From: an uncultured Caulobacteraceae bacterium
GTDB lineage: Bacteria > Pseudomonadota > Alphaproteobacteria > Caulobacterales > Caulobacteraceae
Direction of reading: 5' to 3'
Length of the DNA stretch: 64,000 nt
Assembly (NCBI GenBank): GCA_937138625.1
Contig: CAKZPF010000003.1
Location: 310,001-374,000 of the forward strand
The notes beneath the pieces are model-generated. The model worked only from the letters and a program-made list of their open reading frames with translations, made no database searches and was not told where the DNA came from. Numbering within the stretch: position 1 is the stretch's first letter; each line of letters starts with the position of its first letter. This document shows positions 1 through 64,000 of this stretch, in pieces. Made by a program: the position numbers and the translations under genes.

Positions 1-1851
1 GCGCAAATCCGCCAAACTGTCATACGGCAAAGTTTTGCCCAAACGTTCAGACAAGGCCCGGAAAATGGCCCAATCGTCTTTGGCCTCGCCTTTGGGGAAG
101 ACGCAACGGCCCATGGCCTGGACGCGCCCTTCCATATTGACGTACATGCCGGGCTTTTCCGTATAGGCAGCAGCGGGCAAAATCACATTGGCTTTGCTGG
201 CCCCCGCATCCCCATGGTGGCCCACATAAACCACAAAACTCTCGCCCAGGTCCGCATCGGCCACGGCCTCGTCGGCGCCCAAGACAAACAGGGTGCTCAG
301 CTTGCCCGCTTTGGCGGCTGCCAGCATTTTGGCGGTGTCCATGCCACCCTTACCGGGCACAAACCCCAGATCCAAGGCCCCAACACGCCCGGCCGCCGTG
401 TGCATCAGATTCCAGCCGGACCAACCCTCGCGTACAACTTTATATTTTTGCGCAATCTCACTGATTGCATTCAAAATTGCCGCCGCATCAGGACGCGATA
501 GCGCCCCTGTGCCGATGATCAGCGCCGGGCGTTTTGCCGCCTTCAGAACCTTGGCGAACGCCCCCTTGCCTTTAGCCAAATCTTCAAGCGCACCGGCCTC
601 ATCGCCCAGATGATCATAGCCATAGGTCAGATCCATCACCGGCCCCACCAGGCCGATCTCGGCACTGCCCTTCAGCCACATTTTGCGCAGGCGGGCGTTC
701 AGCACGGGCGCCTCCAGCCGTGGGTTGCTGCCGATGATCAGCACGGCGTCGGCTTGCTCCAGGCCTTCAAAACCGCAAGTGAACAAATAACTTTCCCGTG
801 GTGCCCCCGGCGCGCCATAGACAGCCCCCGCCTCGCGGCAGTCGGTGTTTTGCACGCCCAGGCTGCGGAACAGATCGAGGGCGGCCTTCAGGCCTTCGAC
901 CTCGTTCAGATCGCCAGCAATCGCACCAATGGTTTTGGCATCCGCACCGCTCAGCTGGCTTTCGATGGCCGCAAAGGCCTCGTCCCAGGTGGCCGGCTTC
1001 AGCTTGCCCTTTTGCCGCACATAAGGCGTGTCCAGGCGCTGCGTGCGCAGCCCATCAATGGCATAGCGGGATTTGTCCGACAGCCATTCTTCGTTGATCT
1101 CATCGTTTTGGCGCGGCAACACGCGCATCACATCCGGCCCGCGCGTGTCAATGCGGATCCAACTGCCCATCGCGTCCATGACGTCGATGCCTTCGTGTTT
1201 TTTCAGCTCCCACGGGCGGGCCTGGAAAGCATAGGGCTTGGAGGTCAAAGCCCCCACGGGACACAAATCAATGACATTGCCCGACAATTCCGACGTCACC
1301 GCGCTTTCGAGATAGGTGGTGATCTCCAGATCCTCGCCGCGGCCCGTGGCCCCGATTTGTGGGCTGCCCGCCACCTCGGTAATGAAGCGCACACAACGGG
1401 TGCACTGAATACAGCGCGTCATCTCGGTTTTGATGATGGGGCCCATCTCTTTGTCTTCGACGGCGCGTTTGTTTTCCGCAAAACGGCTGCCATCCCGGCC
1501 ATAGGCCATGGCCTGGTCCTGCAAATCACACTCGCCGCCCTGGTCGCAAATCGGGCAATCCAGCGGGTGATTGATCAGCAAAAATTCCATCACCCCTTCG
1601 CGGGCCTTTTTGACCTTGGGCGAATTGGTTGTGATTTCTTGGCCATCCATGGCCGGTAACGCACAACTGGCCTGGGGTTTGGGCGGACCGGGTTTGACCT
1701 CGACCAAACACATGCGGCAGTTGCCAGCAATCGAGAGCCGTTCATGATAGCAAAACCGGGGAATTTCCTCGCCTGCCAGTTCCGCCACCTGCAGAACCGT
1801 CATGCCGTTTTCAAACTCGACCTCTTGGCCATTGACCTTGGCTGTAGGCAT
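1..1851 (-). CDS. nuoG: NADH-quinone oxidoreductase subunit G (3' end outside window)
   Basis: This is the large iron-sulfur subunit of the peripheral arm of complex I, passing electrons from the NuoEF module towards ubiquinone. About 617 codons are visible; the C-terminus lies beyond base 1. The N-terminus shows the 2Fe-2S ferredoxin fold (FCYHERLSIAGNCRMCLVEV), then the CPICDQGGECDLQD segment and the CIQCTRCVRF cluster ligands, followed by the molybdopterin-type domain. The ATG opens MPTAKVNGQEVEFENGMTVL, a normal start for the family. It is the last nuo gene visible, 70 bp after nuoF, and that gap holds a palindromic element. Identification is secure from the motifs. Confidence 0.96.
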   Translation of the reverse strand, partial: MPTAKVNGQEVEFENGMTVLQVAELAGEEIPRFCYHERLSIAGNCRMCLVEVKPGPPKPQASCALPAMDGQEITTNSPKVKKAREGVMEFLLINHPLDCPICDQGGECDLQDQAMAYGRDGSRFAENKRAVEDKEMGPIIKTEMTRCIQCTRCVRFITEVAGSPQIGATGRGEDLEITTYLESAVTSELSGNVIDLCPVGALTSKPYAFQARPWELKKHEGIDVMDAMGSWIRIDTRGPDVMRVLPRQNDEINEEWLSDKSRYAIDGLRTQRLDTPYVRQKGKLKPATWDEAFAAIESQLSGADAKTIGAIAGDLNEVEGLKAALDLFRSLGVQNTDCREAGAVYGAPGAPRESYLFTCGFEGLEQADAVLIIGSNPRLEAPVLNARLRKMWLKGSAEIGLVGPVMDLTYGYDHLGDEAGALEDLAKGKGAFAKVLKAAKRPALIIGTGALSRPDAAAILNAISEIAQKYKVVREGWSGWNLMHTAAGRVGALDLGFVPGKGGMDTAKMLAAAKAGKLSTLFVLGADEAVADADLGESFVVYVGHHGDAGASKANVILPAAAYTEKPGMYVNMEGRVQAMGRCVFPKGEAKDDWAIFRALSERLGKTLPYDSLADLR

Positions 1852-1872
1852 TACAAACGCTCCGTCATACTC

Positions 1873-1891
1873 CCTCTCCCTGTGGGAGAGG
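1873..1891. repeat. Palindromic element between nuoF and nuoG
   Basis: An 8-bp inverted repeat, CCTCTCCC and GGGAGAGG around TGT, sits in the only sizeable gap of the nuo operon. A closely related palindrome (CCCTCTCCC, 5-nt loop, GGGAGAGGG) occurs at 26184-26206 behind the rRNA/tRNA methyltransferase gene. Two similar copies in unrelated intergenic sites suggest a dispersed REP-like element. In the nuo transcript it could act as a stabilising or attenuating hairpin. Confidence 0.5.
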
Positions 1892-1921
1892 AGAAAAAAC
1901 TCATCTGGTTGTGCACCCCCA

Positions 1922-3227
<1,306 letters not shown>

Positions 3228-3238
<11 letters not shown>

Positions 3239-3431
3239 GCTTTCCCTCCCGCGCGTCCTGTTGGTTCAGACGCCGCAAATACACAAAACTGGCGATAATA
3301 GCCCCGAACACACCGCCCAACACCGGCCAATAGCCCGTGTGCAAAAACAAACCGACAAAGCCCGCAATGGCCAAACCCTCGACCAAGGCCAGCTTGCGCA
3401 ACAGTGGAAAATGACGCAGATCCGGGATCAT
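3228..3431 (-). CDS. Small membrane protein encoded between nuoE and nuoF
   Basis: A 67-residue protein not belonging to the 14 classical complex I subunits. Its middle ([37 protein letters not shown]) reads as two short transmembrane helices, and its tail is basic (RREGKRAR-like). It overlaps nuoE by 4 bp (ATGA) at its start and nuoF by 11 bp at its end, so it is translated as an integral part of the operon. I infer an accessory or assembly role in complex I from position only; I do not recognise a named family. It is unlikely to be a chance ORF because the overlaps at both ends preserve operon-style coupling. Confidence 0.75.
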
Positions 3432-4111
3432 GCCTTTTCCTTTTTGCTTTTGCCGGTGGTGGGGGCATTGGGCAGGGTCTTGGCGGGTTTGCCGAGGTGC
3501 CCATCATAAAGCGCCGGATCGAGCAAGGTCTTCTCGCCCCCCTCTGGCGCCGAGTTGAAACGCTTCACATAGGGCCCGGGTTTTGGCTTTTTGCCGGCCT
3601 TGAGGTCCGCGATCAGCTTCTCGAGGCTCTCGACCGTCAGGTCCTCATAATAGTAGTCATTGATCTGCACCATGGGCGCGTTGGCACACGCCCCCAGGCA
3701 TTCGACCTCTTGCCAGGTGAAAAGCCCATCTTTGCTGACGGTATCTTTGGGGCCCATATGTTTTTTGCACGCCGCCTTCAGATCATTGGCGCCGCGCAAC
3801 ATGCAGGGCGTGGTGCCGCAAACCTGAAACACGTTTTTGCCCACGGGATGCAGATGGAACATGGTGTAGAAGGTTGCGACCTCCAGCACCCGGATCACCG
3901 GCATTTCCAGCATCTCGGCAATCAGCTGGATCGCGGGCTCCGAGACCCAGCCCTCTTGCTTTTGCACCACCCACAACAGCGGGATCACGGCCGAGCGCTT
4001 GCGTGCTTCAGGGTATTTGCCCATCCAAAACTTCACGACCTCCAAGCTTTTGGGGGTGAATTTGAAGCTTTGGGGCTGTTGGTCCGCGGGGGCCAGTCGA
4101 CGTACACTCAT
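3428..4111 (-). CDS. nuoE: NADH-quinone oxidoreductase subunit E
   Basis: The 24-kDa-type 2Fe-2S subunit that pairs with NuoF in the NADH dehydrogenase module. The four cluster ligands are visible as C98 and C103 ([12 protein letters not shown]) and C138 and C142 ([10 protein letters not shown]). At 227 residues it is longer than a minimal NuoE (about 160-180) because of a Lys/Pro/Ala-rich C-terminal tail after residue 175, as in many alphaproteobacteria. Its ATG overlaps the nuoD stop (ATGA), so the two are translationally coupled. Confidence 0.96.
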
Positions 4112-5331
4112 CGGTCAATCTCCCCGAACACAATATCCAACGAGCCCAAAATGGCCGAAACATCTGCCAACATGTGCCCACGATTGAGCGCGTCCATGGC
4201 CGCCAAATGGGCAAACCCCGGGGCGCGGATCTTGGCGCGATAGGGTTTGTTGGAGCCATCCGCCACCAAATAGACACCAAACTCGCCCTTTGGGGCCTCG
4301 ACGCAGGCATAAACCTCGCCCGCCGGCACGTGAGCGCCCTCGGTGTAGAGCTTGAAGTGATGAATCAAAGCCTCCATCGAGGTTTTCATCTCGCCGCGCT
4401 TGGGCGGGGCCAGTTTGCCGTCCTCGACCATCACGGGGCCTTCGGGCATTTTGGCAATGGCTTGCTTCATGATGCGCACGGATTGGCGCATCTCTTCCAT
4501 GCGGCACAAATAGCGATCATAGCAATCGCCGTTTTTGCCCAGTGGGATATCGAACTCGTAATCCTCGTAACCTTCATAGGGTTGCGATTTGCGCAAATCC
4601 CAGGGGATGCCGCTGCCGCGCACCATCACGCCGGAAAACCCCCACTGATAGGCAAACTCTTTGCTGACCACACCGATATCAACATTGCGCTGTTTGAAAA
4701 TGCGGTTTTCCGTCAACAGGCCTTCGATATCATCCAGCACACGAGGGAACTCGTCACACCATTTGTCGATATCGGCAATCAGCTTGGGCGGCAGGTCTTG
4801 GTGCACGCCCCCAGGGCGGAAATAGGCGGCGTGCATGCGCGACCCACTGGCGCGCTCATAGAACACCATCAGCTTTTCCCGCTCCTCAAAGCCCCACAAC
4901 GGCGGCGTCAAAGCGCCCACATCCATGGCCTGAGTGGTCACGTTCAGCAAATGCGAGAGGATACGCCCAATTTCCGAGTACAAAACGCGAATATGTTGCG
5001 CCCGTGCCGGCACCTCGACGCCCAACAGGCGCTCAACGGCCATGCACCAGGCGTGCTCTTGGTTCATAGGTGCGACGTAATCCAGGCGATCGAAATACGG
5101 CATCGCCTGCAAATAGGTCTTGTGCTCGATCAGCTTTTCTGTGCCCCGGTGCAGCAGACCCACATGAGGGTCCACCCGCTCGACAACCTCGCCATCCAGC
5201 TCCAGCACCAACCGCAACACGCCGTGGGCCGCCGGGTGCTGCGGACCAAAGTTGATGGTGGTGGTATTGCCTTCGGCCACATCATCCGAAACGGCTTCGG
5301 GGTTCAGGGTCAAGTCACGATGCTCGGTCAT
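4108..5331 (-). CDS. nuoD: NADH-quinone oxidoreductase subunit D
   Basis: The 49-kDa-type subunit of the complex I Q-module; with NuoB it forms the quinone-binding pocket. The 407-residue length is normal. It carries the family hallmarks [22 protein letters not shown] near residue 30, [14 protein letters not shown] near 60 and the C-terminal DIVFGEIDR. It overlaps nuoC by 4 bp at its start and nuoE by 4 bp at its end. The proteins are encoded separately, not as a NuoCD fusion. Confidence 0.97.
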
Positions 5332-5930
5332 TGGTCCGCCCCCGCTTTCTCATCACCTGGCAGGGTGTACTCGGCACCCTCCCAGGGACTAAGGGTATCA
5401 AAATGGCGATATTCCTGGGTCAGCTTAACGGGCTCATAGACGACGCGCTTTTTGGTTTCGTCATAGCGCACCTCGACATACCCCGTCAGCGGAAAGTCCT
5501 TGCGGAAAGGGTGCCCCTCAAAGCCATAATCCGTCAGCAACCGCCGCAGGTCTGGATGGCCAGAGAAATTAATGCCATACATATCAAAGGCTTCACGCTC
5601 AAACCAATTGGCCACGGGAAACACATCACAGACACTGGCGATGGACTCGCCCTCGCCCACCATGGCCTTGACCCGCAGGCGCGTGTTTTTGAACGGCGAG
5701 AGCAGATGATAGACCACGTCAAACCGGCGCGAGCGCCCTGGCCAGTCCACGCCACACAAATCGATCAACTGCACCAGGCGCAGATCCTTGTGATCGCGCA
5801 AAGCCGTCAGAGCATCCACCACCTTTTCGGCGCGCACAACCACGGTGACCTCGCCATGGGCAACTTCATGCATCACATACGATGACTTCAGGACCGATTT
5901 GATTTTGCTTGCAAACTTTTCCATACCCAT
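5328..5930 (-). CDS. nuoC: NADH-quinone oxidoreductase subunit C
   Basis: The 30-kDa-type subunit of the complex I Q-module. It shows [10 protein letters not shown] near residue 57 and the signature [40 protein letters not shown] from about residue 110, followed by YVEVRYDE. I choose the ATG that overlaps the nuoB stop by one base (TGATG); a GTG one codon upstream is possible and would add one residue. The 200-residue length is typical of alphaproteobacterial NuoC. Confidence 0.96.
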
Positions 5931-6484
5931 CACCGCTCAATCGTGCCTGTGCGGCGGATTTTTTTCTGCAATTGCAACACACCATAGACCAAGGCCTCGG
6001 CCGTTGGCGGACAGCCGGGCACATAGACATCCACCGGCACGATGCGGTCACACCCCCGCACCACCGCATAAGAATAGTGGTAATACCCACCCCCATTGGC
6101 GCAACTGCCCATGGAGATCACATAGCGCGGATCCGGCATCTGGTCATACACCTTACGCAAAGCTGGGGCCATTTTGTTGGTCAGGGTTCCGGCCACAATC
6201 ATCACATCGGACTGACGCGGGCTGGCGCGCGGCGCAAAGCCAAAGCGCTCCAGGTCATACCGCGGCATCGAGGCCTGCATCATTTCAACCGCACAGCACG
6301 CCAAACCAAAGGTCATCCACATCAACGAGCCCGTACGCGCCCAGGTCACCAGACTTTCGGACGAGGTCACCAAAAAACCCTTGTCCGCCATTTCCTCTTG
6401 GGCGCGACGGAAAAAGGCATCGTGCAGTTTGGGATCATAGCCCTCGACCGAGGACCGCCCCGCTTGGCCGTATTCTACTCCCAC
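5930..6484 (-). CDS. nuoB: NADH-quinone oxidoreductase subunit B
   Basis: The subunit that carries the N2 4Fe-4S cluster, the immediate electron donor to quinone. The ligands are visible in [17 protein letters not shown] and [12 protein letters not shown]. An ATG exists 7 codons further upstream (6505), but I prefer the GTG at 6484: it has a strong ribosome-binding site (AAGGGAG, 7 nt upstream) and overlaps the nuoA stop by only 10 bp instead of 31. This gives 184 residues beginning VGVEYGQAG. The gene continues the coupled A-B-C-D chain. Confidence 0.95.
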
Positions 6485-6852
6485 TCCAAGGCTCCCTTTT
6501 TCCACTCATAGACAAAGCCCACCGTCAGCACACCCAGGAAAACCATCATCGACCAAAAGGCAAATATGGACACATCCTTGGGCATATCCATCAGACTGGT
6601 GGCCCAGGGGAACAGAAAGGCAACTTCAAGGTCAAAGATGATGAACAGAATGGCCACCAGGTAAAAGCGCACATCAAACTTCATGCGCGCATCATCAAAG
6701 GCATTGAAACCACATTCATAGGCCGAGACTTTTTCCGCATCCGGATTGCTGGGTGCGACGATGGCCGCGGCCAGGATAAAGCCCAGGCCCAGAATGGTCG
6801 CGAGGGCCATAAACACCACGATCGGCAAATACTCGAGCAACAGCGCCGCCAT
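6475..6852 (-). CDS. nuoA: NADH-quinone oxidoreductase subunit A
   Basis: A small three-helix membrane subunit of complex I and the first gene of the operon. The family signature [40 protein letters not shown] is intact, including the Cys of the ECGF loop. Length 125 residues is normal. A ribosome-binding site (AGGGGAA) precedes the ATG. The promoter of the nuo operon should lie in the roughly 180 bp between this start and the tRNA-Pro terminator; I see no consensus element I would defend. Confidence 0.96.
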
Positions 6853-7036
6853 ACGATTCCCCTATAATGCTTATTGGCGCTATAGCCGAGCCCGCGCCAG
6901 ACCACAACCGCGCGGGCGTACTTTTGGCGATTTTTTTGTTGATGGGCTTACTGTTGCGAGCGGTTCTCAATTGCGCCATTGTCGCCCAAAATCACAGATG
7001 CGTGCGGGACGAAACGCATCCCCCTGCTGTCGACAT

Positions 7037-7059
7037 GAAAAAAGCCCCCGAATGGGGGC
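7037..7059 (-). terminator. Rho-independent terminator of tRNA-Pro
   Basis: Reading on the minus strand, a GCCCCC / GGGGGC stem with a 4-nt loop is followed by six T residues. It begins nine bases after the encoded CCA of tRNA-Pro and is a textbook intrinsic terminator. Confidence 0.9.
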
Positions 7060-7067
7060 CTTTTTAA

Positions 7068-7144
7068 TGGTCGGGGCGGCTGGATTTGAACCAACGACCC
7101 CCTGTACCCAAAACAGGTGCGCTACCAGACTGCGCCACGCCCCG
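7068..7144 (-). tRNA. tRNA-Pro(TGG)
   Basis: A 77-nt tRNA with encoded CCA. The acceptor stem CGGGGCG pairs with CGCCCCG, the D-arm reads GCGCAGTCTGGTAGCGC and the anticodon loop TTTGGGT presents TGG (proline). The T-arm contains GGTTCAAATCC. It is followed directly by an intrinsic terminator. Confidence 0.97.
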
Positions 7145-7282
7145 ACCGGGTGGACAAACATCCACATCGGGCCTTCTAACGGTTATGACCGCGTTTGAAA
7201 AGGGCCAAAGCGCGCAAGACCGAAAATTTAGAGGGTCAGACCTACCCATTGACCTGCCTATTGACCGGCCCAGACATGTAGC

Positions 7283-7789
7283 CTATTTGCCCTTGCCCAG
7301 CCGACGGCCGCGAATGATCTTGTCACCCGGCGCCAAACCCAAGGCCTCGACGCGGCCCGCTGCGAGCTCCAGGACATATTGCACCGGCACATCGGTATCG
7401 ATCATATCTGTAGAAAGCGGTGTGGCCTTTTCAAAAATGTCCACCACCATGCCCTGCTTGTCGATGAAAAGCATATCCAGCGGCACATAGGTGTTCTTCA
7501 TCCACATCGCCACATATTGCTCGCGGTAAAAAACGAACAACATGCCCTTGTCGTGATCCAGCTTGCGGCGATGCATCAGACCCAGCTGGCGCTTGGGCTC
7601 GGTGTCGGCGACTTCGACCGTAAAGCCAAAGCGACCGCCATTGGCGCGCTCGATCACCAGGCGTTCTTTGTGAAAGGTCACCTTGGACGGGGCTTGAGGA
7701 TCGCGATCATACGCATCCGTGCGCCCATGATGGGGCAGCACCAACACAGCCAAAACGGCCAACACAACCAAACGTTTGAACATCACCAT
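7283..7789 (-). CDS. DUF192 family exported protein
   Basis: A DUF192 (PF02643) protein of about 168 residues. A signal peptide (MVMFKRLVVLAVLAVLVLP) is followed by the domain with the typical elements FTVEVADTEPKRQLGLMHRR, GMLFVF, MWMKNTYVPLDMLFID and VLELAAGRVEALGLAPGD. The family is widespread and of unknown function; periplasmic location follows from the signal sequence. I start at the second Met of the reading frame because the preceding six codons would spoil the signal peptide; no clear ribosome-binding site decides this. Confidence 0.88.
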   Translation of the reverse strand: MVMFKRLVVLAVLAVLVLPHHGRTDAYDRDPQAPSKVTFHKERLVIERANGGRFGFTVEVADTEPKRQLGLMHRRKLDHDKGMLFVFYREQYVAMWMKNTYVPLDMLFIDKQGMVVDIFEKATPLSTDMIDTDVPVQYVLELAAGRVEALGLAPGDKIIRGRRLGKGK

Positions 7790-7817
7790 GGGGCCACCAT
7801 GGCACACCAGACCTTAA

Positions 7818-8348
7818 TCAAGGCTGTATGGCCGCCACCATAGGCCCGCGCGGCCCCGTGCCCATTTGGACCTGTACGGTTTGACCTGGCTCCAGGCTTT
7901 CCAGGCCCGCTTGGTGCAAAACCTCGACATGCACAAACAAATCATCGTCTTGGCCGTCACATTGCACAAAACCGAAGCCCTTGGCGCGATTGAACCATTT
8001 CACCTGCGCTGACCGCCAGGTGGCATCCGTATCCATCACCGACACACCCTCCGCGCCGCCGCGCCGTATGTCATCTTGTGCCTGGGTTTGCGGGGCCGGT
8101 TTCAGTTCATCGACTTGGGTGACCTGCCAACCCCTTGGCCGGCGCACGGCCCGAAACTTCAAAAAGGCCCCTTCCGCCGGCACACAATGGCCACCATCCC
8201 GCAAAATCGTGATGTGCAGCAAGACGTCTTTGTGATTCGTCAGATCCGGCTGATCAGGCACGACAAAGCCATACCCCTTGGCCGGATCGAACCATTTCAA
8301 TTGCCCCGTCAGCGCAACTGGCGCTTGTCCTGTGGCTTCCTCAGCCAT
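7818..8348 (-). CDS. Cold-shock protein with two CSD domains
   Basis: A 176-residue protein with two cold-shock domains separated by a charged linker. The first runs from GQLKWFDPAKGYGFVVPD (about residue 15), the second from AQVKWFNRAKGFGFVQCDGQDDDLFVHVEVL (about residue 112); both retain the aromatic RNP1-type residues. CSD proteins bind single-stranded RNA/DNA and act as chaperones or antiterminators. Two-domain versions are common in alphaproteobacteria. The start is the ATG at MAEEATG, just behind a GAGGGGG ribosome-binding site; a longer frame upstream would add an implausible hydrophobic stretch. Confidence 0.9.
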   Translation of the reverse strand: MAEEATGQAPVALTGQLKWFDPAKGYGFVVPDQPDLTNHKDVLLHITILRDGGHCVPAEGAFLKFRAVRRPRGWQVTQVDELKPAPQTQAQDDIRRGGAEGVSVMDTDATWRSAQVKWFNRAKGFGFVQCDGQDDDLFVHVEVLHQAGLESLEPGQTVQVQMGTGPRGPMVAAIQP

Positions 8349-8560
8349 AGCCCCCTCATAACCCCAAAATATGACGGTTATAGGATAACATAGGAACACA
8401 CCCCGGAACAGCAAAATCGTCATAATTCCCCTACGAAGCGGCAATCTTTATAAAAAAATTGTGTTTTTTTGAGGATATTGACAAAAATACACCAAAATCA
8501 AGCGCAAACTCCACAAACTATGGTTGTGAAGACAGGCTTTGCTGGTGTCGGGGGAAATAC

Positions 8561-8635
8561 TGGTAGTCCCTAGGGGAATCGAACCCCTCTTTCCAGGTTG
8601 AAAACCTGGCGTCCTAACCGATAGACGAAGGGACC
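8561..8635 (-). tRNA. tRNA-Glu(TTC)
   Basis: A 75-nt tRNA with encoded CCA. The acceptor begins GGTCCCTTCGTCTA, the anticodon arm CCAGGTTTTCAACCTGG presents TTC (glutamate), and the T-arm is GGGGTTCGATTCCCC. No strong intrinsic terminator is seen immediately downstream on the minus strand. Confidence 0.97.
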
Positions 8636-8764
8636 AGCCAGTGCCGAGCGGATATACATGACGCCTGCCGGGGCATCAAGCCCTTTTTGGCAAAAAACAC
8701 TGGTCAGGCAAACTTTTTGCCCGACCCACTGCATTATTTCTGAAAGGGTCTGTTTTTCGGTCCC

Positions 8765-10591
8765 TCAAGAGGCATTGCCCGCGGCCCGCGGGTCAGCCAC
8801 ATCCAGCAGACGCAATTCGGCACTGACGCGACCATTCCATTCATTGCGCGACAAGGCCCCCGCCAGGTGCACCACCGCGCCCGTTTGCAAATGCTCGGCC
8901 ATGGGGCCATTGGCCGCTTGAAAAGCAATCGCCGCCACACGCCGCCCGTCCTCGTCGGCGGCCGCGATTTTGATGTGCCCGCCGCTCAGATGGCGCACAT
9001 CAACAAGTCGCGCATGGGGCACCACGAACACGGGCTCGGGGTTGCCGGGGCCAAAGGGCTCGAGGCCCAATAGCTCGTCCGCCAGTTGCGGCGTAAACGA
9101 GGCCGGGGCCGCCAGCCCGTCGACCTCTAAGGTCGGGTTGGCCAGGGCTACCGCGGCCTCGGCGGCCAAATAGGGCTCGAGGAACGCGCGCAGATCTGGG
9201 ATCATTTCACGCCTAATCTTCAAGCCCGCCGCCATGGCGTGCCCGCCACCGCTGATCAGCAAGCCCGCCGCTTTGGCGGCGGTGATGGCGCCGCCCAAGT
9301 TTACACCCTTGACGGACCGGCCCGAGCCATGGCCCACACCGCTGTCGTCAATGCCGATGCAAATGGCCGGGCGGTGATAGCGATCTTTCAAACGCCCCGC
9401 AACAATACCCACCACGCCGGGGTGCCAACCTTCGCCGGCGGCCACCACCACAGGGGCATCATCGGACAGGTTACTTTGCCGGTCGATCAGGTCAATGGCG
9501 GCGTCAAGCGCGCGGCGCTCTATGGCGCGGCGTTCAATGTTCAAGGCATCAAGCTGTGCGGCCAAATCCGCAACCTCGGTCATATCATCACTAGACAGCA
9601 ATCGTGTGGCGAGGTCCGAGCGCCCGATACGCCCACCGGCATTGATCCGCGGCCCCAGGGCAAAGCCAATGTCCATGGATCGGGGGGCGGATTTCAGTTT
9701 GGCAGCCTCGGCCAGCGCCCGCAGACCCACATTCTGCCAACGGCCCATAATGCGCAGCCCTTGCTTGACCAAAGCCCGGTTCACCCCCAACAGGGGCGCC
9801 ACATCACAGACAGTACCCATGGCTGGCAAATCCAGCCATTGCATCAGATCCGGCGCCGGCAATCCCCGCGCCCGCGCCCGCTGGTTCAGGGCCGCGAGCA
9901 AAACATAGACCACACCCGCCGCCGTTAACTGCCCCTGCCCTGACGGACAATCGGGCCGGTTCGGGTTGACCACGGCCGCGGCCCCGGTGGGGGGCTCGCC
10001 TTGCATCATATGGTGATCCAGCACCACAACCGTCAGGCCCATGGCTTTGGCGGCGTCCATGGCTTCATAGGCGGCGGCCCCGCAATCGACGGTGATGATC
10101 ACCTCGCTGCCGCTGTCTTTGATATGCTTGAAAGCCTCAGGTGAGGGGCCATAGCCCTCGGCCATGCGGTCGGGCACATATATGCTCAGGTCCTGGCCCA
10201 AGGCGCGAAAATACCGCACCAACAGCGCGCCCGATGACGCCCCATCGACATCATAATCGGCGAACACCGTTGCCGGGCGTTTGCGCACAATGGTGTCCAT
10301 CAACACGTCCGCAGCCTTGTCCATATCGACAAAGCTGCTGGGGTCGGGGAACAAGCCACGCAAGGTGGGGTTCAGGAAATCCCCTGCCCCGTCAACACCA
10401 ATGCCGCGCGCGGCCAAGGTGCGCGCCAACAGATCACTGATGCGGTGGGTGCGCACATGCTGCTGCACCACATCGTCGTCGATGGGGCGCAGCTGCCACT
10501 GCTGGCCTCGTGCCGACTGGGTGACGCCCAGGATGGGCGCTGGCGTCGCAAAATCGCGATCGGGCTCGGATTGTTCGGCCTGCGCGGTCAC
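8765..10591 (-). CDS. recJ: Single-stranded-DNA-specific exonuclease RecJ
   Basis: A 5'-3' ssDNA exonuclease of recombination and mismatch repair. The DHH phosphoesterase motifs are visible: VFADYDVDGASSGALLVRYF (motif I), IITVDCGAAAYEA, VVVLDHHMM (DHH), and the DHHA1 part SGGGHAMAAGLKI. An in-frame ATG lies far upstream inside glpX, but that extension is an out-of-frame translation of glpX. The likely start is the GTG that overlaps the glpX stop as GTGA, giving 608 residues beginning VTAQAEQSEPD. Translation is therefore coupled to glpX. Confidence 0.94.
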   Translation of the reverse strand: MTAQAEQSEPDRDFATPAPILGVTQSARGQQWQLRPIDDDVVQQHVRTHRISDLLARTLAARGIGVDGAGDFLNPTLRGLFPDPSSFVDMDKAADVLMDTIVRKRPATVFADYDVDGASSGALLVRYFRALGQDLSIYVPDRMAEGYGPSPEAFKHIKDSGSEVIITVDCGAAAYEAMDAAKAMGLTVVVLDHHMMQGEPPTGAAAVVNPNRPDCPSGQGQLTAAGVVYVLLAALNQRARARGLPAPDLMQWLDLPAMGTVCDVAPLLGVNRALVKQGLRIMGRWQNVGLRALAEAAKLKSAPRSMDIGFALGPRINAGGRIGRSDLATRLLSSDDMTEVADLAAQLDALNIERRAIERRALDAAIDLIDRQSNLSDDAPVVVAAGEGWHPGVVGIVAGRLKDRYHRPAICIGIDDSGVGHGSGRSVKGVNLGGAITAAKAAGLLISGGGHAMAAGLKIRREMIPDLRAFLEPYLAAEAAVALANPTLEVDGLAAPASFTPQLADELLGLEPFGPGNPEPVFVVPHARLVDVRHLSGGHIKIAAADEDGRRVAAIAFQAANGPMAEHLQTGAVVHLAGALSRNEWNGRVSAELRLLDVADPRAAGNAS

Positions 10592-11562
10592 GCCCCCAAC
10601 CGGCGCTTGGTGCGCACCGTGCGCACGGTGCCGGTGGCCGAGCTCATGACCAAGGCATGAGTGTGCACAAAGCCGTCCGCAACCTTCACGCCATCCAGCA
10701 GGTTGCCGTCCGTCACGCCGGTGGCGGCGAACACGGTCTCGGCCGAGGCCATGTCTTTGAGTGTGTATTTGCGATTGAGGTCGGTGATGCCCCATTTTTC
10801 CGCACGTGCGCGCTCGTCGTCATTGCGGAAGACCAACCGGGTTTGCATCTGCCCCCCCACACAGTTCAGGGCGGCGGCGGCCAAAACGCCTTCGGGCGCG
10901 CCGCCTTGGCCAATGTACATATCCACGCCTGTTGTGGGATCGGTGGTGTTGATCACGCCCGCAACATCGCCGTCGGTGATGAACAGCACCCGTGCGCCGA
11001 CGGAACGAATGGATTTGACGATATCATCGTGACGCGCGCGTTCCAGCACACAAACCGTGATCTCGTCCGGGCTGACGCCTTTGGCCTTGGCCAGGGCTTT
11101 GACGTTGTCGGCGGGGCTAGCATCCAGATCAATGATGCCATCCTCATAGCCGGGACCAATGGCGATTTTGTCCATATAGGTATCCGGCGCGTTCAACAGC
11201 CCGCCCTTGGGCGCGAAGGCCACCACCGCCAGGGCATTGGCCATGGCTTTGGCGGTCAGGGTCGTGCCCTCCAGCGGGTCAAGGGCGATATCGATGGCAG
11301 GCCCTGATCCGGTGCCCACTTTCTCGCCGATATACAGCATCGGCGCCTCGTCACGCTCGCCTTCGCCAATGACCACGGTGCCATCCATGGCAATGGTGTT
11401 CAGTGCCGTGCGCATGGCATCCACGGCCACTTGGTCGGCGGCGACGTTATCCCCACGGCCGGCCAGCTTGGCGGCCGCGATCGCGGCCTCGTCACTAACG
11501 CGAACGGCGTCCAAGCCCAACAGGGCATCTAAGCTGAGTGTCTCGGTCATCTGCGCATCCAT
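10588..11562 (-). CDS. glpX: Fructose-1,6-bisphosphatase, class II
   Basis: Dephosphorylates fructose-1,6-bisphosphate in gluconeogenesis (or also sedoheptulose-1,7-bisphosphate in some bacteria). The 324-residue protein shows the GlpX-type metal and substrate motifs MDGTVVIGEGERDEAPMLYIGE (residues about 58-79), DPLEGTT near 97 and ITDGDVAG near 195. Start MDAQMTETLSLDALLG; the fifth residue is an alternative Met. It precedes recJ with a GTGA overlap, and a small lipoprotein gene lies 9 bp upstream, so the three may form one transcript. Confidence 0.95.
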   Translation of the reverse strand: MDAQMTETLSLDALLGLDAVRVSDEAAIAAAKLAGRGDNVAADQVAVDAMRTALNTIAMDGTVVIGEGERDEAPMLYIGEKVGTGSGPAIDIALDPLEGTTLTAKAMANALAVVAFAPKGGLLNAPDTYMDKIAIGPGYEDGIIDLDASPADNVKALAKAKGVSPDEITVCVLERARHDDIVKSIRSVGARVLFITDGDVAGVINTTDPTTGVDMYIGQGGAPEGVLAAAALNCVGGQMQTRLVFRNDDERARAEKWGITDLNRKYTLKDMASAETVFAATGVTDGNLLDGVKVADGFVHTHALVMSSATGTVRTVRTKRRLGA

Positions 11563-11571
11563 TTTTTTATC

Positions 11572-11964
11572 CTAGTTCTTAGTGTTTCTGTCATCTGCAC
11601 CTGTGACGGGCGCGCCATTTTGGGCACGGGTCCGCGCGTCAGTGGCAAAGCTTTCGGCGTCTTGTTGGTCGGTGGGCACGGCGCGGGGGTGCTGGCGCAC
11701 CTGATCACCTGCGGCGTTCAAATGCTCAACCTCGGCGGCAATGGTCTGCAGGCTGGGCATATCGGTGGGACGCGGCGGGACGTCTTGCAGGCGGGGGATG
11801 TCGCCCTTTTTTTGTTTGCTGGCCGCCTTGGCTGACGCCGCCAGCGGCGAGGCCTTGTCCACCGGTGGTGTGCGCAGCGCCTGAATGGCCTCGCAGCCCG
11901 TGGCCAGCGGGGCTATACTGAGCACCAGGAGTGCCCTAACATATGGCTGGAATCGAAAAGACAT
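11572..11964 (-). CDS. Small lipoprotein, unknown function
   Basis: A 130-residue protein with a signal peptide ending in a lipobox (LATGC, Cys24), so it should be lipid-anchored. The mature part is low-complexity, rich in Ala, Pro, Gln and Asp, with no domain I recognise. It lies 9 bp upstream of glpX on the same strand and is divergent from phaC. The pattern resembles the Ala/Pro-rich 'DUF3035-like' envelope lipoproteins only in general composition, so I leave it unassigned. Confidence 0.7.
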   Translation of the reverse strand: MSFRFQPYVRALLVLSIAPLATGCEAIQALRTPPVDKASPLAASAKAASKQKKGDIPRLQDVPPRPTDMPSLQTIAAEVEHLNAAGDQVRQHPRAVPTDQQDAESFATDARTRAQNGAPVTGADDRNTKN

Positions 11965-12061
11965 GGGTCTTAGCTAGGCGATTTTATCGCCTATGACCAG
12001 TAAAAATGACCCAGAACTCAGACCGGGCCCTCGCCCGCATCAGCCCAGGAAGGATCTGGCC

Positions 12062-13924
12062 ATGGCCGACGATCACAGCAAACCCGACCCCTCTTCAGGA
12101 TCCGAGAGCTCTGGCCCAGACTGGCAGGCCTTTTTCCACAATATGGCCGAGGCCATGCAGGTGGGCCAACGGGCCTTGGCCCAAGCCAGCACCCATGCCT
12201 TGCAAACCATGACACCGCCAACCGAGGCCGCGGGGCATGAGGACAGCTCTCGATCTGCGGGGCAAAGCGCTGATCCTGTCAATCCGGATCCCATGAACCT
12301 GGCCCCCAGTTTTTCCGCCTGGGCCCAAGCCTTGGCGAAATCCCCCGACAGCCTTTATGCGGCGCAATCCAAACTGGCCCAGGATTACATGGCGCTGTGG
12401 GCCAAAACCGCCGAGGCCTTGCATACCCCGCCTGATGAGGCCCCGAAAACCGGCGATCGCCGGTTCAAAGACCCCAGCTGGCAAGCCTTTCCTATGTTCA
12501 GCATGCTGCACCAAGCCTATCAGCTGAATTGCAACTTCATGGACAGTTTGCTGGAACATGCCCAGGACCTGGACGAGGCCGAGCAAAAAAAACTGCGGTT
12601 TTTCACCCGCCAGATGATGGATGCCGCCAGTCCCGCCAACTTCTTTTTCACCAACCCTGCCGCCCTGAAAGCCGCCATGGACACACAAGGCGAAAGTCTG
12701 CTGCGGGGTATGAAGCAGTTCGAAAAGGATCTGGCCGCTGGCCAAGGGCGCTTGAAAATCTCCCAAGTCGACAAAGAGAAATTCAAAGTCGGCGAGAATG
12801 TGGCCACCGCCCCCGGTCAGGTGGTGTTTCGCAATCGGTTGATCGAGGTCATCCAATACAGCCCCAGCACAGAAACCGTGCACGAGGTGCCGATCCTGAT
12901 CTTTCCGCCCTGGATCAACAAATTCTATATCCTGGACCTGCAGCCGAAAAACTCGCTGATCCGCTGGTTGGTGGATCAGGGCTTTAGCGTGTTTTTGGCC
13001 TCTTGGGTCAACCCCACGCCCGAGTTGAAAGACATGGGCTTTGAGGACTATATGCGTGAAGGCGTCTATGCCGCCCGCGATGCGGTGGCGAAACAAACGG
13101 GCGTGCAAAAACCCCATGCCGTGGGCTATTGCATCGGCGGCACCCTGCTGGGGGTCAGCATGGCCCATATGGCCGCCAAGGGAGATCCGGGGTTTGCCAG
13201 TGCCACCTTTTTCGCCGCCCAGCATGATTTTTCCGAAGCTGGCGATCTGAAATTGTTTGTTGATGAGAACTGGCTGCAAGAAATCGAACGCCGCATGGAT
13301 GCGGCTGGTGGCGTGCTGTCGGGCCAGGACATGGCCGAGACCTTTAACGCCTTGCGAGCCAATGACTTGATCTGGTCGTTTTACGTGAACAACTACCTGC
13401 TGGGCCAGGAACTGCCGGCCTTTGATCTTCTCTATTGGAATTCCGACAGCACCCGTATGCCCAAGGCGCTGCACATGTTCTATTTGCGCCAATTCTATCA
13501 AAACAACGCCACCGCAAATGGCAAGCTGGTGCTGGATGACGTCAAGATTGACCTGAGCACCATCAAAACGCCCATCTATATCCAAGCCGCCAAGGACGAC
13601 CACATCGCCCCGGCGCTGTCGGTGTATAAGGGGGCGAAACTGTTTGGCGGCGATGTCACCTATATGATGGCGGGCTCGGGCCACATTGCCGGTGTGATCA
13701 ACCCGCCAAGCTCGGGCAAGTATCAGCACTGGGTGAATGACAAACTGCCCGAGACGCTGGAAGCTTGGAAGGCCGAGGCCACCGAGCATCCCGGCAGCTG
13801 GTGGCCCCATTGGCAGTCTTGGCTGGCCCCGCGATCGGGCAAGCAGATCCCGGCCCACAGCCCCGAGGATGGCCCCCTCGAGCCCCTTTGCCCAGCGCCA
13901 GGCACCTATGTGGTGGCAGAGTAG
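12062..13924 (+). CDS. phaC: Class I poly(3-hydroxyalkanoate) synthase
   Basis: Polymerises (R)-3-hydroxyacyl-CoA into polyhydroxyalkanoate storage granules. The catalytic cysteine lies in the lipase-like box HAVGYCIGG (Cys at about residue 357), with the Asp in AAKDDHIAPA and the His in GSGHIAGV completing the triad. The N-terminal PhaC_N region (MMDAASPANFFFTNPAALKAA) is present. Length (620 residues) fits class I. I choose the ATG at MADDHSKPD because AGGAAGG stands 8 nt upstream; an ATG 23 codons earlier lacks such a site. No phasin or phaR gene is adjacent. Confidence 0.95.
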   Translation: MADDHSKPDPSSGSESSGPDWQAFFHNMAEAMQVGQRALAQASTHALQTMTPPTEAAGHEDSSRSAGQSADPVNPDPMNLAPSFSAWAQALAKSPDSLYAAQSKLAQDYMALWAKTAEALHTPPDEAPKTGDRRFKDPSWQAFPMFSMLHQAYQLNCNFMDSLLEHAQDLDEAEQKKLRFFTRQMMDAASPANFFFTNPAALKAAMDTQGESLLRGMKQFEKDLAAGQGRLKISQVDKEKFKVGENVATAPGQVVFRNRLIEVIQYSPSTETVHEVPILIFPPWINKFYILDLQPKNSLIRWLVDQGFSVFLASWVNPTPELKDMGFEDYMREGVYAARDAVAKQTGVQKPHAVGYCIGGTLLGVSMAHMAAKGDPGFASATFFAAQHDFSEAGDLKLFVDENWLQEIERRMDAAGGVLSGQDMAETFNALRANDLIWSFYVNNYLLGQELPAFDLLYWNSDSTRMPKALHMFYLRQFYQNNATANGKLVLDDVKIDLSTIKTPIYIQAAKDDHIAPALSVYKGAKLFGGDVTYMMAGSGHIAGVINPPSSGKYQHWVNDKLPETLEAWKAEATEHPGSWWPHWQSWLAPRSGKQIPAHSPEDGPLEPLCPAPGTYVVAE

Positions 13925-13927
13925 GCC

Positions 13928-15397
13928 CTAAGACTCGATTGGTGCATCTTGGGGCCTGGCCGGAGGCGCAGGTGTCGCCCCTGGTGCCTGCTCGGTCAAA
14001 ATCTCGGAAAGTTTTTGGCGTACCTGCTGCCACCGCTCGCGCCACATCTTGTCGGGCATGGCTTCACCCTCGCGCAGGCACGCGCCCGTCAGGAAGGTCT
14101 CCTCGCGCAAAATCGTATAGCTCGCGGCCTGCAGGAAATGAAAATCACAAGTGTTCAGCAGCGAGTACGCTTCACGATCGTATTTTGGGTTCATCTTGAT
14201 TTCGTGGCGCAGCAAGCGCCCTGCAGCCTCAAGCCGCCGCAATCTCACCCGCATATCATCATACGGCCCCGACATCAGCATGCCGCCATAATATTGCGCA
14301 CACCCGAGCCACGCCGGATAGCGCTTCAGCGCCTGGTGGGGGTCGGTCACGCTCAGGATCTCTGTTATCGGGGGGTCGTTCAAATCTAGGCCATAGCCCG
14401 TTTTGGCCACGTCACACAGGCGCTTCCACACGTCCATACCGCGCTCGAAATCGCCGCGATTGACGTCTTCCTTCAAGGCCCGATACAGCCCACCCGAGGC
14501 GAACGAGCGATCATCACAATCCGCCAAGGTCATCATATAAGCCCGGTAGTCTTCGTGGGCGATGGGATCAAAGCTCAGGTCTGGCAAGGCGCGATGGGAG
14601 GCCACCGCCAGCAGCTGTTCGGCTTGTTGATGCACCACCACATGTTGAAAACCCGCTTGGCGCAACAAGGCCTCCAGGGCATGGGCCGACAACAGAAAAT
14701 AATGCCCGCCGGGAAACAACATCGACACCGCCACCGTGGGGTCCAAATCTGGTGTCAGGGCATCGGCGCACGGCGTGGTCAGCATCAAAACCCCCTGATC
14801 CGCCAAGCCCGGCATGATGGCCGCCAAGAACGCCGCGGGGTCCGGTACATGCTCGATCACCTCGGACGAATAGACCACGTCAAAGGTTTTGCCCGCCAGG
14901 TCCGCAGCCTCGTGCAAATAGTGGGGCCGGATATCCGCGCCCAAATGCTGCGCCCCCGCGCGGCCATAACTGGCCTTTTCCAAACCCACGGCGGGATCAC
15001 CGCGCATCCGCGACCAATAATCCACCACAAAGCCCATGCCACAGCCGATATCCAACAGGCGTGCGCCTGGTGGGGCCTGAATGGCCTGAACAAAACCCAA
15101 CATGCCGTGAATGCCCGCGCCGATTTCCGCATAATGCCGCCAATAGCCATCATGCATGACGTGATCATCATAGGCGTCCACCAAGTCTTCGCCCTCGTAA
15201 AACACTGATTGGCAGGCGTGGCAGCGGTTCAGCGGCACCCAACGCGCGTGGGGGCGTTCAAATTTGACCTGGGCTACACGCGTGGCGTTTTCCTGCCGGC
15301 ACGCCGGGCACGGCGTGGTACCGTCTACAGTGGGTGTGTCTGCAAGCCAGATCAGGTCATGAACCGAGGTCTCGGGGTCGGGCAGGTCTGTGGGCAT
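13928..15397 (-). CDS. SAM-dependent methyltransferase with N-terminal zinc-ribbon-like Cys pairs
   Basis: A 489-residue protein. The N-terminus has two CxxC pairs (CPAC near residue 30 and CHAC near 60), as in the zinc-binding domain of sugar C-methyltransferases. A class I methyltransferase domain follows: LLDIGCGMGFVVDYWSR (motif I, about residue 125), VVYSSEVIEHVPDPAAFL, and GVLMLTTP. The C-terminal 250 residues have no motif known to me. Substrate unknown; the Cys pairs and size suggest a sugar or lipid-linked glycan substrate. It is convergent with phaC, 3 bp apart. Confidence 0.75.
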   Translation of the reverse strand: MPTDLPDPETSVHDLIWLADTPTVDGTTPCPACRQENATRVAQVKFERPHARWVPLNRCHACQSVFYEGEDLVDAYDDHVMHDGYWRHYAEIGAGIHGMLGFVQAIQAPPGARLLDIGCGMGFVVDYWSRMRGDPAVGLEKASYGRAGAQHLGADIRPHYLHEAADLAGKTFDVVYSSEVIEHVPDPAAFLAAIMPGLADQGVLMLTTPCADALTPDLDPTVAVSMLFPGGHYFLLSAHALEALLRQAGFQHVVVHQQAEQLLAVASHRALPDLSFDPIAHEDYRAYMMTLADCDDRSFASGGLYRALKEDVNRGDFERGMDVWKRLCDVAKTGYGLDLNDPPITEILSVTDPHQALKRYPAWLGCAQYYGGMLMSGPYDDMRVRLRRLEAAGRLLRHEIKMNPKYDREAYSLLNTCDFHFLQAASYTILREETFLTGACLREGEAMPDKMWRERWQQVRQKLSEILTEQAPGATPAPPARPQDAPIES

Positions 15398-15553
15398 GAG
15401 GCCTCCGTGGCTGGTGCGTCAGACCAGCATAGGCCATCGCCCGCAAAAGGCTATGGGGTTTCTAAGGCCAACACAGCATGAACTCGCTGCTCAGGAAGCA
15501 TACCGCAAATCACAGTCAGGTGAGGCGCGGCCTCTAGGCTCTTGGCCGGATGA

Positions 15554-15979
15554 TCACTCGTAACCCACACCATGTTGTTGATGATAAAGCAGAGTGGCAG
15601 TTCTCATCTCACGACGGAATTCGACTTCTTCATCTGATTCAAGATTCAAGGACTCCTGGTAAATTTCTGCGTTGGCGGCTTTTGCAAGGCCTTGATTATA
15701 TTTCAAGGTTTCACCCTCGCCCATCACACTCAGGTCGCCGACCCCTATGCCCTCAGTACTAAAAGCATGAACCGCAAAGGCCTGCTCGCCCAGTCCCAAG
15801 ACCTGATCACCGTTTTGCACCATATCAAACCGATCAATAAAGTGTTCAGCCTCTTCGCGGCTGACCACACCATCATCGCCACAAGCCATATGCTTAAAAA
15901 ACTTAACCGTCGCGCTGTCGTTGGGATCGTGGATACTGCCTTCTAAGCTGGCTGCCGTGATGGCATTTGAAATCGACAT
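15554..15979 (-). CDS. Small acidic protein with degenerate EF-hand-like loop, unknown function
   Basis: A 141-residue acidic protein. The segment MACGDDGVVSREEAEHFIDRF (about residues 31-51) resembles an EF-hand loop followed by its helix, but position 1 is Ala and position 3 Gly, so calcium binding is doubtful. The ATG at MSISNAITAAS has a good site (AAGGAG, 7 nt upstream); an ATG 21 codons earlier is less likely. It is a stand-alone gene in locally AT-rich sequence. It resembles in style the unassigned proteins at 18844, 26334 and 61290, though I cannot show sequence homology by eye. Confidence 0.65.
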   Translation of the reverse strand: MSISNAITAASLEGSIHDPNDSATVKFFKHMACGDDGVVSREEAEHFIDRFDMVQNGDQVLGLGEQAFAVHAFSTEGIGVGDLSVMGEGETLKYNQGLAKAANAEIYQESLNLESDEEVEFRREMRTATLLYHQQHGVGYE

Positions 15980-16135
15980 ATGAAAACTCCTTAACTTTAA
16001 ACCGTAAGGCTTTATATCATAAATATAGTTAGCCTTAAACATATTTATAACACATCAGCTGCAAAGTTGCCCCCCCTGAAAGGCGACAAACGTCTTTTTT
16101 AAGCATGATCATCACCCCGAATATTCCATTAAATA

Positions 16136-16162
16136 CAGAAAAAGCCCCGGCGATGCCGGGGC
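16136..16162 (-). terminator. Intrinsic terminator of the rplM-rpsI operon
   Basis: On the minus strand an 8-bp GCCCCGGC / GCCGGGGC stem with a 3-nt loop is followed by TTTTT. It lies 75 bp beyond the rpsI stop. Confidence 0.85.
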
Positions 16163-16237
16163 CTTTGTCCATTTTCGAAGTAACAAATCGACCTCTAAAT
16201 CCCAAGCCGTGCTTGGAGCAGGAAGACCTGAAAAGAA

Positions 16238-16744
16238 CTAGCGCTTCGAGAATTGGAAGCTGCGGCGCGCGCCGGCGCGACCGTATTTCTTCCGTTCCAC
16301 CACGCGGCTGTCCCGGGTTAGCAGACCCTCTTTTTTCAGCACGGGGCGCAAAGTCGGGTCATAATACGTCAGGGCTTTGGAGATGCCATGACGAATGGCG
16401 CCCGCCTGCCCCGACAACCCGCCACCGGTGGCGGTGCAGACCACATCGATTTGGTCTTTGCGGTCGGTGATTTCCAAGGGCTGGGCAATCATCATGCGCA
16501 ACACAGGACGTCCCAGATATTCAGTCTGATCTTTGCCATTGATGGTGACCTTGCCGCTGCCGCGCTTGATCCACACACGGGCAATGGCGTTTTTACGCTT
16601 GCCGGTGGCATAGGCGCGACCGAACTCATCGAGTTTGGGCTCGCGGGTTTCGGGAGCCTCAGCGGTCGTCGCCTCGGATGCCTCGGCGGTGCCAGTGGCT
16701 TTGATATCTTTCAGGGCCTCGAGGCCAGTGTTTTCCGTCGACAT
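16238..16744 (-). CDS. rpsI: 30S ribosomal protein S9
   Basis: A small-subunit ribosomal protein whose C-terminal tail reaches the P-site tRNA. The core is canonical: [54 protein letters not shown] and the end [17 protein letters not shown]. At 168 residues it has about 40 extra N-terminal residues rich in Glu, Ala and Thr, an acidic extension commonly seen in alphaproteobacterial S9. It follows rplM by 2 bp in the conserved L13-S9 operon. Confidence 0.97.
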
Positions 16745-16746
16745 CC

Positions 16747-17214
16747 TTATTTGCTCCGGCTGTTTTTGCTGTTCATGGCTTTGAAGTCGATGACCTCAGG
16801 GCTTTGGGCCTCGTGGGGGTGCTCGGCGCCGGCATAAACCCGCAGGTTGCTCAGCTGCTGACGCGCAAGCGGGCTTTCTTTAGGCAGCATGCGCTGCACG
16901 GCCTTTTTCACCACGCGCTCGGGGAATTTGCCGCCCAGGATTTTTTCAGGCGTGCGCTCTTTGATCCCGCCGGGGAAACCCGTGTGCCAATAGTATTTTT
17001 TATCGGTCAGCTTTTTGCCTGTGAACTTCACCTTGTCGGCGTTGATCACAATCACATTGTCACCGCAATCCACATGGGGGGTATAGGTGGGCAAATGCTT
17101 GCCGCGCAACCGCTTGGCGACAAAACTGGCAAGACGGCCGACAACGGCGTCTTGGGCATCGACCACGATCCATTTCTTTTCGACTTCGGTCGATTTCAGA
17201 TTTGATGTCTTCAT
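16747..17214 (-). CDS. rplM: 50S ribosomal protein L13
   Basis: A large-subunit ribosomal protein. Hallmarks: [58 protein letters not shown] and [33 protein letters not shown]. The ATG at [15 protein letters not shown] has an AAAGGG site 7 nt upstream; an ATG 11 codons earlier would lengthen the protein unusually. Length 155 residues is normal. It is the first gene of the L13-S9 operon; its promoter should lie in the AT-rich stretch 17215-17420. Confidence 0.97.
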
Positions 17215-17439
17215 CGTCAGACCCTTTACCTGGTATCTTTTGGGCATAACCCGGGAAAGAGAGCGTTTTATCCGAGCTGATAGACCGCGTCAAGCCCCAC
17301 ACAAAGAAATAAGCCAATAAAAACAGATAAATAAAAATACGGTATAGTATTACCGTATTCAATTGCTATGTTTTCCTGCCAACTAAGCCCTGACAAAAGC
17401 ACTCGGCACGGGCATCGGTTCGGGATATAAGCAGACCCC

Positions 17440-18792
17440 ATGAGCACACCCCTGACCAGACGGCGATTCTTGCACCAGACCACGGGCGCGGCCACGGCCT
17501 TGGCTTTTGGGCGCTTGTTGTCCTGGCCGGGGCTTTTGTCCTGGCCGGGCCTTGCAGCGGCGGCAGAGACCGATCTGGTCCCTGACCCAGCCCGTATCTT
17601 GGACCTACCGCCAGGCTATGGCTATCGCGTTTTGGCACGCGCGGGCGGCATGATGGCCGATGGGCTGGTGGTGCCGGGGGACCCCGATGCCATGGCCTGT
17701 TTTCCCCTGGATGATGAAAACGTCACTTTGGTATGCAACCACGAGCTTCATGCCGGTGAAAAGCACAAAAGCGCCTTTCAGAATGGCAACCGATACCGTG
17801 GCGCGGTCTATGACCCCGACATGCCCGGCGGCACCAGCACCATGGTCTACAACCTGCGCCGCCGCGAATTGGTGGACCACCGCCTGAGCTTGGCAGGGAC
17901 GGTCAACAATTGTGCTGGGGGCTTGACGCCATGGGGCAGTTGGCTGAGCTGCGAAGAAACCTTCCACGCCAAGGGCGAAGACGGCGCGCAAGATGATCAT
18001 GGCTATGTCTTCGAAGTCCCCGCTGACCCTCGACGCACCTCCGATGCCCTGCCCCTGCGCGATATGGGCCGGTTTGTGCACGAGGCCTGTGCCGTCGATC
18101 CGGCGACCGGCATAGTCTACCTGACCGAGGATCGAAAAGATGGTCTGTTTTATCGGTTTTTGCCCCACCGCCCTGGAACCTTGGCGGCGGGCGGACGGCT
18201 GCAAGCCCTGGCCGTACCAGACCTGAAGCGCACGGACAATCGGGGGCGCGACCGGATGCCCCAAGGGCAAAATTATGCCGTACACTGGCTAGACCTTGAG
18301 GGCGTCGACAGCGGCGTCAATGACCTGCGCTTGCGGGCAGCACGCCAAGGGGCCATCACCTTCCGGCGTGGCGAAGGGCTGTGGTGGTCACCCGAAGGGT
18401 TATATTTCACGGCCACCACCGGTGGACCCGATGGGTATGGCCAGGTGTTTCGCTACACCCCCAGCCCCCACGAGGGCCAAGCTAACGAGACCGATGCCCC
18501 GGGACGCCTGAGTCTGCATTTTCAATCCCCGGCGCCCGAGGTCATGTGCCACGGCGACAATCTGGCGGTGAGCCCTACCGGTGATCTGCTGATCTGCGAG
18601 GATCGCGCCGACGGCGGCAACAACCGCATTCGCCGTCTGGGAGCCAATGGTCAGGTCACGGCCTTTGCCCGCAACGCCACCAAAACCAACGGCGAGTTCG
18701 CCGGGATCTGTTTTGCGCCTGATGGCCAGACCCTGTTTGTGAACTTGCAAAACGAAGGGCTGACGGTGGCCATTTTCAAAACCGCTGCCTAA
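17440..18792 (+). CDS. Tat-exported PhoX-type (DUF839) phosphatase-like protein
   Basis: A 450-residue DUF839 (PF05787) protein, related to the Ca/Fe-dependent alkaline phosphatase PhoX. The twin-arginine signal (TRRRFLHQTTGAATALAFG) indicates export of a folded metalloprotein. Family landmarks include GGLTPWGSWLSCEETFH, GRFVHEACAVDPATGIVYLTEDR and PDGLYFTATTGG-like WWSPEGLYFTATTGGP, ending with FAGICFAPDGQTLFVNLQ. Whether it is a true phosphatase cannot be settled from motifs. The hydrophobic part of the signal peptide contains an internal duplication (LLSWPG twice). Divergent from rplM. Confidence 0.85.
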   Translation: MSTPLTRRRFLHQTTGAATALAFGRLLSWPGLLSWPGLAAAAETDLVPDPARILDLPPGYGYRVLARAGGMMADGLVVPGDPDAMACFPLDDENVTLVCNHELHAGEKHKSAFQNGNRYRGAVYDPDMPGGTSTMVYNLRRRELVDHRLSLAGTVNNCAGGLTPWGSWLSCEETFHAKGEDGAQDDHGYVFEVPADPRRTSDALPLRDMGRFVHEACAVDPATGIVYLTEDRKDGLFYRFLPHRPGTLAAGGRLQALAVPDLKRTDNRGRDRMPQGQNYAVHWLDLEGVDSGVNDLRLRAARQGAITFRRGEGLWWSPEGLYFTATTGGPDGYGQVFRYTPSPHEGQANETDAPGRLSLHFQSPAPEVMCHGDNLAVSPTGDLLICEDRADGGNNRIRRLGANGQVTAFARNATKTNGEFAGICFAPDGQTLFVNLQNEGLTVAIFKTAA

Positions 18793-18795
18793 AAC

Positions 18796-18820
18796 GCAAA
18801 ACGCCCCCGTGGCGGGGGCG
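18796..18820 (-). terminator. Hairpin terminator between convergent genes
   Basis: An 8-bp CGCCCCCG / CGGGGGCG hairpin at 18802-18820. On the minus strand it is followed by TTTTGCGTTTT, so it best terminates the small gene at 18844; its strong stem may also slow transcription from the plus-strand gene. Confidence 0.65.
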
Positions 18821-18843
18821 TGAAGCTATGGGTATGGGTAATC

Positions 18844-19353
18844 TTAAACCGTGTATTCGATTTCAAAGGGCATATCTTTGTTTTTCATATCGATATGAAT
18901 AACATCCATGTCGCCATCGCCATCAACATCCAATTCCAGATGCCCTTTGCGATCATCATCGAGATAAATATCATGCTGTGAGCCATCTGACATTGTGGCG
19001 ACGACTTCGTCATCTCGTTTTGCCAGGCGGTTGCGACCGCGATCAAGGTGCAGGGCGCTGAGCTGCAGAATACTGGGATCGGTGATCTCCTTGGAGCCGT
19101 CCGTCATAATGGCCACTTCGCCGAAATCTTTATTCTTAGGCACAAAGATTGAGGCGGGGCCATTCAGAAGGTTGCCATATAACGCACCACCCATAATAGC
19201 CAGATGCTCGCCCAAACCAGCAATCAGTGATTTGTCACCCTTGATGACATCATTAAAGTTTTCAGAGACATCTTCTACGACGTCTTTGACTTCCTCAACG
19301 ACATCTTCGACAGCATCTTTGATAGCATTGCCAACATTCTGGAAAAAACCCAT
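18844..19353 (-). CDS. Acidic protein with amphipathic N-terminus and DxDxDG motif, unknown function
   Basis: A 169-residue protein. The N-terminus has heptad-like repeats (DAVEDVVEEVKDVVEDVSE) that would form an acidic amphipathic helix. The C-terminus contains LELDVDGDGDMDVIHIDM, a DxDxDGxxD calcium loop of the FG-GAP/dockerin type, preceded by MSDGSQHDIYLDDDRKG. There is no signal peptide. A good ribosome-binding site (AGGAGAA) precedes the ATG. It is a single gene flanked by AT-rich DNA and looks compositionally unlike its neighbours. Function unknown. Confidence 0.65.
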   Translation of the reverse strand: MGFFQNVGNAIKDAVEDVVEEVKDVVEDVSENFNDVIKGDKSLIAGLGEHLAIMGGALYGNLLNGPASIFVPKNKDFGEVAIMTDGSKEITDPSILQLSALHLDRGRNRLAKRDDEVVATMSDGSQHDIYLDDDRKGHLELDVDGDGDMDVIHIDMKNKDMPFEIEYTV

Positions 19354-19467
19354 AACAAATTCTCCTAAACATAATTCAGAGCATTAAAAAACAAAATCGA
19401 ATATCAAAAAGGTATCGCAGACTCCGTCTGACATCAAAACAAATTTATATGTCGTTTTTTAACGGAT

Positions 19468-20454
19468 TTATTTAAGTGTGCGATTTTGCGCCAACACCCC
19501 AGCCTTGGCGATCAGGGCCAGTGCCAAAACTTGATGCGCCAACGCCAAGCCCACCGGGGCCGCCGTCATCACCGTGGTGATGCCCAACACGGTTTGCAAA
19601 GCCGCCACCATAAATAACGGGAAGGCCATGCGCCCATAGCGCACCCAGGCCCAAACCCCGAGACCCGCCACCACATAGCCGCCCAAACGGTGATGAAACT
19701 GCACCATGGCATGATTGTGAAACAGATTGGCCCACAGCCCCTGCCCCGCTTGCCAATAGCTGTCGGGCACCAAGGCGCCGTCCATCAGCGGCCAATCCGT
19801 ATAGATCTTGCCCGCGTCATTGCCCGCCACCAGCGCCCCCAGCAAGATTTGCACGAACACCAAGGCCAAGATCAACGCACTGCCATCAACAGGGATTTTG
19901 ATCTTTTGCCCCAGGCGCGCTTCGCGGGCCGTCCAGAGCAAGATCGCGAAGATCAACACCGCCAAGCCCAGATGCGTGGCCAAACGTTCCGGCAAGACAT
20001 CAACCCGGTCCACCAGGCCCGATTTGACCATCCACCAGCCAATGAAGCCCTGCAGCGCGCCCAGACCCAGCAACACCCACAAGCGCACCGTCAACCACTC
20101 CGGCACCCGCTTGCGCCACAAAAACCAAGCAAACGGCACCGCATAGACCAAACCCACCAAACGCCCCAGCAGGCGGTGAACCCATTCCCAGAAATAGATA
20201 AATTTAAACGCCGTCAGCGACATGCCGGCGTTTTGCAGCTGATACTCGCCACTGGCTTTGTATTTTTCAAATTCAGCGAACCAGGCGGCCTCAGACAAAG
20301 GCAGCAAGACCCCGGTCACCGGCTGCCATTCTGTGATCGACAGTCCACTGTCCGTCAGGCGCGTGATGCCGCCGACAACGACCATCACCCCCACCGAAGC
20401 CGCCACGATATAAAGCCACACCGCCAAAGCCGTGTTGCGAGGTGCCAAAGACAT
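19468..20454 (-). CDS. ctaA: Heme A synthase (CtaA/COX15 family)
   Basis: Converts heme O to heme A for cytochrome c oxidase. It is an eight-helix membrane protein with the heme-ligand regions GITRLTDSGLSITEWQPVTG, FKFIYFWEWVHRLLGRLVGL, ATHLGLAVLIF, FHHRLGGYV and ALAHQVLALAL, typical of the alphaproteobacterial/mitochondrial type. The start is uncertain: in-frame ATGs occur at 20472 and 20454 and a TTG at 20499, none with a clear ribosome-binding site; I use the one that leaves a short cytoplasmic N-terminus. No cta/cox genes are adjacent. Confidence 0.94.
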   Translation of the reverse strand: MSLAPRNTALAVWLYIVAASVGVMVVVGGITRLTDSGLSITEWQPVTGVLLPLSEAAWFAEFEKYKASGEYQLQNAGMSLTAFKFIYFWEWVHRLLGRLVGLVYAVPFAWFLWRKRVPEWLTVRLWVLLGLGALQGFIGWWMVKSGLVDRVDVLPERLATHLGLAVLIFAILLWTAREARLGQKIKIPVDGSALILALVFVQILLGALVAGNDAGKIYTDWPLMDGALVPDSYWQAGQGLWANLFHNHAMVQFHHRLGGYVVAGLGVWAWVRYGRMAFPLFMVAALQTVLGITTVMTAAPVGLALAHQVLALALIAKAGVLAQNRTLK

Positions 20455-20544
20455 ATGCGAGTTCGACAGCATCAGATGTCTATAATCTGCGAATTTCAAA
20501 AACGCCAGTCATGAAGCGAGGCGGCCAAACCCACGCCCACCCGA

Positions 20545-21705
20545 TCAGGATCGCCCCAAAACCGCCTTGATCACCCGGTCCACCTGGGCGTCGGTCAGAT
20601 AAGGGTGCATGGGCAACGACAGCACCCGATCCGCCAAACGCTCGGTCACCGGCAGGCCTCCGGCGGGGGCATATTCGACAAAGGCGGGCATTTTGTGCAG
20701 CGCCGTTTGGTAGTAAATAGCTGTGGGAATCTCGGCCTCTTTTAGACGGGTCTGCACCGCATCGCGGTTATCCAAGGCCAAGGTGAACAGCCCCCAGCCA
20801 CTTTGGCCTTTGGTGGGCACCGCAAAGGGGTCGGCCACGTCTTTCAGGGCATCCCAATAGCGCTCGGCGATTTCGGTGCGCCGGGCCAGCTCGTCGGGGA
20901 AGATGCGCAGCTTTTCCGTGACCACCGCGCATTGCAAACTGTCGAGGCGACCGTTTAGCCCCACCCGCACGCTGAGTTTGCGGCCATCATCCGTGCCGTG
21001 CCAGCGGATGCTTTCGCACAGATCACGATGGGCTTTGTCGTGGAAAAAGATCGCGCCGCCATCGCCATAACAGCCCAAAGGCTTGGCGGGAAAAAAGCTG
21101 GTGGCCGTAATGGGCGCGATGTTGCCCGCCCATTTGCCATCATATTTCGCCCCAAATGACTGGGCCGCATCCGCCATCACCATCAGGTCATGGGCCTTGG
21201 CCACCTGGAAAATGGCATCGTAATCACAGGGAATGCCAAACAAATCGACCGGGATGATCATCTTGGGCGTCAGTTTGCCGGCGGCTTTGATGGCTTGGAT
21301 CTGAGACTCGAGATGTTCAGGATCCATGGTGAAATGCTTTGGACAGACATCGACAAACACCGGCGTCGCCCCCTGCATCAGCACGGCATTGGCCGTGGCG
21401 TTATAGGTAAAGGCCGGAATGAACACCGCATCTCCCGCACCAATGCCCAGAGCCATCATCGGAATCACCAAGGCATCGGTGCCATTGCTGACCGCCAGGG
21501 CGTGTGGCGCGCCGGTAAAGTCACACAAGGCGTCCTCAAGCTCGCGCACCTCGGGCCCATTGATATAGGCCCCATGGTCTAGGATCGCCTGAAACCGGGC
21601 TTCAATGCGGTCGCGAATGCGGGCCTGCTGGGCCTTGAGGTCAATAAAGGCCACGGGCACTGTGGTGGCGTCGGCTTTGTCGAGGACGGCATCTTTGCTG
21701 GTCAT
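20545..21705 (-). CDS. DegT/DnrJ/EryC1/StrS family sugar aminotransferase
   Basis: A PLP-dependent aminotransferase (386 residues) of the type that aminates keto-sugar nucleotides for surface glycans. Visible features: SNGTDALVIPMMALGIGAGD, PAFTYNATANAVLMQGATPVFVD, the DAAQSFGAKY motif and the PLP lysine in TSFFPAKPLGCYGDGGA. It is followed (same strand, gene order reversed) by a Gfo/Idh oxidoreductase 26 bp upstream; that pairing matches WbpB/WbpE-like routes to amino-sugar nucleotides. AAGGAG precedes the ATG. The sugar made cannot be read from sequence. Confidence 0.9.
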   Translation of the reverse strand: MTSKDAVLDKADATTVPVAFIDLKAQQARIRDRIEARFQAILDHGAYINGPEVRELEDALCDFTGAPHALAVSNGTDALVIPMMALGIGAGDAVFIPAFTYNATANAVLMQGATPVFVDVCPKHFTMDPEHLESQIQAIKAAGKLTPKMIIPVDLFGIPCDYDAIFQVAKAHDLMVMADAAQSFGAKYDGKWAGNIAPITATSFFPAKPLGCYGDGGAIFFHDKAHRDLCESIRWHGTDDGRKLSVRVGLNGRLDSLQCAVVTEKLRIFPDELARRTEIAERYWDALKDVADPFAVPTKGQSGWGLFTLALDNRDAVQTRLKEAEIPTAIYYQTALHKMPAFVEYAPAGGLPVTERLADRVLSLPMHPYLTDAQVDRVIKAVLGRS

Positions 21706-21731
21706 GGGGGCTCCTTGTGGGCGGAAAGGGA

Positions 21732-22697
21732 TTAAGCGGTGGGTTCAGTCATCACAGCCTTGGCATCGGCCATATGGGCCAAGCGCAGGGCCTCGAGGGC
21801 TTCGGCGGCGGTCACCAGCGGGCGCTGGCGGCGGCCCAGGACCGTATCCACAAAGGCCGCCACACTGGTGCGCAGCGGGTCTTGGGCTTCGGGCTGGTCA
21901 GCGAAGTTCGGGTTCAAATCATAGGGCGTGGTGTTTTCAAACGTACGCGCTACAAAATCGATAAAGACATGACCCGTGTCATACTCAAGGCGCATTTGGC
22001 GTTTGCGGCCCTCGGCCATGCGAGACGCGGTCAGCGCGACCGCCGTCTGGGCAAAGGTGAAATCCGCCACGATGTGGTCGGCAAATTCACTGTGCTGGCG
22101 TTGGGCCTTGGCACTGACGGTTTGCAGTGTGCCCACACCCAGATGTGTGACCAAATCCAGGTCATGCACCATCAAATCTAGGGTGACGCTGACGTCCGCA
22201 CCCCGACCCGACCAGGCCCCTTCGCGACAGGCCACTATGCGCTTGGGGGCCACGGGCACATCCAACAGGCCCATGGCGGCAAAGACCGCGCGCTCTTGGT
22301 GGCCGCAGGCCACCGGCAGGGTGCGGGCGAAATGCACGATGCGCTCGGCCTCGGCCACTGTGGTGGCCAGGGGTTTTTCCACATACACCAGCTTGCCCGC
22401 AGACAAGGCCGCCAGCGCCATTTCCGCATGGGTATCGGCCGGTGAAGCCACGGTGACCACATCCACGGCCTTGAACAGTTTGGCCACATCATCCGTGGCC
22501 TGGGCCCCGTGTTTATCTGCCAACTCTTGGGCCTTGGCCAGGTTGGGATCAAAGACGACGGTCAGCTGGGTGTCGGACAGTTCGGCATATTTGTTGGCAT
22601 GAAAGCCCGCAAAAACGCCCGCGCCAATCACGCCGGCCTTCAAGGGTGAGGTCTTGAGGGGTGAGGTCTTGAGGGGTGATGTTGGTTTCGTATCCAT
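21732..22697 (-). CDS. Gfo/Idh/MocA family oxidoreductase
   Basis: An NAD(P)-dependent sugar oxidoreductase. The Rossmann motif GVIGAGVFAGFHANKYAEL and the conserved EKPLATT are present, followed by the C-terminal barrel. The extreme N-terminus contains three copies of TSPLK encoded by a 15-bp tandem repeat. I start at the ATG of MDTKPTSPLK; an in-frame TTG nine codons earlier is an alternative. Together with the adjoining aminotransferase it probably makes a keto- then amino-sugar nucleotide. Divergent from the GT2 gene. Confidence 0.86.
   Translation of the reverse strand: MDTKPTSPLKTSPLKTSPLKAGVIGAGVFAGFHANKYAELSDTQLTVVFDPNLAKAQELADKHGAQATDDVAKLFKAVDVVTVASPADTHAEMALAALSAGKLVYVEKPLATTVAEAERIVHFARTLPVACGHQERAVFAAMGLLDVPVAPKRIVACREGAWSGRGADVSVTLDLMVHDLDLVTHLGVGTLQTVSAKAQRQHSEFADHIVADFTFAQTAVALTASRMAEGRKRQMRLEYDTGHVFIDFVARTFENTTPYDLNPNFADQPEAQDPLRTSVAAFVDTVLGRRQRPLVTAAEALEALRLAHMADAKAVMTEPTA
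22641..22680. repeat. 15-bp tandem repeat inside the oxidoreductase gene
   Basis: The unit GGGTGAGGTCTTGAG is repeated about 2.7 times, encoding (TSPLK)x3 before the Rossmann fold. Copy number could vary by slippage without a frameshift because the unit is a multiple of three. Confidence 0.8.
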
Positions 22698-22875
22698 GTC
22701 GTGATCTATGCCAGAGTTTTGCAAACCCTGCCAACACGCCCTGTTTCAATTTTTGAACAGTCAAACCACAGCCAACCACCACTTAAAATTGTACATAACA
22801 CAAAAACAACCCAGAGATTGTTGCAACCCTAGGTTATGAGTGTCTATCTTTTGTCATCTTGGGCTGGAGGGCAAA

Positions 22876-24294
22876 ATGGACGCACAGATATCTGACACGG
22901 CTGATCTGCAAGCCCTGGAGCGCCGCGCCGCCGAGCATCTGCGCCAGAACCATCCCATTGATAGTGCGTCGTTTATTCCCACGCCCGTACAGCGCGCTTT
23001 GGCGATTTTATCGGTTGCTGCTTTGCTGTTGGGCCTGACGGCGTGGCCCGCCGAGACCGCTGAGCTTATGCGTACCTTGGGCATTCTGGCCTTCCTGAGC
23101 CTGAGCTTGTTTCGTTTGCTGTGCGCGGCACTGGCTCGTCCCTTGGTGCCCGTTGACCGGCCCGAATTTCACGCGCCTCGTGACTGGCCTGTCTACAGCA
23201 TCATTGCGCCCCTGTACAAAGAAGGCCCTGTGGCCATTGACCTAATTGATAGGCTTAAGAGAATAGATTATCCAGATGATAAACTAGACCTTTTGATTAT
23301 GCTGGAAGCAGACGATGCCGACACCCTCGACGCCCTACACAGCACCGACCTTCCCGCCTGGGCGCGCATTGTGGTGTTGCCCGCAGGCAAACCGAAAACC
23401 AAGCCCAAGGCCTGCACCGCCGCCCTCGCGCTCGCCCGCGGACAATACATCACCATCTATGACGCCGAAGATGCCCCTCACCCCCACCAGCTGAAAGCGG
23501 CCGTGTTGGCGTTTGAGGCCGGAGACAAGCGCCTGGCCTGTTTGCAAGCGCCACTGGATATCGACAACACCGGTGATGGCTGGCTGAGCCGTCAGTTCGC
23601 CCTGGAATATGGGGTGCAATTTCGCCTGATCATCCCGGCCTTGTCTCGCCTGGGGTTGCCCATTGCGCTGGGGGGCACCAGCAACCATTTCCGCACCGAT
23701 GTGCTGCGGGATTTGGGCGGCTGGGATCCTTATAATCTGACCGAGGATGCTGATTTGGGCTTTCGCTTGGCGGCCCACACATACAAAGTCCAGGCCCTGC
23801 CCTATCCGACCTATGAGGAAGCGCCCCGCCACCTGCCGGTTTGGGTCAATCAGCGCAGCAGCTGGATCAAGGGTTTTATGCAAACCTGGGGCGTACGTAT
23901 GCGCAGCTGGCACACCTTGATGACAGGCGCGGGCTTGTGGGGGTTTTTGGTGCTGCACCTGACCATTGGGGCCTCGATTGTATCGGCCTTTGTGCATGGG
24001 CCGTTGTTGTTGGCGGTGGGTCTTGATGTGATCACGGGCCTGCAGACCGGCCATTGGCATTTGCGGCCCATCGACGGCTTGGTGTTGTTTGCGGCCTATG
24101 CCACCTGGTTGCTGTCGGCGGCGCTCGCATCCCGGCAATTGGGCGTGAAAAACCTGGCGTTCAGCGCCTTGACCACACCGTTTTACTGGCCGCTGCAAAC
24201 GCTTGCGGCCATCAAAGCCGGCTTTGAGCTCGTGACCAAACCCTTCCATTGGAGCAAAACGCCCCACGGCCTGGCCATGACCCGGAGTTTTTAG
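22876..24294 (+). CDS. Membrane-bound GT2 family glycosyltransferase (cellulose-synthase-like fold)
   Basis: A 472-residue family 2 glycosyltransferase. Two N-terminal membrane helices (LAILSVAALLLGLTAWP; LGILAFLSLSLFRLLCAAL) precede the GT-A domain with YSIIAPLYKEG, the DxD-like YDAEDAP, the acceptor motif TEDADLGFRL and QRSSWIKGFMQTW in place of QxxRW. Three to four C-terminal helices follow. This layout fits processive or XagB-like enzymes that couple synthesis to export. A GGAGGG site stands 6 nt before the chosen ATG. The divergent sugar-nucleotide genes next to it may supply its substrate (inference). Confidence 0.85.
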   Translation: MDAQISDTADLQALERRAAEHLRQNHPIDSASFIPTPVQRALAILSVAALLLGLTAWPAETAELMRTLGILAFLSLSLFRLLCAALARPLVPVDRPEFHAPRDWPVYSIIAPLYKEGPVAIDLIDRLKRIDYPDDKLDLLIMLEADDADTLDALHSTDLPAWARIVVLPAGKPKTKPKACTAALALARGQYITIYDAEDAPHPHQLKAAVLAFEAGDKRLACLQAPLDIDNTGDGWLSRQFALEYGVQFRLIIPALSRLGLPIALGGTSNHFRTDVLRDLGGWDPYNLTEDADLGFRLAAHTYKVQALPYPTYEEAPRHLPVWVNQRSSWIKGFMQTWGVRMRSWHTLMTGAGLWGFLVLHLTIGASIVSAFVHGPLLLAVGLDVITGLQTGHWHLRPIDGLVLFAAYATWLLSAALASRQLGVKNLAFSALTTPFYWPLQTLAAIKAGFELVTKPFHWSKTPHGLAMTRSF

Positions 24295-24341
24295 CGGCTA
24301 AGCGCTTGGCCCCCGCCGATGTTGGGGCTATACCGGCCACC

Positions 24342-25268
24342 ATGACGCATCCAGACCCCAGCCCCCAGGTGTTGATCACCGAACCCTGGCCCGATTACGC
24401 CCTTGTTGACAGCGGCGAGGGTCGAAAGCTCGAACGCCTGGGCCGTTTTTTGATCGACCGGCCGGAACCCCAAGCCATGTGGGTCCGCACCGACCCCAAG
24501 ATCTGGCACAAGGCCAACGCCACCTTCACCGCGGGCAGCGATGACGACGACAGCGACACCGGCAAGGGCCGCTGGCAGTTCACCAGCCCCCCGCCCGAAA
24601 CCTTTCCCTTGGCTTGGCAGGATGTGGGCTTTTTGGGGCGCTTTACCGCCTTTCGGCACTTGGCGGTCTTTCCCGAGCAAGCCGCCCATTGGCAGACCAT
24701 TCAACGCCATGCCCGCGCCGCCAATCGCCCGCTGAAGGTTCTGAACCTGTTCGGCTATACGGGCCTTGCCAGTTTGGCGGCGGCCCAGGCGGGGGCCGAA
24801 GTCACCCATGTTGATGCCTCGAAAAAGGCGCTGCAATGGGGCAAAGACAACCAAGCCGCAGCCGGGTTGCAACAGGCCAAAATCCGCTGGTTGCTGGATG
24901 ACGCGCAAAAGTTTGTGGCCCGCGAGGTCCGGCGTGGCCATCGCTATGATGGCATCATCCTGGACCCACCCAAATATGGCCGTGGGCCCAAGGGCGAACG
25001 CTGGCAAGTGTTTGACGACCTGCCCCAATTGATGGCGGATTGTGGTGCGATTTTGGCCGATGACGCCAAATTCTTTATTTTAACCGGCTATGCGGCGCGC
25101 TTGTCGTGCTTGTCACTGTTGGCGTTGGCGCAACAGCATGTGGCCCGCGTCGATGGCCAATGGCAGTGCGGGGAACTGGCCTTGCGCGAGGAGCTTGGCG
25201 GGCGGCTGTTGTCCACCGCCCTCTATGCCAAGTGGGAATGCCAAGTGGGAGGCAGACAACTGATATGA
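24342..25268 (+). CDS. Class I SAM-dependent methyltransferase, RlmI/RlmK-like
   Basis: A 308-residue RNA methyltransferase-like protein. Motif I is LNLFGYTGLASLAAAQAGAE, followed by THVDASKKALQWGKDN, and the catalytic DPPKYGRGPKGERW, characteristic of 23S rRNA methyltransferases of the RlmI/RlmL C-terminal type. It lacks an N-terminal PUA domain, so the exact target is uncertain. The start is the ATG of MTHPDPSPQ, as the longer frame overlaps the GT2 gene. The downstream SpoU gene overlaps it by ATGA. Confidence 0.85.
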   Translation: MTHPDPSPQVLITEPWPDYALVDSGEGRKLERLGRFLIDRPEPQAMWVRTDPKIWHKANATFTAGSDDDDSDTGKGRWQFTSPPPETFPLAWQDVGFLGRFTAFRHLAVFPEQAAHWQTIQRHARAANRPLKVLNLFGYTGLASLAAAQAGAEVTHVDASKKALQWGKDNQAAAGLQQAKIRWLLDDAQKFVAREVRRGHRYDGIILDPPKYGRGPKGERWQVFDDLPQLMADCGAILADDAKFFILTGYAARLSCLSLLALAQQHVARVDGQWQCGELALREELGGRLLSTALYAKWECQVGGRQLI

Positions 25269-26065
25269 CAGACGTGATCACCTCGGCGGCCAATCCGCGC
25301 ATCAAACGCATCAAGGGCCTGGATCTGAAAAAGCATCGCAACGAATCCGGGCAATTCCTGGCCGAGGGCGTGAAAATCGTGCTGGATGCCCTTGAACGGG
25401 GCTGGAAGCCCGCGGCACTGGTGTATGCCCACGACAGCGCCGAAGACCCCTTGATCGCCAAGGCCATTCAGCTGGCCCGCGCACAAGACGCCGAGCTGCT
25501 GCCGGTCTCGGACGGGGCCTTGAAGAAGCTCAGCCATCGCGACAACCCCCAAAGCCTGCTGGGGGTGTTTTACCAGCGCTGGGCGGGCGTCGAGGCCATC
25601 AAGATGCTGAAAGGTCTGTGGGTGGGCCTCGATCGGGTGCGGGACCCGGGCAATTTGGGCACCATCATCCGCACCGTCGACGCCGTTGGGGCCAAGGGCG
25701 TGGTGCTGATCGGCGATTGCACCGACCCCTATGCCCAAGAGGCCGTGCGCGCCGCCATGGGCTCGACCTTCGCCGTCAAGCTGGCCCGCGCCACCGAAGA
25801 CGAGTTCATGACCTGGGCCGACCTGTGGGATGGGCAGATCGTCGGCACCCACCTGAAAGCCACCCAGGACTATCGCGCCATCGACTGGCAGGACCAATGC
25901 CTGATCCTGATGGGCAATGAACAGGCGGGCCTGACCCCACGCCTGGGCACCAGTTGCCATGATCTGGTGAAAATCCCTATGCGCGGCGGGGCCGACAGCC
26001 TGAACCTGGCGGTGTCAACGGGCATCGTGCTGTACCAGGCAGGGAATGCGCTGGCGGGAGCATAA
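25265..26065 (+). CDS. TrmH/SpoU family RNA 2'-O-methyltransferase
   Basis: A 266-residue SPOUT methyltransferase. An N-terminal substrate-binding domain (ITSAANPRIKRIKGLDLKKHRNESGQFLAEGVKIV) is followed by the SpoU motifs LDRVRDPGNLGTIIRTVDAVGA, LILMGNEQAGL and VKIPMRGGADSLNLAVSTGIVLYQ, which form the trefoil knot and SAM site. It probably methylates a ribose in rRNA (RlmB-like) or tRNA. Its ATG overlaps the stop of the preceding methyltransferase, pairing two RNA-modifying enzymes in one transcript. Confidence 0.92.
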   Translation: MTDVITSAANPRIKRIKGLDLKKHRNESGQFLAEGVKIVLDALERGWKPAALVYAHDSAEDPLIAKAIQLARAQDAELLPVSDGALKKLSHRDNPQSLLGVFYQRWAGVEAIKMLKGLWVGLDRVRDPGNLGTIIRTVDAVGAKGVVLIGDCTDPYAQEAVRAAMGSTFAVKLARATEDEFMTWADLWDGQIVGTHLKATQDYRAIDWQDQCLILMGNEQAGLTPRLGTSCHDLVKIPMRGGADSLNLAVSTGIVLYQAGNALAGA

Positions 26066-26183
26066 CCGTACACTCACCCGCGCGTTTAACCGCGGGGTCC
26101 AGTGGGCACATGCCTATGTGCCATAAGAATCTTTTACCGCCAGAGGCCAAGTCACGCTCGATCCCCTGAAACTGCCCCATAAG

Positions 26184-26206
26184 CCCTCTCCCATAGAGGG
26201 AGAGGG
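26184..26206. repeat. Palindromic element, second copy
   Basis: A perfect 9-bp inverted repeat (CCCTCTCCC, loop ATAGA, GGGAGAGGG) in the 268-bp gap after the SpoU gene. It is a relative of the palindrome at 1873-1891. The rest of this gap shows no gene. Confidence 0.55.
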
Positions 26207-26333
26207 GTTTAGATGGGGGAAATAAAGCTGTGTAAGGGGGCTGAGACACCGAACATCTGGGCGCGTCGAAACATCAGTCCTGTGTCGGCGCTAGCCCCCC
26301 CTTAAAGGCATCCGTGTTATAAGATCAAACCCC

Positions 26334-26726
26334 CTAGCGGGTTTTGATGTTCACCGCCCCAACAAAACCCATGGGCGCATTCATGTGGGGGAATGGACCA
26401 CTCACCTGAATGAACTCCAGGGGACCACCCACATCCGCAGCGGCCTGATTGGCGGTTTGGTAATCGTGGGCCATCTTGCTGCCCAAATAGATATCCAGCC
26501 GATAGCCATCTTCGGTTTTTTCCGCCGAGATAAATTCATTTGTGCTGAGATCACAATCCGTATCGCAAAGCGTGTTTTGGCCAAAGGTTTGATAGCCAGC
26601 CTGGGTTTGTGTGGCCAGTTGATAGCCACCCTTTTGATCTTCGATGATGAATACCGGTTCTTTGCTGCCATCGCGGTCAAAGTCAACGGATACACCAGTG
26701 TTGATGATATGAGATGGATTGGTCAT
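26334..26726 (-). CDS. Small acidic protein with DxDxDG loop, unknown function
   Basis: A 130-residue protein with VSVDFDRDGSKEPVFIIE near residue 12, a DxDxDG loop followed by a beta strand as in FG-GAP/VCBS half-repeats. CDTDCDLSTNEFIS provides a second acidic, Cys-containing loop. The pattern 'DGxxxPVFIIEDQKGGYQL' suggests a short beta-rich fold. No signal peptide. An AGGAG site precedes the ATG. The stop codon lies within an AACCC/GGGTT hairpin that may serve as terminator. Stand-alone gene in AT-rich surroundings; function unknown. Confidence 0.65.
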   Translation of the reverse strand: MTNPSHIINTGVSVDFDRDGSKEPVFIIEDQKGGYQLATQTQAGYQTFGQNTLCDTDCDLSTNEFISAEKTEDGYRLDIYLGSKMAHDYQTANQAAADVGGPLEFIQVSGPFPHMNAPMGFVGAVNIKTR

Positions 26727-26898
26727 TGCGGTCTCCTGTGGGGATCAACGGGTTTCTGATCAGTGTTCACCATCTTTGGGTGTAGCACTTTCCCCTTACC
26801 ACTTTCACACAATCGTCACCATGCAAGTTTTTAATACAAATTATATAAAATAATTTACAAATTCGTCTGGATACGAACGACCCACAATGCACTCCACC

Positions 26899-27252
26899 TT
26901 ACAGCCCATGATAGCGTCGCAGTAGGCGCGCGTTGCGCAGGTTAGCCTTAAAGGCCCAGTCAAAAATGTCACCGATCACGGGAATCAAACCGATGGCCCA
27001 ATCCAACAGCACATTGATCACCATCCGCACCAACAGCCCCACCGGTGCACCTGTGCGCGCCGCCTGGCCGATAATATAACTCGCGATCAGCAGTGAAACC
27101 GTATCCCCCACCCCAGGGATCAAACCCAACAGGCTGTCCACCCCAAAACGCCAAGGAACCCCCGGAATTTTGAACCGCGCATCCATCAACCCCGCCAAGG
27201 CATCAATGCGGTCTAGGGTTGTATGCAGGTCCTGGGGAGGGGGCTGACGCAT
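26899..27252 (-). CDS. DUF4112 membrane protein coupled to the hut operon
   Basis: A 117-residue DUF4112 (PF13430) protein. The domain shows LDRIDALAGLMDARFKIPGVPWRFGVDSLLGLIPGVGDTVSLLIASYIIGQAARTG and the second repeat WAIGLIPVIGDIFDWAFKANLRNARLLRR; the two glycine-rich 'GLIPxxGD' repeats are diagnostic. It likely has two membrane-embedded hairpins. The ATG overlaps the hutU stop (TGATG), so it is translated with the histidine-degradation genes, although nothing known links the family to histidine. A start 13 codons upstream inside hutU is possible. Confidence 0.82.
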   Translation of the reverse strand: MRQPPPQDLHTTLDRIDALAGLMDARFKIPGVPWRFGVDSLLGLIPGVGDTVSLLIASYIIGQAARTGAPVGLLVRMVINVLLDWAIGLIPVIGDIFDWAFKANLRNARLLRRYHGL

Positions 27253-28922
27253 CACAGGCTGGGCAAATTCAGGCCCTGCTGCCGTGCGCAATCCTTGGCG
27301 ATATCATAGCCCGCATCCGCATGGCGCATCACACCGGTGGCGGGGTCGTTCCACAACACGCGCTCGAGACGTTTTGCCGCTGCGTCCGTACCATCAGCCA
27401 CAATCACCACGCCGGAATGTTGCGAATAGCCCATGCCCACGCCGCCGCCATGATGCAACGATACCCAGGTAGCCCCACTGGCCGTGTTCAACAGCGCGTT
27501 CAACAGCGGCCAATCGGAAACGGTGTCCGAGCCATCCAACATGCCCTCGGTTTCCCGGTTGGGGCTGGCCACCGATCCGCTGTCCAGGTGGTCACGACCA
27601 ATGACGATGGGGCCTTTCAGCTCGCCGGATTTGACCATCTCGTTAAACGCCAGGCCCAGCTTGTGCCGCTCGCCCAGACCCACCCAACAGATGCGCGCGG
27701 GCAGCCCCTGGAACTGAATGCGTTCCGCAGCCATATCCAGCCAGGTGTGCAAATGCGGATTGTCAGGGATCAATGCTTTGACTTTGGCGTCAGTTTTGGC
27801 GATGTCATCAGGGTCGCCCGACAGCGCCGCCCAGCGGAACGGCCCAATGCCCCGGCAAAACAGCGGGCGAATATAGGCGGGCACGAAACCGGGGAAATCA
27901 AAGGCCCCATCGACGCCGACATCTTTGGCCATTTGGCGGATGTTGTTGCCATAATCAAAGGTGGGCACGCCCATCTTTTGGAAGGCCAGCATAGCGCGCA
28001 CATGATCAGCCATCGAGCGCTTGGCGGCCGCCACCACCGCATCGGGGTCGGATTTTTGCTGAGCTTCATACTCATCCAAGGTCCAACCGGCTGGCAGATA
28101 ACCGTTTAGCGGATCATGGGCCGAAGTCTGATCGGTGACCATATCGGGGCGAATGCCGCGCTTGACGATTTCAGGGAAAATTTCAGCGGCATTGCCCAGC
28201 AGGCCAACCGAAATGGCCTTGCCCTCAGCCTTGGCGACCGCGAGCATATCCAAGGCCTCATCAAGCGTTTGGGCCTGTTTGTCCAAATACCCCGTGCGCA
28301 GGCGCATCTCGATCCGGCTGGGGCGACACTCAACGGCCAACATGCTGGCCCCCGCCATGGTCGCGGCCAGCGGCTGAGCGCCGCCCATACCGCCTAAGCC
28401 ACCGGTCAATATCCAACGGCCTTTTAGGTTGCCCTCATAATGCTGACGGCCGGCCTCGACGAAGGTTTCATAGGTGCCCTGCACGATGCCTTGGCTGCCA
28501 ATATAAATCCACGAACCCGCCGTCATCTGGCCATACATCATCAGGCCTTTGCGATCGAGTTCGTTGAAATGCTGCCAATTGGCATAGGCCGGCACGATGT
28601 TCGAATTGGCAATCAACACCCGTGGCGCATCGGTGTGGGTTTTAAAAACGCCCACAGGCTTGCCAGATTGGACCAACAAGGTTTCGTCATCTTTCAGGGC
28701 GCGCAAACTCTCGACGATGCGATCAAAGGCCTCCCAGGTGCGCGCGGCCCGACCAATGCCACCATAAACCACCAATTCCGCCGGGTTTTCCGCCACATCG
28801 GGATCGAGATTGTTCATCAACATGCGCAAGGCGGCCTCGGTCAGCCAGCTTTGGCAGGTTTTTTCAGAGCCATGAGGGGCACGGATGACGCGGGAATTGT
28901 CAAGGCGAGTGGGCATGTCCAT
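27252..28922 (-). CDS. hutU: Urocanate hydratase
   Basis: Second step of histidine degradation: hydrates urocanate to imidazolonepropionate using tightly bound NAD+. The 556-residue length is normal. Family motifs include [30 protein letters not shown], the NAD-binding [37 protein letters not shown] and [24 protein letters not shown] site precedes the ATG. It lies 127 bp downstream of hutG; that gap contains an imperfect inverted repeat but no gene. Confidence 0.97.
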
Positions 28923-29049
28923 TCTGATCTCTCCCCCAGTTTGGCTGGGAACGGTTTGGTTTTGAAATGAAAACAGATGTCTTGGCCCTGGCTATAGCGA
29001 AGTTTCGCCCCGCCTGTCACCCCTTTGCAGGGCTGGATCCCAGACCCGC

Positions 29050-29871
29050 TTAGCGTGCGTGCGATAACCCCTGTGCGGCGTGCACGATGGCCCGCAATAC
29101 GGCACCCAGGGTTTGGCGCAAGCGGTCGGCCTTGGCCGGGTCCAGCATCCATGGCGGCGCTTCTTCGGCCAAATAGGCCGATTGCGCCAGTTCCATCTGC
29201 ACCGCATGCACATGGTTATCCGGATCACCATAGTGGCGAGTGATCCAACCGCCCTGAAAGCGACCATTGACGACGTGGCTGAAGGGGGCCGTCTCCACCA
29301 CCTGACGGGCAGCGGCCTCGATTTCCGGAGCGCAACTGCGCCCACCATAGGTGCCCAGGTTCAACACCGGCAGCTCGCCGTCAAACAGGCGCGGCACCCG
29401 CGAGCGAATGGAATGACAATCATATAGCACCGCAAAACCGTGGCGGGCCTGCACCCGTTCAATTGTCGCTTGAAGATGGTCGTGATAAGGATTGAAATAT
29501 TTTGATTTTCTATCCTCAATGTCATCAGACGTGATGTCCGTGCGCCACAAGGGCGCGCCATCGAAATCCGTCTCCGGCACCAAGCCGGTGGTAGCCTGGC
29601 CGGGATACAGCGACACGCCGCTGGGGTCGCGATTGACATCGATCACATAACGAGAAAACGGCGTCATCACCACACTGGCGTCCAGGGCTTCGGCCAGGGG
29701 CGCATACAGGGCCTCGACGCGCCAATCGCAATCGGTTTGCTCGCGGCCGCGAGCGTTCATATTCTCGTCGATGTCCGGCGGGATATGGGTGCCCGAATGG
29801 GGCATAGACAGCACCAAGGGGCTGTCGCCCAAGCGCGTATAGATCTGAGGGCTCGCCTGCGTCTCCGTCAT
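29050..29871 (-). CDS. hutG: N-formylglutamate deformylase
   Basis: Last step of the HutF/HutG route: cleaves N-formylglutamate to glutamate and formate. The 273-residue protein belongs to the FGase family (PF05013): DSPLVLSMPHSGTHIPPD at the N-terminus, RYVIDVNRDPSG, GFAVLYDCHSIRSRVPRLFDG and LNLGTYGGRSCAPE, and the WITRHYGDPDNHVHAVQMELAQSAYL segment. Start ATG overlaps the hutH stop. Presence of hutF on the other strand shows that this, not the formimidoylglutamase route, is used. Confidence 0.95.
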   Translation of the reverse strand: MTETQASPQIYTRLGDSPLVLSMPHSGTHIPPDIDENMNARGREQTDCDWRVEALYAPLAEALDASVVMTPFSRYVIDVNRDPSGVSLYPGQATTGLVPETDFDGAPLWRTDITSDDIEDRKSKYFNPYHDHLQATIERVQARHGFAVLYDCHSIRSRVPRLFDGELPVLNLGTYGGRSCAPEIEAAARQVVETAPFSHVVNGRFQGGWITRHYGDPDNHVHAVQMELAQSAYLAEEAPPWMLDPAKADRLRQTLGAVLRAIVHAAQGLSHAR

Positions 29872-31397
29872 TCCAGGCCCTGTACAATCGCCGTCAGGCC
29901 ACCTTCCAGCACCATGTCGCGAATGGCCTCCATGTCAGGAGCCATCAGGCGATCCGATAACAGCGGCGCCACCCGCGCCCGCAAGGCGGCGTGCGCACTT
30001 TCCAGATGCACCGACGAGGTCAACGGCCGGTGGTGCTCGATGGCTTCGGCGGCTGCCATCAGCTCTACGGCCAACACCATGGCGGTGTTTTCCACCATAT
30101 CCAGCAAACGATAGGCCCCGTGCGTGGCCATCGAGACATGATCTTCTTGGTTGGCCGATGTCGGAATGGTGTCTACACTGGCCGGATGAGATTTTTGTTT
30201 GTTTTCCGAACATAAAGCCGCCGCCGTCACCTGCGGGATCATAAAGCCCGAGTTCAAGCCTGCCTCCCGCGCCAGGAACGGCGGCAGGTTGCTCATGTGC
30301 GGGTCGACCAATATGGCGGTGCGCCGTTCGGAGATGTTGCCGATCTCACACAGCGCCAGCGCCAGCTGATCGGCGGCAAAGGCCACAGGTTCGGCGTGGA
30401 AATTCCCGCCTGAAACAATGGTGTCCTCGTCAATGACCAGCGGATTATCGGTGACCGCGTTGCCTTCGTACCCCAGCGTGGTGGCCACCTGCCCCATCAG
30501 ATCCCAAACCGCCCCCATCACCTGGGGCTGACAACGCAGCGAGTAAGGATCTTGCACCTTGTCGCAATCGGTGTGGGAGCGCATGATCTCGGAGCCCGCC
30601 AGCAACTGCCGCATCACCGCCGCCACCTTGATTTGCCCAGGCTGGCCGCGCAGCTCGTGGATTTCCTCCATATAGGGCGCGTGCGAGCCCTTCAGGCCCT
30701 CGGTGCTCATGGCGCCCGCCACCAGCCCGGTTTTGAACACCCGCTCGCTCAGGAACAGCGTATGCAGGGCAATGGCCGTCGAGGCCTGGGTGCCGTTGAT
30801 CAGCGCTAAGCCCTCTTTGGGACCCAGATCAATGGGCTCGAGGCCCACATCACACAGCGCCCGGCGGCCCGCCAAGCGCACGCCATCGACCTCAACCTCG
30901 CCATCCCCCATCAACACCAAGGCCAAATGAGCCAGCGGGGCCAAATCGCCCGAGGCGCCCACCGAGCCCTTGGCCGGTATGATCGGATAAAGATCGGCGT
31001 TCAACATGCCCAACAGCAAGTCCGTCACCGCCGGTCGCACGCCCGACGCCCCCCGCGCCAGGGACGCGAGCTTCAGCCCCATCAGCAAACGCACCACAGG
31101 TTTCGGCAAAGCCGGGCCCGTGCCACAGGCATGGGACAGGATCAGATTGCGTTGCAACACGCGCAGTTCGTCATCATTGACGCGCACATTGGCCAGCTTG
31201 CCAAAGCCCGTGTTCAAGCCATAAACCGTGCGGCCACTGTCGATCACGGCTTGCACAGCGTCGGCCCCGGCCTGCACGGCTTTGCGGCTTTGGGCCGACA
31301 GGCTCAATTCACTGCCCTGCCACAGGGTGCGCCAATCCGCCAAGGTCATGTGCCCAGGCTCGAGGGTCAGAGGTTTCCGTTCCATATGCGTTTCCAT
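29868..31397 (-). CDS. hutH: Histidine ammonia-lyase
   Basis: First step of histidine degradation: deaminates L-histidine to urocanate. The self-processed MIO cofactor triad is visible in [21 protein letters not shown] (Ala-Ser-Gly near residue 145). Other marks: [16 protein letters not shown] and [18 protein letters not shown]. Length 509 residues is typical. The start is uncertain: [10 protein letters not shown] overlaps hutI by 31 bp; later Met codons at residues 5 and 17 would give a shorter or no overlap. No start has a clear ribosome-binding site, so translation may depend on hutI. Confidence 0.97.
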
Positions 31398-32578
31398 AAG
31401 GGGTTGATGCCAAAGCGATAGCCAAGCTGCGCCGGGTCTTCAAGGTCCCACACCGCCAGATCGGCCCGCTGCCCTGGGGCAATCTGCCCGCGATCCGCCA
31501 GACCCAAGGCCTGGGCCGCGTGCCGGGTCACCCCCAACAGGGCTTCGGATGGGGTCAAGCGAAACAGCGTACAGGCCATGTTGATGGCCAAAACCAACGA
31601 ATTCATCGGCGACGAGCCCGGATTGCAATCGGTGGCCACGGCCATGGGCACATCATGTTGGCGCAGCAAATCAAGTGGCGGCAGCTGTGTGTCGCGCAGA
31701 AAATAAAACGCACCGGGCAACAAAACCGCCACCGTGCCTGCGGCCTTCATGGCCTTCACGCCCGCCTCGTCCAGATGTTCGAGGTGATCGGCGGACAGGG
31801 CTTGGAACTCGGCGGCGGCCAAATGTGCGCCAGAAAGATTGGAAAGCTGCTCGGCATGGATTTTTACTGGCAAATTGTGAGCCTTGGCGGCGGCAAAGAC
31901 GCGCCGGGTTTGATCGGGTGTGAAACCAATGCCCTCGCAGAAGACATCCACGGCATCGGCCAGGCCCTCGTCGGCCACGGCCTGCATCATCGGCCCCGCC
32001 ACCAGATCGATATAGTCATCGGCGCGGTCTTTGTACTCGGGCGGCAAGGCATGGGCGCCCAAAAAGGTGGTTGTGATGGTCACGGGGTGGTCCCGGCCCA
32101 AACGCCGCGCCACCCGCAACATTTTCAGCTCGGTCTCGATGTCCAAACCATAGCCGGATTTGATCTCCAGCGTGGTGACCCCTTCGGCCAAAAAGGCCTG
32201 CAAGCGCGGCAGAGCTTGGGCATAAAGCGCGTCTTCCGATGCGGCACGGGTGTGACTTACGGTCGAGAGAATACCACCACCGGCCTTGGCGATTTCCTCG
32301 TAACTTGCGCCCTCCAGGCGCAGCTCAAACTCGCGGGCGCGATCACCGCCATACACCAGGTGCGTATGGCAATCGATCAGTCCGGGAGTGACCAGGCGGC
32401 CCTGGCAATCAAAGGTTTCGGCCCCCTCCAGCTGCACATCCGGGCCAACGGCGGTGATGGTATCGCCCTCGGTGGCGATCTGGGCCAGTTGGGTTTCGGT
32501 GCCGCCGGTGGTCATGGGGGCCACACGGGCATTGCGCAGCAGCAAACGGCGCGCAGGCAAGGTCGGTTGGCTGGTCAT
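31367..32578 (-). CDS. hutI: Imidazolonepropionase
   Basis: Third step of histidine degradation: opens imidazolonepropionate to N-formimidoylglutamate. An amidohydrolase of 403 residues with metal-binding [50 protein letters not shown] and [11 protein letters not shown]. First gene of the minus-strand hut transcript. Only 28 bp separate its start from the divergent hutF, so its promoter must overlap hutF coding DNA or vice versa. Confidence 0.96.
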
Positions 32579-32606
32579 GCCCGCTGTTTTGGCCTAGAAC
32601 ACCCCC

Positions 32607-33830
32607 ATGAGACAAGAGCGATTCACGCGTTGGGCGTATTTACCCAGCGGTTGGGCCGAAAACGTACGCATCACCAGCGAAAACGGCATCATCACCGCCG
32701 TGGATGTGGGGGTGACGGGCACGGGGCACGACATCGCCCTTCCCGGCGTGTGCAATCTGCACAGCCATGCCTTTCAGCGGGCCATGGCGGGCCTGACGGA
32801 AACGCGCGGGCCCGGTGACGACAGTTTCTGGAGCTGGCGTCAGGTGATGTACGACTTCCTGGCCACCATGACACCCGACCAGATGCAACAGACCGCCACC
32901 CTGGCTTTTCGGGAGATGCGGGCGCGTGGTTTCAATCGGGTCTGTGAGTTTCATTATCTGCACCATGGGCCGGATGGCCGCGCCTATGACAACCCCGCCG
33001 AAATGGCCGAGCGTTTGATCGCCGCCGCCCAAGAGGCCGACATCGCCCTGACCCTGTTGCCGGTGTTTTATGCCCACAGCGATTTTGGCGGTCAGCCCCC
33101 CACCGAAGGCCAGCGGCGTTTTGTCCACACACCTGATGCCTTTGCCCGCTTGGTCGATCACTTGCGCGGTCTGGATGTGCCGGACCTGGTGGTGGGGGTA
33201 GCGGCCCACAGCCTGCGGGCGGTGACCGAGGCGGAGCTGCGCGACCTCGTAACCCTCGTGGGTGATCAGCCGCTGCATATCCACATCGCTGAGCAAACCC
33301 GAGAGGTCGAGGCCTGCCTTGCGCACACCGGCCAGCGCCCCGTGGAATGGCTGCTGAGCCATTTTGACCTGGGCCCCACCTGGTGCCTGGTGCACGCCAC
33401 CCACATGACCCACCAAGAAACCGTTGATCTGGCGGCCACCGGCGCGGTCGCTGGCCTGTGCCCGATCACCGAGGCCAATTTGGGCGACGGGATTTTTAAC
33501 ATGGCTGATTACCAGCGCGCACGGGGCGCATGGGGCGTGGGGTCCGACAGCAATGTGTTGATTTCCCTGCCCCAGGAATTGCGCATGTTGGAATATGGCC
33601 AACGCCTGTTTCACCGCGCCCGCAATGTGATGGCCGCCCCCAGCCAATCCACTGGCCAAGCCCTGTTTGATGCGGCGCTGATGGGGGGTGCCCAAGCGGG
33701 CGGTGTGCCCGCCAGCGCCATTGCCGTTGGGGAACGCGATGATCTGACGGTGCTAGATGGTATGTTGGTCAATCTGCGCGACAAAGCCGAGAACCAGATT
33801 TTCGACAGCTGGATTTTTGCGGGCCTTTAA
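32607..33830 (+). CDS. hutF: Formimidoylglutamate deiminase
   Basis: Converts N-formimidoylglutamate to N-formylglutamate and ammonia, linking HutI to HutG. It is an amidohydrolase with LPGVCNLHSHAFQRAMAGL (HxH metal motif), RVCEFHYLHHGPDG, VGVAAHSLRAV, IHIAEQTREVEACL and GVGSDSNVLISLPQELRMLEYGQRL. At 407 residues it is somewhat shorter than commonly seen (about 450), mainly at the C-terminus. Divergent from hutI. No hutC-type repressor gene is present in the window. Confidence 0.94.
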   Translation: MRQERFTRWAYLPSGWAENVRITSENGIITAVDVGVTGTGHDIALPGVCNLHSHAFQRAMAGLTETRGPGDDSFWSWRQVMYDFLATMTPDQMQQTATLAFREMRARGFNRVCEFHYLHHGPDGRAYDNPAEMAERLIAAAQEADIALTLLPVFYAHSDFGGQPPTEGQRRFVHTPDAFARLVDHLRGLDVPDLVVGVAAHSLRAVTEAELRDLVTLVGDQPLHIHIAEQTREVEACLAHTGQRPVEWLLSHFDLGPTWCLVHATHMTHQETVDLAATGAVAGLCPITEANLGDGIFNMADYQRARGAWGVGSDSNVLISLPQELRMLEYGQRLFHRARNVMAAPSQSTGQALFDAALMGGAQAGGVPASAIAVGERDDLTVLDGMLVNLRDKAENQIFDSWIFAGL

Positions 33831-33938
33831 TGCGTCTTTCCGAGCAAAAGAAAGTACGGAGTTTCGTACTTTGCGCTTGACGCCCGCCGCGCGTTCCGGT
33901 ACCCAACCTGCTCGCGCACGGGTCATGACCCGTTCGAT

Positions 33939-34009
<71 letters not shown>

Positions 34010-34015
<6 letters not shown>

Positions 34016-34211
34016 TTTTATTCCGCGAGTTCCTTTTTGTTTAAGTTGACGGGTTTTGAGGGCAAAACCCTACCCGCGCCATTTCATGGCTCTCGTTCCC
34101 TTTTTTAGAATTGACGGGTTTTCGAGAAAAACCCTATGCGCGCCATTTCATTCCGGGAGTTCCTTCTATTTTTTTGAACGGGTTTTGAGGGCAAAACCCT
34201 ATCGCGCGCCA
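34010..34211 (+). repeat. Tandem array of about 65-bp units carrying the tRNA-Asp 3' tail
   Basis: GCGCCA, the terminus of tRNA-Asp, occurs at 34010, 34076, 34140 and 34206, so three units of 66, 64 and 66 bp are delimited. Each unit then has ATTT(C/T)AT..., a GAGTTCC or similar box, a run of T, and a GGGTTTT / AAAACCC hairpin (34051-34070, 34116-34134, 34180-34199). Units 1 and 3 have identical hairpins; the middle one has a changed loop. The array occupies the space up to the end of the AbgT gene and encodes no protein. Confidence 0.85.
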
Positions 34212-34229
34212 CTGCATAGCCCTCGCGCA

Positions 34230-35819
34230 TTAGGGCGTATAATAGGTTGGCGAGCCTGGGCCGACGGGTAAGCCCAAACCAAAAGTCCACAACAGGAAAA
34301 ACCCAATCCAGGTCAGCAAGAAGAACATCGTATAGGGCAACATCATGGCGATCAGCGTGCCCACACCCAAATTCTTGTCATAGCGCGTGGCCCAGGCCAG
34401 GATCAGACCAAAATAGCTCATCATCGGGGTGATGATATTGGTGGTGGAATCACCAATCCGATATGCAGCCTGAATGGCTTCGGGCGCATACCCAATCAGC
34501 ATCAGCATGGGCACAAAAATGGGCGCGGTCACCGCCCACTGCGCCGAGGCCGAGCCCAGCGACAGATTGATAACCGCACACATCAGGATGAAAACCACAA
34601 AGACAAGTGGTCCGGTCATGCCCGTATCTTGCAGAAACTGCGCCCCGGCCACCGCGCTGATGGCCCCCAGGTTTGTCCAGTTGAAAAAGGCGACGAACTG
34701 AGCCGCGAAAAACACCAAAACGATATAAAGCCCCAAGGTCGCCAGGGCTGCCGACATGGCGTCGATCACATCGCGGTCAGATTTCATGGTGCCCACGACG
34801 CGCCCATAGACATAACCGGTGACGATAAAGAAGATCAGTATCCAGGTCACAAAGCCCTTGAAAAAGGGCGAATTGATGGGGTCTCCGGTTTCGGGATTTC
34901 GCAACACCCCCCATTCCGGCAACAGCGTCAGCGCCATAAAGCCCAACACCCCCAGCACCGCAATCCCGGCCCACATCAGTCCCTTTTTCTCGGTGCGCGT
35001 CAGAGCGTTCATCATACGATCGTCCAAAATCGACGGGTCAGCATGAGCGGAATCATACCGCCCGAGTTTTGGCTCGACGATAAAAATGCTGACCAACGAA
35101 CCCACAACCGTGATCAACACCGTTGAGGCCACCATAAAATACCAATTGGCCGTGGCCACCACCACATATTCTGGGTCGATCAGGCGGGCGGCCTCTTGGG
35201 TGATGCCCGCCAGCAGCGGATCTATGGTGCCAATCAACAGATTGGCGCTGTAACCGCCAGAAACCCCGGCAAAGGCCGCCGCCATGCCCGCTAGCGGATG
35301 GCGACCCAAAGCATAAAAGATCGCCCCCGCCAGGGGGATCAGCACCACGTATCCCACTTCCGAAGCCGTGTTGGACACAATTCCCGCGAACACAATGGCC
35401 ACCGTCACGGCATGTCGCGGGGCCGACAACACCATGCCCCGCACCGCGGCTGATAACAGCCCCGATCGTTCTGCCACTCCCACGCCCAGCATGGCCACCA
35501 ACACAACACCCAGTGGGGCAAAGTTGGTAAAATTGCTGACGAGTTCAGTGAAAATGCGCCGCAGGCCATCGCCGTTTAGCAGGCTGACCGCGCGGATCAT
35601 GCCGTCTTCGGCCACGCCGCGGGCCCCGGCGGGCCTGGGATCCTCGACCGCTAGGCCCATCGCCCCGAAAATACCAGACAACAGCACAATGCCGACCGCC
35701 AAAATGGCGAACAACGTAACAGGATGGGGCAACAGGTTGCCCAACCATTCCACACCATCCAGAAATCGCGTGAAGGCGTTACGACGGCCCGAAGGCGTCG
35801 GCGTCTGAGCGGTCGTCAT
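34230..35819 (-). CDS. AbgT family transporter
   Basis: A 529-residue inner-membrane protein of the AbgT family (p-aminobenzoyl-glutamate importers; some members export sulfonamides). About twelve hydrophobic helices are visible. Family segments include FLDGVEWLGNLLPHPVTLFAILAVGIVLLSG at the N-terminus, ITEMVSNFTNFAPLG-like LVSNFTNFAPLGVVLVAMLGVGVAERSGL, NTASEVGYVVLIPLAG, and the C-terminal GDSTTNIITPMMSYFGLIL. No amidohydrolase (abgAB) gene is adjacent. Monocistronic as far as seen. Confidence 0.92.
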   Translation of the reverse strand: MTTAQTPTPSGRRNAFTRFLDGVEWLGNLLPHPVTLFAILAVGIVLLSGIFGAMGLAVEDPRPAGARGVAEDGMIRAVSLLNGDGLRRIFTELVSNFTNFAPLGVVLVAMLGVGVAERSGLLSAAVRGMVLSAPRHAVTVAIVFAGIVSNTASEVGYVVLIPLAGAIFYALGRHPLAGMAAAFAGVSGGYSANLLIGTIDPLLAGITQEAARLIDPEYVVVATANWYFMVASTVLITVVGSLVSIFIVEPKLGRYDSAHADPSILDDRMMNALTRTEKKGLMWAGIAVLGVLGFMALTLLPEWGVLRNPETGDPINSPFFKGFVTWILIFFIVTGYVYGRVVGTMKSDRDVIDAMSAALATLGLYIVLVFFAAQFVAFFNWTNLGAISAVAGAQFLQDTGMTGPLVFVVFILMCAVINLSLGSASAQWAVTAPIFVPMLMLIGYAPEAIQAAYRIGDSTTNIITPMMSYFGLILAWATRYDKNLGVGTLIAMMLPYTMFFLLTWIGFFLLWTFGLGLPVGPGSPTYYTP

Positions 35820-35951
35820 ATCTGCTGTCTCCGGTTATCGGCAAAATAAGCGCAGCTTAGCGCCCGGACCCCCTATACCCCGCCCCTGGCAGCATACGCA
35901 CAGCCGGTATTCCGGTGACCGTATGCCGCAAGGGCGCGGAGATCAAAGGGG

Positions 35952-38144
35952 CTATTGCCCCTCAGGCGCAGGTTTCAGGCCACGATTGATCAACAGCGGC
36001 TCGACACTGGGCTCACGGCCGCGGAAGCCCACATAGGCATCCATAGCCGGGCGGCTGTTTCCAGCCGAGTACACATATTCATAGAGCTTTTTGGCCAGCA
36101 TAGGATCAAAAATGTCGCCGGATTCTTCGAAAGCGGCGAAGCCATCATTGTCCAGAACCCCTGCCCACATATAGGTATAATAACCCCCGGCATAGAGCTC
36201 GCTGGCGAACGAATGCAAGAAATGAGGCGAGCGATGCCGCATTTCTATGGTGTCGGGCATACCGGCCTTGGTCAGGATTTTGTCCTCAAAGGCGTTGACT
36301 TCCAGCTTGGCGATTTCGTCTGGATCAGTCAGGCGGTGAAAGGCCAAATCCACGAAAGCCGAGGCGATGAATTCCACATTATCAAAGCCTGATTTGGCAT
36401 TGCCGGCCTTTTGCACCTTTTCCAACAAGGCCTTGGGCATGGGCTTGCCGGTTTCGTGATGTTTGGCAAATTCCTGAATAATGGCTGGCTCCCGCATCCA
36501 ATGCTCATAGATTTGGGCCGGGAATTCGACAAAATCGTAATCAACAGATGTGCCCGCGATGGATGGATAGGTCACGTTCGACAGCAAGCCATGCAAACCG
36601 TGGCCAAACTCGTGGAAAATGACCTCGGCTTCACGCATGGAAATCAAAGCCGGCTGGCCTGGTGCGGGTTTGTTGTAGTTGCAATTGTTCATAATCAGAG
36701 GCTTAACCTCGCCATCCAGCTTGTGCTGCACGCGCAACGCACTTTTCCAAGCGCCCGCGCGTTTTCCTGGCCGCGCAAAGTAATCGCCATAAAACAGACC
36801 AATGGGCTCACCCTCGGCCGATATCACTTCCCACACCCGCACATCGGGGTGATACACAGGCACGTCATTGCGTTCCTTGAAGGTCAGGCCGAACAGACGC
36901 TCCGCCACGGCGAATTGAGCCTTCAGCACATTTTCCAACGACAAGTGCGCCTTCACGGCATCTTCGTTCAGGTCATAAAATTTCACACGGGCTTTTTCGC
37001 CATAATGCCAAACATCCCAAGGCTTGAGGGTATGCGTCACCCCCTCCTCGGCCATGACTTTGGCGATCAAGTCAGCCTCGCGCTCGGCCTTGGCCACCGC
37101 CCCTGCCCAGACTTTGGTCAACAGCTCCTGGGCGGCCTCGGGCGAGCCCGCCATGGTGTTGGCCGTGCGGAACGCGGCAAAATTGTCAAAGCCCAGCAGC
37201 TTGGCGCGCTCGAGGCGCAGCTGGAGGATTTTTCGGATGTTATCGGCATTGTTGTAGGCATTGTCATTGTCGCCGCGGTTGGTCCAGGCCTCGAAAACCT
37301 TCTGGCGCAGATCACGACGGGTCGAAAATGTCATAAAGGGCTCGAACGACGACCGCGCCAAGGTGACAACATGCTTGCCGTCAAGATCGCGATCCGCGGC
37401 CGCCTGGGCGGCGGCACTCAGCACCGAGGCGGGCAGTCCAGCCTTGTCCTCTTCCGTTTCCAGAACCAAGGCAAAGGACTCGGCATCTTTCAGAACGTTC
37501 TGGCTAAAGGTGGTCTGTAGCGAAGCCAATTCTTCGGTGATTTGGGACAGGCGCTTGCGATCATCGCCTTCCAATTTGGCGCCCGCGCGCACAAAACCTG
37601 TGTAGGTTCTCTCCAAAACCCGGGCCTGCTCGGGGTTCAGATCCAGGCTATCCATAGCCTGATAAAGCGAGGACACGCGATCAAACAGATCTTTGTTCAA
37701 AGCAATGGCGCTGTAATGCGCGGCCAGACGTGGCGACATCGCCAGCTGAATGGCGCGAATATCATCATTGGTCGCCGAAGACGCCAGCGCCCAGAAGGTG
37801 CGCTGAACACGGGCCAAATCTGCGCCCGCGCGCTCGAGTGCCACAATGGTGTTTTCGAATGTGGCGGGATCTGTATTTCTGGCGATGGCCTTGATTTGCG
37901 CCGCATGAAGCGCCATGGCGTGGTCAAAAGCCGGGGTGAAATGTTCTGATTTGATTTTATGGAAGGGCGGCGCCTCGAAAGGGGCGGTCCATTTTGAAAA
38001 CAAGGGGTTGCCCGCAACAGATTGGCTCACCACTGGCGGTGTGGTCTCGGCGGCCTTGGCCGGCAGGACCGCGGTCACACACACCAAAGCCGCGCATGAC
38101 GACAACAAGTGCAAACGCATGGTTTTCCCCAAAGATGAATTCAT
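35952..38144 (-). CDS. M3 family oligopeptidase / peptidyl-dipeptidase (Dcp-like), exported
   Basis: A 730-residue zinc metallopeptidase of family M3. A signal peptide (MRLHLLSSCAALVCVTAVLPAKA, preceded by eight residues) targets it to the periplasm. The zinc motif is EVIFHEFGHGLHGLLSNVTYPS, with the second Glu in the following helix, and the C-terminal YAGGYYTYMWAGVLDNDGFAAFEESGDIFDP is typical of peptidyl-dipeptidase Dcp. A strong GGGAGG site precedes the first ATG. Substrates would be short peptides. Confidence 0.94.
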   Translation of the reverse strand: MNSSLGKTMRLHLLSSCAALVCVTAVLPAKAAETTPPVVSQSVAGNPLFSKWTAPFEAPPFHKIKSEHFTPAFDHAMALHAAQIKAIARNTDPATFENTIVALERAGADLARVQRTFWALASSATNDDIRAIQLAMSPRLAAHYSAIALNKDLFDRVSSLYQAMDSLDLNPEQARVLERTYTGFVRAGAKLEGDDRKRLSQITEELASLQTTFSQNVLKDAESFALVLETEEDKAGLPASVLSAAAQAAADRDLDGKHVVTLARSSFEPFMTFSTRRDLRQKVFEAWTNRGDNDNAYNNADNIRKILQLRLERAKLLGFDNFAAFRTANTMAGSPEAAQELLTKVWAGAVAKAEREADLIAKVMAEEGVTHTLKPWDVWHYGEKARVKFYDLNEDAVKAHLSLENVLKAQFAVAERLFGLTFKERNDVPVYHPDVRVWEVISAEGEPIGLFYGDYFARPGKRAGAWKSALRVQHKLDGEVKPLIMNNCNYNKPAPGQPALISMREAEVIFHEFGHGLHGLLSNVTYPSIAGTSVDYDFVEFPAQIYEHWMREPAIIQEFAKHHETGKPMPKALLEKVQKAGNAKSGFDNVEFIASAFVDLAFHRLTDPDEIAKLEVNAFEDKILTKAGMPDTIEMRHRSPHFLHSFASELYAGGYYTYMWAGVLDNDGFAAFEESGDIFDPMLAKKLYEYVYSAGNSRPAMDAYVGFRGREPSVEPLLINRGLKPAPEGQ

Positions 38145-38504
38145 ATCTGTCCTCCCGTTGATAATATGATCGGTATGCTGGTGTAAAAAACCGAAGAATT
38201 GTAATAATATTACATGTCAGACCTATGCAAGGGCAATCCGCACTTGGTTTATGAACTTATGTTCACGAACTCCTCTTATCCCCAGATTATCCTTATATAT
38301 TTTACGGGTTTTATGCTTGGAAAGGCTATGTAAATCCCACTTGCCATGGTGGCTTTATATAACAGTGGCGAGCGCCGTTTGCGAAGGCGAATGTAACGAC
38401 AGACACCTGCGTGCGGCCCGCACCCAGACCCCGCCGCAACGGCCCGCGGCCCGATTTGGGTCTTGGCAAAGCGCGGATAAGCCATTAAGACCACTGATCT
38501 GGAC
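38145..38504. other. Intergenic region before tRNA-Ser
   Basis: About 360 bp without a convincing gene. The left half is AT-rich, the right half GC-rich. It should contain the promoters of the M3 peptidase (minus) and of tRNA-Ser (plus), but no sharp consensus is visible to me. Confidence 0.5.
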
Positions 38505-38597
38505 GGAGAGGTGGCCGAGTGGCTGAAGGCGCTCCCCTGCTAAGGGAGTAAGGGGTGAAGAGCCCCTTCGAGGGTTCGAATCCCTCTCTCTCCGCCA
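38505..38597 (+). tRNA. tRNA-Ser(GCT), island integration site
   Basis: A 93-nt class II tRNA with encoded CCA. Acceptor GGAGAGG pairs with TCTCTCC, the D-arm is GGCCGAGTGGCTGAAGGC, the anticodon loop CTGCTAA presents GCT (serine), the long variable arm is AGGGGTGAAGAGCCCCTT, and the T-arm is GAGGGTTCGAATCCCTC. Its 3' end is the left attachment site of the island. No terminator follows it here; a terminator that fits stands behind the right repeat at 51489. Confidence 0.97.
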
Positions 38598-38598
38598 C
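38579..38598 (+). other. attL core (tRNA-Ser 3' end)
   Basis: The 20-bp sequence aatccctctctctccgccac covers the T-stem, acceptor stem and CCA of tRNA-Ser plus one base. It is matched exactly at 51638-51657 and, over 19 bp, at 51462-51480. Confidence 0.85.
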
Positions 38599-38702
38599 TT
38601 TCTGAATAATCCTTATTTTATCAACCGGCTAAGGCATTTGACGGGGAATGCGTCCCTAGGGTGTTCCCAAAACCTGTTCCAAACTCTGCACGGGGGCGCG
38701 CT

Positions 38703-40412
38703 ATGACCGCCCATCGTTTGCGCTATCTATCTCGGCGGGGTCATATCTTTCAACTGCGACTGCCGATTCCCAAAGATTTGCAAGTTCGGTACGGGCGAAA
38801 GGAACTACGCTGGTCCTTACAAACCGATGATCGCGACATCGCCAGACAGAGGGCACTAAAAGCAACCCTTGACTTTGAAGGGTTATGCAGGTGCATTCGG
38901 CATATGAACGCCTTGACGACTGATGATATTAAAAAACTGGTACAGCAATTCTACGCAAGACTTGTCCATGAGCACCAGCCGATTGAGGCTGTCCACCCTG
39001 ACGACTTAGATGCCTTGTTTTACAGCCAAAAGGGAATCGTTGAAGACGTGATCATAGGCCTTCGCGGCCAAATTACATGCAAGAACTACGAAGACAGTGT
39101 GCATACAGATGCCAAGCGTGCATTAGAAACCGCAAGCCTGTCGAGAGAAGACCTCAGCTCTTCTCACTATCAGCAGCTGCTGGAAGGTGTTTGTCGCGCA
39201 CGAATTGAATATGCAAAATATGGCTTGTCGTATATGAATAGCGCCCTTGATGCATACACGCCAGAAGACCCTGTTTTCCGTACCGTGCAATTAAGTGCAG
39301 CTAAGAACCCAGTAAAATCAACGCCAGTTTTTGATAACAGCCCAAAGCCTGGCCATTCCATCGCTGATTTGGTGGCGAAATATATCCAAATCTCGTCGGA
39401 GACAGGCACCAGCAGCAACGGCCCCTGGAAACCCAAAACCACACAAGACATCTCAAAAAGTCTCAACTGGTTTGTGCAACTGGTCGGAGCAGATACGGAT
39501 GCCAAAGCCATCACCACGGAACACGTCCGCACCTTCCGGGACCGTATGCTGGCCTTGAAACGAGGTGTTGGTGCCAACACAAATCTTGACCAGGCGATTA
39601 CAAGCAATCCTCAGGATAGGGTTGGGGCCAAAACAGCCAAGAAGCACTTCATGTTCCTGCGTGCCTTTTTAAATTGGCTAGTAGCTGAGGCCTACATTGA
39701 CAGCGCGCCCGGTACAAAGGTGGGCGTTCCAGTACCAAAAAAGGCCAAAAGCGAACAACGGCGCAGCTTTACAAAAGACGAGCTTAATCAGTTTTTTGCA
39801 TCCCCACTGTTCATGGGCTGTCAGTCGGCAAAACGCTTGTACAAGCCAGGCCATGTTCTGGTTCGTAATGACGACTTCTGGGTGCCACTACTACTGTTTT
39901 ACACAGGTATGCGCTTGGCCGAGGCTTTGCAGCTCAGAGTTTCAGATGTTTATACAGATGGTTCTACGCCCCATATTTGTCTCAGTGCGTCTCACATGCA
40001 GCTCAAGACACACTCATCTGAGCGGCTTATTCCCATTCATCCTGACCTGGTGAATTATGGGTTTCTTGATTTTGTGGCCAAGCGCCAGGCAAAAACGAAG
40101 CCTTTATTCTCTGGCATCCAGTCAGCGGGGGATATCAGCAATTATTACTCTAAAAAACTCGGACGCTACCTCAGGAAAATAGGCATCCTTGACCCCAACG
40201 TCACGACCCATAGTTTCCGCCATACGTTCAAAGACACCCTGCGGAATGCCAAGATCCCTGAAGAGGAGCGCAATCAGATTATGGGCCACTCCAATGGCAC
40301 GGTCTCTGAACAGTATGGGGTTGGCGCCAATATAGAAACTTTGGCCGAATATATGGAAAAGGTCGAGTTTGGGTTGTCGGATGCCCTGAAGACGAAGCTA
40401 GCTGAAAAGTAG
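38703..40412 (+). CDS. Tyrosine-type site-specific integrase
   Basis: A 569-residue phage-type integrase. The N-terminus (YLSRRGHIFQLRLPIPKDLQVRYGRKELRWSL) matches the DUF6538 arm-binding domain found in many alphaproteobacterial integrases. The catalytic domain shows Arg in FYTGMRLAEALQL, Lys in QLKTHSSERLIP, HSFRHTFKDTL (HxxR), MGHSNGTVSEQYG (His and nucleophilic Tyr). All residues are intact, so it may be active. The ATG of MTAHRLRYL is chosen (GGGGGCGCG upstream); a Met 14 codons earlier is possible. It lies 105 bp from tRNA-Ser in the same direction. Confidence 0.93.
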   Translation: MTAHRLRYLSRRGHIFQLRLPIPKDLQVRYGRKELRWSLQTDDRDIARQRALKATLDFEGLCRCIRHMNALTTDDIKKLVQQFYARLVHEHQPIEAVHPDDLDALFYSQKGIVEDVIIGLRGQITCKNYEDSVHTDAKRALETASLSREDLSSSHYQQLLEGVCRARIEYAKYGLSYMNSALDAYTPEDPVFRTVQLSAAKNPVKSTPVFDNSPKPGHSIADLVAKYIQISSETGTSSNGPWKPKTTQDISKSLNWFVQLVGADTDAKAITTEHVRTFRDRMLALKRGVGANTNLDQAITSNPQDRVGAKTAKKHFMFLRAFLNWLVAEAYIDSAPGTKVGVPVPKKAKSEQRRSFTKDELNQFFASPLFMGCQSAKRLYKPGHVLVRNDDFWVPLLLFYTGMRLAEALQLRVSDVYTDGSTPHICLSASHMQLKTHSSERLIPIHPDLVNYGFLDFVAKRQAKTKPLFSGIQSAGDISNYYSKKLGRYLRKIGILDPNVTTHSFRHTFKDTLRNAKIPEEERNQIMGHSNGTVSEQYGVGANIETLAEYMEKVEFGLSDALKTKLAEK

Positions 40413-40414
40413 CG

Positions 40415-40618
40415 CTAAGAGACGAGATCAGCCATAGAGCACTCTAGGGCATCTGATAAGCGCTTCAGCACTGTGAGCGTTGGGTTGCGAATGCCGCGCT
40501 CAATACCAGAAACATAAGTCCTATGAAAATCGGCGCGGTCAGCCAGTTCCTCTTGAGACCAGCCTTTTTGCTCTCTGAAATGACGTACATTCGCCCCAAC
40601 ATGTTTGCGGATATTCAT
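40415..40618 (-). CDS. XRE-family transcriptional regulator
   Basis: A 67-residue single-domain helix-turn-helix protein: NVRHFREQKGWSQEELADRADFHRTYVSGIERGIRNPTLTVLKRLSDALE. Such Cro/CI-like proteins usually repress the genes of mobile elements. It is tail-to-tail with the integrase (2 bp between stops) and divergent from the lipoprotein gene. Two identical palindromes in front of its start are good operator candidates. The Met of MNIRKHVG is my start; six codons upstream is an alternative. Confidence 0.88.
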   Translation of the reverse strand: MNIRKHVGANVRHFREQKGWSQEELADRADFHRTYVSGIERGIRNPTLTVLKRLSDALECSMADLVS

Positions 40619-40655
40619 ACCCACATGGCAGCGCAATGCATACGATTGATCTACA

Positions 40656-40666
40656 GACTATGAGTC
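40656..40666. promoter_or_regulatory. Operator candidate 1 of the XRE regulator
   Basis: GACTATGAGTC, a perfect GACT-N3-AGTC palindrome, 38 bp upstream of the XRE gene start. An exact reverse-complement copy lies 52 bp away in the same divergent promoter region. Confidence 0.6.
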
Positions 40667-40707
40667 TCTTTTTCTCTTGACCATTGCTCTTCTCCCATTA
40701 CGATGGT

Positions 40708-40718
40708 GACTCATAGTC
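40708..40718. promoter_or_regulatory. Operator candidate 2 of the XRE regulator
   Basis: GACTCATAGTC, the reverse complement of the first palindrome, 26 bp upstream of the lipoprotein start. The 52-bp spacing is about five helical turns, which suits cooperative repressor binding. Confidence 0.6.
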
Positions 40719-40743
40719 AACAAATCTAGTGATTGGAAAAAGC

Positions 40744-41181
40744 ATGAAACTCCACAGCCTATCCATAAAACGCAAGGCAAAGTCGCTTTTAGGCATAGCT
40801 GCAGCCTTTGCCATTACTGCGTGTGCAAATGTGCCTCCTGAAAGCCTGCCAGCTCATTTTGATTTCGGTGAGCGACCAGCTGATTATGAGCAAAAAATCA
40901 ATGCCCACTTTGAAAGCATCCTCAAGGACTATGATAGCGCCCGTTTCAAATACGGTGAACGCTTTGAAAAAATGCAGTGCCTAACACTTGAGCTTCGCGG
41001 CACCCCCAGAAAGATCAAATATGCGGGCTGGGCGCGTAAAGTTATGGTCAACGCCAAGAACTCTTATGGTGGGTACGGTGGATACAAGCTCTACGTTGTC
41101 CCGTTCAAGGATGGCCAGGTTTGGGCCGTATATGACGAGCGCGACTTCCACTTCAACGGTTGTGAATTTCTGACACGCTGA
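40744..41181 (+). CDS. Small lipoprotein of the island, unknown function
   Basis: A 145-residue protein with a basic N-terminus, a hydrophobic stretch (LLGIAAAFAITAC) and a lipobox (ITAC). The mature region contains YEQKINAHFESILKDYDSARFKYGERFEKMQC and GYGGYKLYVVPFKDGQVWAVYDERDFHFNGCEFLTR, two Cys that could pair, and no domain I can name. The ATG of MKLHSLSI has a GGAAAAA site. It is the first plus-strand gene after the operator pair and is followed 31 bp later by the membrane protein gene. Confidence 0.72.
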   Translation: MKLHSLSIKRKAKSLLGIAAAFAITACANVPPESLPAHFDFGERPADYEQKINAHFESILKDYDSARFKYGERFEKMQCLTLELRGTPRKIKYAGWARKVMVNAKNSYGGYGGYKLYVVPFKDGQVWAVYDERDFHFNGCEFLTR

Positions 41182-41212
41182 GGTGTGAAATCTGAACACC
41201 TCTCCATAACTG

Positions 41213-42262
41213 ATGGATATCATTATGACCCTGGAACATGAGACACAGCCAAAGAATAAGATCTGGAAAATCATAGGCGAGGCCCTTTGTTGGGTGATAT
41301 TTTTTCCAGTTACGATCATGGTGACGTTTGTCGCGTACCCAATGATTGCTGTCTTGATCGCCCTCGGCTTTTTTGCCTTCGCCGTTCTGATATTTCTAAA
41401 AATGATTAGCATCCCTAAATTCACCACATGGCGGCCTCTCGGGCTTGTGGCAACAGCCGTCATGACCCTCAATCTTACGCTGACCCATATTTCAGAAGAG
41501 AAGCTGAAAAAGACAGCACCTCAAGAGTACCTGGCTAAGCTGAAAGTTTCAGACGAGAAGCGATGGTTTTCCGAATTAGAGCAATTGGATCCTGAGGGTT
41601 ACAGAGTTGAGAAGGAACGCAGAGACGCAGCCGAAAAAGCGGCTGAAGCGGAAAGAATACGAGAAGTTGAAGCTGATCGAGAGGCGCAGATTGCTGCCTT
41701 GCTTGAAGCTGAATACGGGACTTTCAGCACCGACCTCAAAAAGGCACATGAGGAAATAAGCGAATTCTCGTTAAGTGGCACCGCATCATTGGATGATATC
41801 CTCAGTAAACTTAGAAAAATTGATAGCTATGTGGAAATTTTAGCAAGGGGGCAGGAGGTGGACCCTACAGAAGAGGAAACCCAGATGCTGAAAGAGATCA
41901 GAGACCAACTAAGTACGGCACAGAGCACCGGGTTCCCAAACTTGCGGGTCACATACGCCAATAATCTAAAGAGACTCCTATGGGTGGGCGACACGTACGT
42001 TTCAACTGGAGGAAAGCGCAGCGACACAATTACACTAAAAAACACCAAATACATTCTGAACGCGAACATTGCAGAAGATTATGACCTTCTTGTCACTCAA
42101 CTTAAGAGATTGCGCTTTAAAAAAGCGATATTTCGCTCTGGCGCAGGTGGGAAATACACGTACTATGATTTGCCGCCACCATTATCCCCCACAGATAAAG
42201 AACTTGTATATTGGGAGGGTCCAATCCCCACACGACTGCAAAGCTATCTGGGTGGGGAATAG
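41213..42262 (+). CDS. Membrane-anchored coiled-coil protein, unknown function
   Basis: A 349-residue protein. Two adjacent N-terminal membrane helices (residues about 18-62: ALCWVIFFPVTIMVTFVAYPMIAVLIALGFFAFAVLIFL) and a third weaker one (LGLVATAVMTLNLTLTHI) are followed by a charged helical region (EKERRDAAEKAAEAERIREVEADREAQIAALLEAEY) likely to be a coiled coil. The C-terminal 130 residues end in KYTYYDLPPPLSPTDKELVYWEG. I do not recognise a family. Position 31 bp after a lipoprotein gene suggests a joint envelope function. Composition is clearly AT-richer than the chromosome outside the island. Confidence 0.7.
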   Translation: MDIIMTLEHETQPKNKIWKIIGEALCWVIFFPVTIMVTFVAYPMIAVLIALGFFAFAVLIFLKMISIPKFTTWRPLGLVATAVMTLNLTLTHISEEKLKKTAPQEYLAKLKVSDEKRWFSELEQLDPEGYRVEKERRDAAEKAAEAERIREVEADREAQIAALLEAEYGTFSTDLKKAHEEISEFSLSGTASLDDILSKLRKIDSYVEILARGQEVDPTEEETQMLKEIRDQLSTAQSTGFPNLRVTYANNLKRLLWVGDTYVSTGGKRSDTITLKNTKYILNANIAEDYDLLVTQLKRLRFKKAIFRSGAGGKYTYYDLPPPLSPTDKELVYWEGPIPTRLQSYLGGE

Positions 42263-42374
42263 GTATCAGCAAAAAAATTGTGCCCTAACCATAATTTCTA
42301 TTTGACTCCTGCACGACTCACACTCCTTTGGCAGTACGTGTACCTAACAGTATGGGGTCTTAGGGGGAAACTTT

Positions 42375-43265
42375 ATGAAAACAATATCATATAACGAGGC
42401 ATATAGCCTCACAAAAAGTCGTCCCGAGGCTTTCGTTCTGCAGCATATTTCTCATTGGCAGCCGAAAGCCAAAATTACATTTAATGGCCATACATGGGTT
42501 GTTCGTACAGCAGAAGAATTCATCAAATATGGAGCTACATATTCAGAAGTCACTATCCGTAGAGCAGTCCGGTCACTTGCCAAAAAAGGGTTGCTCATTG
42601 TTAAGCACAAACCACACCCCCTTAAGTCTGGCATAATGAAAGCCTCATGGATCAGAATCGCAGACGGCCATGTTGCAACTAAAGGAGTCAAAACCTTGCC
42701 TTTAAACAGATCAAAAGTTTCGGTTCAAACAGATCAAAAAGTATCGACTATTATACAAGACAATCAACAAGACAATCATCAAGACAATACAAGCCCGCCA
42801 AAAATGGCAGGCGAAAAGATCACCTCCCTGAAAGATTTATCAGCAGAGGAAATCAAGAAAAAATTTAAACCCAAAAAACCGAATTCAGAAAAACCATTAA
42901 ATCCTACAACCCTGTTTGAGTTCATAAGAGCCGTGCAGCATGAATCTCACCCGAACCATCCGTTGGGAGATAAAACCGGAAAAGCATTAGGCCAATGCAA
43001 AACGATCCTGCAACGTCTTCGAGACAATCATAACCTGAGCGATGATCAAATCAGAGAGGTGATCGAAAGTGTGATTTCCGTCTGGGTTTCATTCAAAGAT
43101 CATGTTCAGATCACAACCGCAAAACTGCTACACCCATTTCCGACACTGGATCAGATGACCACTCACTGTTTTCACATGGTCACGTACCACCAAACCAAAT
43201 CCAATACGTCAACAGATGATGAGGGGTATGACCCTGATGATGTCGTTGTGGTTGCGGTTGAGTGA
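42375..43265 (+). CDS. Winged-helix DNA-binding protein, possible replication initiator-like
   Basis: A 296-residue protein. Residues about 35-85 read as a winged helix: TWVVRTAEEFIKYGATYSEVTIRRAVRSLAKKGLLIVKHKP. A Gln/Asn-rich linker (DNQQDNHQDN) and a Lys-rich stretch lead to a C-terminal helical domain (KTGKALGQCKTILQRLRDNHNLSDDQIREVIESVISVW). The order wHTH - linker - helical domain recalls DnaD/replication-initiation proteins of plasmids and phages, but I cannot claim homology. Strong site TAGGGGG before the ATG. It heads a three-gene run with the next two ORFs. Confidence 0.7.
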   Translation: MKTISYNEAYSLTKSRPEAFVLQHISHWQPKAKITFNGHTWVVRTAEEFIKYGATYSEVTIRRAVRSLAKKGLLIVKHKPHPLKSGIMKASWIRIADGHVATKGVKTLPLNRSKVSVQTDQKVSTIIQDNQQDNHQDNTSPPKMAGEKITSLKDLSAEEIKKKFKPKKPNSEKPLNPTTLFEFIRAVQHESHPNHPLGDKTGKALGQCKTILQRLRDNHNLSDDQIREVIESVISVWVSFKDHVQITTAKLLHPFPTLDQMTTHCFHMVTYHQTKSNTSTDDEGYDPDDVVVVAVE

Positions 43266-43276
43266 GTAGGTAGGTT

Positions 43277-43465
43277 ATGCGCCCAGAATCATTACCCGGA
43301 CCTTGGTGGGATACAGGGGTATTAGACCCAGCCGTACACACCAAACTCATTGTAAACCGCATGGCTATAGGGCGCAGGTCTGGCCTCGGAGAGAAGAATT
43401 TAAAACCAATATGGACCCCGCTACCTGGTGAAGCCGCAGAAGAAATATCTCGCACCGCATTGTAA
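43277..43465 (+). CDS. Small hypothetical protein in the island
   Basis: A 62-residue ORF in the gap between two clear genes, 11 bp after the winged-helix gene, with a purine-rich TAGGTAGG ahead of its ATG. Sequence is Pro/Gly-rich with no recognised motif (begins MRPESLPGPWWDTG). Plausible because of spacing and ribosome-binding site only. Confidence 0.5.
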   Translation: MRPESLPGPWWDTGVLDPAVHTKLIVNRMAIGRRSGLGEKNLKPIWTPLPGEAAEEISRTAL

Positions 43466-43554
43466 TTCTTCAATATTTACTATTGACCAGACCAGTTATT
43501 CAGCCACGCTTAAGCAGAAGCCCTTGTTCTTCTTCGGTAAATTTAGTGGTTGAA

Positions 43555-44658
43555 ATGTCAAACTGGTTGAATTTTTATAAGATGCAGATATTAGAAGAAA
43601 CGGAAAGATACCAAGATACACGGTGTCCACCGATACAGCTTGATTCATATATCGCGGCCTCACTTCTCCAGAAATCGATCAGGCGGTCCCAGACTGATTG
43701 GGCGCTAGTGGCCGCCCAATATCTCAGCATCTACGACCGCAGCAGGTTATGGCGGCGGCTGATGATCACACTGTTTGAAGATATTGGCCTAACCAATACG
43801 GATTTGGCTTGGCGGTTGTTTGCTACGCGTGATGTGTGCCGGCGGCAACCACACCTTAAAACCTGGCCAGTGATCAGCACACTGGTTGAGATAATGTGCG
43901 GGGCAGAGAAAACTCAAGCTGCCAACCATATTATTCATCTCTGCCTTCACGACCAAAAGTTGATCGAAGTTATGGTCAGTTTATCTGAGCAGCCCTATGA
44001 GCAGGCATGCACGTGGACTTTGACTGAAGATAGACCGCCGACAGACATCGTCGCCGCTCTTTGGATGCTGTCAGGCTTTTCACTGTTGGGGATTACTCCA
44101 CCGATACAGCACCCGGAGGCCGACCCCAAGCGCATTTATGATACCCTAGGCCAAATCATTCCAGACCCTGAAACCCACGAAATCATGATGATGGGGATTC
44201 GCACAGGGGCTAACATCCTGGCTATTTCATCAGCTATAACCGCCATAGAAGCCCGCACAGAGGGGTTGCAGCACAAATCCACACAAGACCACATGCCAAC
44301 AGAAATGCGTGTGTGTGAGCTTCCTTGTTGGGCATTTGATCAATACACACGAGCCGGAAAAGCCGCACTCAGGCGAGCTATAACTGAATGCTCCAATATC
44401 AAAGCTGCCCTGCGCCACATTAACAAAGGCCAACATAACCATTTACGCGCATTATCAAGCACGCATTTTGAATACGAAAGCGGTCTTTTGGCAAAGCGCA
44501 TTCAAACACCTGGCCACCTCAACTTACTCAATCAGGTTCGCACGATTGGCCCGTTTCGTGACGCAGAAACGGCTCTGAAAATTTATGAGGCGATGGATGC
44601 CGATTGGGAGTCATTTCAAGACATACGCGCAGATGAGATCCAAAAGCATTTGGCTTGA
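43555..44658 (+). CDS. Protein resembling the C-terminal region of RarA/MgsA AAA+ ATPases
   Basis: A 367-residue protein without any Walker A or B motif. The segment AASLLQKSIRRSQTDWALVAAQYL...LWRRLMITLFEDIGLTNTDLAWRLF strongly recalls the post-ATPase helical region of RarA (ALHKSIRGSDPDAALYWLARML...RRLVRMASEDIGLADP). The remaining 250 residues are helical, with no known motif. It may therefore bind or mimic RarA at replication forks; this is inference. A TTG 24 codons upstream could be used; I choose the ATG of MSNWLNFYK. Confidence 0.6.
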   Translation: MSNWLNFYKMQILEETERYQDTRCPPIQLDSYIAASLLQKSIRRSQTDWALVAAQYLSIYDRSRLWRRLMITLFEDIGLTNTDLAWRLFATRDVCRRQPHLKTWPVISTLVEIMCGAEKTQAANHIIHLCLHDQKLIEVMVSLSEQPYEQACTWTLTEDRPPTDIVAALWMLSGFSLLGITPPIQHPEADPKRIYDTLGQIIPDPETHEIMMMGIRTGANILAISSAITAIEARTEGLQHKSTQDHMPTEMRVCELPCWAFDQYTRAGKAALRRAITECSNIKAALRHINKGQHNHLRALSSTHFEYESGLLAKRIQTPGHLNLLNQVRTIGPFRDAETALKIYEAMDADWESFQDIRADEIQKHLA

Positions 44659-45012
44659 TCAGTGGATGGCTTGAAGTGATGTTGGCGCGTAAGCATCGAT
44701 ACGTATGATGCTGGCGTGTGGTTTATAATGTGCAGCCTAAAGGACAAAAGTAAGGTCCCTTTGAAACTGGAAAAGCTGTCAATACGTTTTCAGCTCCCCT
44801 TTAGGAAATTAGTCAAGATCTGAAGTTCAGCAAAGGGCGTAAGCTTATGCCCTTCATAGCAGGTTTCTACAAGCAATAGTACCGGAAATCCTTTGGCGGA
44901 CAGCAGCAAAACAAATTGATATAAATTGCTGAACTCGCATCTGTTAGAATGCGGGGTGAGCGAACAAGAAGTGCCCAATGTTTAAGGGGGCCTGAAGGCG
45001 AAAATCCACTTA
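44659..45012. other. Intergenic region of the island
   Basis: About 350 bp between the RarA-C-like gene and the efflux cassette. It holds only a 62-codon minus-strand reading frame at 44790-44978 that I do not accept as a gene. The change of composition on either side suggests a junction between two island modules. Confidence 0.5.
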
Positions 45013-45036
45013 ATGTTTCATTTACGTCCGAAACAT
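45013..45036. promoter_or_regulatory. Inverted repeat upstream of the metal regulator
   Basis: ATGTTTC and GAAACAT, exact 7-bp inverted repeats with a 10-nt spacer, end two bases before the C-tract operator candidate. Could be a second operator or a promoter-proximal hairpin. Confidence 0.45.
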
Positions 45037-45037
45037 A

Positions 45038-45053
45038 CTATCCCCCCGCATAG
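45038..45053. promoter_or_regulatory. Probable CsoR/RcnR-type operator
   Basis: CTAT-CCCCCCGC-ATAG: a C/G tract flanked by inverted AT-rich tetramers, the architecture known for CsoR/RcnR operators. It lies 28 bp upstream of the regulator's start codon, where binding would block transcription of the whole efflux cassette. Confidence 0.65.
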
Positions 45054-45080
45054 GATATAGCCCCACACGAGGTATGAGCT

Positions 45081-45350
45081 TTGAGCACGCACCACACACA
45101 CCCTGATATCGTCAAACGCTTGAAACGGGCGAACGGCCACCTGAATAAGATCATCACGATGATCGAGGAGGAGCGTCCGTGCGTTGAGGTCGCTCAGCAG
45201 ATGCAGGCGGTTTACAGTGCGATAGGCAGTGCCAAGCGCGTCTTCATCGAAGATCATATATCTGGATGCTTGGATGTCGACAGCCTTGCTGATTCCAAAA
45301 CCGCGCGTGAGAGCGTAAAAAGCTTTAAGGAGATTACCAAGTACCTATGA
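45081..45350 (+). CDS. Metal-sensing repressor, CsoR/RcnR family (DUF156)
   Basis: An 89-residue all-helical repressor. The metal-site fingerprint is C34, H59 and C63 (ERPCVEV; IEDHISGC), the Cys-His-Cys spacing of Cu(I)-sensing CsoR and of Ni-sensing InrS, rather than the His-Cys-His-His of RcnR. The N-terminus adds H4, H5 and H7, which resemble the N-terminal His ligands of RcnR/InrS. The start is TTG with GAGGT 7 nt upstream; no in-frame ATG exists nearby. The stop overlaps the next gene (ATGA), so the regulator is translated with the pump. Confidence 0.9.
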   Translation: MSTHHTHPDIVKRLKRANGHLNKIITMIEEERPCVEVAQQMQAVYSAIGSAKRVFIEDHISGCLDVDSLADSKTARESVKSFKEITKYL

Positions 45351-46561
45351 AACGGTTTCTGCTGATACTCCTGCCAGTTTTCTTGTGGTCGCAGCCTTCA
45401 AAGGCAGAGGTGCTAACGTTAGAGCAAGCCCTCAGCCAAGCCATAGACCAAACGCCCGCCATGGCCCATGTGGCCCGAAAGCGGGCCGATAGAGATGCGC
45501 GGGCCTATGAGCTGGATGTACTGCAGAACCCCGAGGTTCAGGTTGATAATACTTTTGGCAATTCATCGGGTGGGGATGGCATCAGTTTAGAGCTGACCCA
45601 GCCATTGCGGATGTCCAATTTCAAAGACCGCCCAGCGCTGGCCGAAGCCGTTCGCCACACGGCATCATTGGAAGAACAATCGGAAATTCTATCGATCCAA
45701 CATGATGTGACGCGTCGCTATCTGGATTTATGGCAACTTCAACAGCACGCCAGGTTCCTTCGTGAAAATCTGGCCTTTGCGAAAGGCACCAATGCCGTTG
45801 TTCGAAAAGCAGCGCTGAGTGGAGAATTAGCCATCAGCGAGTCTTATCTTTTTGATGCGGAAACATTGAAATTTCAGGAAGAGCTAAATGAGCTTGAAGC
45901 TACCATCAGTGCCCAACAGGTTGATCTGATGCAGAAGTTGGGGCTGCAAGCTGAAACCCTGACACTGGCGCACCCACAGGTTCCACAGGTGCCCGATGAC
46001 ATTGAGCCACTGAAAGCGCTGGCCAAAGCGTCACCCAAACAAATCCTGCTGGCCAAGAAACGAGAGGCCGAGCGCCGCTTGTCGGTGGCCAAGTCTGATG
46101 CACGCTTGCCAGAAATCTCGCCACGGTTTCTTTACAATCAAAGCTATAATGGCGGCGGGCAAGATGTCGGTTTTGGTGTACGTTTGACTATACCCTTATG
46201 GAATAAAAATGAGGCTGAAATCAGTCGAGCTAAGGCAGAAAAGCGCTTTGCTGAGACTTCGCTCGCGACCTATGATCGCGTTGGCTATGACAAGATATTG
46301 AGCAGCCAGTATGAAAAAGCCACGGCAGCCATCGCGCGCCTGAAACAATACGAAAACTCTATTTTGCCAGCGTATCAGAAAAGCTATGCCGTAACGCATA
46401 AGATGTTCCGTGGTGGGCAAGCCTCAACCTTGCAATTGTGGCAAGTTCATGAGCGTCTGCACGATGCACAATTGAAAACGTTAGAAATCCATAACGATGC
46501 GTTTGAAGCCATCATGGCGCTTGAAATGTTGCTGGGCCAATCACTTATGGGGTCATCATGA
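45347..46561 (+). CDS. Outer-membrane efflux channel, CzcC/TolC type
   Basis: A 404-residue outer-membrane factor. A signal peptide (MKRFLLILLPVFLWSQPSKA) precedes the first OEP repeat (LTLEQALSQAIDQTPAMAHVARKRADRDARAYELDVLQNPEVQVD) and the second (ASPKQILLAKKREAERRLSVAKSDARLPEISPRFLYNQSY), with long helices and VRLTIPLWNKNEAEI typical of CzcC. It forms the outer conduit for the RND pump encoded two genes later. Start overlaps the regulator; stop overlaps the adaptor gene by 4 bp. Confidence 0.92.
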   Translation: MKRFLLILLPVFLWSQPSKAEVLTLEQALSQAIDQTPAMAHVARKRADRDARAYELDVLQNPEVQVDNTFGNSSGGDGISLELTQPLRMSNFKDRPALAEAVRHTASLEEQSEILSIQHDVTRRYLDLWQLQQHARFLRENLAFAKGTNAVVRKAALSGELAISESYLFDAETLKFQEELNELEATISAQQVDLMQKLGLQAETLTLAHPQVPQVPDDIEPLKALAKASPKQILLAKKREAERRLSVAKSDARLPEISPRFLYNQSYNGGGQDVGFGVRLTIPLWNKNEAEISRAKAEKRFAETSLATYDRVGYDKILSSQYEKATAAIARLKQYENSILPAYQKSYAVTHKMFRGGQASTLQLWQVHERLHDAQLKTLEIHNDAFEAIMALEMLLGQSLMGSS

Positions 46562-47517
46562 AATCACTGTTTTTATCATGCGTTCTGGGCTTACTGGCCT
46601 CTGCGGCCTATGCGGGTGGTGGGCATGACCATGGCGAGGGGCAATTGAGTGGCCAAAATGCCACGTCGTCTTTTACCCTGGAAGAGACCAGTATCCGTAA
46701 CCTGAAAATTGAAACCGTGGTGGCCGATATCAAACCCGTGCGAGAATCCACACGCATGTTGATGCAAATTAAAATGTTGCCTGAAAAGCAAACCGTGATT
46801 TCCCCACGATTCCAGGGCAAGGTTATCAAAATTCACGTCAAACTTGGTGATCGCATTTCCCGTGGTCAGACCCTTGTTACCCTTCAGCCCATCAGTATTG
46901 GCAACCCACCTGTGAACTTGTCCTCACCTGTCAGCGGCGTGTTATCACAGCAACTGGTGACCGTGGGCAGCGCGTTTGACGCAGGTGATACGCTGATGGA
47001 GGTATCAGATCGCAATACGGTACTGGCAAAAGGCATGACCTACGAGTCTGCAGCCCTAACGGATATTCGTGTCGGGCAAGATGTTACGGTTCGGGTCGAC
47101 AGTCTGAAAGGGCGGATATTTAGCGGCACTGTTCAACGGATTGACCCGGCGATTGATGAAAACCAGCGCACCGTTTCTGTGTTTGCAGTGCTCAATAATC
47201 CGGGCGGTGTTTTGATCCCGCATATGCAGGGGCAGATGGATGTTTTCACGGGCGTGGGTGACCCCATGCTGGCTGTCCCAACCCGGGCTGTGCTGGGTAC
47301 TATGGGCCAGCATTTCGTATATGTGCGTGACGGTAATTACTTCGAGAAACGCAATGTGACCTTGGGGGTATTGCGCGGGGGCCAGCGGGAAATCATCGAC
47401 GGTGTATTTCCAGGCGAAAACGTGGTGGTACAGGGTAACTACCAATTGCAATATGTAACCCCAGCTGGTCAGCCTGCGCATGATGCGGCGGGTGGTGATC
47501 ATGGTCACGCGCATTAA
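46558..47517 (+). CDS. Periplasmic adaptor of metal RND efflux, CzcB type
   Basis: A 319-residue membrane-fusion protein. A signal peptide is followed by a His-rich N-terminus (GGGHDHGEG); the lipoyl-like hairpin is split by a short linker (VISPRFQGKVIKIHVKLGDRISRGQTLVTLQ; LSSPVSGVLSQQLVTVGSAFDAGDTLMEVSD), and the beta-barrel (GQDVTVRVDSLKGRIFSGTVQRIDPAIDENQRTVSVFAVL) follows. The C-terminus is again His-rich (GGDHGHAH). The His clusters suggest direct metal binding. It is shorter than CzcB because it lacks the long C-terminal extension. Confidence 0.93.
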   Translation: MKSLFLSCVLGLLASAAYAGGGHDHGEGQLSGQNATSSFTLEETSIRNLKIETVVADIKPVRESTRMLMQIKMLPEKQTVISPRFQGKVIKIHVKLGDRISRGQTLVTLQPISIGNPPVNLSSPVSGVLSQQLVTVGSAFDAGDTLMEVSDRNTVLAKGMTYESAALTDIRVGQDVTVRVDSLKGRIFSGTVQRIDPAIDENQRTVSVFAVLNNPGGVLIPHMQGQMDVFTGVGDPMLAVPTRAVLGTMGQHFVYVRDGNYFEKRNVTLGVLRGGQREIIDGVFPGENVVVQGNYQLQYVTPAGQPAHDAAGGDHGHAH

Positions 47518-47525
47518 GGTGGGCC

Positions 47526-50500
47526 ATGTTTGATCGCATCATAACCTGGTCACTGCAAAACCGCTTGCTGATATTGGCGCTGACGGTGTTGTTGACCGTC
47601 TATGGGGCCATCACAGCCCAAAAGCTTCCGGTGGATGTGTTTCCTGATCTGAACCGGCCAACCGTCACCATACTGTCTGAGGCCCATGGATTGGCCCCGG
47701 AAGAAGTGGAAACCCTGGTCACCTTACCGATTGAAACAGCGATGAATGGAGCGTCTGGTGTGGCGCGGGTGCGCTCAGCATCCAGCATCGGTTTTTCACT
47801 GGTGTGGGTAGAGTTCGACTGGGATGTAGAGACCTACACCGCACGTCAAATTGTATCCGAGAAATTGCAGCAAATTACGGCCACGCTGCCGGATGATGTA
47901 ACCTCGCAGATGGGGCCGATCACCTCGATTATGGGTGAGATTATGTTGTTGGGACTGACCAGCGACAACCAGGCGGTCAATGCGTTGGAGCTTCGATCAA
48001 TCGCCGACTGGGATGTGCGTCAACGCTTGCTAGCGATCCCTGGCGTCTCACAAATCACGGTGATCGGGGGCGAGCAAAAACAATTCCAAGTATTGGTGAA
48101 CCCTGATCGGCTGCGGACCTATGATGTGTCGTTGGCTGACGTGGAGGATGCTCTTGAAAACGCCAATGTCAATTCCACTGGTGGCTTTTTACTAGACCCA
48201 CACCAAGAGCACCTGATCCGCAATCTGGGACGTATTCAAACACTGGATGACCTTGAACAGTCCGTTATTCCAAAATCGGTTAGTCATGAGGCCCCAGCCC
48301 TGACCCTGGCCCAGGTTGCCGATGTGCAGCTGGGTGGCCCCTTGGCCAAACGGGGGGATGCCAGCATCAGCGGGCAGCCGGGTGTGATTTTATCGATCCA
48401 GAAACAACCTGGCGCAGATACGGTTGAGCTGACGGAAAACATCCAGGCCGAGCTGAACTCGATCCGCCGCACTCTGCCAGAAGGCGTGGTCATTCATGAT
48501 GACCTCTTTCGCCAGAGCCTGTTTATCGACCGTGCGATAGATAATATCATCGAGGCCTTGCGCGATGGCTCAATCCTGGTGGCCATTGTGCTGTTTTTGT
48601 TTTTGCTCAATGGCCGCACAACACTGATTACCCTGACGGCCATTCCCCTGTCGCTATTGATCACGGCGCTGGTGTTCAAATGGCTGGGGATGTCCATCAA
48701 CACCATGACTTTGGGCGGGCTTGCGGTAGCCATTGGCGAGTTGGTTGATGACGCGATTGTTGGCGTGGAGAATGTCTATCGACGTCTCAGGGAAAACCGT
48801 GAAAAGGCCAACCCGCGCCCTGCGATGGAGGTGATCCGCAATGCTACCTCGGAAATTCGGAACTCGATTGTGTTCGCCACGGCGGTGGTGGTGCTGGTGT
48901 TCATTCCGCTGTTTGCTATGTCGGGGATCGAGGGACGGATCTTCACACCACTGGGCATTGCCTACATTGTCTCAATCATTGCCTCGTTGTTGGTGTCGCT
49001 GACGGTCACGCCTGTTCTGGCCTATTACCTTCTGCCACGTATGAAGCATTTGAAGGCTGAAAAGGATGGTTGGCTGGTGCGGCACCTCAAAGATATCGAG
49101 GTGCGCGTGTTGCGCTTTTCCTTGCCACACACAGGTGTGATCTTGGGCGTGGTCAGTGCAATTTTTATCGCTGCCATCGCCACCTTGCCTTTTTTGGGAA
49201 AAGAGTTCCTTCCAGAATTTAACGAGGGCAGCGTGACCATCAGCATGGTGACGGCCCCGGGCACGTCGCTTGAGGAGTCAAACCGCCTGGGCAAAATCGC
49301 CGAAGGGTTGCTGCTGGAAATCCCTGAGGTCAGCAAAACCGGTAGGCGCACGGGGCGCGGTGAGCTGGATGAACATGCCATGGGTGTCAATGCGTCCGAG
49401 ATCGAGGTGGAATTGCACGATAAAGGCCGCAGTCGCGAAGCAATCTTGCACGAGATGCGGGAAAAAATGGCAACCCTGCCTGGTGCTGTGATCAACATTG
49501 GCCAGCCCATTTCCCACCGCATTGATCACATGATTTCAGGCGTTCGGGCACAGATCGCCGTCAAGGTGTTTGGGGATGATCTTGGAACCCTGCGCATCAA
49601 GGCAGAAGAGATTCAAGCCGTTATGAACAGCATCCCCGGCGTGGTCGATTTGCAAGTTGAAAAGCAGGTGATGATCCCGCAGCTGCATGTGCGCCTGAAC
49701 CGAGAGCGCGCACAACAATATGGCGTGATGGTTGGTGAGGCTGCGGAACATGCCGAGCTCGCCTTGCAAGGGCGTAAAGTCACGGAAATTATCGATGGGC
49801 GGCGCATCCATGATGTGGTCATGCGCTTTTCTGATGAAGCGCGTGTTGATGCGGCGGCTATTGGTCAGATCCCTGTCAATACATTGCGCGGCAGCCTGGT
49901 GCCACTGGGAACGGTTGCGGATCTTGAAGAAGCCAAGGGTCCCAACATCATCAACCGCGAAAATGTCAGCCGCCGTATCATCATTCAGGCCAATGTGGCC
50001 GAACGTGATTTGGTCAGTGTGGTCGAAGACATTCAGGCCAAAGTGCAAGATCAAGTCAAACTACCAAACGGTTATTTCGTTACCTATGGCGGGCAGTTTG
50101 AATCACAGCAATCGGCTGCCCAGGCTATCCTGCTTTTAAGCTTGATCTCGCTCGTGGGTATGTTTTTGGTGATCTACAGCCACTTCCGCAGCGTCAATCT
50201 GACCCTACAGATTATGTTGGCTATACCCTTGGCGTTGATTGGTGCGGTTGCAGGCGTATGGTTGTCTGGTGGTGTGTTTTCAATTGCCACCATGGTTGGC
50301 TTTATTACCCTTACTGGTATTGCTGCGCGGAATGGAATCTTGATGATTTCCCATTATCTGCACCTGATGCAATACGAAGGCGAGCAGTTTGATTTGAACA
50401 TGCTGATGCGGGGTACGCAAGAACGCCTGGTGCCTGTGTTGATGACCGCGCTTACGGCCATGTTGGCCCTCACCCCACTAATATTGGCAGGTGGCGAGCC

Positions 50501-50651
50501 GGGGAAAGAGCTGTTACACCCAGTAGCAGTGGTGATCTTCTCTGGCCTGTTTTCCAGCACATTGCTGAATTTGGTTGTCACACCGCTGATTTTCTGGCGA
50601 TTTAGCCGCAACACCATCCATGGCTTACTGCCAGGAGCTGTAAACGATTAA
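47526..50651 (+). CDS. Heavy-metal RND efflux pump, CzcA family
   Basis: A 1041-residue proton-driven inner-membrane pump with the usual duplicated layout of twelve helices and two large periplasmic loops. The N-terminus (VFPDLNRPTVTILSEAHGLAPEEVETLVTLPIETAMNGASGVARVRS) is typical of HME-RND proteins. The TM4 proton-relay/selectivity motif is AIGELVDDAIVGVENVYRRL (residues about 402-421) rather than the DFGxxVDGAVVxVEN of CzcA/CnrA or the AIGAMVDAAIVMIEN of CusA; as I recall it fits the less-studied HME5 group. Metal specificity is therefore open; nickel, cobalt, zinc or copper are possible. Confidence 0.94.
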   Translation: MFDRIITWSLQNRLLILALTVLLTVYGAITAQKLPVDVFPDLNRPTVTILSEAHGLAPEEVETLVTLPIETAMNGASGVARVRSASSIGFSLVWVEFDWDVETYTARQIVSEKLQQITATLPDDVTSQMGPITSIMGEIMLLGLTSDNQAVNALELRSIADWDVRQRLLAIPGVSQITVIGGEQKQFQVLVNPDRLRTYDVSLADVEDALENANVNSTGGFLLDPHQEHLIRNLGRIQTLDDLEQSVIPKSVSHEAPALTLAQVADVQLGGPLAKRGDASISGQPGVILSIQKQPGADTVELTENIQAELNSIRRTLPEGVVIHDDLFRQSLFIDRAIDNIIEALRDGSILVAIVLFLFLLNGRTTLITLTAIPLSLLITALVFKWLGMSINTMTLGGLAVAIGELVDDAIVGVENVYRRLRENREKANPRPAMEVIRNATSEIRNSIVFATAVVVLVFIPLFAMSGIEGRIFTPLGIAYIVSIIASLLVSLTVTPVLAYYLLPRMKHLKAEKDGWLVRHLKDIEVRVLRFSLPHTGVILGVVSAIFIAAIATLPFLGKEFLPEFNEGSVTISMVTAPGTSLEESNRLGKIAEGLLLEIPEVSKTGRRTGRGELDEHAMGVNASEIEVELHDKGRSREAILHEMREKMATLPGAVINIGQPISHRIDHMISGVRAQIAVKVFGDDLGTLRIKAEEIQAVMNSIPGVVDLQVEKQVMIPQLHVRLNRERAQQYGVMVGEAAEHAELALQGRKVTEIIDGRRIHDVVMRFSDEARVDAAAIGQIPVNTLRGSLVPLGTVADLEEAKGPNIINRENVSRRIIIQANVAERDLVSVVEDIQAKVQDQVKLPNGYFVTYGGQFESQQSAAQAILLLSLISLVGMFLVIYSHFRSVNLTLQIMLAIPLALIGAVAGVWLSGGVFSIATMVGFITLTGIAARNGILMISHYLHLMQYEGEQFDLNMLMRGTQERLVPVLMTALTAMLALTPLILAGGEPGKELLHPVAVVIFSGLFSSTLLNLVVTPLIFWRFSRNTIHGLLPGAVND

Positions 50652-50672
50652 ATGCGAAACAGGAGATTGAAT

Positions 50673-51284
50673 ATGAAACTGAGCCCTTATTTATCCGCAT
50701 CCTTGCTGGGTGGTTTGTTGGCGTTTAACCTGGTGGCCTGTGATAAACACGACGACGGGACTGATCATCATGCGGCAGATGAAGCGCATGAGCATGGCGC
50801 GGATACACATGACCATCACGATGCAGCGCCAGCGCACAAGGATCACGAGGGCGAGGGCGAGCACGAAGATGACCATGGCCATCAGCATGCAGACGAAGCG
50901 GAAAGTCACGCCCATGACCATCATACGCCAACCACGCCTGAGTTCGAGCATAAGGATTATGGCTCAACCGCCAAAGCCTGGGATACCTTAACGGCGTCTG
51001 TAAATGCGGCAGAAACAGCCGTAGGCGAGAATAAGTTTGATGCTATTCACGCTATCTATCCAGATATGGCCGCATCAGCGCATTACCTTTTGGATAACAG
51101 CAAGCTTGATGACGAGGCCAAGCAAGTGCGCCTGAAAGCTGCCTTGGCGCAGCTAACCAAGGCGATTGAAGCTTTCCATGAATATACGCATTCCGGTGAT
51201 GACTATGCCACCGAGGCCAACCGCGAACTTAAGAAAATCAAAGGCGCCCTAAAACAGATTGAGGTATATCAATTTTCAGGATGA
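50673..51284 (+). CDS. Histidine-rich lipoprotein of the metal-efflux cassette
   Basis: A 203-residue lipoprotein (lipobox NLVAC) whose residues about 25-90 consist mostly of His, Asp and Glu in HDH/HEH-type clusters, a flexible metal-binding region. The C-terminal half (YGSTAKAWDTLTASVNAAETAVGENKFDAIHAIYPDMAASAHYL) is helical, ending in KGALKQIEVYQFSG, and resembles the helical part of small periplasmic metal chaperones. An AGGAGA site precedes the ATG. Probably collects metal for the pump. It is the last cassette gene, followed by a terminator. Confidence 0.85.
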   Translation: MKLSPYLSASLLGGLLAFNLVACDKHDDGTDHHAADEAHEHGADTHDHHDAAPAHKDHEGEGEHEDDHGHQHADEAESHAHDHHTPTTPEFEHKDYGSTAKAWDTLTASVNAAETAVGENKFDAIHAIYPDMAASAHYLLDNSKLDDEAKQVRLKAALAQLTKAIEAFHEYTHSGDDYATEANRELKKIKGALKQIEVYQFSG

Positions 51285-51316
51285 CGCAGGCGCTTATAAG
51301 TATAGCAAAAGGTCAG

Positions 51317-51342
51317 AGGGAGGGTCTCAACCTGCCCTTTTT
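51317..51342 (+). terminator. Terminator of the efflux operon
   Basis: AGGGAGGGT and ACCTGCCCT form an imperfect stem with a 4-nt loop, followed by TTTTT. It lies 33 bp after the His-rich lipoprotein gene. Confidence 0.7.
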
Positions 51343-51461
51343 CCTCTTTGAACCCATTTTCTACCCAAAAGCTGTTCCAATTTCTCTTGCACTCTCTGCT
51401 ATCCACTCATAAGATAACTATAATATCAATAACTTATGCGGTGCGCTGCTATGGTCTTCCC

Positions 51462-51480
51462 ATCCCTCTCTCTCCGCCAC
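51462..51480 (+). other. attR core of the island
   Basis: A 19-bp exact copy of the tRNA-Ser 3' end (atccctctctctccgccac). Directly behind it is an intrinsic terminator of the kind expected after a tRNA, so this repeat is best read as the right junction, with the original tRNA downstream sequence continuing after it. Confidence 0.8.
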
Positions 51481-51488
51481 ATAAAAAC

Positions 51489-51511
51489 GCCCCCTTCATG
51501 GGGGCTTTTTT
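51489..51511 (+). terminator. Displaced native terminator of tRNA-Ser
   Basis: GCCCCC, a 5-nt loop, GGGGGC and six T residues, starting 9 bp after the attR repeat. No gene directly precedes it here; its place relative to the repeat matches a tRNA terminator, and tRNA-Ser at 38505 now lacks one. Confidence 0.75.
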
Positions 51512-51637
51512 GTGGCCGTGGGGTTCGAACCCGAGAGTAGGGTTCGACCACAAGCCATTCCGCATTGCGGCGCGCGCGTGCCCGCGCCGCTGAATTCAAA
51601 AATATATGGCGCAGAGGAGGTGGAGCGAAGCGACGCC

Positions 51638-51657
51638 AATCCCTCTCTCTCCGCCAC
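51638..51657 (+). other. Third copy of the tRNA-Ser 3' end
   Basis: The 20-bp sequence aatccctctctctccgccac again, identical to 38579-38598. It encloses, with attR, a 177-bp segment including the terminator. It may be a scar of an earlier integration or a second usable attachment site. Confidence 0.75.
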
Positions 51658-51902
51658 CACTGCTAAACTCCCGAAGGGAGTTAAGTGGGGGTGGAAGAGA
51701 ATGGTGGACGAACCCTTTTCGACAACAAGCAGCTTTGCTGCGCCGTTGAGGCGAGCCCCGCGAGCCCATCCCTGTCTGACACCCCAAACACCCCACCCCC
51801 ATGTGGCCCCGAGATTGCACGCTCGGCTTAAGAAGAAATCCACTTGTTTTTGCTAGGGTTCAGGAAACCTGTGGGCTGCGGCCTACACAGAAAAAACAAC
51901 AT

Positions 51903-53627
51903 ATGGGGTATGGGGTCGTGTCAGGACCATCACGAGACAATCCACTGCGCGTGCCGCGCACAGGGCTGGGCGAACAGCCAAACACCGCCGCCGCGCCTGA
52001 TCCGAACACCGAAGATTTGGACGCGGAATTCTTTGATCCGCCCAGGGGTTATAAGACCAAACCCGAAAACGAAGCGGCCCCAGACCCTGCGCCCGACCCT
52101 GCGCCACGCCAACGCCGCGCCGAGGATCAGCATCCGGCCAACGACGCGGATGATCTGACCTCGGACCTGGCCGCGCCCGCGAAACCCGAACGCCGAGCCA
52201 ATCCGTTGCATGTGCCCATGCGCAAGGGCCGTGTAGCCCTGGCGACGGCGGCCAATATCTTTTTGTTCCTTGATGCGTTGATGATCGCCACCATCGCGAT
52301 GTGGAGCTTTTCGGCACACAACCCGGTGCCCATTTTGGGCGCGCCGTTGATGTCGCTGTTGCCCTATATCAGTGCGGCGGTCCTGACGAGTTGGGCGCTG
52401 TGGACCATGGGGGTCTATAGCTTTTCGCCCTATGAAACCATTCTGAAACGCCACATCAAGGTCACCATTGGCTTTATGCTGGCGGGCGCCTTGTCGGCGT
52501 TGGCGGTGGTGCCCTTTGTCGGCTGGGCGCATTTCCAACGCACCATCGGCGTCTTCATCTTCCCGACCTATATATCGCTTGCGGCCGTGCATGCGGGCTA
52601 TTGGGCTTTGGTGGTGCGGTGGGCTGAGCGAGGGGCACTGGCGCGCAATGTGGTCATTGTTGGTGCCACTGAAAACGCCAAGCGCTTGATTCACATGAAC
52701 CGGCAGACCCAAGAGCTGAACATCATTGGTATTTTTGATGATCGCCTGGGCCGCGCCCCCAACGATATTCATGGTGTGCCCGTTCTGGGCACCACCGAAG
52801 ATCTGCTGACCTGGCGGCAACTGCCCCAGATTGACCAAGTGATCGTCACCGTGACCTCGCGGGCCCAAGGGCGCGTGCGCGAGCTGATTGGCCGCTTGCG
52901 GGTGATGCCCAACCCGGTGACCCTGTTTTTGGATCTTGATGACATCGTGCTCGATCCCTCGCGTTTGGTGGCGGTGGCGCGCTCGCCCTTGGCCTATGTT
53001 TCCGGGCAGCCCGATGATGACCGCCGGGCGGTGTTGAAACGGGTGCAGGATCTGGTGATTGGGACTGTGGCCTTGGTTGTGTTTGCGCCGGTGATGCTGG
53101 CGACCGCCATCGCCATTCGGCTGGAAAGCCCTGGTCCCGTGCTGTTCCGGCAAAAGCGCCACGGCTTTAACAACGAGATCATTACGGTCTACAAGTTCCG
53201 CTCGATGCGCCACGAGGCCGCCGACGCCAAGGGGGCCAAACAGGTCGCCAAGGATGATGACCGCGTCACCAAGGGGGGCCGGATCATCCGCAAGACCTCG
53301 ATCGACGAGCTGCCCCAAATCATCAATGTGCTGAAAGGCGAGATGTCATTGGTCGGCCCGCGGCCCCATGCCATCGGCATGAAAGCCAGCGAAACCGAGG
53401 TGCACAAACTGGTCTCTGAATACGCACACCGTCACCGCGTCAAACCCGGCATCACCGGCTGGGCCCAGATCAATGGCTCGCGCGGGGCATGCACCACGGC
53501 GGCCGACATCAAACGGCGTGTAGAACTGGACGTTGAATACATCAACCGCGCCAGCACTTGGTTTGACCTGTTGATCATGATCAAAACCTTGCCCGCCTTT
53601 TTGGGCGACAGCGAAACGGTGCGATAG
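51903..53627 (+). CDS. Polyprenyl-phosphate sugar phosphotransferase (WcaJ/WbaP type)
   Basis: Starts exopolysaccharide repeat-unit synthesis by transferring a sugar-1-phosphate to undecaprenyl phosphate. After about 95 disordered residues rich in Pro, Asp and Ala come four membrane helices, a nucleotide-binding-like domain (NVVIVGATENAKRLIHMNRQ), a fifth helix and the bacterial sugar transferase domain (RLESPGPVLFRQKRHGFNNEIITVYKFRSMRHEA; RRTSIDELPQ-like RKTSIDELPQIINVLKGEMSLVGPRPHAI; PGITGWAQINGSRG). The ATG of MGYGVVSGPS is chosen; a longer frame reaches 51801. First gene of the EPS cluster. Confidence 0.92.
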   Translation: MGYGVVSGPSRDNPLRVPRTGLGEQPNTAAAPDPNTEDLDAEFFDPPRGYKTKPENEAAPDPAPDPAPRQRRAEDQHPANDADDLTSDLAAPAKPERRANPLHVPMRKGRVALATAANIFLFLDALMIATIAMWSFSAHNPVPILGAPLMSLLPYISAAVLTSWALWTMGVYSFSPYETILKRHIKVTIGFMLAGALSALAVVPFVGWAHFQRTIGVFIFPTYISLAAVHAGYWALVVRWAERGALARNVVIVGATENAKRLIHMNRQTQELNIIGIFDDRLGRAPNDIHGVPVLGTTEDLLTWRQLPQIDQVIVTVTSRAQGRVRELIGRLRVMPNPVTLFLDLDDIVLDPSRLVAVARSPLAYVSGQPDDDRRAVLKRVQDLVIGTVALVVFAPVMLATAIAIRLESPGPVLFRQKRHGFNNEIITVYKFRSMRHEAADAKGAKQVAKDDDRVTKGGRIIRKTSIDELPQIINVLKGEMSLVGPRPHAIGMKASETEVHKLVSEYAHRHRVKPGITGWAQINGSRGACTTAADIKRRVELDVEYINRASTWFDLLIMIKTLPAFLGDSETVR

Positions 53628-53632
53628 CCGGT

Positions 53633-55087
53633 ATGGCGCTGAAGAAAAACATTTGGCGCACCCTGCCCGTCAATGTCTCGCAAGCCATGACGGGCTTTTT
53701 GTCGATTATCGCCTTTACCCATATCCTCAGCCCCGCAGAATATGGCCAGTTCGCCATCGCCCAGGCGGTGATGATGATCAGCTATGTTTTGGTGTTCAAA
53801 TGGCTGGACGCCACCTGTACGCGCTATCACGTGCGCATGGACCAAAAGGGTGAATTGGGCCCCCACTTCGCCACTGTGTATGGCAGCTATTTTGTGCTGG
53901 CGGCTGTGTTTTTGGGGCTGTCGTTTGTGATCATTCGCGCCCTGCCCTTTGATCCCGTGTTTCAATTGGTGCTGCATGTGGCGGCGGTGGCGGGCACCGT
54001 GCGCGGCGGCATCATGATTGGCATCGAAAGCCATTTGGCGGCCGCCCATTATGGCCGCTATACGGTCATCGAAGGGGCCAATGTTTGGCTGGGGCTCGTG
54101 GCGGGCGTCAGCTTTGCGCTGTTGGGCCTTGGTGGGGCCGCACCGATTTTGGGCTTGGCCACGGGCGCCTTGATCATGTTCGGCTTTGACCTGCCACGGA
54201 TGCTGGGCATCGCCAAGGGCGGGCGGTTTCAGTGGGATCGCTTCAAGCGGTATGCCCATTACGGCGTGCCGCTGGCATGGGCCATGGTGTTGACCTTGCT
54301 GTTAACCTCGATTGATCGGTTTTTTCTGGCGGCCTATTTCGGTGACAGCACCTTGGGGCCCTATGCGGCGGGGTATAACCTTTCGCAACGCCTGATGGAG
54401 CTTGTGTTCCTGGCCGTGTGGTTGGGGGGCTATCCCACCGCCGTGCGCGCCCTGGAACAAGACGGCATGGAGGCCGCCCGCACCGTACTGCGTGACTTTG
54501 CCGAGGTTTTGATCCTGGTGGCCACGCCCGCGGCGGCGGGCCTTGCGCTTGTGGCCTACCCCTTGGCGGTGGCCATGACCGGCGCAACCTTTGAAGTGGC
54601 CGCCAGCCAGATCATTCCCTTTGCGGCGCTCGCGGCGTGGCTGGCGGGGTGGCTGAACTATTATTTCAACATGGCCTTTGCCATCAGCCAAAACACGCGG
54701 GTGCTGACCTTGGTGAACTTGGCTGCCGTCCTCAGCAATGTGGCGTTGAACGCCCTGCTGACGCCGCGCTATGGCCCCATGGGGGCTTTGGCCTCGGCGG
54801 TGGGGGCTTTGCTGGTGGGGTTGGGCCTGTCGATATGGTTCGGTCGTAAAGAACTTGCCATGCCCTTGCCCCTTGTGGATATGGCCAAATCCTTGGCTGG
54901 CTGTGCGGTGATGGCCGTCGGCGTCAGCTTGGTGCCCATGGATCTGGGGTGGGTCAGTTTGATGGGCGGCGCCCTGGTGGGCGCGGGGCTTTACGGAGCC
55001 AGCGCCGTGGTGCTGAACACTGCCAAGATCCGCACCGCTGGGCCCCATTTGGTCCGACTGTTCAAAGGCAAGGGAGGGACACCATGA
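53633..55087 (+). CDS. Polysaccharide flippase (Wzx/MATE-like, oligosaccharide translocase)
   Basis: A 484-residue membrane protein with about twelve to fourteen helices. The N-terminus (NIWRTLPVNVSQAMTGFLSIIAFTHILSPAEYGQFAIAQAVMMI) is characteristic of the polysaccharide biosynthesis protein family that flips lipid-linked repeat units across the inner membrane. SIDRFFLAAYFGDSTLGPYAAGYNLSQRLMELVFL marks the second half. It begins 5 bp after the phosphotransferase gene and its stop overlaps the GT2 gene (ATGA). Confidence 0.92.
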   Translation: MALKKNIWRTLPVNVSQAMTGFLSIIAFTHILSPAEYGQFAIAQAVMMISYVLVFKWLDATCTRYHVRMDQKGELGPHFATVYGSYFVLAAVFLGLSFVIIRALPFDPVFQLVLHVAAVAGTVRGGIMIGIESHLAAAHYGRYTVIEGANVWLGLVAGVSFALLGLGGAAPILGLATGALIMFGFDLPRMLGIAKGGRFQWDRFKRYAHYGVPLAWAMVLTLLLTSIDRFFLAAYFGDSTLGPYAAGYNLSQRLMELVFLAVWLGGYPTAVRALEQDGMEAARTVLRDFAEVLILVATPAAAGLALVAYPLAVAMTGATFEVAASQIIPFAALAAWLAGWLNYYFNMAFAISQNTRVLTLVNLAAVLSNVALNALLTPRYGPMGALASAVGALLVGLGLSIWFGRKELAMPLPLVDMAKSLAGCAVMAVGVSLVPMDLGWVSLMGGALVGAGLYGASAVVLNTAKIRTAGPHLVRLFKGKGGTP

Positions 55088-56043
55088 CCAATCCTTCGCT
55101 AACCCTGCCCCACGAGATGTTCACCAACGCCACCTGGCCCCAGGCCGAACCCGTGTTGTCGGTGTTGATCCCGGTGTTCAAAGACGATCCCAGCTTCCTG
55201 ATCAGCACTCTGAACACCGAGGCCAAACAGGTGAACGGTCAAGTCGAGATCATCGTTTTGGATGATGGCTCAATGGATGAGGCCCTGTTTCACGAAATCA
55301 CCCAAAGCCTGGGCCGGGGGCGACTGGCCGGCCGCTGTGTGCGTTTACTGGAAAACGCAGGCCGGGCCAAAGGCCGTAACATCCTGGCTCAACAGGCCCG
55401 CGGGCAGTGGCTGTTGTTTTTGGATGGCGACATGCTGCCGGACACCGGTGCCTTTTTACAAACCTATCTGGGTCTAATCACCCAGAACACCGCACCCGTG
55501 GTCTTTGGTGGCTATTCGGTGCTGCAAGTTGCCAACACCCCAGACACGGCGCTTCATATCTATCTGTCCCAATCCAGTGACTGCATGGCCGCCGCCGCGC
55601 GCAATGAAACCCCAGCCAAGCATTTGTGCACTTCGAACGTTTTGGTCAAAACCGATCTGTTTCGCCAAGTGCCATTTGACGAGGGTTTCACGGGTTGGGG
55701 CTGGGAAGACACCGAATGGGCCTTGCGGGTCAGTGGCTTGGGCGCACGCATTTTGCATGTGGACAACACCGCCACCCACTTGGGGCTGGATACGCCCGAG
55801 CACCTGATGCGCAAATACCAACAATCGGCAAAAAACTATGGGCATATGGCCAAAGCCCACCCCCAGGCCATGGCCATGTTTACGAGTTTTCGCATCGCCC
55901 GCTTGATCAAACCGCTACCCGCCAAGGGCCTCATCAAAGCTGTTTGCGGCTGGTTGGCGCGACAGCGCTATGGGGTGCCGGTGCGCCTGCGGGCCATGGC
56001 GCTGAAGCTGTATAAATCCACCCTCTACAGCGAGCAGATCTGA
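55084..56043 (+). CDS. GT2 family glycosyltransferase
   Basis: A 319-residue soluble family 2 glycosyltransferase: LSVLIPVFKDDPSFLISTL, IIVLDDGSMDEAL, GRAKGRNILAQQARGQWLLFLDGDMLP (DxD) and FTGWGWEDTEWALRVSGLGARILHVDNTATHLGLDTPEHLMRKY. The ED-containing segment is the usual catalytic-base region. It should add a sugar to the lipid-linked repeat unit. Its start overlaps the flippase stop and its stop overlaps the deacetylase start (TGATG). It is the only GT besides the initiating enzyme in this cluster, so the repeat unit is either short or completed by GTs elsewhere. Confidence 0.92.
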   Translation: MTNPSLTLPHEMFTNATWPQAEPVLSVLIPVFKDDPSFLISTLNTEAKQVNGQVEIIVLDDGSMDEALFHEITQSLGRGRLAGRCVRLLENAGRAKGRNILAQQARGQWLLFLDGDMLPDTGAFLQTYLGLITQNTAPVVFGGYSVLQVANTPDTALHIYLSQSSDCMAAAARNETPAKHLCTSNVLVKTDLFRQVPFDEGFTGWGWEDTEWALRVSGLGARILHVDNTATHLGLDTPEHLMRKYQQSAKNYGHMAKAHPQAMAMFTSFRIARLIKPLPAKGLIKAVCGWLARQRYGVPVRLRAMALKLYKSTLYSEQI

Positions 56044-56822
56044 TGACCGGAACCGAGGTGCAAAGCTATTTCAAAAACACCTGGCGGGATCGGGTGCAAC
56101 GGCGTCTGGCCCAGCTGATGTTTCGGCGCATGGTGCCGGTGAACCTTACGCGTCCGGTGTTGTCCATTTGCTTTGACGATTTCCCCCACAGTGCCGTCAG
56201 CCAAGGCTTGCCGATCCTGCAAGACCTGGGCGTAAAGGGCACCTTTTATGCTGCGGGCGGCATGGCCCATATGCCCGATGGCGTTGGCGGTGCGGGCTTC
56301 ATCTTGGATGATCTGCAACGCTTGTTGGCAAATGACCAAGAGATCGGCTGTCACACCTTTTCGCATCTGGATTGTGGCAAGGCCCATCCGGATGTGCTGA
56401 TCGCCGAGCTCGATAAAAACGCCACCTTCTTGCACCATCATGGCGTGGAGACGATCAACAGCTTTGCCTATCCCTTTGGCAATCTGTGCCCTCGGGGGAA
56501 ACGCATCACCAATCAGCGCTTCACCTCGGCCCGTGGCGTGCACGGCAAGGATATCGTGCGGGGCAAGGTGGATCTGGGCTACCTTCCCGCCATTGGTCTT
56601 GAATGTTGGCGTGACCCCGAAGCCTATTGGCAGCCCTTGCGCAGTGGCGGCGACGTCCCCGGCTGGCTGATCCTATATACCCATGATGTACGCGATGATC
56701 CGGCAGACTGGGGCATCACGCCCGGAATTTTGCGCCAAGTCCTCGAGACCGCTCTTAGTCTGGGTTACGAGATTGTGCCGGTGGGAGAAATGGTGGCGCG
56801 CCTGGCACGTCCGAACGCATAA
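56043..56822 (+). CDS. Polysaccharide deacetylase (carbohydrate esterase 4-like)
   Basis: A 259-residue NodB-fold protein. Motif 1 is LSICFDDFPHSAVSQGLPILQDLGVKGTFYAAGG (catalytic and metal Asp); motif 2 is EIGCHTFSHLDCG (metal His); later motifs are NSFAYPFGN and LILYTHDV. It would remove N- or O-acetyl groups from the exopolysaccharide. No signal peptide is evident, so it may act on lipid-linked units on the cytoplasmic face. Its 3' end overlaps the convergent polymerase gene by 68 bp. Confidence 0.9.
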   Translation: MTGTEVQSYFKNTWRDRVQRRLAQLMFRRMVPVNLTRPVLSICFDDFPHSAVSQGLPILQDLGVKGTFYAAGGMAHMPDGVGGAGFILDDLQRLLANDQEIGCHTFSHLDCGKAHPDVLIAELDKNATFLHHHGVETINSFAYPFGNLCPRGKRITNQRFTSARGVHGKDIVRGKVDLGYLPAIGLECWRDPEAYWQPLRSGGDVPGWLILYTHDVRDDPADWGITPGILRQVLETALSLGYEIVPVGEMVARLARPNA

Positions 56823-58080
56823 AGGTGTGCCGCCAGATATAGATGGTGGCCAGCACCAACCCCATCCAGACCAAATTGTTCTGAATCATCAGTACGCTTT
56901 CTGAAAAACAATAGAGCACCATCAAAACAATATACGGCAGCGTAAAGGATGACATCAGATCCCGGCGTAAACGCAACAGACCCAACACAAAGCTGCTGGC
57001 CAGATAGATGGCGATCAAAATCACGCCCACCTTGCCGACTTGCAACCAGACCTCCAGCCAGCCTTGGTGCGCAGACAGCACCTCCCACAACACGGCTCTT
57101 TGAATGAAATACCCGGGCCCGGTCTCTGGGTTTTCCCAAAAGGCCCCATAGCCATACCCCAGCATGGGATGGCGGTCGATAACCTCGTAAATGGCTTGCC
57201 AGATGGGTGTGCGCCCTGTGAACGATGGGTCTTTGCCAATGGCCTTGAACAGCAGATGCGGTGAAAATATCATCAAAAAGCCCAAGACAGAGCCCCCGAT
57301 CACACCGCCATAAATGGCCAGCAAACCCGCCAGCATACTGTTTTGCAAGGCCCGAATGCCAATAACCGAACCAATGGCCAGGCAAAACAACAGCAAGGAT
57401 GTCTTGGACCACGAGACGATGATCATAAATAGGCACAACAGCACCAACGCGAAATAATAACGCCGAAAGCGCTTATCAAAGCTGGCGCCGATCATGGCAA
57501 AAAAACCACCAAAGGCCATCATGCCCCCCAGTGTATTTTTGTGCATCCACACCCCACTCCAGGCCCCCGGCACCTCGACCTGCATCACCCCAATGGCAGG
57601 CACCAAGGCCCCCAACAGCAGGCTGAGAAAACCTGTCAGCGCGCTGATCACAGACAAATAGCGAATAATCTGAATGAACGGATAGCGCACCGACAGCATA
57701 TAGACGAACAGCATGGAGCCCATGAGCGCCACAGATTTCTTGATGGTGGCATCCGGCGCCACCGACCAGGTCACCGATACAAAGGCCAAGATCACCATCA
57801 GCCACGCGGCCCAGGCATGCCAAATATCACGCAGCACAAAGCGTGCATGGGGCATCAGCAAAACCAAGGCTCCCAGGTAACACAACACATATCCCAACTG
57901 CGCGATGGGGCCGGCTATACCTTCGGCGGTTTGCAGCAACAGCCCCTCAACAGCGCCCGAAAACATCAAAATGGCGAACAGGATAAAGCCATGTTCCGCC
58001 CACCGCGCCGCCCGGCCCAAATCCGCATGGATTTTGGCATAAGGATGCGTGACGGGATGGGAATGAGAGGGGGCCGTCAT
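56755..58080 (-). CDS. O-antigen ligase/polymerase-like membrane protein (Wzy type)
   Basis: A 441-residue inner-membrane protein with about eleven helices and a large periplasmic loop. The loop shows GKDPSFTGRTPIWQAIYEVIDRHPMLGYGYGAFW and HQGWLEVWLQVGKVGVILIAIYL, hallmarks of the Wzy_C/O-antigen ligase family (PF04932). In this cluster it most likely polymerises the flipped repeat units. It is transcribed away from the Wzz-like genes together with them (58761, 60388) on the minus strand, and overlaps the deacetylase gene tail-to-tail. Confidence 0.9.
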   Translation of the reverse strand: MTAPSHSHPVTHPYAKIHADLGRAARWAEHGFILFAILMFSGAVEGLLLQTAEGIAGPIAQLGYVLCYLGALVLLMPHARFVLRDIWHAWAAWLMVILAFVSVTWSVAPDATIKKSVALMGSMLFVYMLSVRYPFIQIIRYLSVISALTGFLSLLLGALVPAIGVMQVEVPGAWSGVWMHKNTLGGMMAFGGFFAMIGASFDKRFRRYYFALVLLCLFMIIVSWSKTSLLLFCLAIGSVIGIRALQNSMLAGLLAIYGGVIGGSVLGFLMIFSPHLLFKAIGKDPSFTGRTPIWQAIYEVIDRHPMLGYGYGAFWENPETGPGYFIQRAVLWEVLSAHQGWLEVWLQVGKVGVILIAIYLASSFVLGLLRLRRDLMSSFTLPYIVLMVLYCFSESVLMIQNNLVWMGLVLATIYIWRHTFMRSDVPGAPPFLPPAQSRNPD

Positions 58081-58089
58081 GCGCTCCCC

Positions 58090-58761
58090 CTAGCCCGCTT
58101 GGCGGAAGGGTTCCGTCTCAAAGCGATTGACCACAACGCCTTTGCAGTCGCCTTCGCGCGCGCGGATATCATCGCGCAAAGTCGCGACCATGGGGTCGTG
58201 CTTGCCTTCGTCATCGACCACAATTACCGCCCCATCAAAGGCCCGCACCAAAGCCAGCCCTGCCCGAGAGCGCTCAAGCGCCGGCGCATCCACAATCACC
58301 AATCCCACCTGCTTGCGCATCTCGGCCCAGTAATCAGGGGCGTGGACAACCTGGACACGCTGCCCCTTCTCAATGGCTTCGTGATGGAAACAGCTGACAT
58401 ACAGATTTTGACCACGCACCTTGTGACACGACATCAAAGCTTGGGGGTTATCGAGGAAGCTGCCTTCCTCGCCGATCAAACGCCAAAAGGTCTGATCATC
58501 GGGCGCCACGGAAAGATGCTCGTCTTTGGGCTCATCATAACCATAAGTCGACAAAGCCTCGAACTGGCCATTCAAAAAGAAGTCCAAATCCACCAGCAGG
58601 ACCCCTTTTTCCAATCTGGGGGCCATCATCTGGGCATATTCACGCGCCACTGTCGAGGTCCCCACCCCGTCACGCGCCGCCATAAACAATAGGCACTGTC
58701 CAGTGGCGGCATCGGGCACCAGGCTTTTGAGCCCCTCAAGATTGTTTTGCATGCTAATCAT
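58090..58761 (-). CDS. CpsD/MinD-like P-loop protein of EPS export, Walker A lysine absent
   Basis: A 223-residue protein of the CpsD/VpsO-like fold that partners Wzz-type co-polymerases. The P-loop region reads FMAARDGVGTSTVAREYAQ (residues 27-45), with Thr where the Walker A lysine should be; the Walker A' region GVLLVDLDFFLNGQFEAL and VGLVIVDAPALERS are retained. The C-terminus (FETEPFRQAG) lacks the tyrosine cluster of autokinases. It is probably a regulatory rather than kinase-active member. The ATG of MISMQNN is chosen for its GAGGGA site; a Met six codons upstream is possible. Confidence 0.8.
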   Translation of the reverse strand: MISMQNNLEGLKSLVPDAATGQCLLFMAARDGVGTSTVAREYAQMMAPRLEKGVLLVDLDFFLNGQFEALSTYGYDEPKDEHLSVAPDDQTFWRLIGEEGSFLDNPQALMSCHKVRGQNLYVSCFHHEAIEKGQRVQVVHAPDYWAEMRKQVGLVIVDAPALERSRAGLALVRAFDGAVIVVDDEGKHDPMVATLRDDIRAREGDCKGVVVNRFETEPFRQAG

Positions 58762-58813
58762 AAGACGTCCCTCGTTCATCAAATCTCAGGGTCTGGGGCA
58801 AGTTGCACCAGGC

Positions 58814-60388
58814 CTATAAGTACGGCTGCTTTCTGGGCACCACGGCCAAAACCGGCATGTCGGCCACTTTGGTGGGCGGTGGTGGCGGTGGCGGGGTGAC
58901 ACCCCGCGCTGGCCCAACGCCACCGTCTGAGCTTGTGGGGCGTGACATGATGGCGGGCTGGCGCAACAACACCGTCAAAGCCCCGACCACAAAGGCGGTC
59001 ATGGCGGCAAAAATCAGGCTGAGCAACAAGATGGGAATCCGTAGGTCCGTCGGCCGCGTGGGCGTAACCGGACGCTCGATGACGCGAATGTTGTCCGTGA
59101 CCTTTTCGGCGATTTCGCGCGCGGCGCGGGTTTGCTCTTCACGCTCGGCAAAGGCTTGGGCGTTGGCCTCGAGGACTGACGCTTCACGTGACAGCTTTTG
59201 GTACTCGGTGGCCAGCTTTTGCATTTCCAACTGACGAGATGACAAACGCGCCAACTGTGATGTCAGGGCCTGTTCGCGAGCTTGTAACGACACGGCATCG
59301 GCCTCGGCTTGCAAGAAATCGGTCTGCAAGGTTTGGTGCACAGGGTTCACACCCACACGACGCGCTCCCTGCCCCTCGGCCCCGCCGCTCAGGATAAAGC
59401 GTTCGAGCTGGTTGATGCGTTTTTCAATGTTTTGCACTTGCGAGGAGCCGGGCTCGTAACGCGCCAGCAGATCTTCGCGTTCGATTTTCAACTGCAGCAG
59501 TTCCTCGCGTGAGCTGTCATCCACGAACAAATTGACTTCAGGTGACACTTGCTCGAGGCGATTGCGTAAGGCTTCGCGGCGGGCCTCGATCTGGCGGCGC
59601 TGGGCCTGCACGCGATAGCGCTCATCCAACACCTGGGCATACAGATCGGCATTGGCATCGCGCTCGGCTTCAAAGTCACCGATATTATTGGCGCTCAGGA
59701 AGGCTTCCAGATCTTCTTGGGCGGTGCGCAGACGATCCTCGAAAGCCTGACGCTGGGCCGCGATCAAAGGCGTGGTCACGCCTTGCAACACCTCGCGACG
59801 ATAGGCCAGATATTCATCAATCAGCCGGTTCAAAACCGTCGCCGCCACATTGGGATTGGCATGCGAATAGGTCATACGAATGACCGGCGTGCTGGCGGCG
59901 GGTTCAACTTCAAGGCCGGCGTTCAACTTGTGAACGGCCTCGCCCATCAAAAAGCGACGCTCGGCGGCGTCTTGTTCGTCGTCACCATCAAGATTGGCGT
60001 ATTTTTGCCCAAGCTCGGGGTCGATGCGGGCGATGCCCACCTTGGTGATGACGCGCTCTTTCAAAGTCGAGCTCGCTAGAATTTCCACCTCGGACTGCAT
60101 CAGCTGCTCGGGTGTTGCGGGCACAAACCCCTTACCGGCGTCACCAACGGTGGGCTGGTACACATATTCATCCCCCAGACGAACCAGAATGCTGGAGTTG
60201 GCCGGATATTTGGGCTTTTGCAGCATGGCGACACTGGCCCCAATGGCGAATATAACCATAAAGACCACCAACATCAATCCGCGCTCTTTCCAGACCTGGC
60301 CAATAAATTCGCGCCAGCCGATTGGCTGGGCATCATTGGCCGGCCTATAGCCATGCGATCTGGTATAACCCGCTGTTGAATCCGACAT
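58814..60388 (-). CDS. Wzz/GumC-type polysaccharide co-polymerase
   Basis: A 524-residue chain-length determinant. An N-terminal helix (RGLMLVVFMVIFAIGASVAML), the Wzz domain (YPANSSILVRLGDEYVYQPTVGD), a long periplasmic coiled coil with the GNVR-like ISDEYLAYRREVLQG region (residues about 190-400), and a second helix (IPILLLSLIFAAMTAFVVGALTVLLR) are visible. The cytoplasmic tail is Pro-rich (TPPPPPPP) and carries no kinase domain, which fits the separate CpsD-like gene 53 bp downstream. It controls chain length and links polymerase to the Wza-like channel. Confidence 0.92.
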   Translation of the reverse strand: MSDSTAGYTRSHGYRPANDAQPIGWREFIGQVWKERGLMLVVFMVIFAIGASVAMLQKPKYPANSSILVRLGDEYVYQPTVGDAGKGFVPATPEQLMQSEVEILASSTLKERVITKVGIARIDPELGQKYANLDGDDEQDAAERRFLMGEAVHKLNAGLEVEPAASTPVIRMTYSHANPNVAATVLNRLIDEYLAYRREVLQGVTTPLIAAQRQAFEDRLRTAQEDLEAFLSANNIGDFEAERDANADLYAQVLDERYRVQAQRRQIEARREALRNRLEQVSPEVNLFVDDSSREELLQLKIEREDLLARYEPGSSQVQNIEKRINQLERFILSGGAEGQGARRVGVNPVHQTLQTDFLQAEADAVSLQAREQALTSQLARLSSRQLEMQKLATEYQKLSREASVLEANAQAFAEREEQTRAAREIAEKVTDNIRVIERPVTPTRPTDLRIPILLLSLIFAAMTAFVVGALTVLLRQPAIMSRPTSSDGGVGPARGVTPPPPPPPTKVADMPVLAVVPRKQPYL

Positions 60389-60497
60389 ATGCTTTACCCC
60401 AGTCTATGGTGAATGTGCATTTACCAAACACCATGACTTTTAATTTTTTCTTATCCATTCCCGGTGATTGTAAAAAAAATCGATACACGGAGATGAA

Positions 60498-61262
60498 GTG
60501 ATGACACGCACTCTATATAAGTCTGCTGCCCCCTTTGCCTTGATCGCGGGATTGGCCTTGACGGTTTCCGCCTGCCAAACGACGGCGTCGGATCAAGACA
60601 TGTCCGCGGGGGCTCAAGCCCAAGACGCCGCCTTTGCGATGCCCGCAGGCTTCTCGCCCTGGGCGCCCGTTACCGATGATTATCGGTTGTTTGCCGGTGA
60701 TGAAGTGGACATTGTGGTTTATACTGCGCCCGAGCTGAGCCGCACGCTGACCGTGGCCCCCGATGGACGCCTGATCATGCCCTATGCGGATCCCGTGATG
60801 GCTTCGGGCCGCACCATCAAAGAGGCCGAAGCGGCCCTGAGTGCGGCGCTGGCCAAAACCTTGAAAAATCCAGATGTGCGCATCACACCGAACACCTTCA
60901 GCTCGCAACAAGTGTTTGTGGGCGGCGAGGTACAAAGCGCCGGTGTCTACGACATCCCTGGCCCGATCGACCCCCTGCAAGCGATCATTTTGGCGGGCGG
61001 CGCCACAATCGGGGCCAAGACCTCGAACATTGCCTTGATCCGCAGCGGTCCCGATGGTCGGCCGATGATGAAAACCATCAACATCAACACAGCGCGCAAA
61101 AATCCAGAGATGTTGAAAGACATTCAGATCCAGCGCTTTGATATTGTCTATGTGCCCCGCAATGGCCTAGCCGAAGTGGCGGCCTTTATGACCAATCTGC
61201 GCAATGCCCTGCCGGTCAACTTTGCGGTCTCTTACGCCATCAACGATCCCTATAGCAACTAG
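60498..61262 (+). CDS. Polysaccharide export lipoprotein (Wza/GumB type)
   Basis: A 254-residue outer-membrane export protein. The signal peptide ends in a lipobox (TVSAC). The Poly_export domain is DYRLFAGDEVDIVVYTAPELSRTLTVAPDGRLIMPYADPV, followed by an SLBB domain (FVGGEVQSAGVYDIPGPIDPLQAIILAGGATIG). A GGAGATGAA site precedes the ATG. It is divergent from the gumC-like gene with 109 bp between them. At this length it has one SLBB domain, shorter than E. coli Wza. Confidence 0.92.
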   Translation: MMTRTLYKSAAPFALIAGLALTVSACQTTASDQDMSAGAQAQDAAFAMPAGFSPWAPVTDDYRLFAGDEVDIVVYTAPELSRTLTVAPDGRLIMPYADPVMASGRTIKEAEAALSAALAKTLKNPDVRITPNTFSSQQVFVGGEVQSAGVYDIPGPIDPLQAIILAGGATIGAKTSNIALIRSGPDGRPMMKTININTARKNPEMLKDIQIQRFDIVYVPRNGLAEVAAFMTNLRNALPVNFAVSYAINDPYSN

Positions 61263-61289
61263 GGTCCTACGGCGCGTATCAAGGGCGGC

Positions 61290-61967
61290 CTAGTCCGTTA
61301 CCTCGTAATTGGGATTGAGGAACATATAGTTGTAGTACGGGTGACGCTCAGCCGCCAACACCGGAATGCAAATGCGCCCCGCATTCGTTTCATGCACAAT
61401 CATGCTGTCAGGGAAATGAGGCTCCGGCAGGCGGAGCCCTTCCATGTCATCGCAATTGGGCTCTGACATCATCCAATCATAATCGGGGCTGCCTTCGGGC
61501 AGATAGGCCTGCACCCGGTCAGCCGTCAAAACGGGGTATCCGCGTGCGTCCTTGTCAATATCGATAACAAAGCCCACATCATCCAGTACCCCATCGGTGC
61601 GATACGTCACCAGACCATCTTCCCAAATTTGCGGCACCACCGGCACATCAGCCGCAAAGGTTTGCAAACCCGTCCGGCCCTGTAGATTCAAATCGAGCGC
61701 GCAGGTGGCCTGATCGCCGGACTCATCGCCCACCCCATCACGATAGCTGGTGGCAATTTTCACTGTATATTGGGGCACATTGGCGTTTTTATAAAATTCA
61801 GCCGTGTTGGCGCTTTGACCACTGGCCCCGAGTTGCTCCGACAGGTCGCCACAGCTGAAATCCGAGGCGTTGTAGAGCTCAAGATCGAAATAGACGGTGT
61901 CAGGCACCTGATCGCCGGTGACATCCATTTGCATGGTCAACGTTTTGCAATCCAATGGCTCTGGCAT
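61290..61967 (-). CDS. Acidic protein with DxTGDxxxD loop, unknown function
   Basis: A 225-residue acidic protein. LTMQMDVTGDQVPDTVYFDLELY near residue 10 and GFVIDIDKDARGYPVLTADR near residue 145 look like FG-GAP/VCBS-type calcium loops each followed by a strand. Four Cys are spread over the N-terminal half. No signal peptide is seen. The ATG of MPEPLDCKT has a strong AAGGGGGG site; a longer frame to 62228 overlaps the next gene and is rejected. Function unknown; it is adjacent to, but probably not part of, the EPS cluster. Confidence 0.65.
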   Translation of the reverse strand: MPEPLDCKTLTMQMDVTGDQVPDTVYFDLELYNASDFSCGDLSEQLGASGQSANTAEFYKNANVPQYTVKIATSYRDGVGDESGDQATCALDLNLQGRTGLQTFAADVPVVPQIWEDGLVTYRTDGVLDDVGFVIDIDKDARGYPVLTADRVQAYLPEGSPDYDWMMSEPNCDDMEGLRLPEPHFPDSMIVHETNAGRICIPVLAAERHPYYNYMFLNPNYEVTD

Positions 61968-62124
61968 GGTGCCCCCCTTATGGGGACTCAGACTAGACGA
62001 AACGACACAAGATCGCAACACGACCGTCTTGATAAATAAAAAAATGGCATCAGAGTCCCGGTGCCATCGTAAAAAAACCGCCTGCCACGCCCCCACACAG
62101 GGGGCGATTGACGGGATAAACCTC

Positions 62125-62457
62125 TTAGGCCGCGCGGCTGCTGTCGCTGCCGTTGGCGGGCTTTTTATCGGTTTTGTTTTGCTCGAGCCACTCACGAGCG
62201 GCCTTTTGGGCGTGGGCGATCTCACCACTGCTCATCAGCTCGGAGATTTCCTTGCGCGTCAGCTTGGCATCTTCGGATCCCATCAGCGCGGCCAGGTTGA
62301 ACAGCATATGCGCACAGACATAATCCATAGGCACACCCTGGCCCGTCGAGTATTGCAAGCCGGCTTTATATAGGTCCTCGGGGGTATTGGCCCCTTGGAT
62401 CAGCTCTGCTGGAAATTCGACACCCACACCATCATCGTATTTTTTATTCTCGGTCAT
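62125..62457 (-). CDS. Small Sel1-like repeat protein
   Basis: A 110-residue protein with one Sel1-like repeat: EDLYKAGLQYSTGQGVPMDYVCAHMLFNLAALMGSEDA, then a second helical stretch TRKEISELMSSGEIAHAQKAAREWLEQ, the usual C-terminal cap of short Sel1 proteins. Such repeats mediate protein-protein contacts. No signal peptide. The tail is Lys/Ser/Asn-rich. It sits 157 bp upstream of the acidic protein gene on the same strand. Confidence 0.75.
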   Translation of the reverse strand: MTENKKYDDGVGVEFPAELIQGANTPEDLYKAGLQYSTGQGVPMDYVCAHMLFNLAALMGSEDAKLTRKEISELMSSGEIAHAQKAAREWLEQNKTDKKPANGSDSSRAA

Positions 62458-62818
62458 TGTGTATTCCTCGTCTGAATTGGGCGCGGCCGTTCACCGCCAC
62501 TCAGGTTTCCTAGACACTTTTGCCCCATCTGCTGAAGAATACGTAAATGAATCAAAATAATTTTTGGGTAATTTTGGTTATTATCAAGTAAATATATTAA
62601 GTTAAACCACATTAACCACAATAAATATAAAAATAACAAGCAAGAGGCCATGGTAAATATATATTTATACCAATTAATGTGGATTCATATTTTCATAGTG
62701 AGTGAACAAAGGTGGCCATAGACAAAGGTAACAATGGGCAAAGGTAGCCATGGGCAAAGGCGCGCCTGCCCCACAGGACACACGGTCTTTCTCGCTCAAA
62801 CAAAACCACCGAGGTGGC
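62458..62818. other. AT-rich intergenic region
   Basis: 360 bp without a gene between the Sel1-like gene and gatB. Bases 62530-62700 are strongly AT-rich and could hold the promoter of the Sel1-like gene; a 16-bp tandem repeat follows at 62711-62758. Confidence 0.6.
62711..62758. repeat. 16-bp tandem repeat
   Basis: Three consecutive 16-bp units: ggtggccatagacaaa, ggtaacaatgggcaaa and ggtagccatgggcaaa, with a degenerate partial unit before them. Located 61 bp beyond the gatB stop codon. No protein is encoded. Confidence 0.8.
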
Positions 62819-64000
62819 TTATACACCCAGTTTCTTTTGGATAATGTCGTTCACCGCTTTGGGGTTGGCCTTGCCGCCGGTGGCCTTCATCACCTGGCCC
62901 ACGAACCACCCCGCCAGTTGGGGTTTGGCCTTGGCTTGTTCCACCTTATCGGGGTTCGCGGCCATGACCTCGTCAACGGCTTTTTCAATGGCACCGGTGT
63001 CCGTGACCTGTTTCAAACCATGCTTTTCAACAATCTCGGCGGCGGTGTTTTCGCTGGCCCAAAGATGCTCGAAGACCTCTTTGGCGATTTTCGAGGAAAT
63101 GGTGCCATCTTCAATCAAAGCCACCATGCCCGCCAACCGCTCGGCAGAAATGGGGCTGTCGTCGATGTCATGCCCCTCTTTGGCCAGACGCCCCAGCAGG
63201 TCGTTGATGGTCCAGTTGGCGATCAGTTTGGCGTCACGGCCTTTGGCGGCGGCCTCGAAATAATCGGCGCGCGCGCCTTTGGTCACCAGCACACCGGCGT
63301 CATAGGCCGAGAGACCATAATCGGCCATCAGCCGCGCTTTTTTGGCATCCGGCAGCTCGGGCAGAGTTTTGCGGATCTCTTCGATCCAGGCTTGCTCTAG
63401 CTCCAGCGGCAACAGATCGGGGTCGGGGAAATAACGATAATCGTGGGCATCTTCTTTTGATCGCATCGTGCGGGTCTCGCCGCTGGCGACATTGAACAGC
63501 CGGGTTTCCTGGTCGATCTGACCGCCATCTTCCAGGATTTCGATCTGACGCCGGGCCTCATATTCAATGGCTTTGACAATATAGCTCATCGAATTGACGT
63601 TTTTGATCTCGCAGCGTGTGCCCAACGGCCCGCCGGGCTTGCGCACGGAAACGTTCACGTCCGCGCGCATGTTGCCCTTTTCCATATCCCCGTCACAGGT
63701 GCCCAGGTACCGCACAATGGTGCGCAGCTTTTTCACAAAGGCCGCTGCATCCAAGGCCGAGCGCATATCGGGCCTGGAGACGATCTCCATCAAGGCCACG
63801 CCCGAGCGGTTCAGATCCACATAGGTGGCATTCGGGTCCATGTCGTGGATGGATTTGCCAGCGTCTTGTTCGAGGTGCAAACGCTCGATGCCCACTTTGA
63901 AACTGCTGCCGTCCTCGCGCTCAACCTCAATTTCCCCCTCGCCCACGATGGGGTTTTTAAACTGGCTGATCTGATAGCCCTGGGGCAGATCGGGATAAAA
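62819..64000 (-). CDS. gatB: Asp-tRNA(Asn)/Glu-tRNA(Gln) amidotransferase subunit B (5' end outside window)
   Basis: The kinase/tRNA-binding subunit of GatCAB, which amidates misacylated Glu-tRNA(Gln) or Asp-tRNA(Asn). About 394 C-terminal codons are visible and the frame remains open at base 64000. Conserved parts: [11 protein letters not shown] at the edge, [69 protein letters not shown], and the YqeY-like C-terminal domain [15 protein letters not shown]. The N-terminus with the catalytic core lies beyond the window. Confidence 0.96.

Follow-up and report, generated by a model that had tools for sequence, protein, structure and literature searches.

A tandem array that repeats the 3' end of tRNA-Asp, and tail copies at other tRNA genes, in a Caulobacteraceae genome

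Directly behind the tRNA-Asp gene of this uncultured Caulobacteraceae bacterium the end of the tRNA is repeated at regular intervals, which raises the question of what such an array is and how it came about. We analyzed the window around it, meaning the whole 64-kb stretch of DNA, together with the rest of the genome and related genomes. The array comprises three units of 64-66 bp located 3' of tRNA-Asp, and each unit has a T-run (5, 6 and 7 T in units 1, 2 and 3), a GGGTTTT/AAAACCC hairpin and a terminal CGCGCCA:

33939-34015, + strand: tRNA-Asp(gtc), called by ARAGORN, with CCA encoded; the gene closes with seven bases that form the first CGCGCCA
34016-34081, + strand: unit 1, with the trailer, an inverted copy CGCGAGT (34024-34030), the T-run (34034-34038), the hairpin (34051-34070) and a tail copy (34075-34081)
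34082-34145, + strand: unit 2, with the T-run (34101-34106), the hairpin with a different loop (34116-34134) and a tail copy (34139-34145)
34146-34211, + strand: unit 3, with the T-run (34169-34175), the hairpin (34180-34199) and a tail copy (34205-34211)

CGCGCCA starts at 34009, 34075, 34139 and 34205, and the hairpin arms start at 34051, 34116 and 34180 (GGGTTTT) and at 34064, 34128 and 34193 (AAAACCC); from one start to the next, the tail-led block advances by 66 and then 64, and the hairpin block by 64 and then 65. Among the seven rows returned by Tandem Repeats Finder, 34009-34211 was the top tandem repeat of the window (score 192, period 64, 3.1 copies), while the runner-up scored 72. 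Coordinates, spacing and repeat score thus confirm the array that the first-pass annotation had described from the sequence, and its middle unit indeed keeps the hairpin with an altered loop (GAGGGC in units 1 and 3, another sequence in unit 2). The same annotation had counted three units led by the tail; there are four tail copies, the first of which is the end of tRNA-Asp itself. The units have drifted from one another, with identities to unit 1 of 71 and 85% for the tail-led block and 67 and 100% for the hairpin block. ARAGORN called a single tRNA-Asp and no complete tRNA within the units, so this is not a tandem tRNA gene cluster. The units, which span about 0.2 kb, contain no ORF of at least 80 aa, and one antisense ORF ends at 34016.

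The tail copies behind tRNA-Asp are short, with 7 nt exact in each and 9, 8 and 8 of the last 10 positions matching by direct reading. CGCGCCA occurs 23 times across the whole window, and the tail alone was not significant in a 20-nt test (best 12/20, p about 0.53). Hence, it is the regular spacing, not the tail by itself, that places the array beyond chance. The exact hairpin pattern ACGGGTTTTN{3,8}AAAACCCTA was present in one of 398 genomes of the order, all comparison genomes being from outside the genus of the source genome, and its sole three matches were the three units of the array. Allowing 3 mismatches, the pattern was not enriched in the own genome (5 matches versus 4 for the reversed control), and its single match in viral contigs, in a 13-kb stretch without a tRNA, was judged to be due to chance. 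In an Rfam search around the array the tRNA alone passed its gathering score, and tRNA-Asp plus array folded no better than dinucleotide shuffles (z -0.91).

The plan of the array recurs at many other tRNA genes of the genome. When each tRNA was compared with its own 400 nt downstream at a score of at least 11, 11 of the 39 tRNA genes had their own 3' end (16-43 nt) copied there: Lys, Thr-GGT, Arg-TCT, Thr-CGT, Val-TAC, Val-GAC, Val-CAC, Arg-CCT, Tyr, Phe and Ser-TGA. Each of these tRNAs ranked first of 39 for its flank, and ten scored at least 17; the 99th percentile of the scores with other tRNAs was 11.5, and the lowest of the 11, Val-GAC (11.0), lies just below it. tRNA-Asp falls outside the 11 in this own-flank test, and the case for its array therefore rests on spacing. 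Ten of the 11 tail copies start in or at the edge of the T-loop; the Thr-GGT copy starts in the anticodon region and lacks CCA. The cognate tails are exact over 18-21 nt at Lys, Phe, Tyr, Arg-TCT and Ser-TGA, and at Asp and Val-TAC trailer sequence is repeated together with the tail. Own 5' ends are copied upstream of three tRNAs, namely Gly-TCC (31 nt, imperfect), Pro-GGG (41 nt, exact) and Ser-GGA (17 nt, exact and repeated). In a search with tRNA halves at a threshold of 13, 3' ends matched downstream in ten cases and 5' ends upstream in three, all in tRNA orientation; four further matches were inverted, and one, located upstream of tRNA-Leu(taa), was off-pattern (an internal stretch, score 13.5).

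The tail copies are in excess in this genome. In a stricter test, which took the final 36 nt of each tRNA and set the threshold at 13, 10/39 tRNAs were positive, compared with 0/41, 1/41 and 0/19 in three relatives (Fisher p about 1e-5), the 19 tRNAs tested in the last relative, G040, coming from 16 loci while its search listed 41 tRNAs. The same test at the same threshold gave 2/45 in a mixed set of other loci, both of them complete second tRNA-Asp genes. At the looser threshold of 11 the relatives too had a few matches, mostly low-ranking because a different complete tRNA lay in the flank. A relative (G016, L187) has a perfect 46-nt copy of the 3' part of tRNA-Gly(gcc), seven bases downstream of the gene and starting near the anticodon loop.

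The first-pass annotation had named an absence of conserved unit structure in relatives as a result that would speak against its reading. This structure was not seen behind tRNA-Asp in the 29 relatives examined, and its recurrence is among other tRNAs of the own genome. An extra CGCGCCA occurred within 400 nt of tRNA-Asp in 4/29 relatives; in two (L019, L023) it is part of a complete second tRNA-Asp gene, and in the other two (one copy in L015, two in L018) it is a stray match. Such full tandem tRNA-Asp genes fit a functionless turnover, in which tRNA ends are duplicated in tandem or by fold-back (template-switch) copying, or tandem tRNA genes decay. Tandem duplication also predicts that the trailer is repeated with the tail, as at Asp and Val-TAC, fold-back copying would yield inverted copies of the tail, and the drift between the Asp units is of the kind expected. 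Turnover of this sort leaves unexplained the excess over the three relatives, the bodies common to different tRNAs and the compensatory stem changes described below, and it seems quite improbable to us. Decay of full tandem tRNA genes as the sole cause was set back because the bodies are shared across tRNAs.

We compared the bodies of the units, that is the sequence between trailer and tail copy, using unit boundaries set by hand. Body groups common to different tRNAs were Asp and Val; Phe, Lys, Thr-CGT and Arg-CCT; Tyr, Arg-TCT and Arg-ACG; and three Ser loci. Measured against 40 mononucleotide shuffles, the similarity z was 22 for Phe and the second Arg-CCT unit, 18 for Phe and Thr-CGT, 10 for Arg-TCT and Tyr, and 11.9 and 8.5 for Asp unit 3 with Val-GAC and Val-CAC, respectively, the last two values being open to inflation by T-rich stretches. 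In 276 control pairs taken behind tRNAs without units, the 99th percentile score was 16.9 and the maximum 29.5. The Asp-Val bodies scored 14-20, with two pairs above the control 99th percentile and none above the control maximum; the link between Asp and Val is therefore just moderately over background, and its z values are to be read accordingly. In the Phe/Arg/Lys/Thr group the outer stem reads CCCCAC/GTGGGG, CCCCAT/ATGGGG or CCCCGC/GCGGGG, with pairing kept in 5/5 and two double changes, and in the Ser units the first hairpin is altered on both sides too.

Some units also carry an inverted copy of the 3' end of their own tRNA. It ranked first of 38 in 5/20 units (Tyr, Arg-TCT, Val-TAC, the first unit of Ser-CGA and Asp unit 1), all of them imperfect copies, and did not in the other 15/20; over the 20 units the cognate copy had a mean rank of 10.1, compared with 19.5 expected. 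Two tRNA-Met genes go under a single name, which is why the control comprised 38 tRNA names. Upstream of tRNA-Ser(gga) (contig C9, L067 positions 400-894), the first 17 tRNA bases are tandemly repeated, and after each of the two copies come a hairpin body and an inverted copy of the D-arm, the mirror image of the 3' units. Upstream of tRNA-Pro(ggg) (L061), the exact copy of the first 41 tRNA bases is accompanied by a duplicated promoter-like region and a shared GC-rich hairpin.

Bodies that resemble one another at different tRNAs, each with an exact cognate tail of 18-21 nt, could be left by small mobile palindromic elements that insert behind tRNA genes and duplicate a target of about 18-21 bp, the tRNA tail. 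A search of the own genome with the Tyr and Phe units would agree with this, as 8 of the 9 matches were at tRNAs and one was a stray 16-nt match. The bodies differ greatly between units, however, no transposase or end sequence was recognized, the terminator-like hairpin beside the tRNA would fall within the supposed element, and the 5' units with their copies of 17-41 nt misfit a single duplication length. We consider insertion of such elements very improbable.

The first-pass annotation had also stated that no integrase is nearby. This is incorrect, as a DUF6538/Phage_integrase gene lies in an island at tRNA-Ser(gct), a locus 4.4 kb from the Asp array, and the island abuts two tail units:

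38505-38597, + strand: tRNA-Ser(gct), carrier of a set of tail units now split off by the island
38598-51479, + strand: genomic island of about 12.9 kb at tRNA-Ser(gct)
38661-40412: DUF6538/Phage_integrase gene (tyrosine integrase), which opens the island
about 45347-50651: efflux genes of the island (outer membrane/HlyD/AcrB set)
51460-51479: displaced tail of tRNA-Ser(gct), attR-like, 18/20, at the island end
51480-51656, + strand: tail unit of tRNA-Ser(gct), with a terminator-like hairpin, an inverted T-arm, the body and a tail copy (51637-51656, 19/20)
51657-51783, + strand: second tail unit of tRNA-Ser(gct), with a degenerate tail (51768-51783) and a body homologous to the units of tRNA-Ser(tga) and tRNA-Ser(cga)

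Since the tail at the island end directly precedes two units, the island seems to have been inserted between tRNA-Ser(gct) and older units. Tails of this kind can hence occupy an attachment site, which does not establish that the units originated by integration; and as the island is at tRNA-Ser(gct) and not at tRNA-Asp, it does not demonstrate repeated integration at tRNA-Asp. In 390 genomes of the family (two candidates scored per genome, a depth at which weak relatives could be missed), the Ser units had two 37-nt matches beyond the own genome (E about 3e-5), and the Ser body pattern had no match in viral contigs. A further integrase gene lies directly 3' of tRNA-Gly(gcc) in the own genome (contig C6 near 74449, L265).

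The main alternative to a trailer module, which we regard as somewhat unlikely, is that the units are attachment-site scars or minimal non-autonomous integrative elements: recombination by an integrase in the T-loop or the anticodon loop would restore the tRNA gene and displace its old end, and repeated rounds of integration and loss would leave tandem attR-like units. The island at tRNA-Ser(gct), ending in such a tail right before two units, speaks for this, and its junction CCCATCC resembles the junctions of the Tyr, Arg-TCT and Ser-TGA units, although the CCC match is just 3 nt and the Asp tails share just 7-10 nt. The breakpoints agree as well, in or at the edge of the T-loop in 10/11 tail copies and in the anticodon region at Thr-GGT. 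According to the Islander description (PMC4383910), displaced tRNA fragments must keep the correct side and orientation, with a lower interval limit of 2 kb. The 11 tails downstream and three 5' fragments upstream, all in tRNA orientation, are placed as these filters demand, yet tandem duplication predicts side and orientation equally, and there is the one off-pattern match at tRNA-Leu(taa). A cognate fragment on the right side and in the right orientation was thus found genome-wide, the Asp tails being too short for this test, while an integrase between tRNA and fragment with an interval above 2 kb was found solely at the Ser(gct) island and not at Asp.

The units resemble the tRNA-gene fragments left by islands (PMC4383910, PMC9897764) in being cognate, on the correct side and in the correct orientation, with breakpoints in the T-loop or anticodon; they differ in having no integrase or cargo between tRNA and fragment and in lying far under the 2-kb minimum of Islander. 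The ssrA islands of Dehalococcoides have tandem 20-bp tails with a T-loop breakpoint (PMC3146451). These are likewise tandem 3'-end copies of a tRNA-like gene with a conserved stretch upstream of the repeat, and they add to the case for scars. The islands that the ssrA repeats delimit carry genes, including an integrase compared to CcrB, and occur at a single gene (PMC3146451), whereas the units here are about 60-200 bp, contain no recognized gene and occur at many genes. Scars would also leave the inverted copies and compensatory stem changes unexplained, and similar bodies with different cognate tails are hard to obtain in this way, as a T-loop crossover between different tRNAs would give a chimaeric tRNA. 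Moreover, the integrase at tRNA-Gly(gcc) had no second tail within 40 kb (best 15/20).

What, then, might the Asp units do behind their tRNA? In unit 1 the inverted copy CGCGAGT pairs with ACTCGCG of the tRNA across an 11-nt loop, which forms a 7-bp inverted repeat followed by TCCTTTTTG. Among relatives, tail-overlapping inverted repeats of 7-12 bp were found at 4/31 tRNA-Asp genes, compared with 0.2 expected, and one of the four has five T after five bases. These data suggest that in the tRNA-Asp trailer the tail at times serves a second time, as one arm of a stem, perhaps in termination. Such repeats of at least 7 bp are not general, as they occurred at 1/39 own tRNAs (Asp itself; 0.4 expected) and at 0/41, 0/41 and 0/19 tRNAs of three relatives. 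The consensus terminator scan gave no + strand terminator at tRNA-Asp, the 11-nt loop of the 7-bp repeat exceeding the limits of the scan. Units 2 and 3 would be poor terminators because the inverted copy is weak there (ranks 7 and 10 of 38). At the tRNA-Asp loci L018 and L029 of relatives, perfect inverted repeats of 10 and 12 bp take in the tRNA end with CCA in their 5' arm and have T-rich sequence 3' of them; they look like tail-overlapping terminators. When tRNA-Asp is folded in silico together with unit 1, the distal tail copy is the predicted partner of the 5' acceptor strand, and the predicted fold of the whole array is unlike this one.

The RtT repeats of E. coli are released as RNA from the tyrT transcript. 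To our knowledge, tail repeats of this plan are known solely from one E. coli tRNA cluster; here they are found at more than a quarter of the tRNAs. A likeness to tyrT had been proposed in the first-pass annotation, and it holds for the architecture; the roles it suggested (a source of small RNAs, decoys for tRNA 3' processing) and its idea of repeated integration are hypotheses. In E. coli K-12 the tyrT tail recurs at +156 and +453 from the tyrT end (19/20 each, with the second tRNA's own tail set aside), and the inverted tRNA-Tyr 3' end is present in both units tested (18.6 versus a maximum of 13.0 and 17.0 versus a maximum of 16.5 for 38 other tRNAs). As in RtT of tyrT/tyrV (RF00391; rttR in MG1655), our units lie behind a tRNA and close with a tail copy begun in the T-loop region. 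RtT units also hold the cognate tRNA 3' end in inverted form, then hairpin bodies; here the inverted cognate end ranked first in 5/20 units. A position downstream of a tRNA and an end in a copy of that tRNA's tail are found here, for Asp with just 7-10 nt. The Asp units are also shorter than those of RtT (64-66 bp compared with 175-178 bp). The likeness does not extend to the Rfam RtT model. This model gave three matches at the E. coli locus. In the own genome it gave none at E 0.1, a search run under stricter filters in which 25 of the 65 candidates were scored, none around the Asp array at E 5 and none at E 0.5 in 13 own tRNA/unit loci. The units thus have the same plan, but these searches do not place them in the RtT family. 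In a general Rfam search at the 13 loci only tRNAs passed; a suhB/mmgR-like match at L047 was just sub-threshold (39.7 of 41 bits) and lies away from the unit.

Our favored explanation, to which we give a probability of about 0.4, is that the Asp array is an RtT-like duplicated tRNA-end module in the trailer of tRNA-Asp that was amplified in tandem and works like RtT, and that it belongs with similar modules across the genome, each made from the tRNA that it accompanies. The module would consist of the tail copy, a short trailer with a partial inverted tail copy and a T-run, and a T-arm-like hairpin, derived from the tRNA-Asp 3' end. The units may have formed by rearrangements that duplicated sequence and had their breakpoints in the T-loop or the acceptor; they would then sit in the tRNA-Asp trailer. 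Tail, inverted copy and T-run could together make a weak terminator in which the 3' strand of the tRNA itself is used a second time, and cleavage at every CCA during tRNA 3' maturation could produce RNAs of about 64-66 nt. A precedent for a role of the trailer is 3'ETS-leuZ, a functional RNA that is cut from a tRNA trailer and sponges sRNAs; the excerpt of the review concerned (PMC8166272) describes no tail copy or repeat for it, unlike the Asp array.

We count in favor of a trailer module the own-tail scores at 11/39 tRNAs, the shared bodies, the inverted copies here and in E. coli and the compensatory changes, along with the 7-bp tail inverted repeat at Asp, the repeats at 4/31 relatives' tRNA-Asp genes and the predicted pairing of the acceptor with the distal tail. 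Against it we count the lack of a match to the Rfam RtT model, the shuffle-level fold, the differing fold of the longer sequence, the 15/20 units whose inverted copy does not rank first, the Asp-Val scores below the control maximum and the restriction of tail-overlapping repeats. Further points against it are the loss of CCA at Thr-GGT, the CCA predicted to be mostly paired in 5/11 units, and the strong terminator-like hairpin with T-run behind which the Lys, Tyr, Phe and Arg-ACG units sit; the last of these argues against transcription from the tRNA promoter at these four.

A broader idea, which we hold to be unlikely, is that a single general plan for tRNA-targeting elements, with an inverted tRNA 3' end, a hairpin body set into the T-loop and a direct CCA tail, underlies both E. 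coli RtT and the units of this genome. Such an element could colonize many tRNA genes of a genome, would capture the tail of its host tRNA and be mirrored at some 5' ends, and would fold with the tRNA such that the 5' acceptor strand can choose the proximal or the distal tail. E. coli RtT, an old oddity, may then belong to a broader type of element. No description of a genome-wide set of such tail units was found in a literature search that lay mostly outside subscription journals. With over a quarter of its tRNA genes carrying cognate tail units, this genome offers many replicates for the question of origin (integrase, tandem or fold-back copying) and for asking whether the units shape tRNA 3' maturation or termination. 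It also serves as a warning that short arrays of tRNA fragments are not always island scars.

A run of 14 bases, GGAGCGAAGCGACG, is identical in the Ser-GCT unit (window positions 51622-51642) and the E. coli tyrT unit (L270), and in both it lies some three bases ahead of the tail copy (z 4.7 for this stretch). Another dispersed repeat family, with members like TTCACTCGCGGCA..GCCTCCACGGGGGCGGC, is located behind several tRNA genes of the own genome (for example at L037, L041, L051 and L074).
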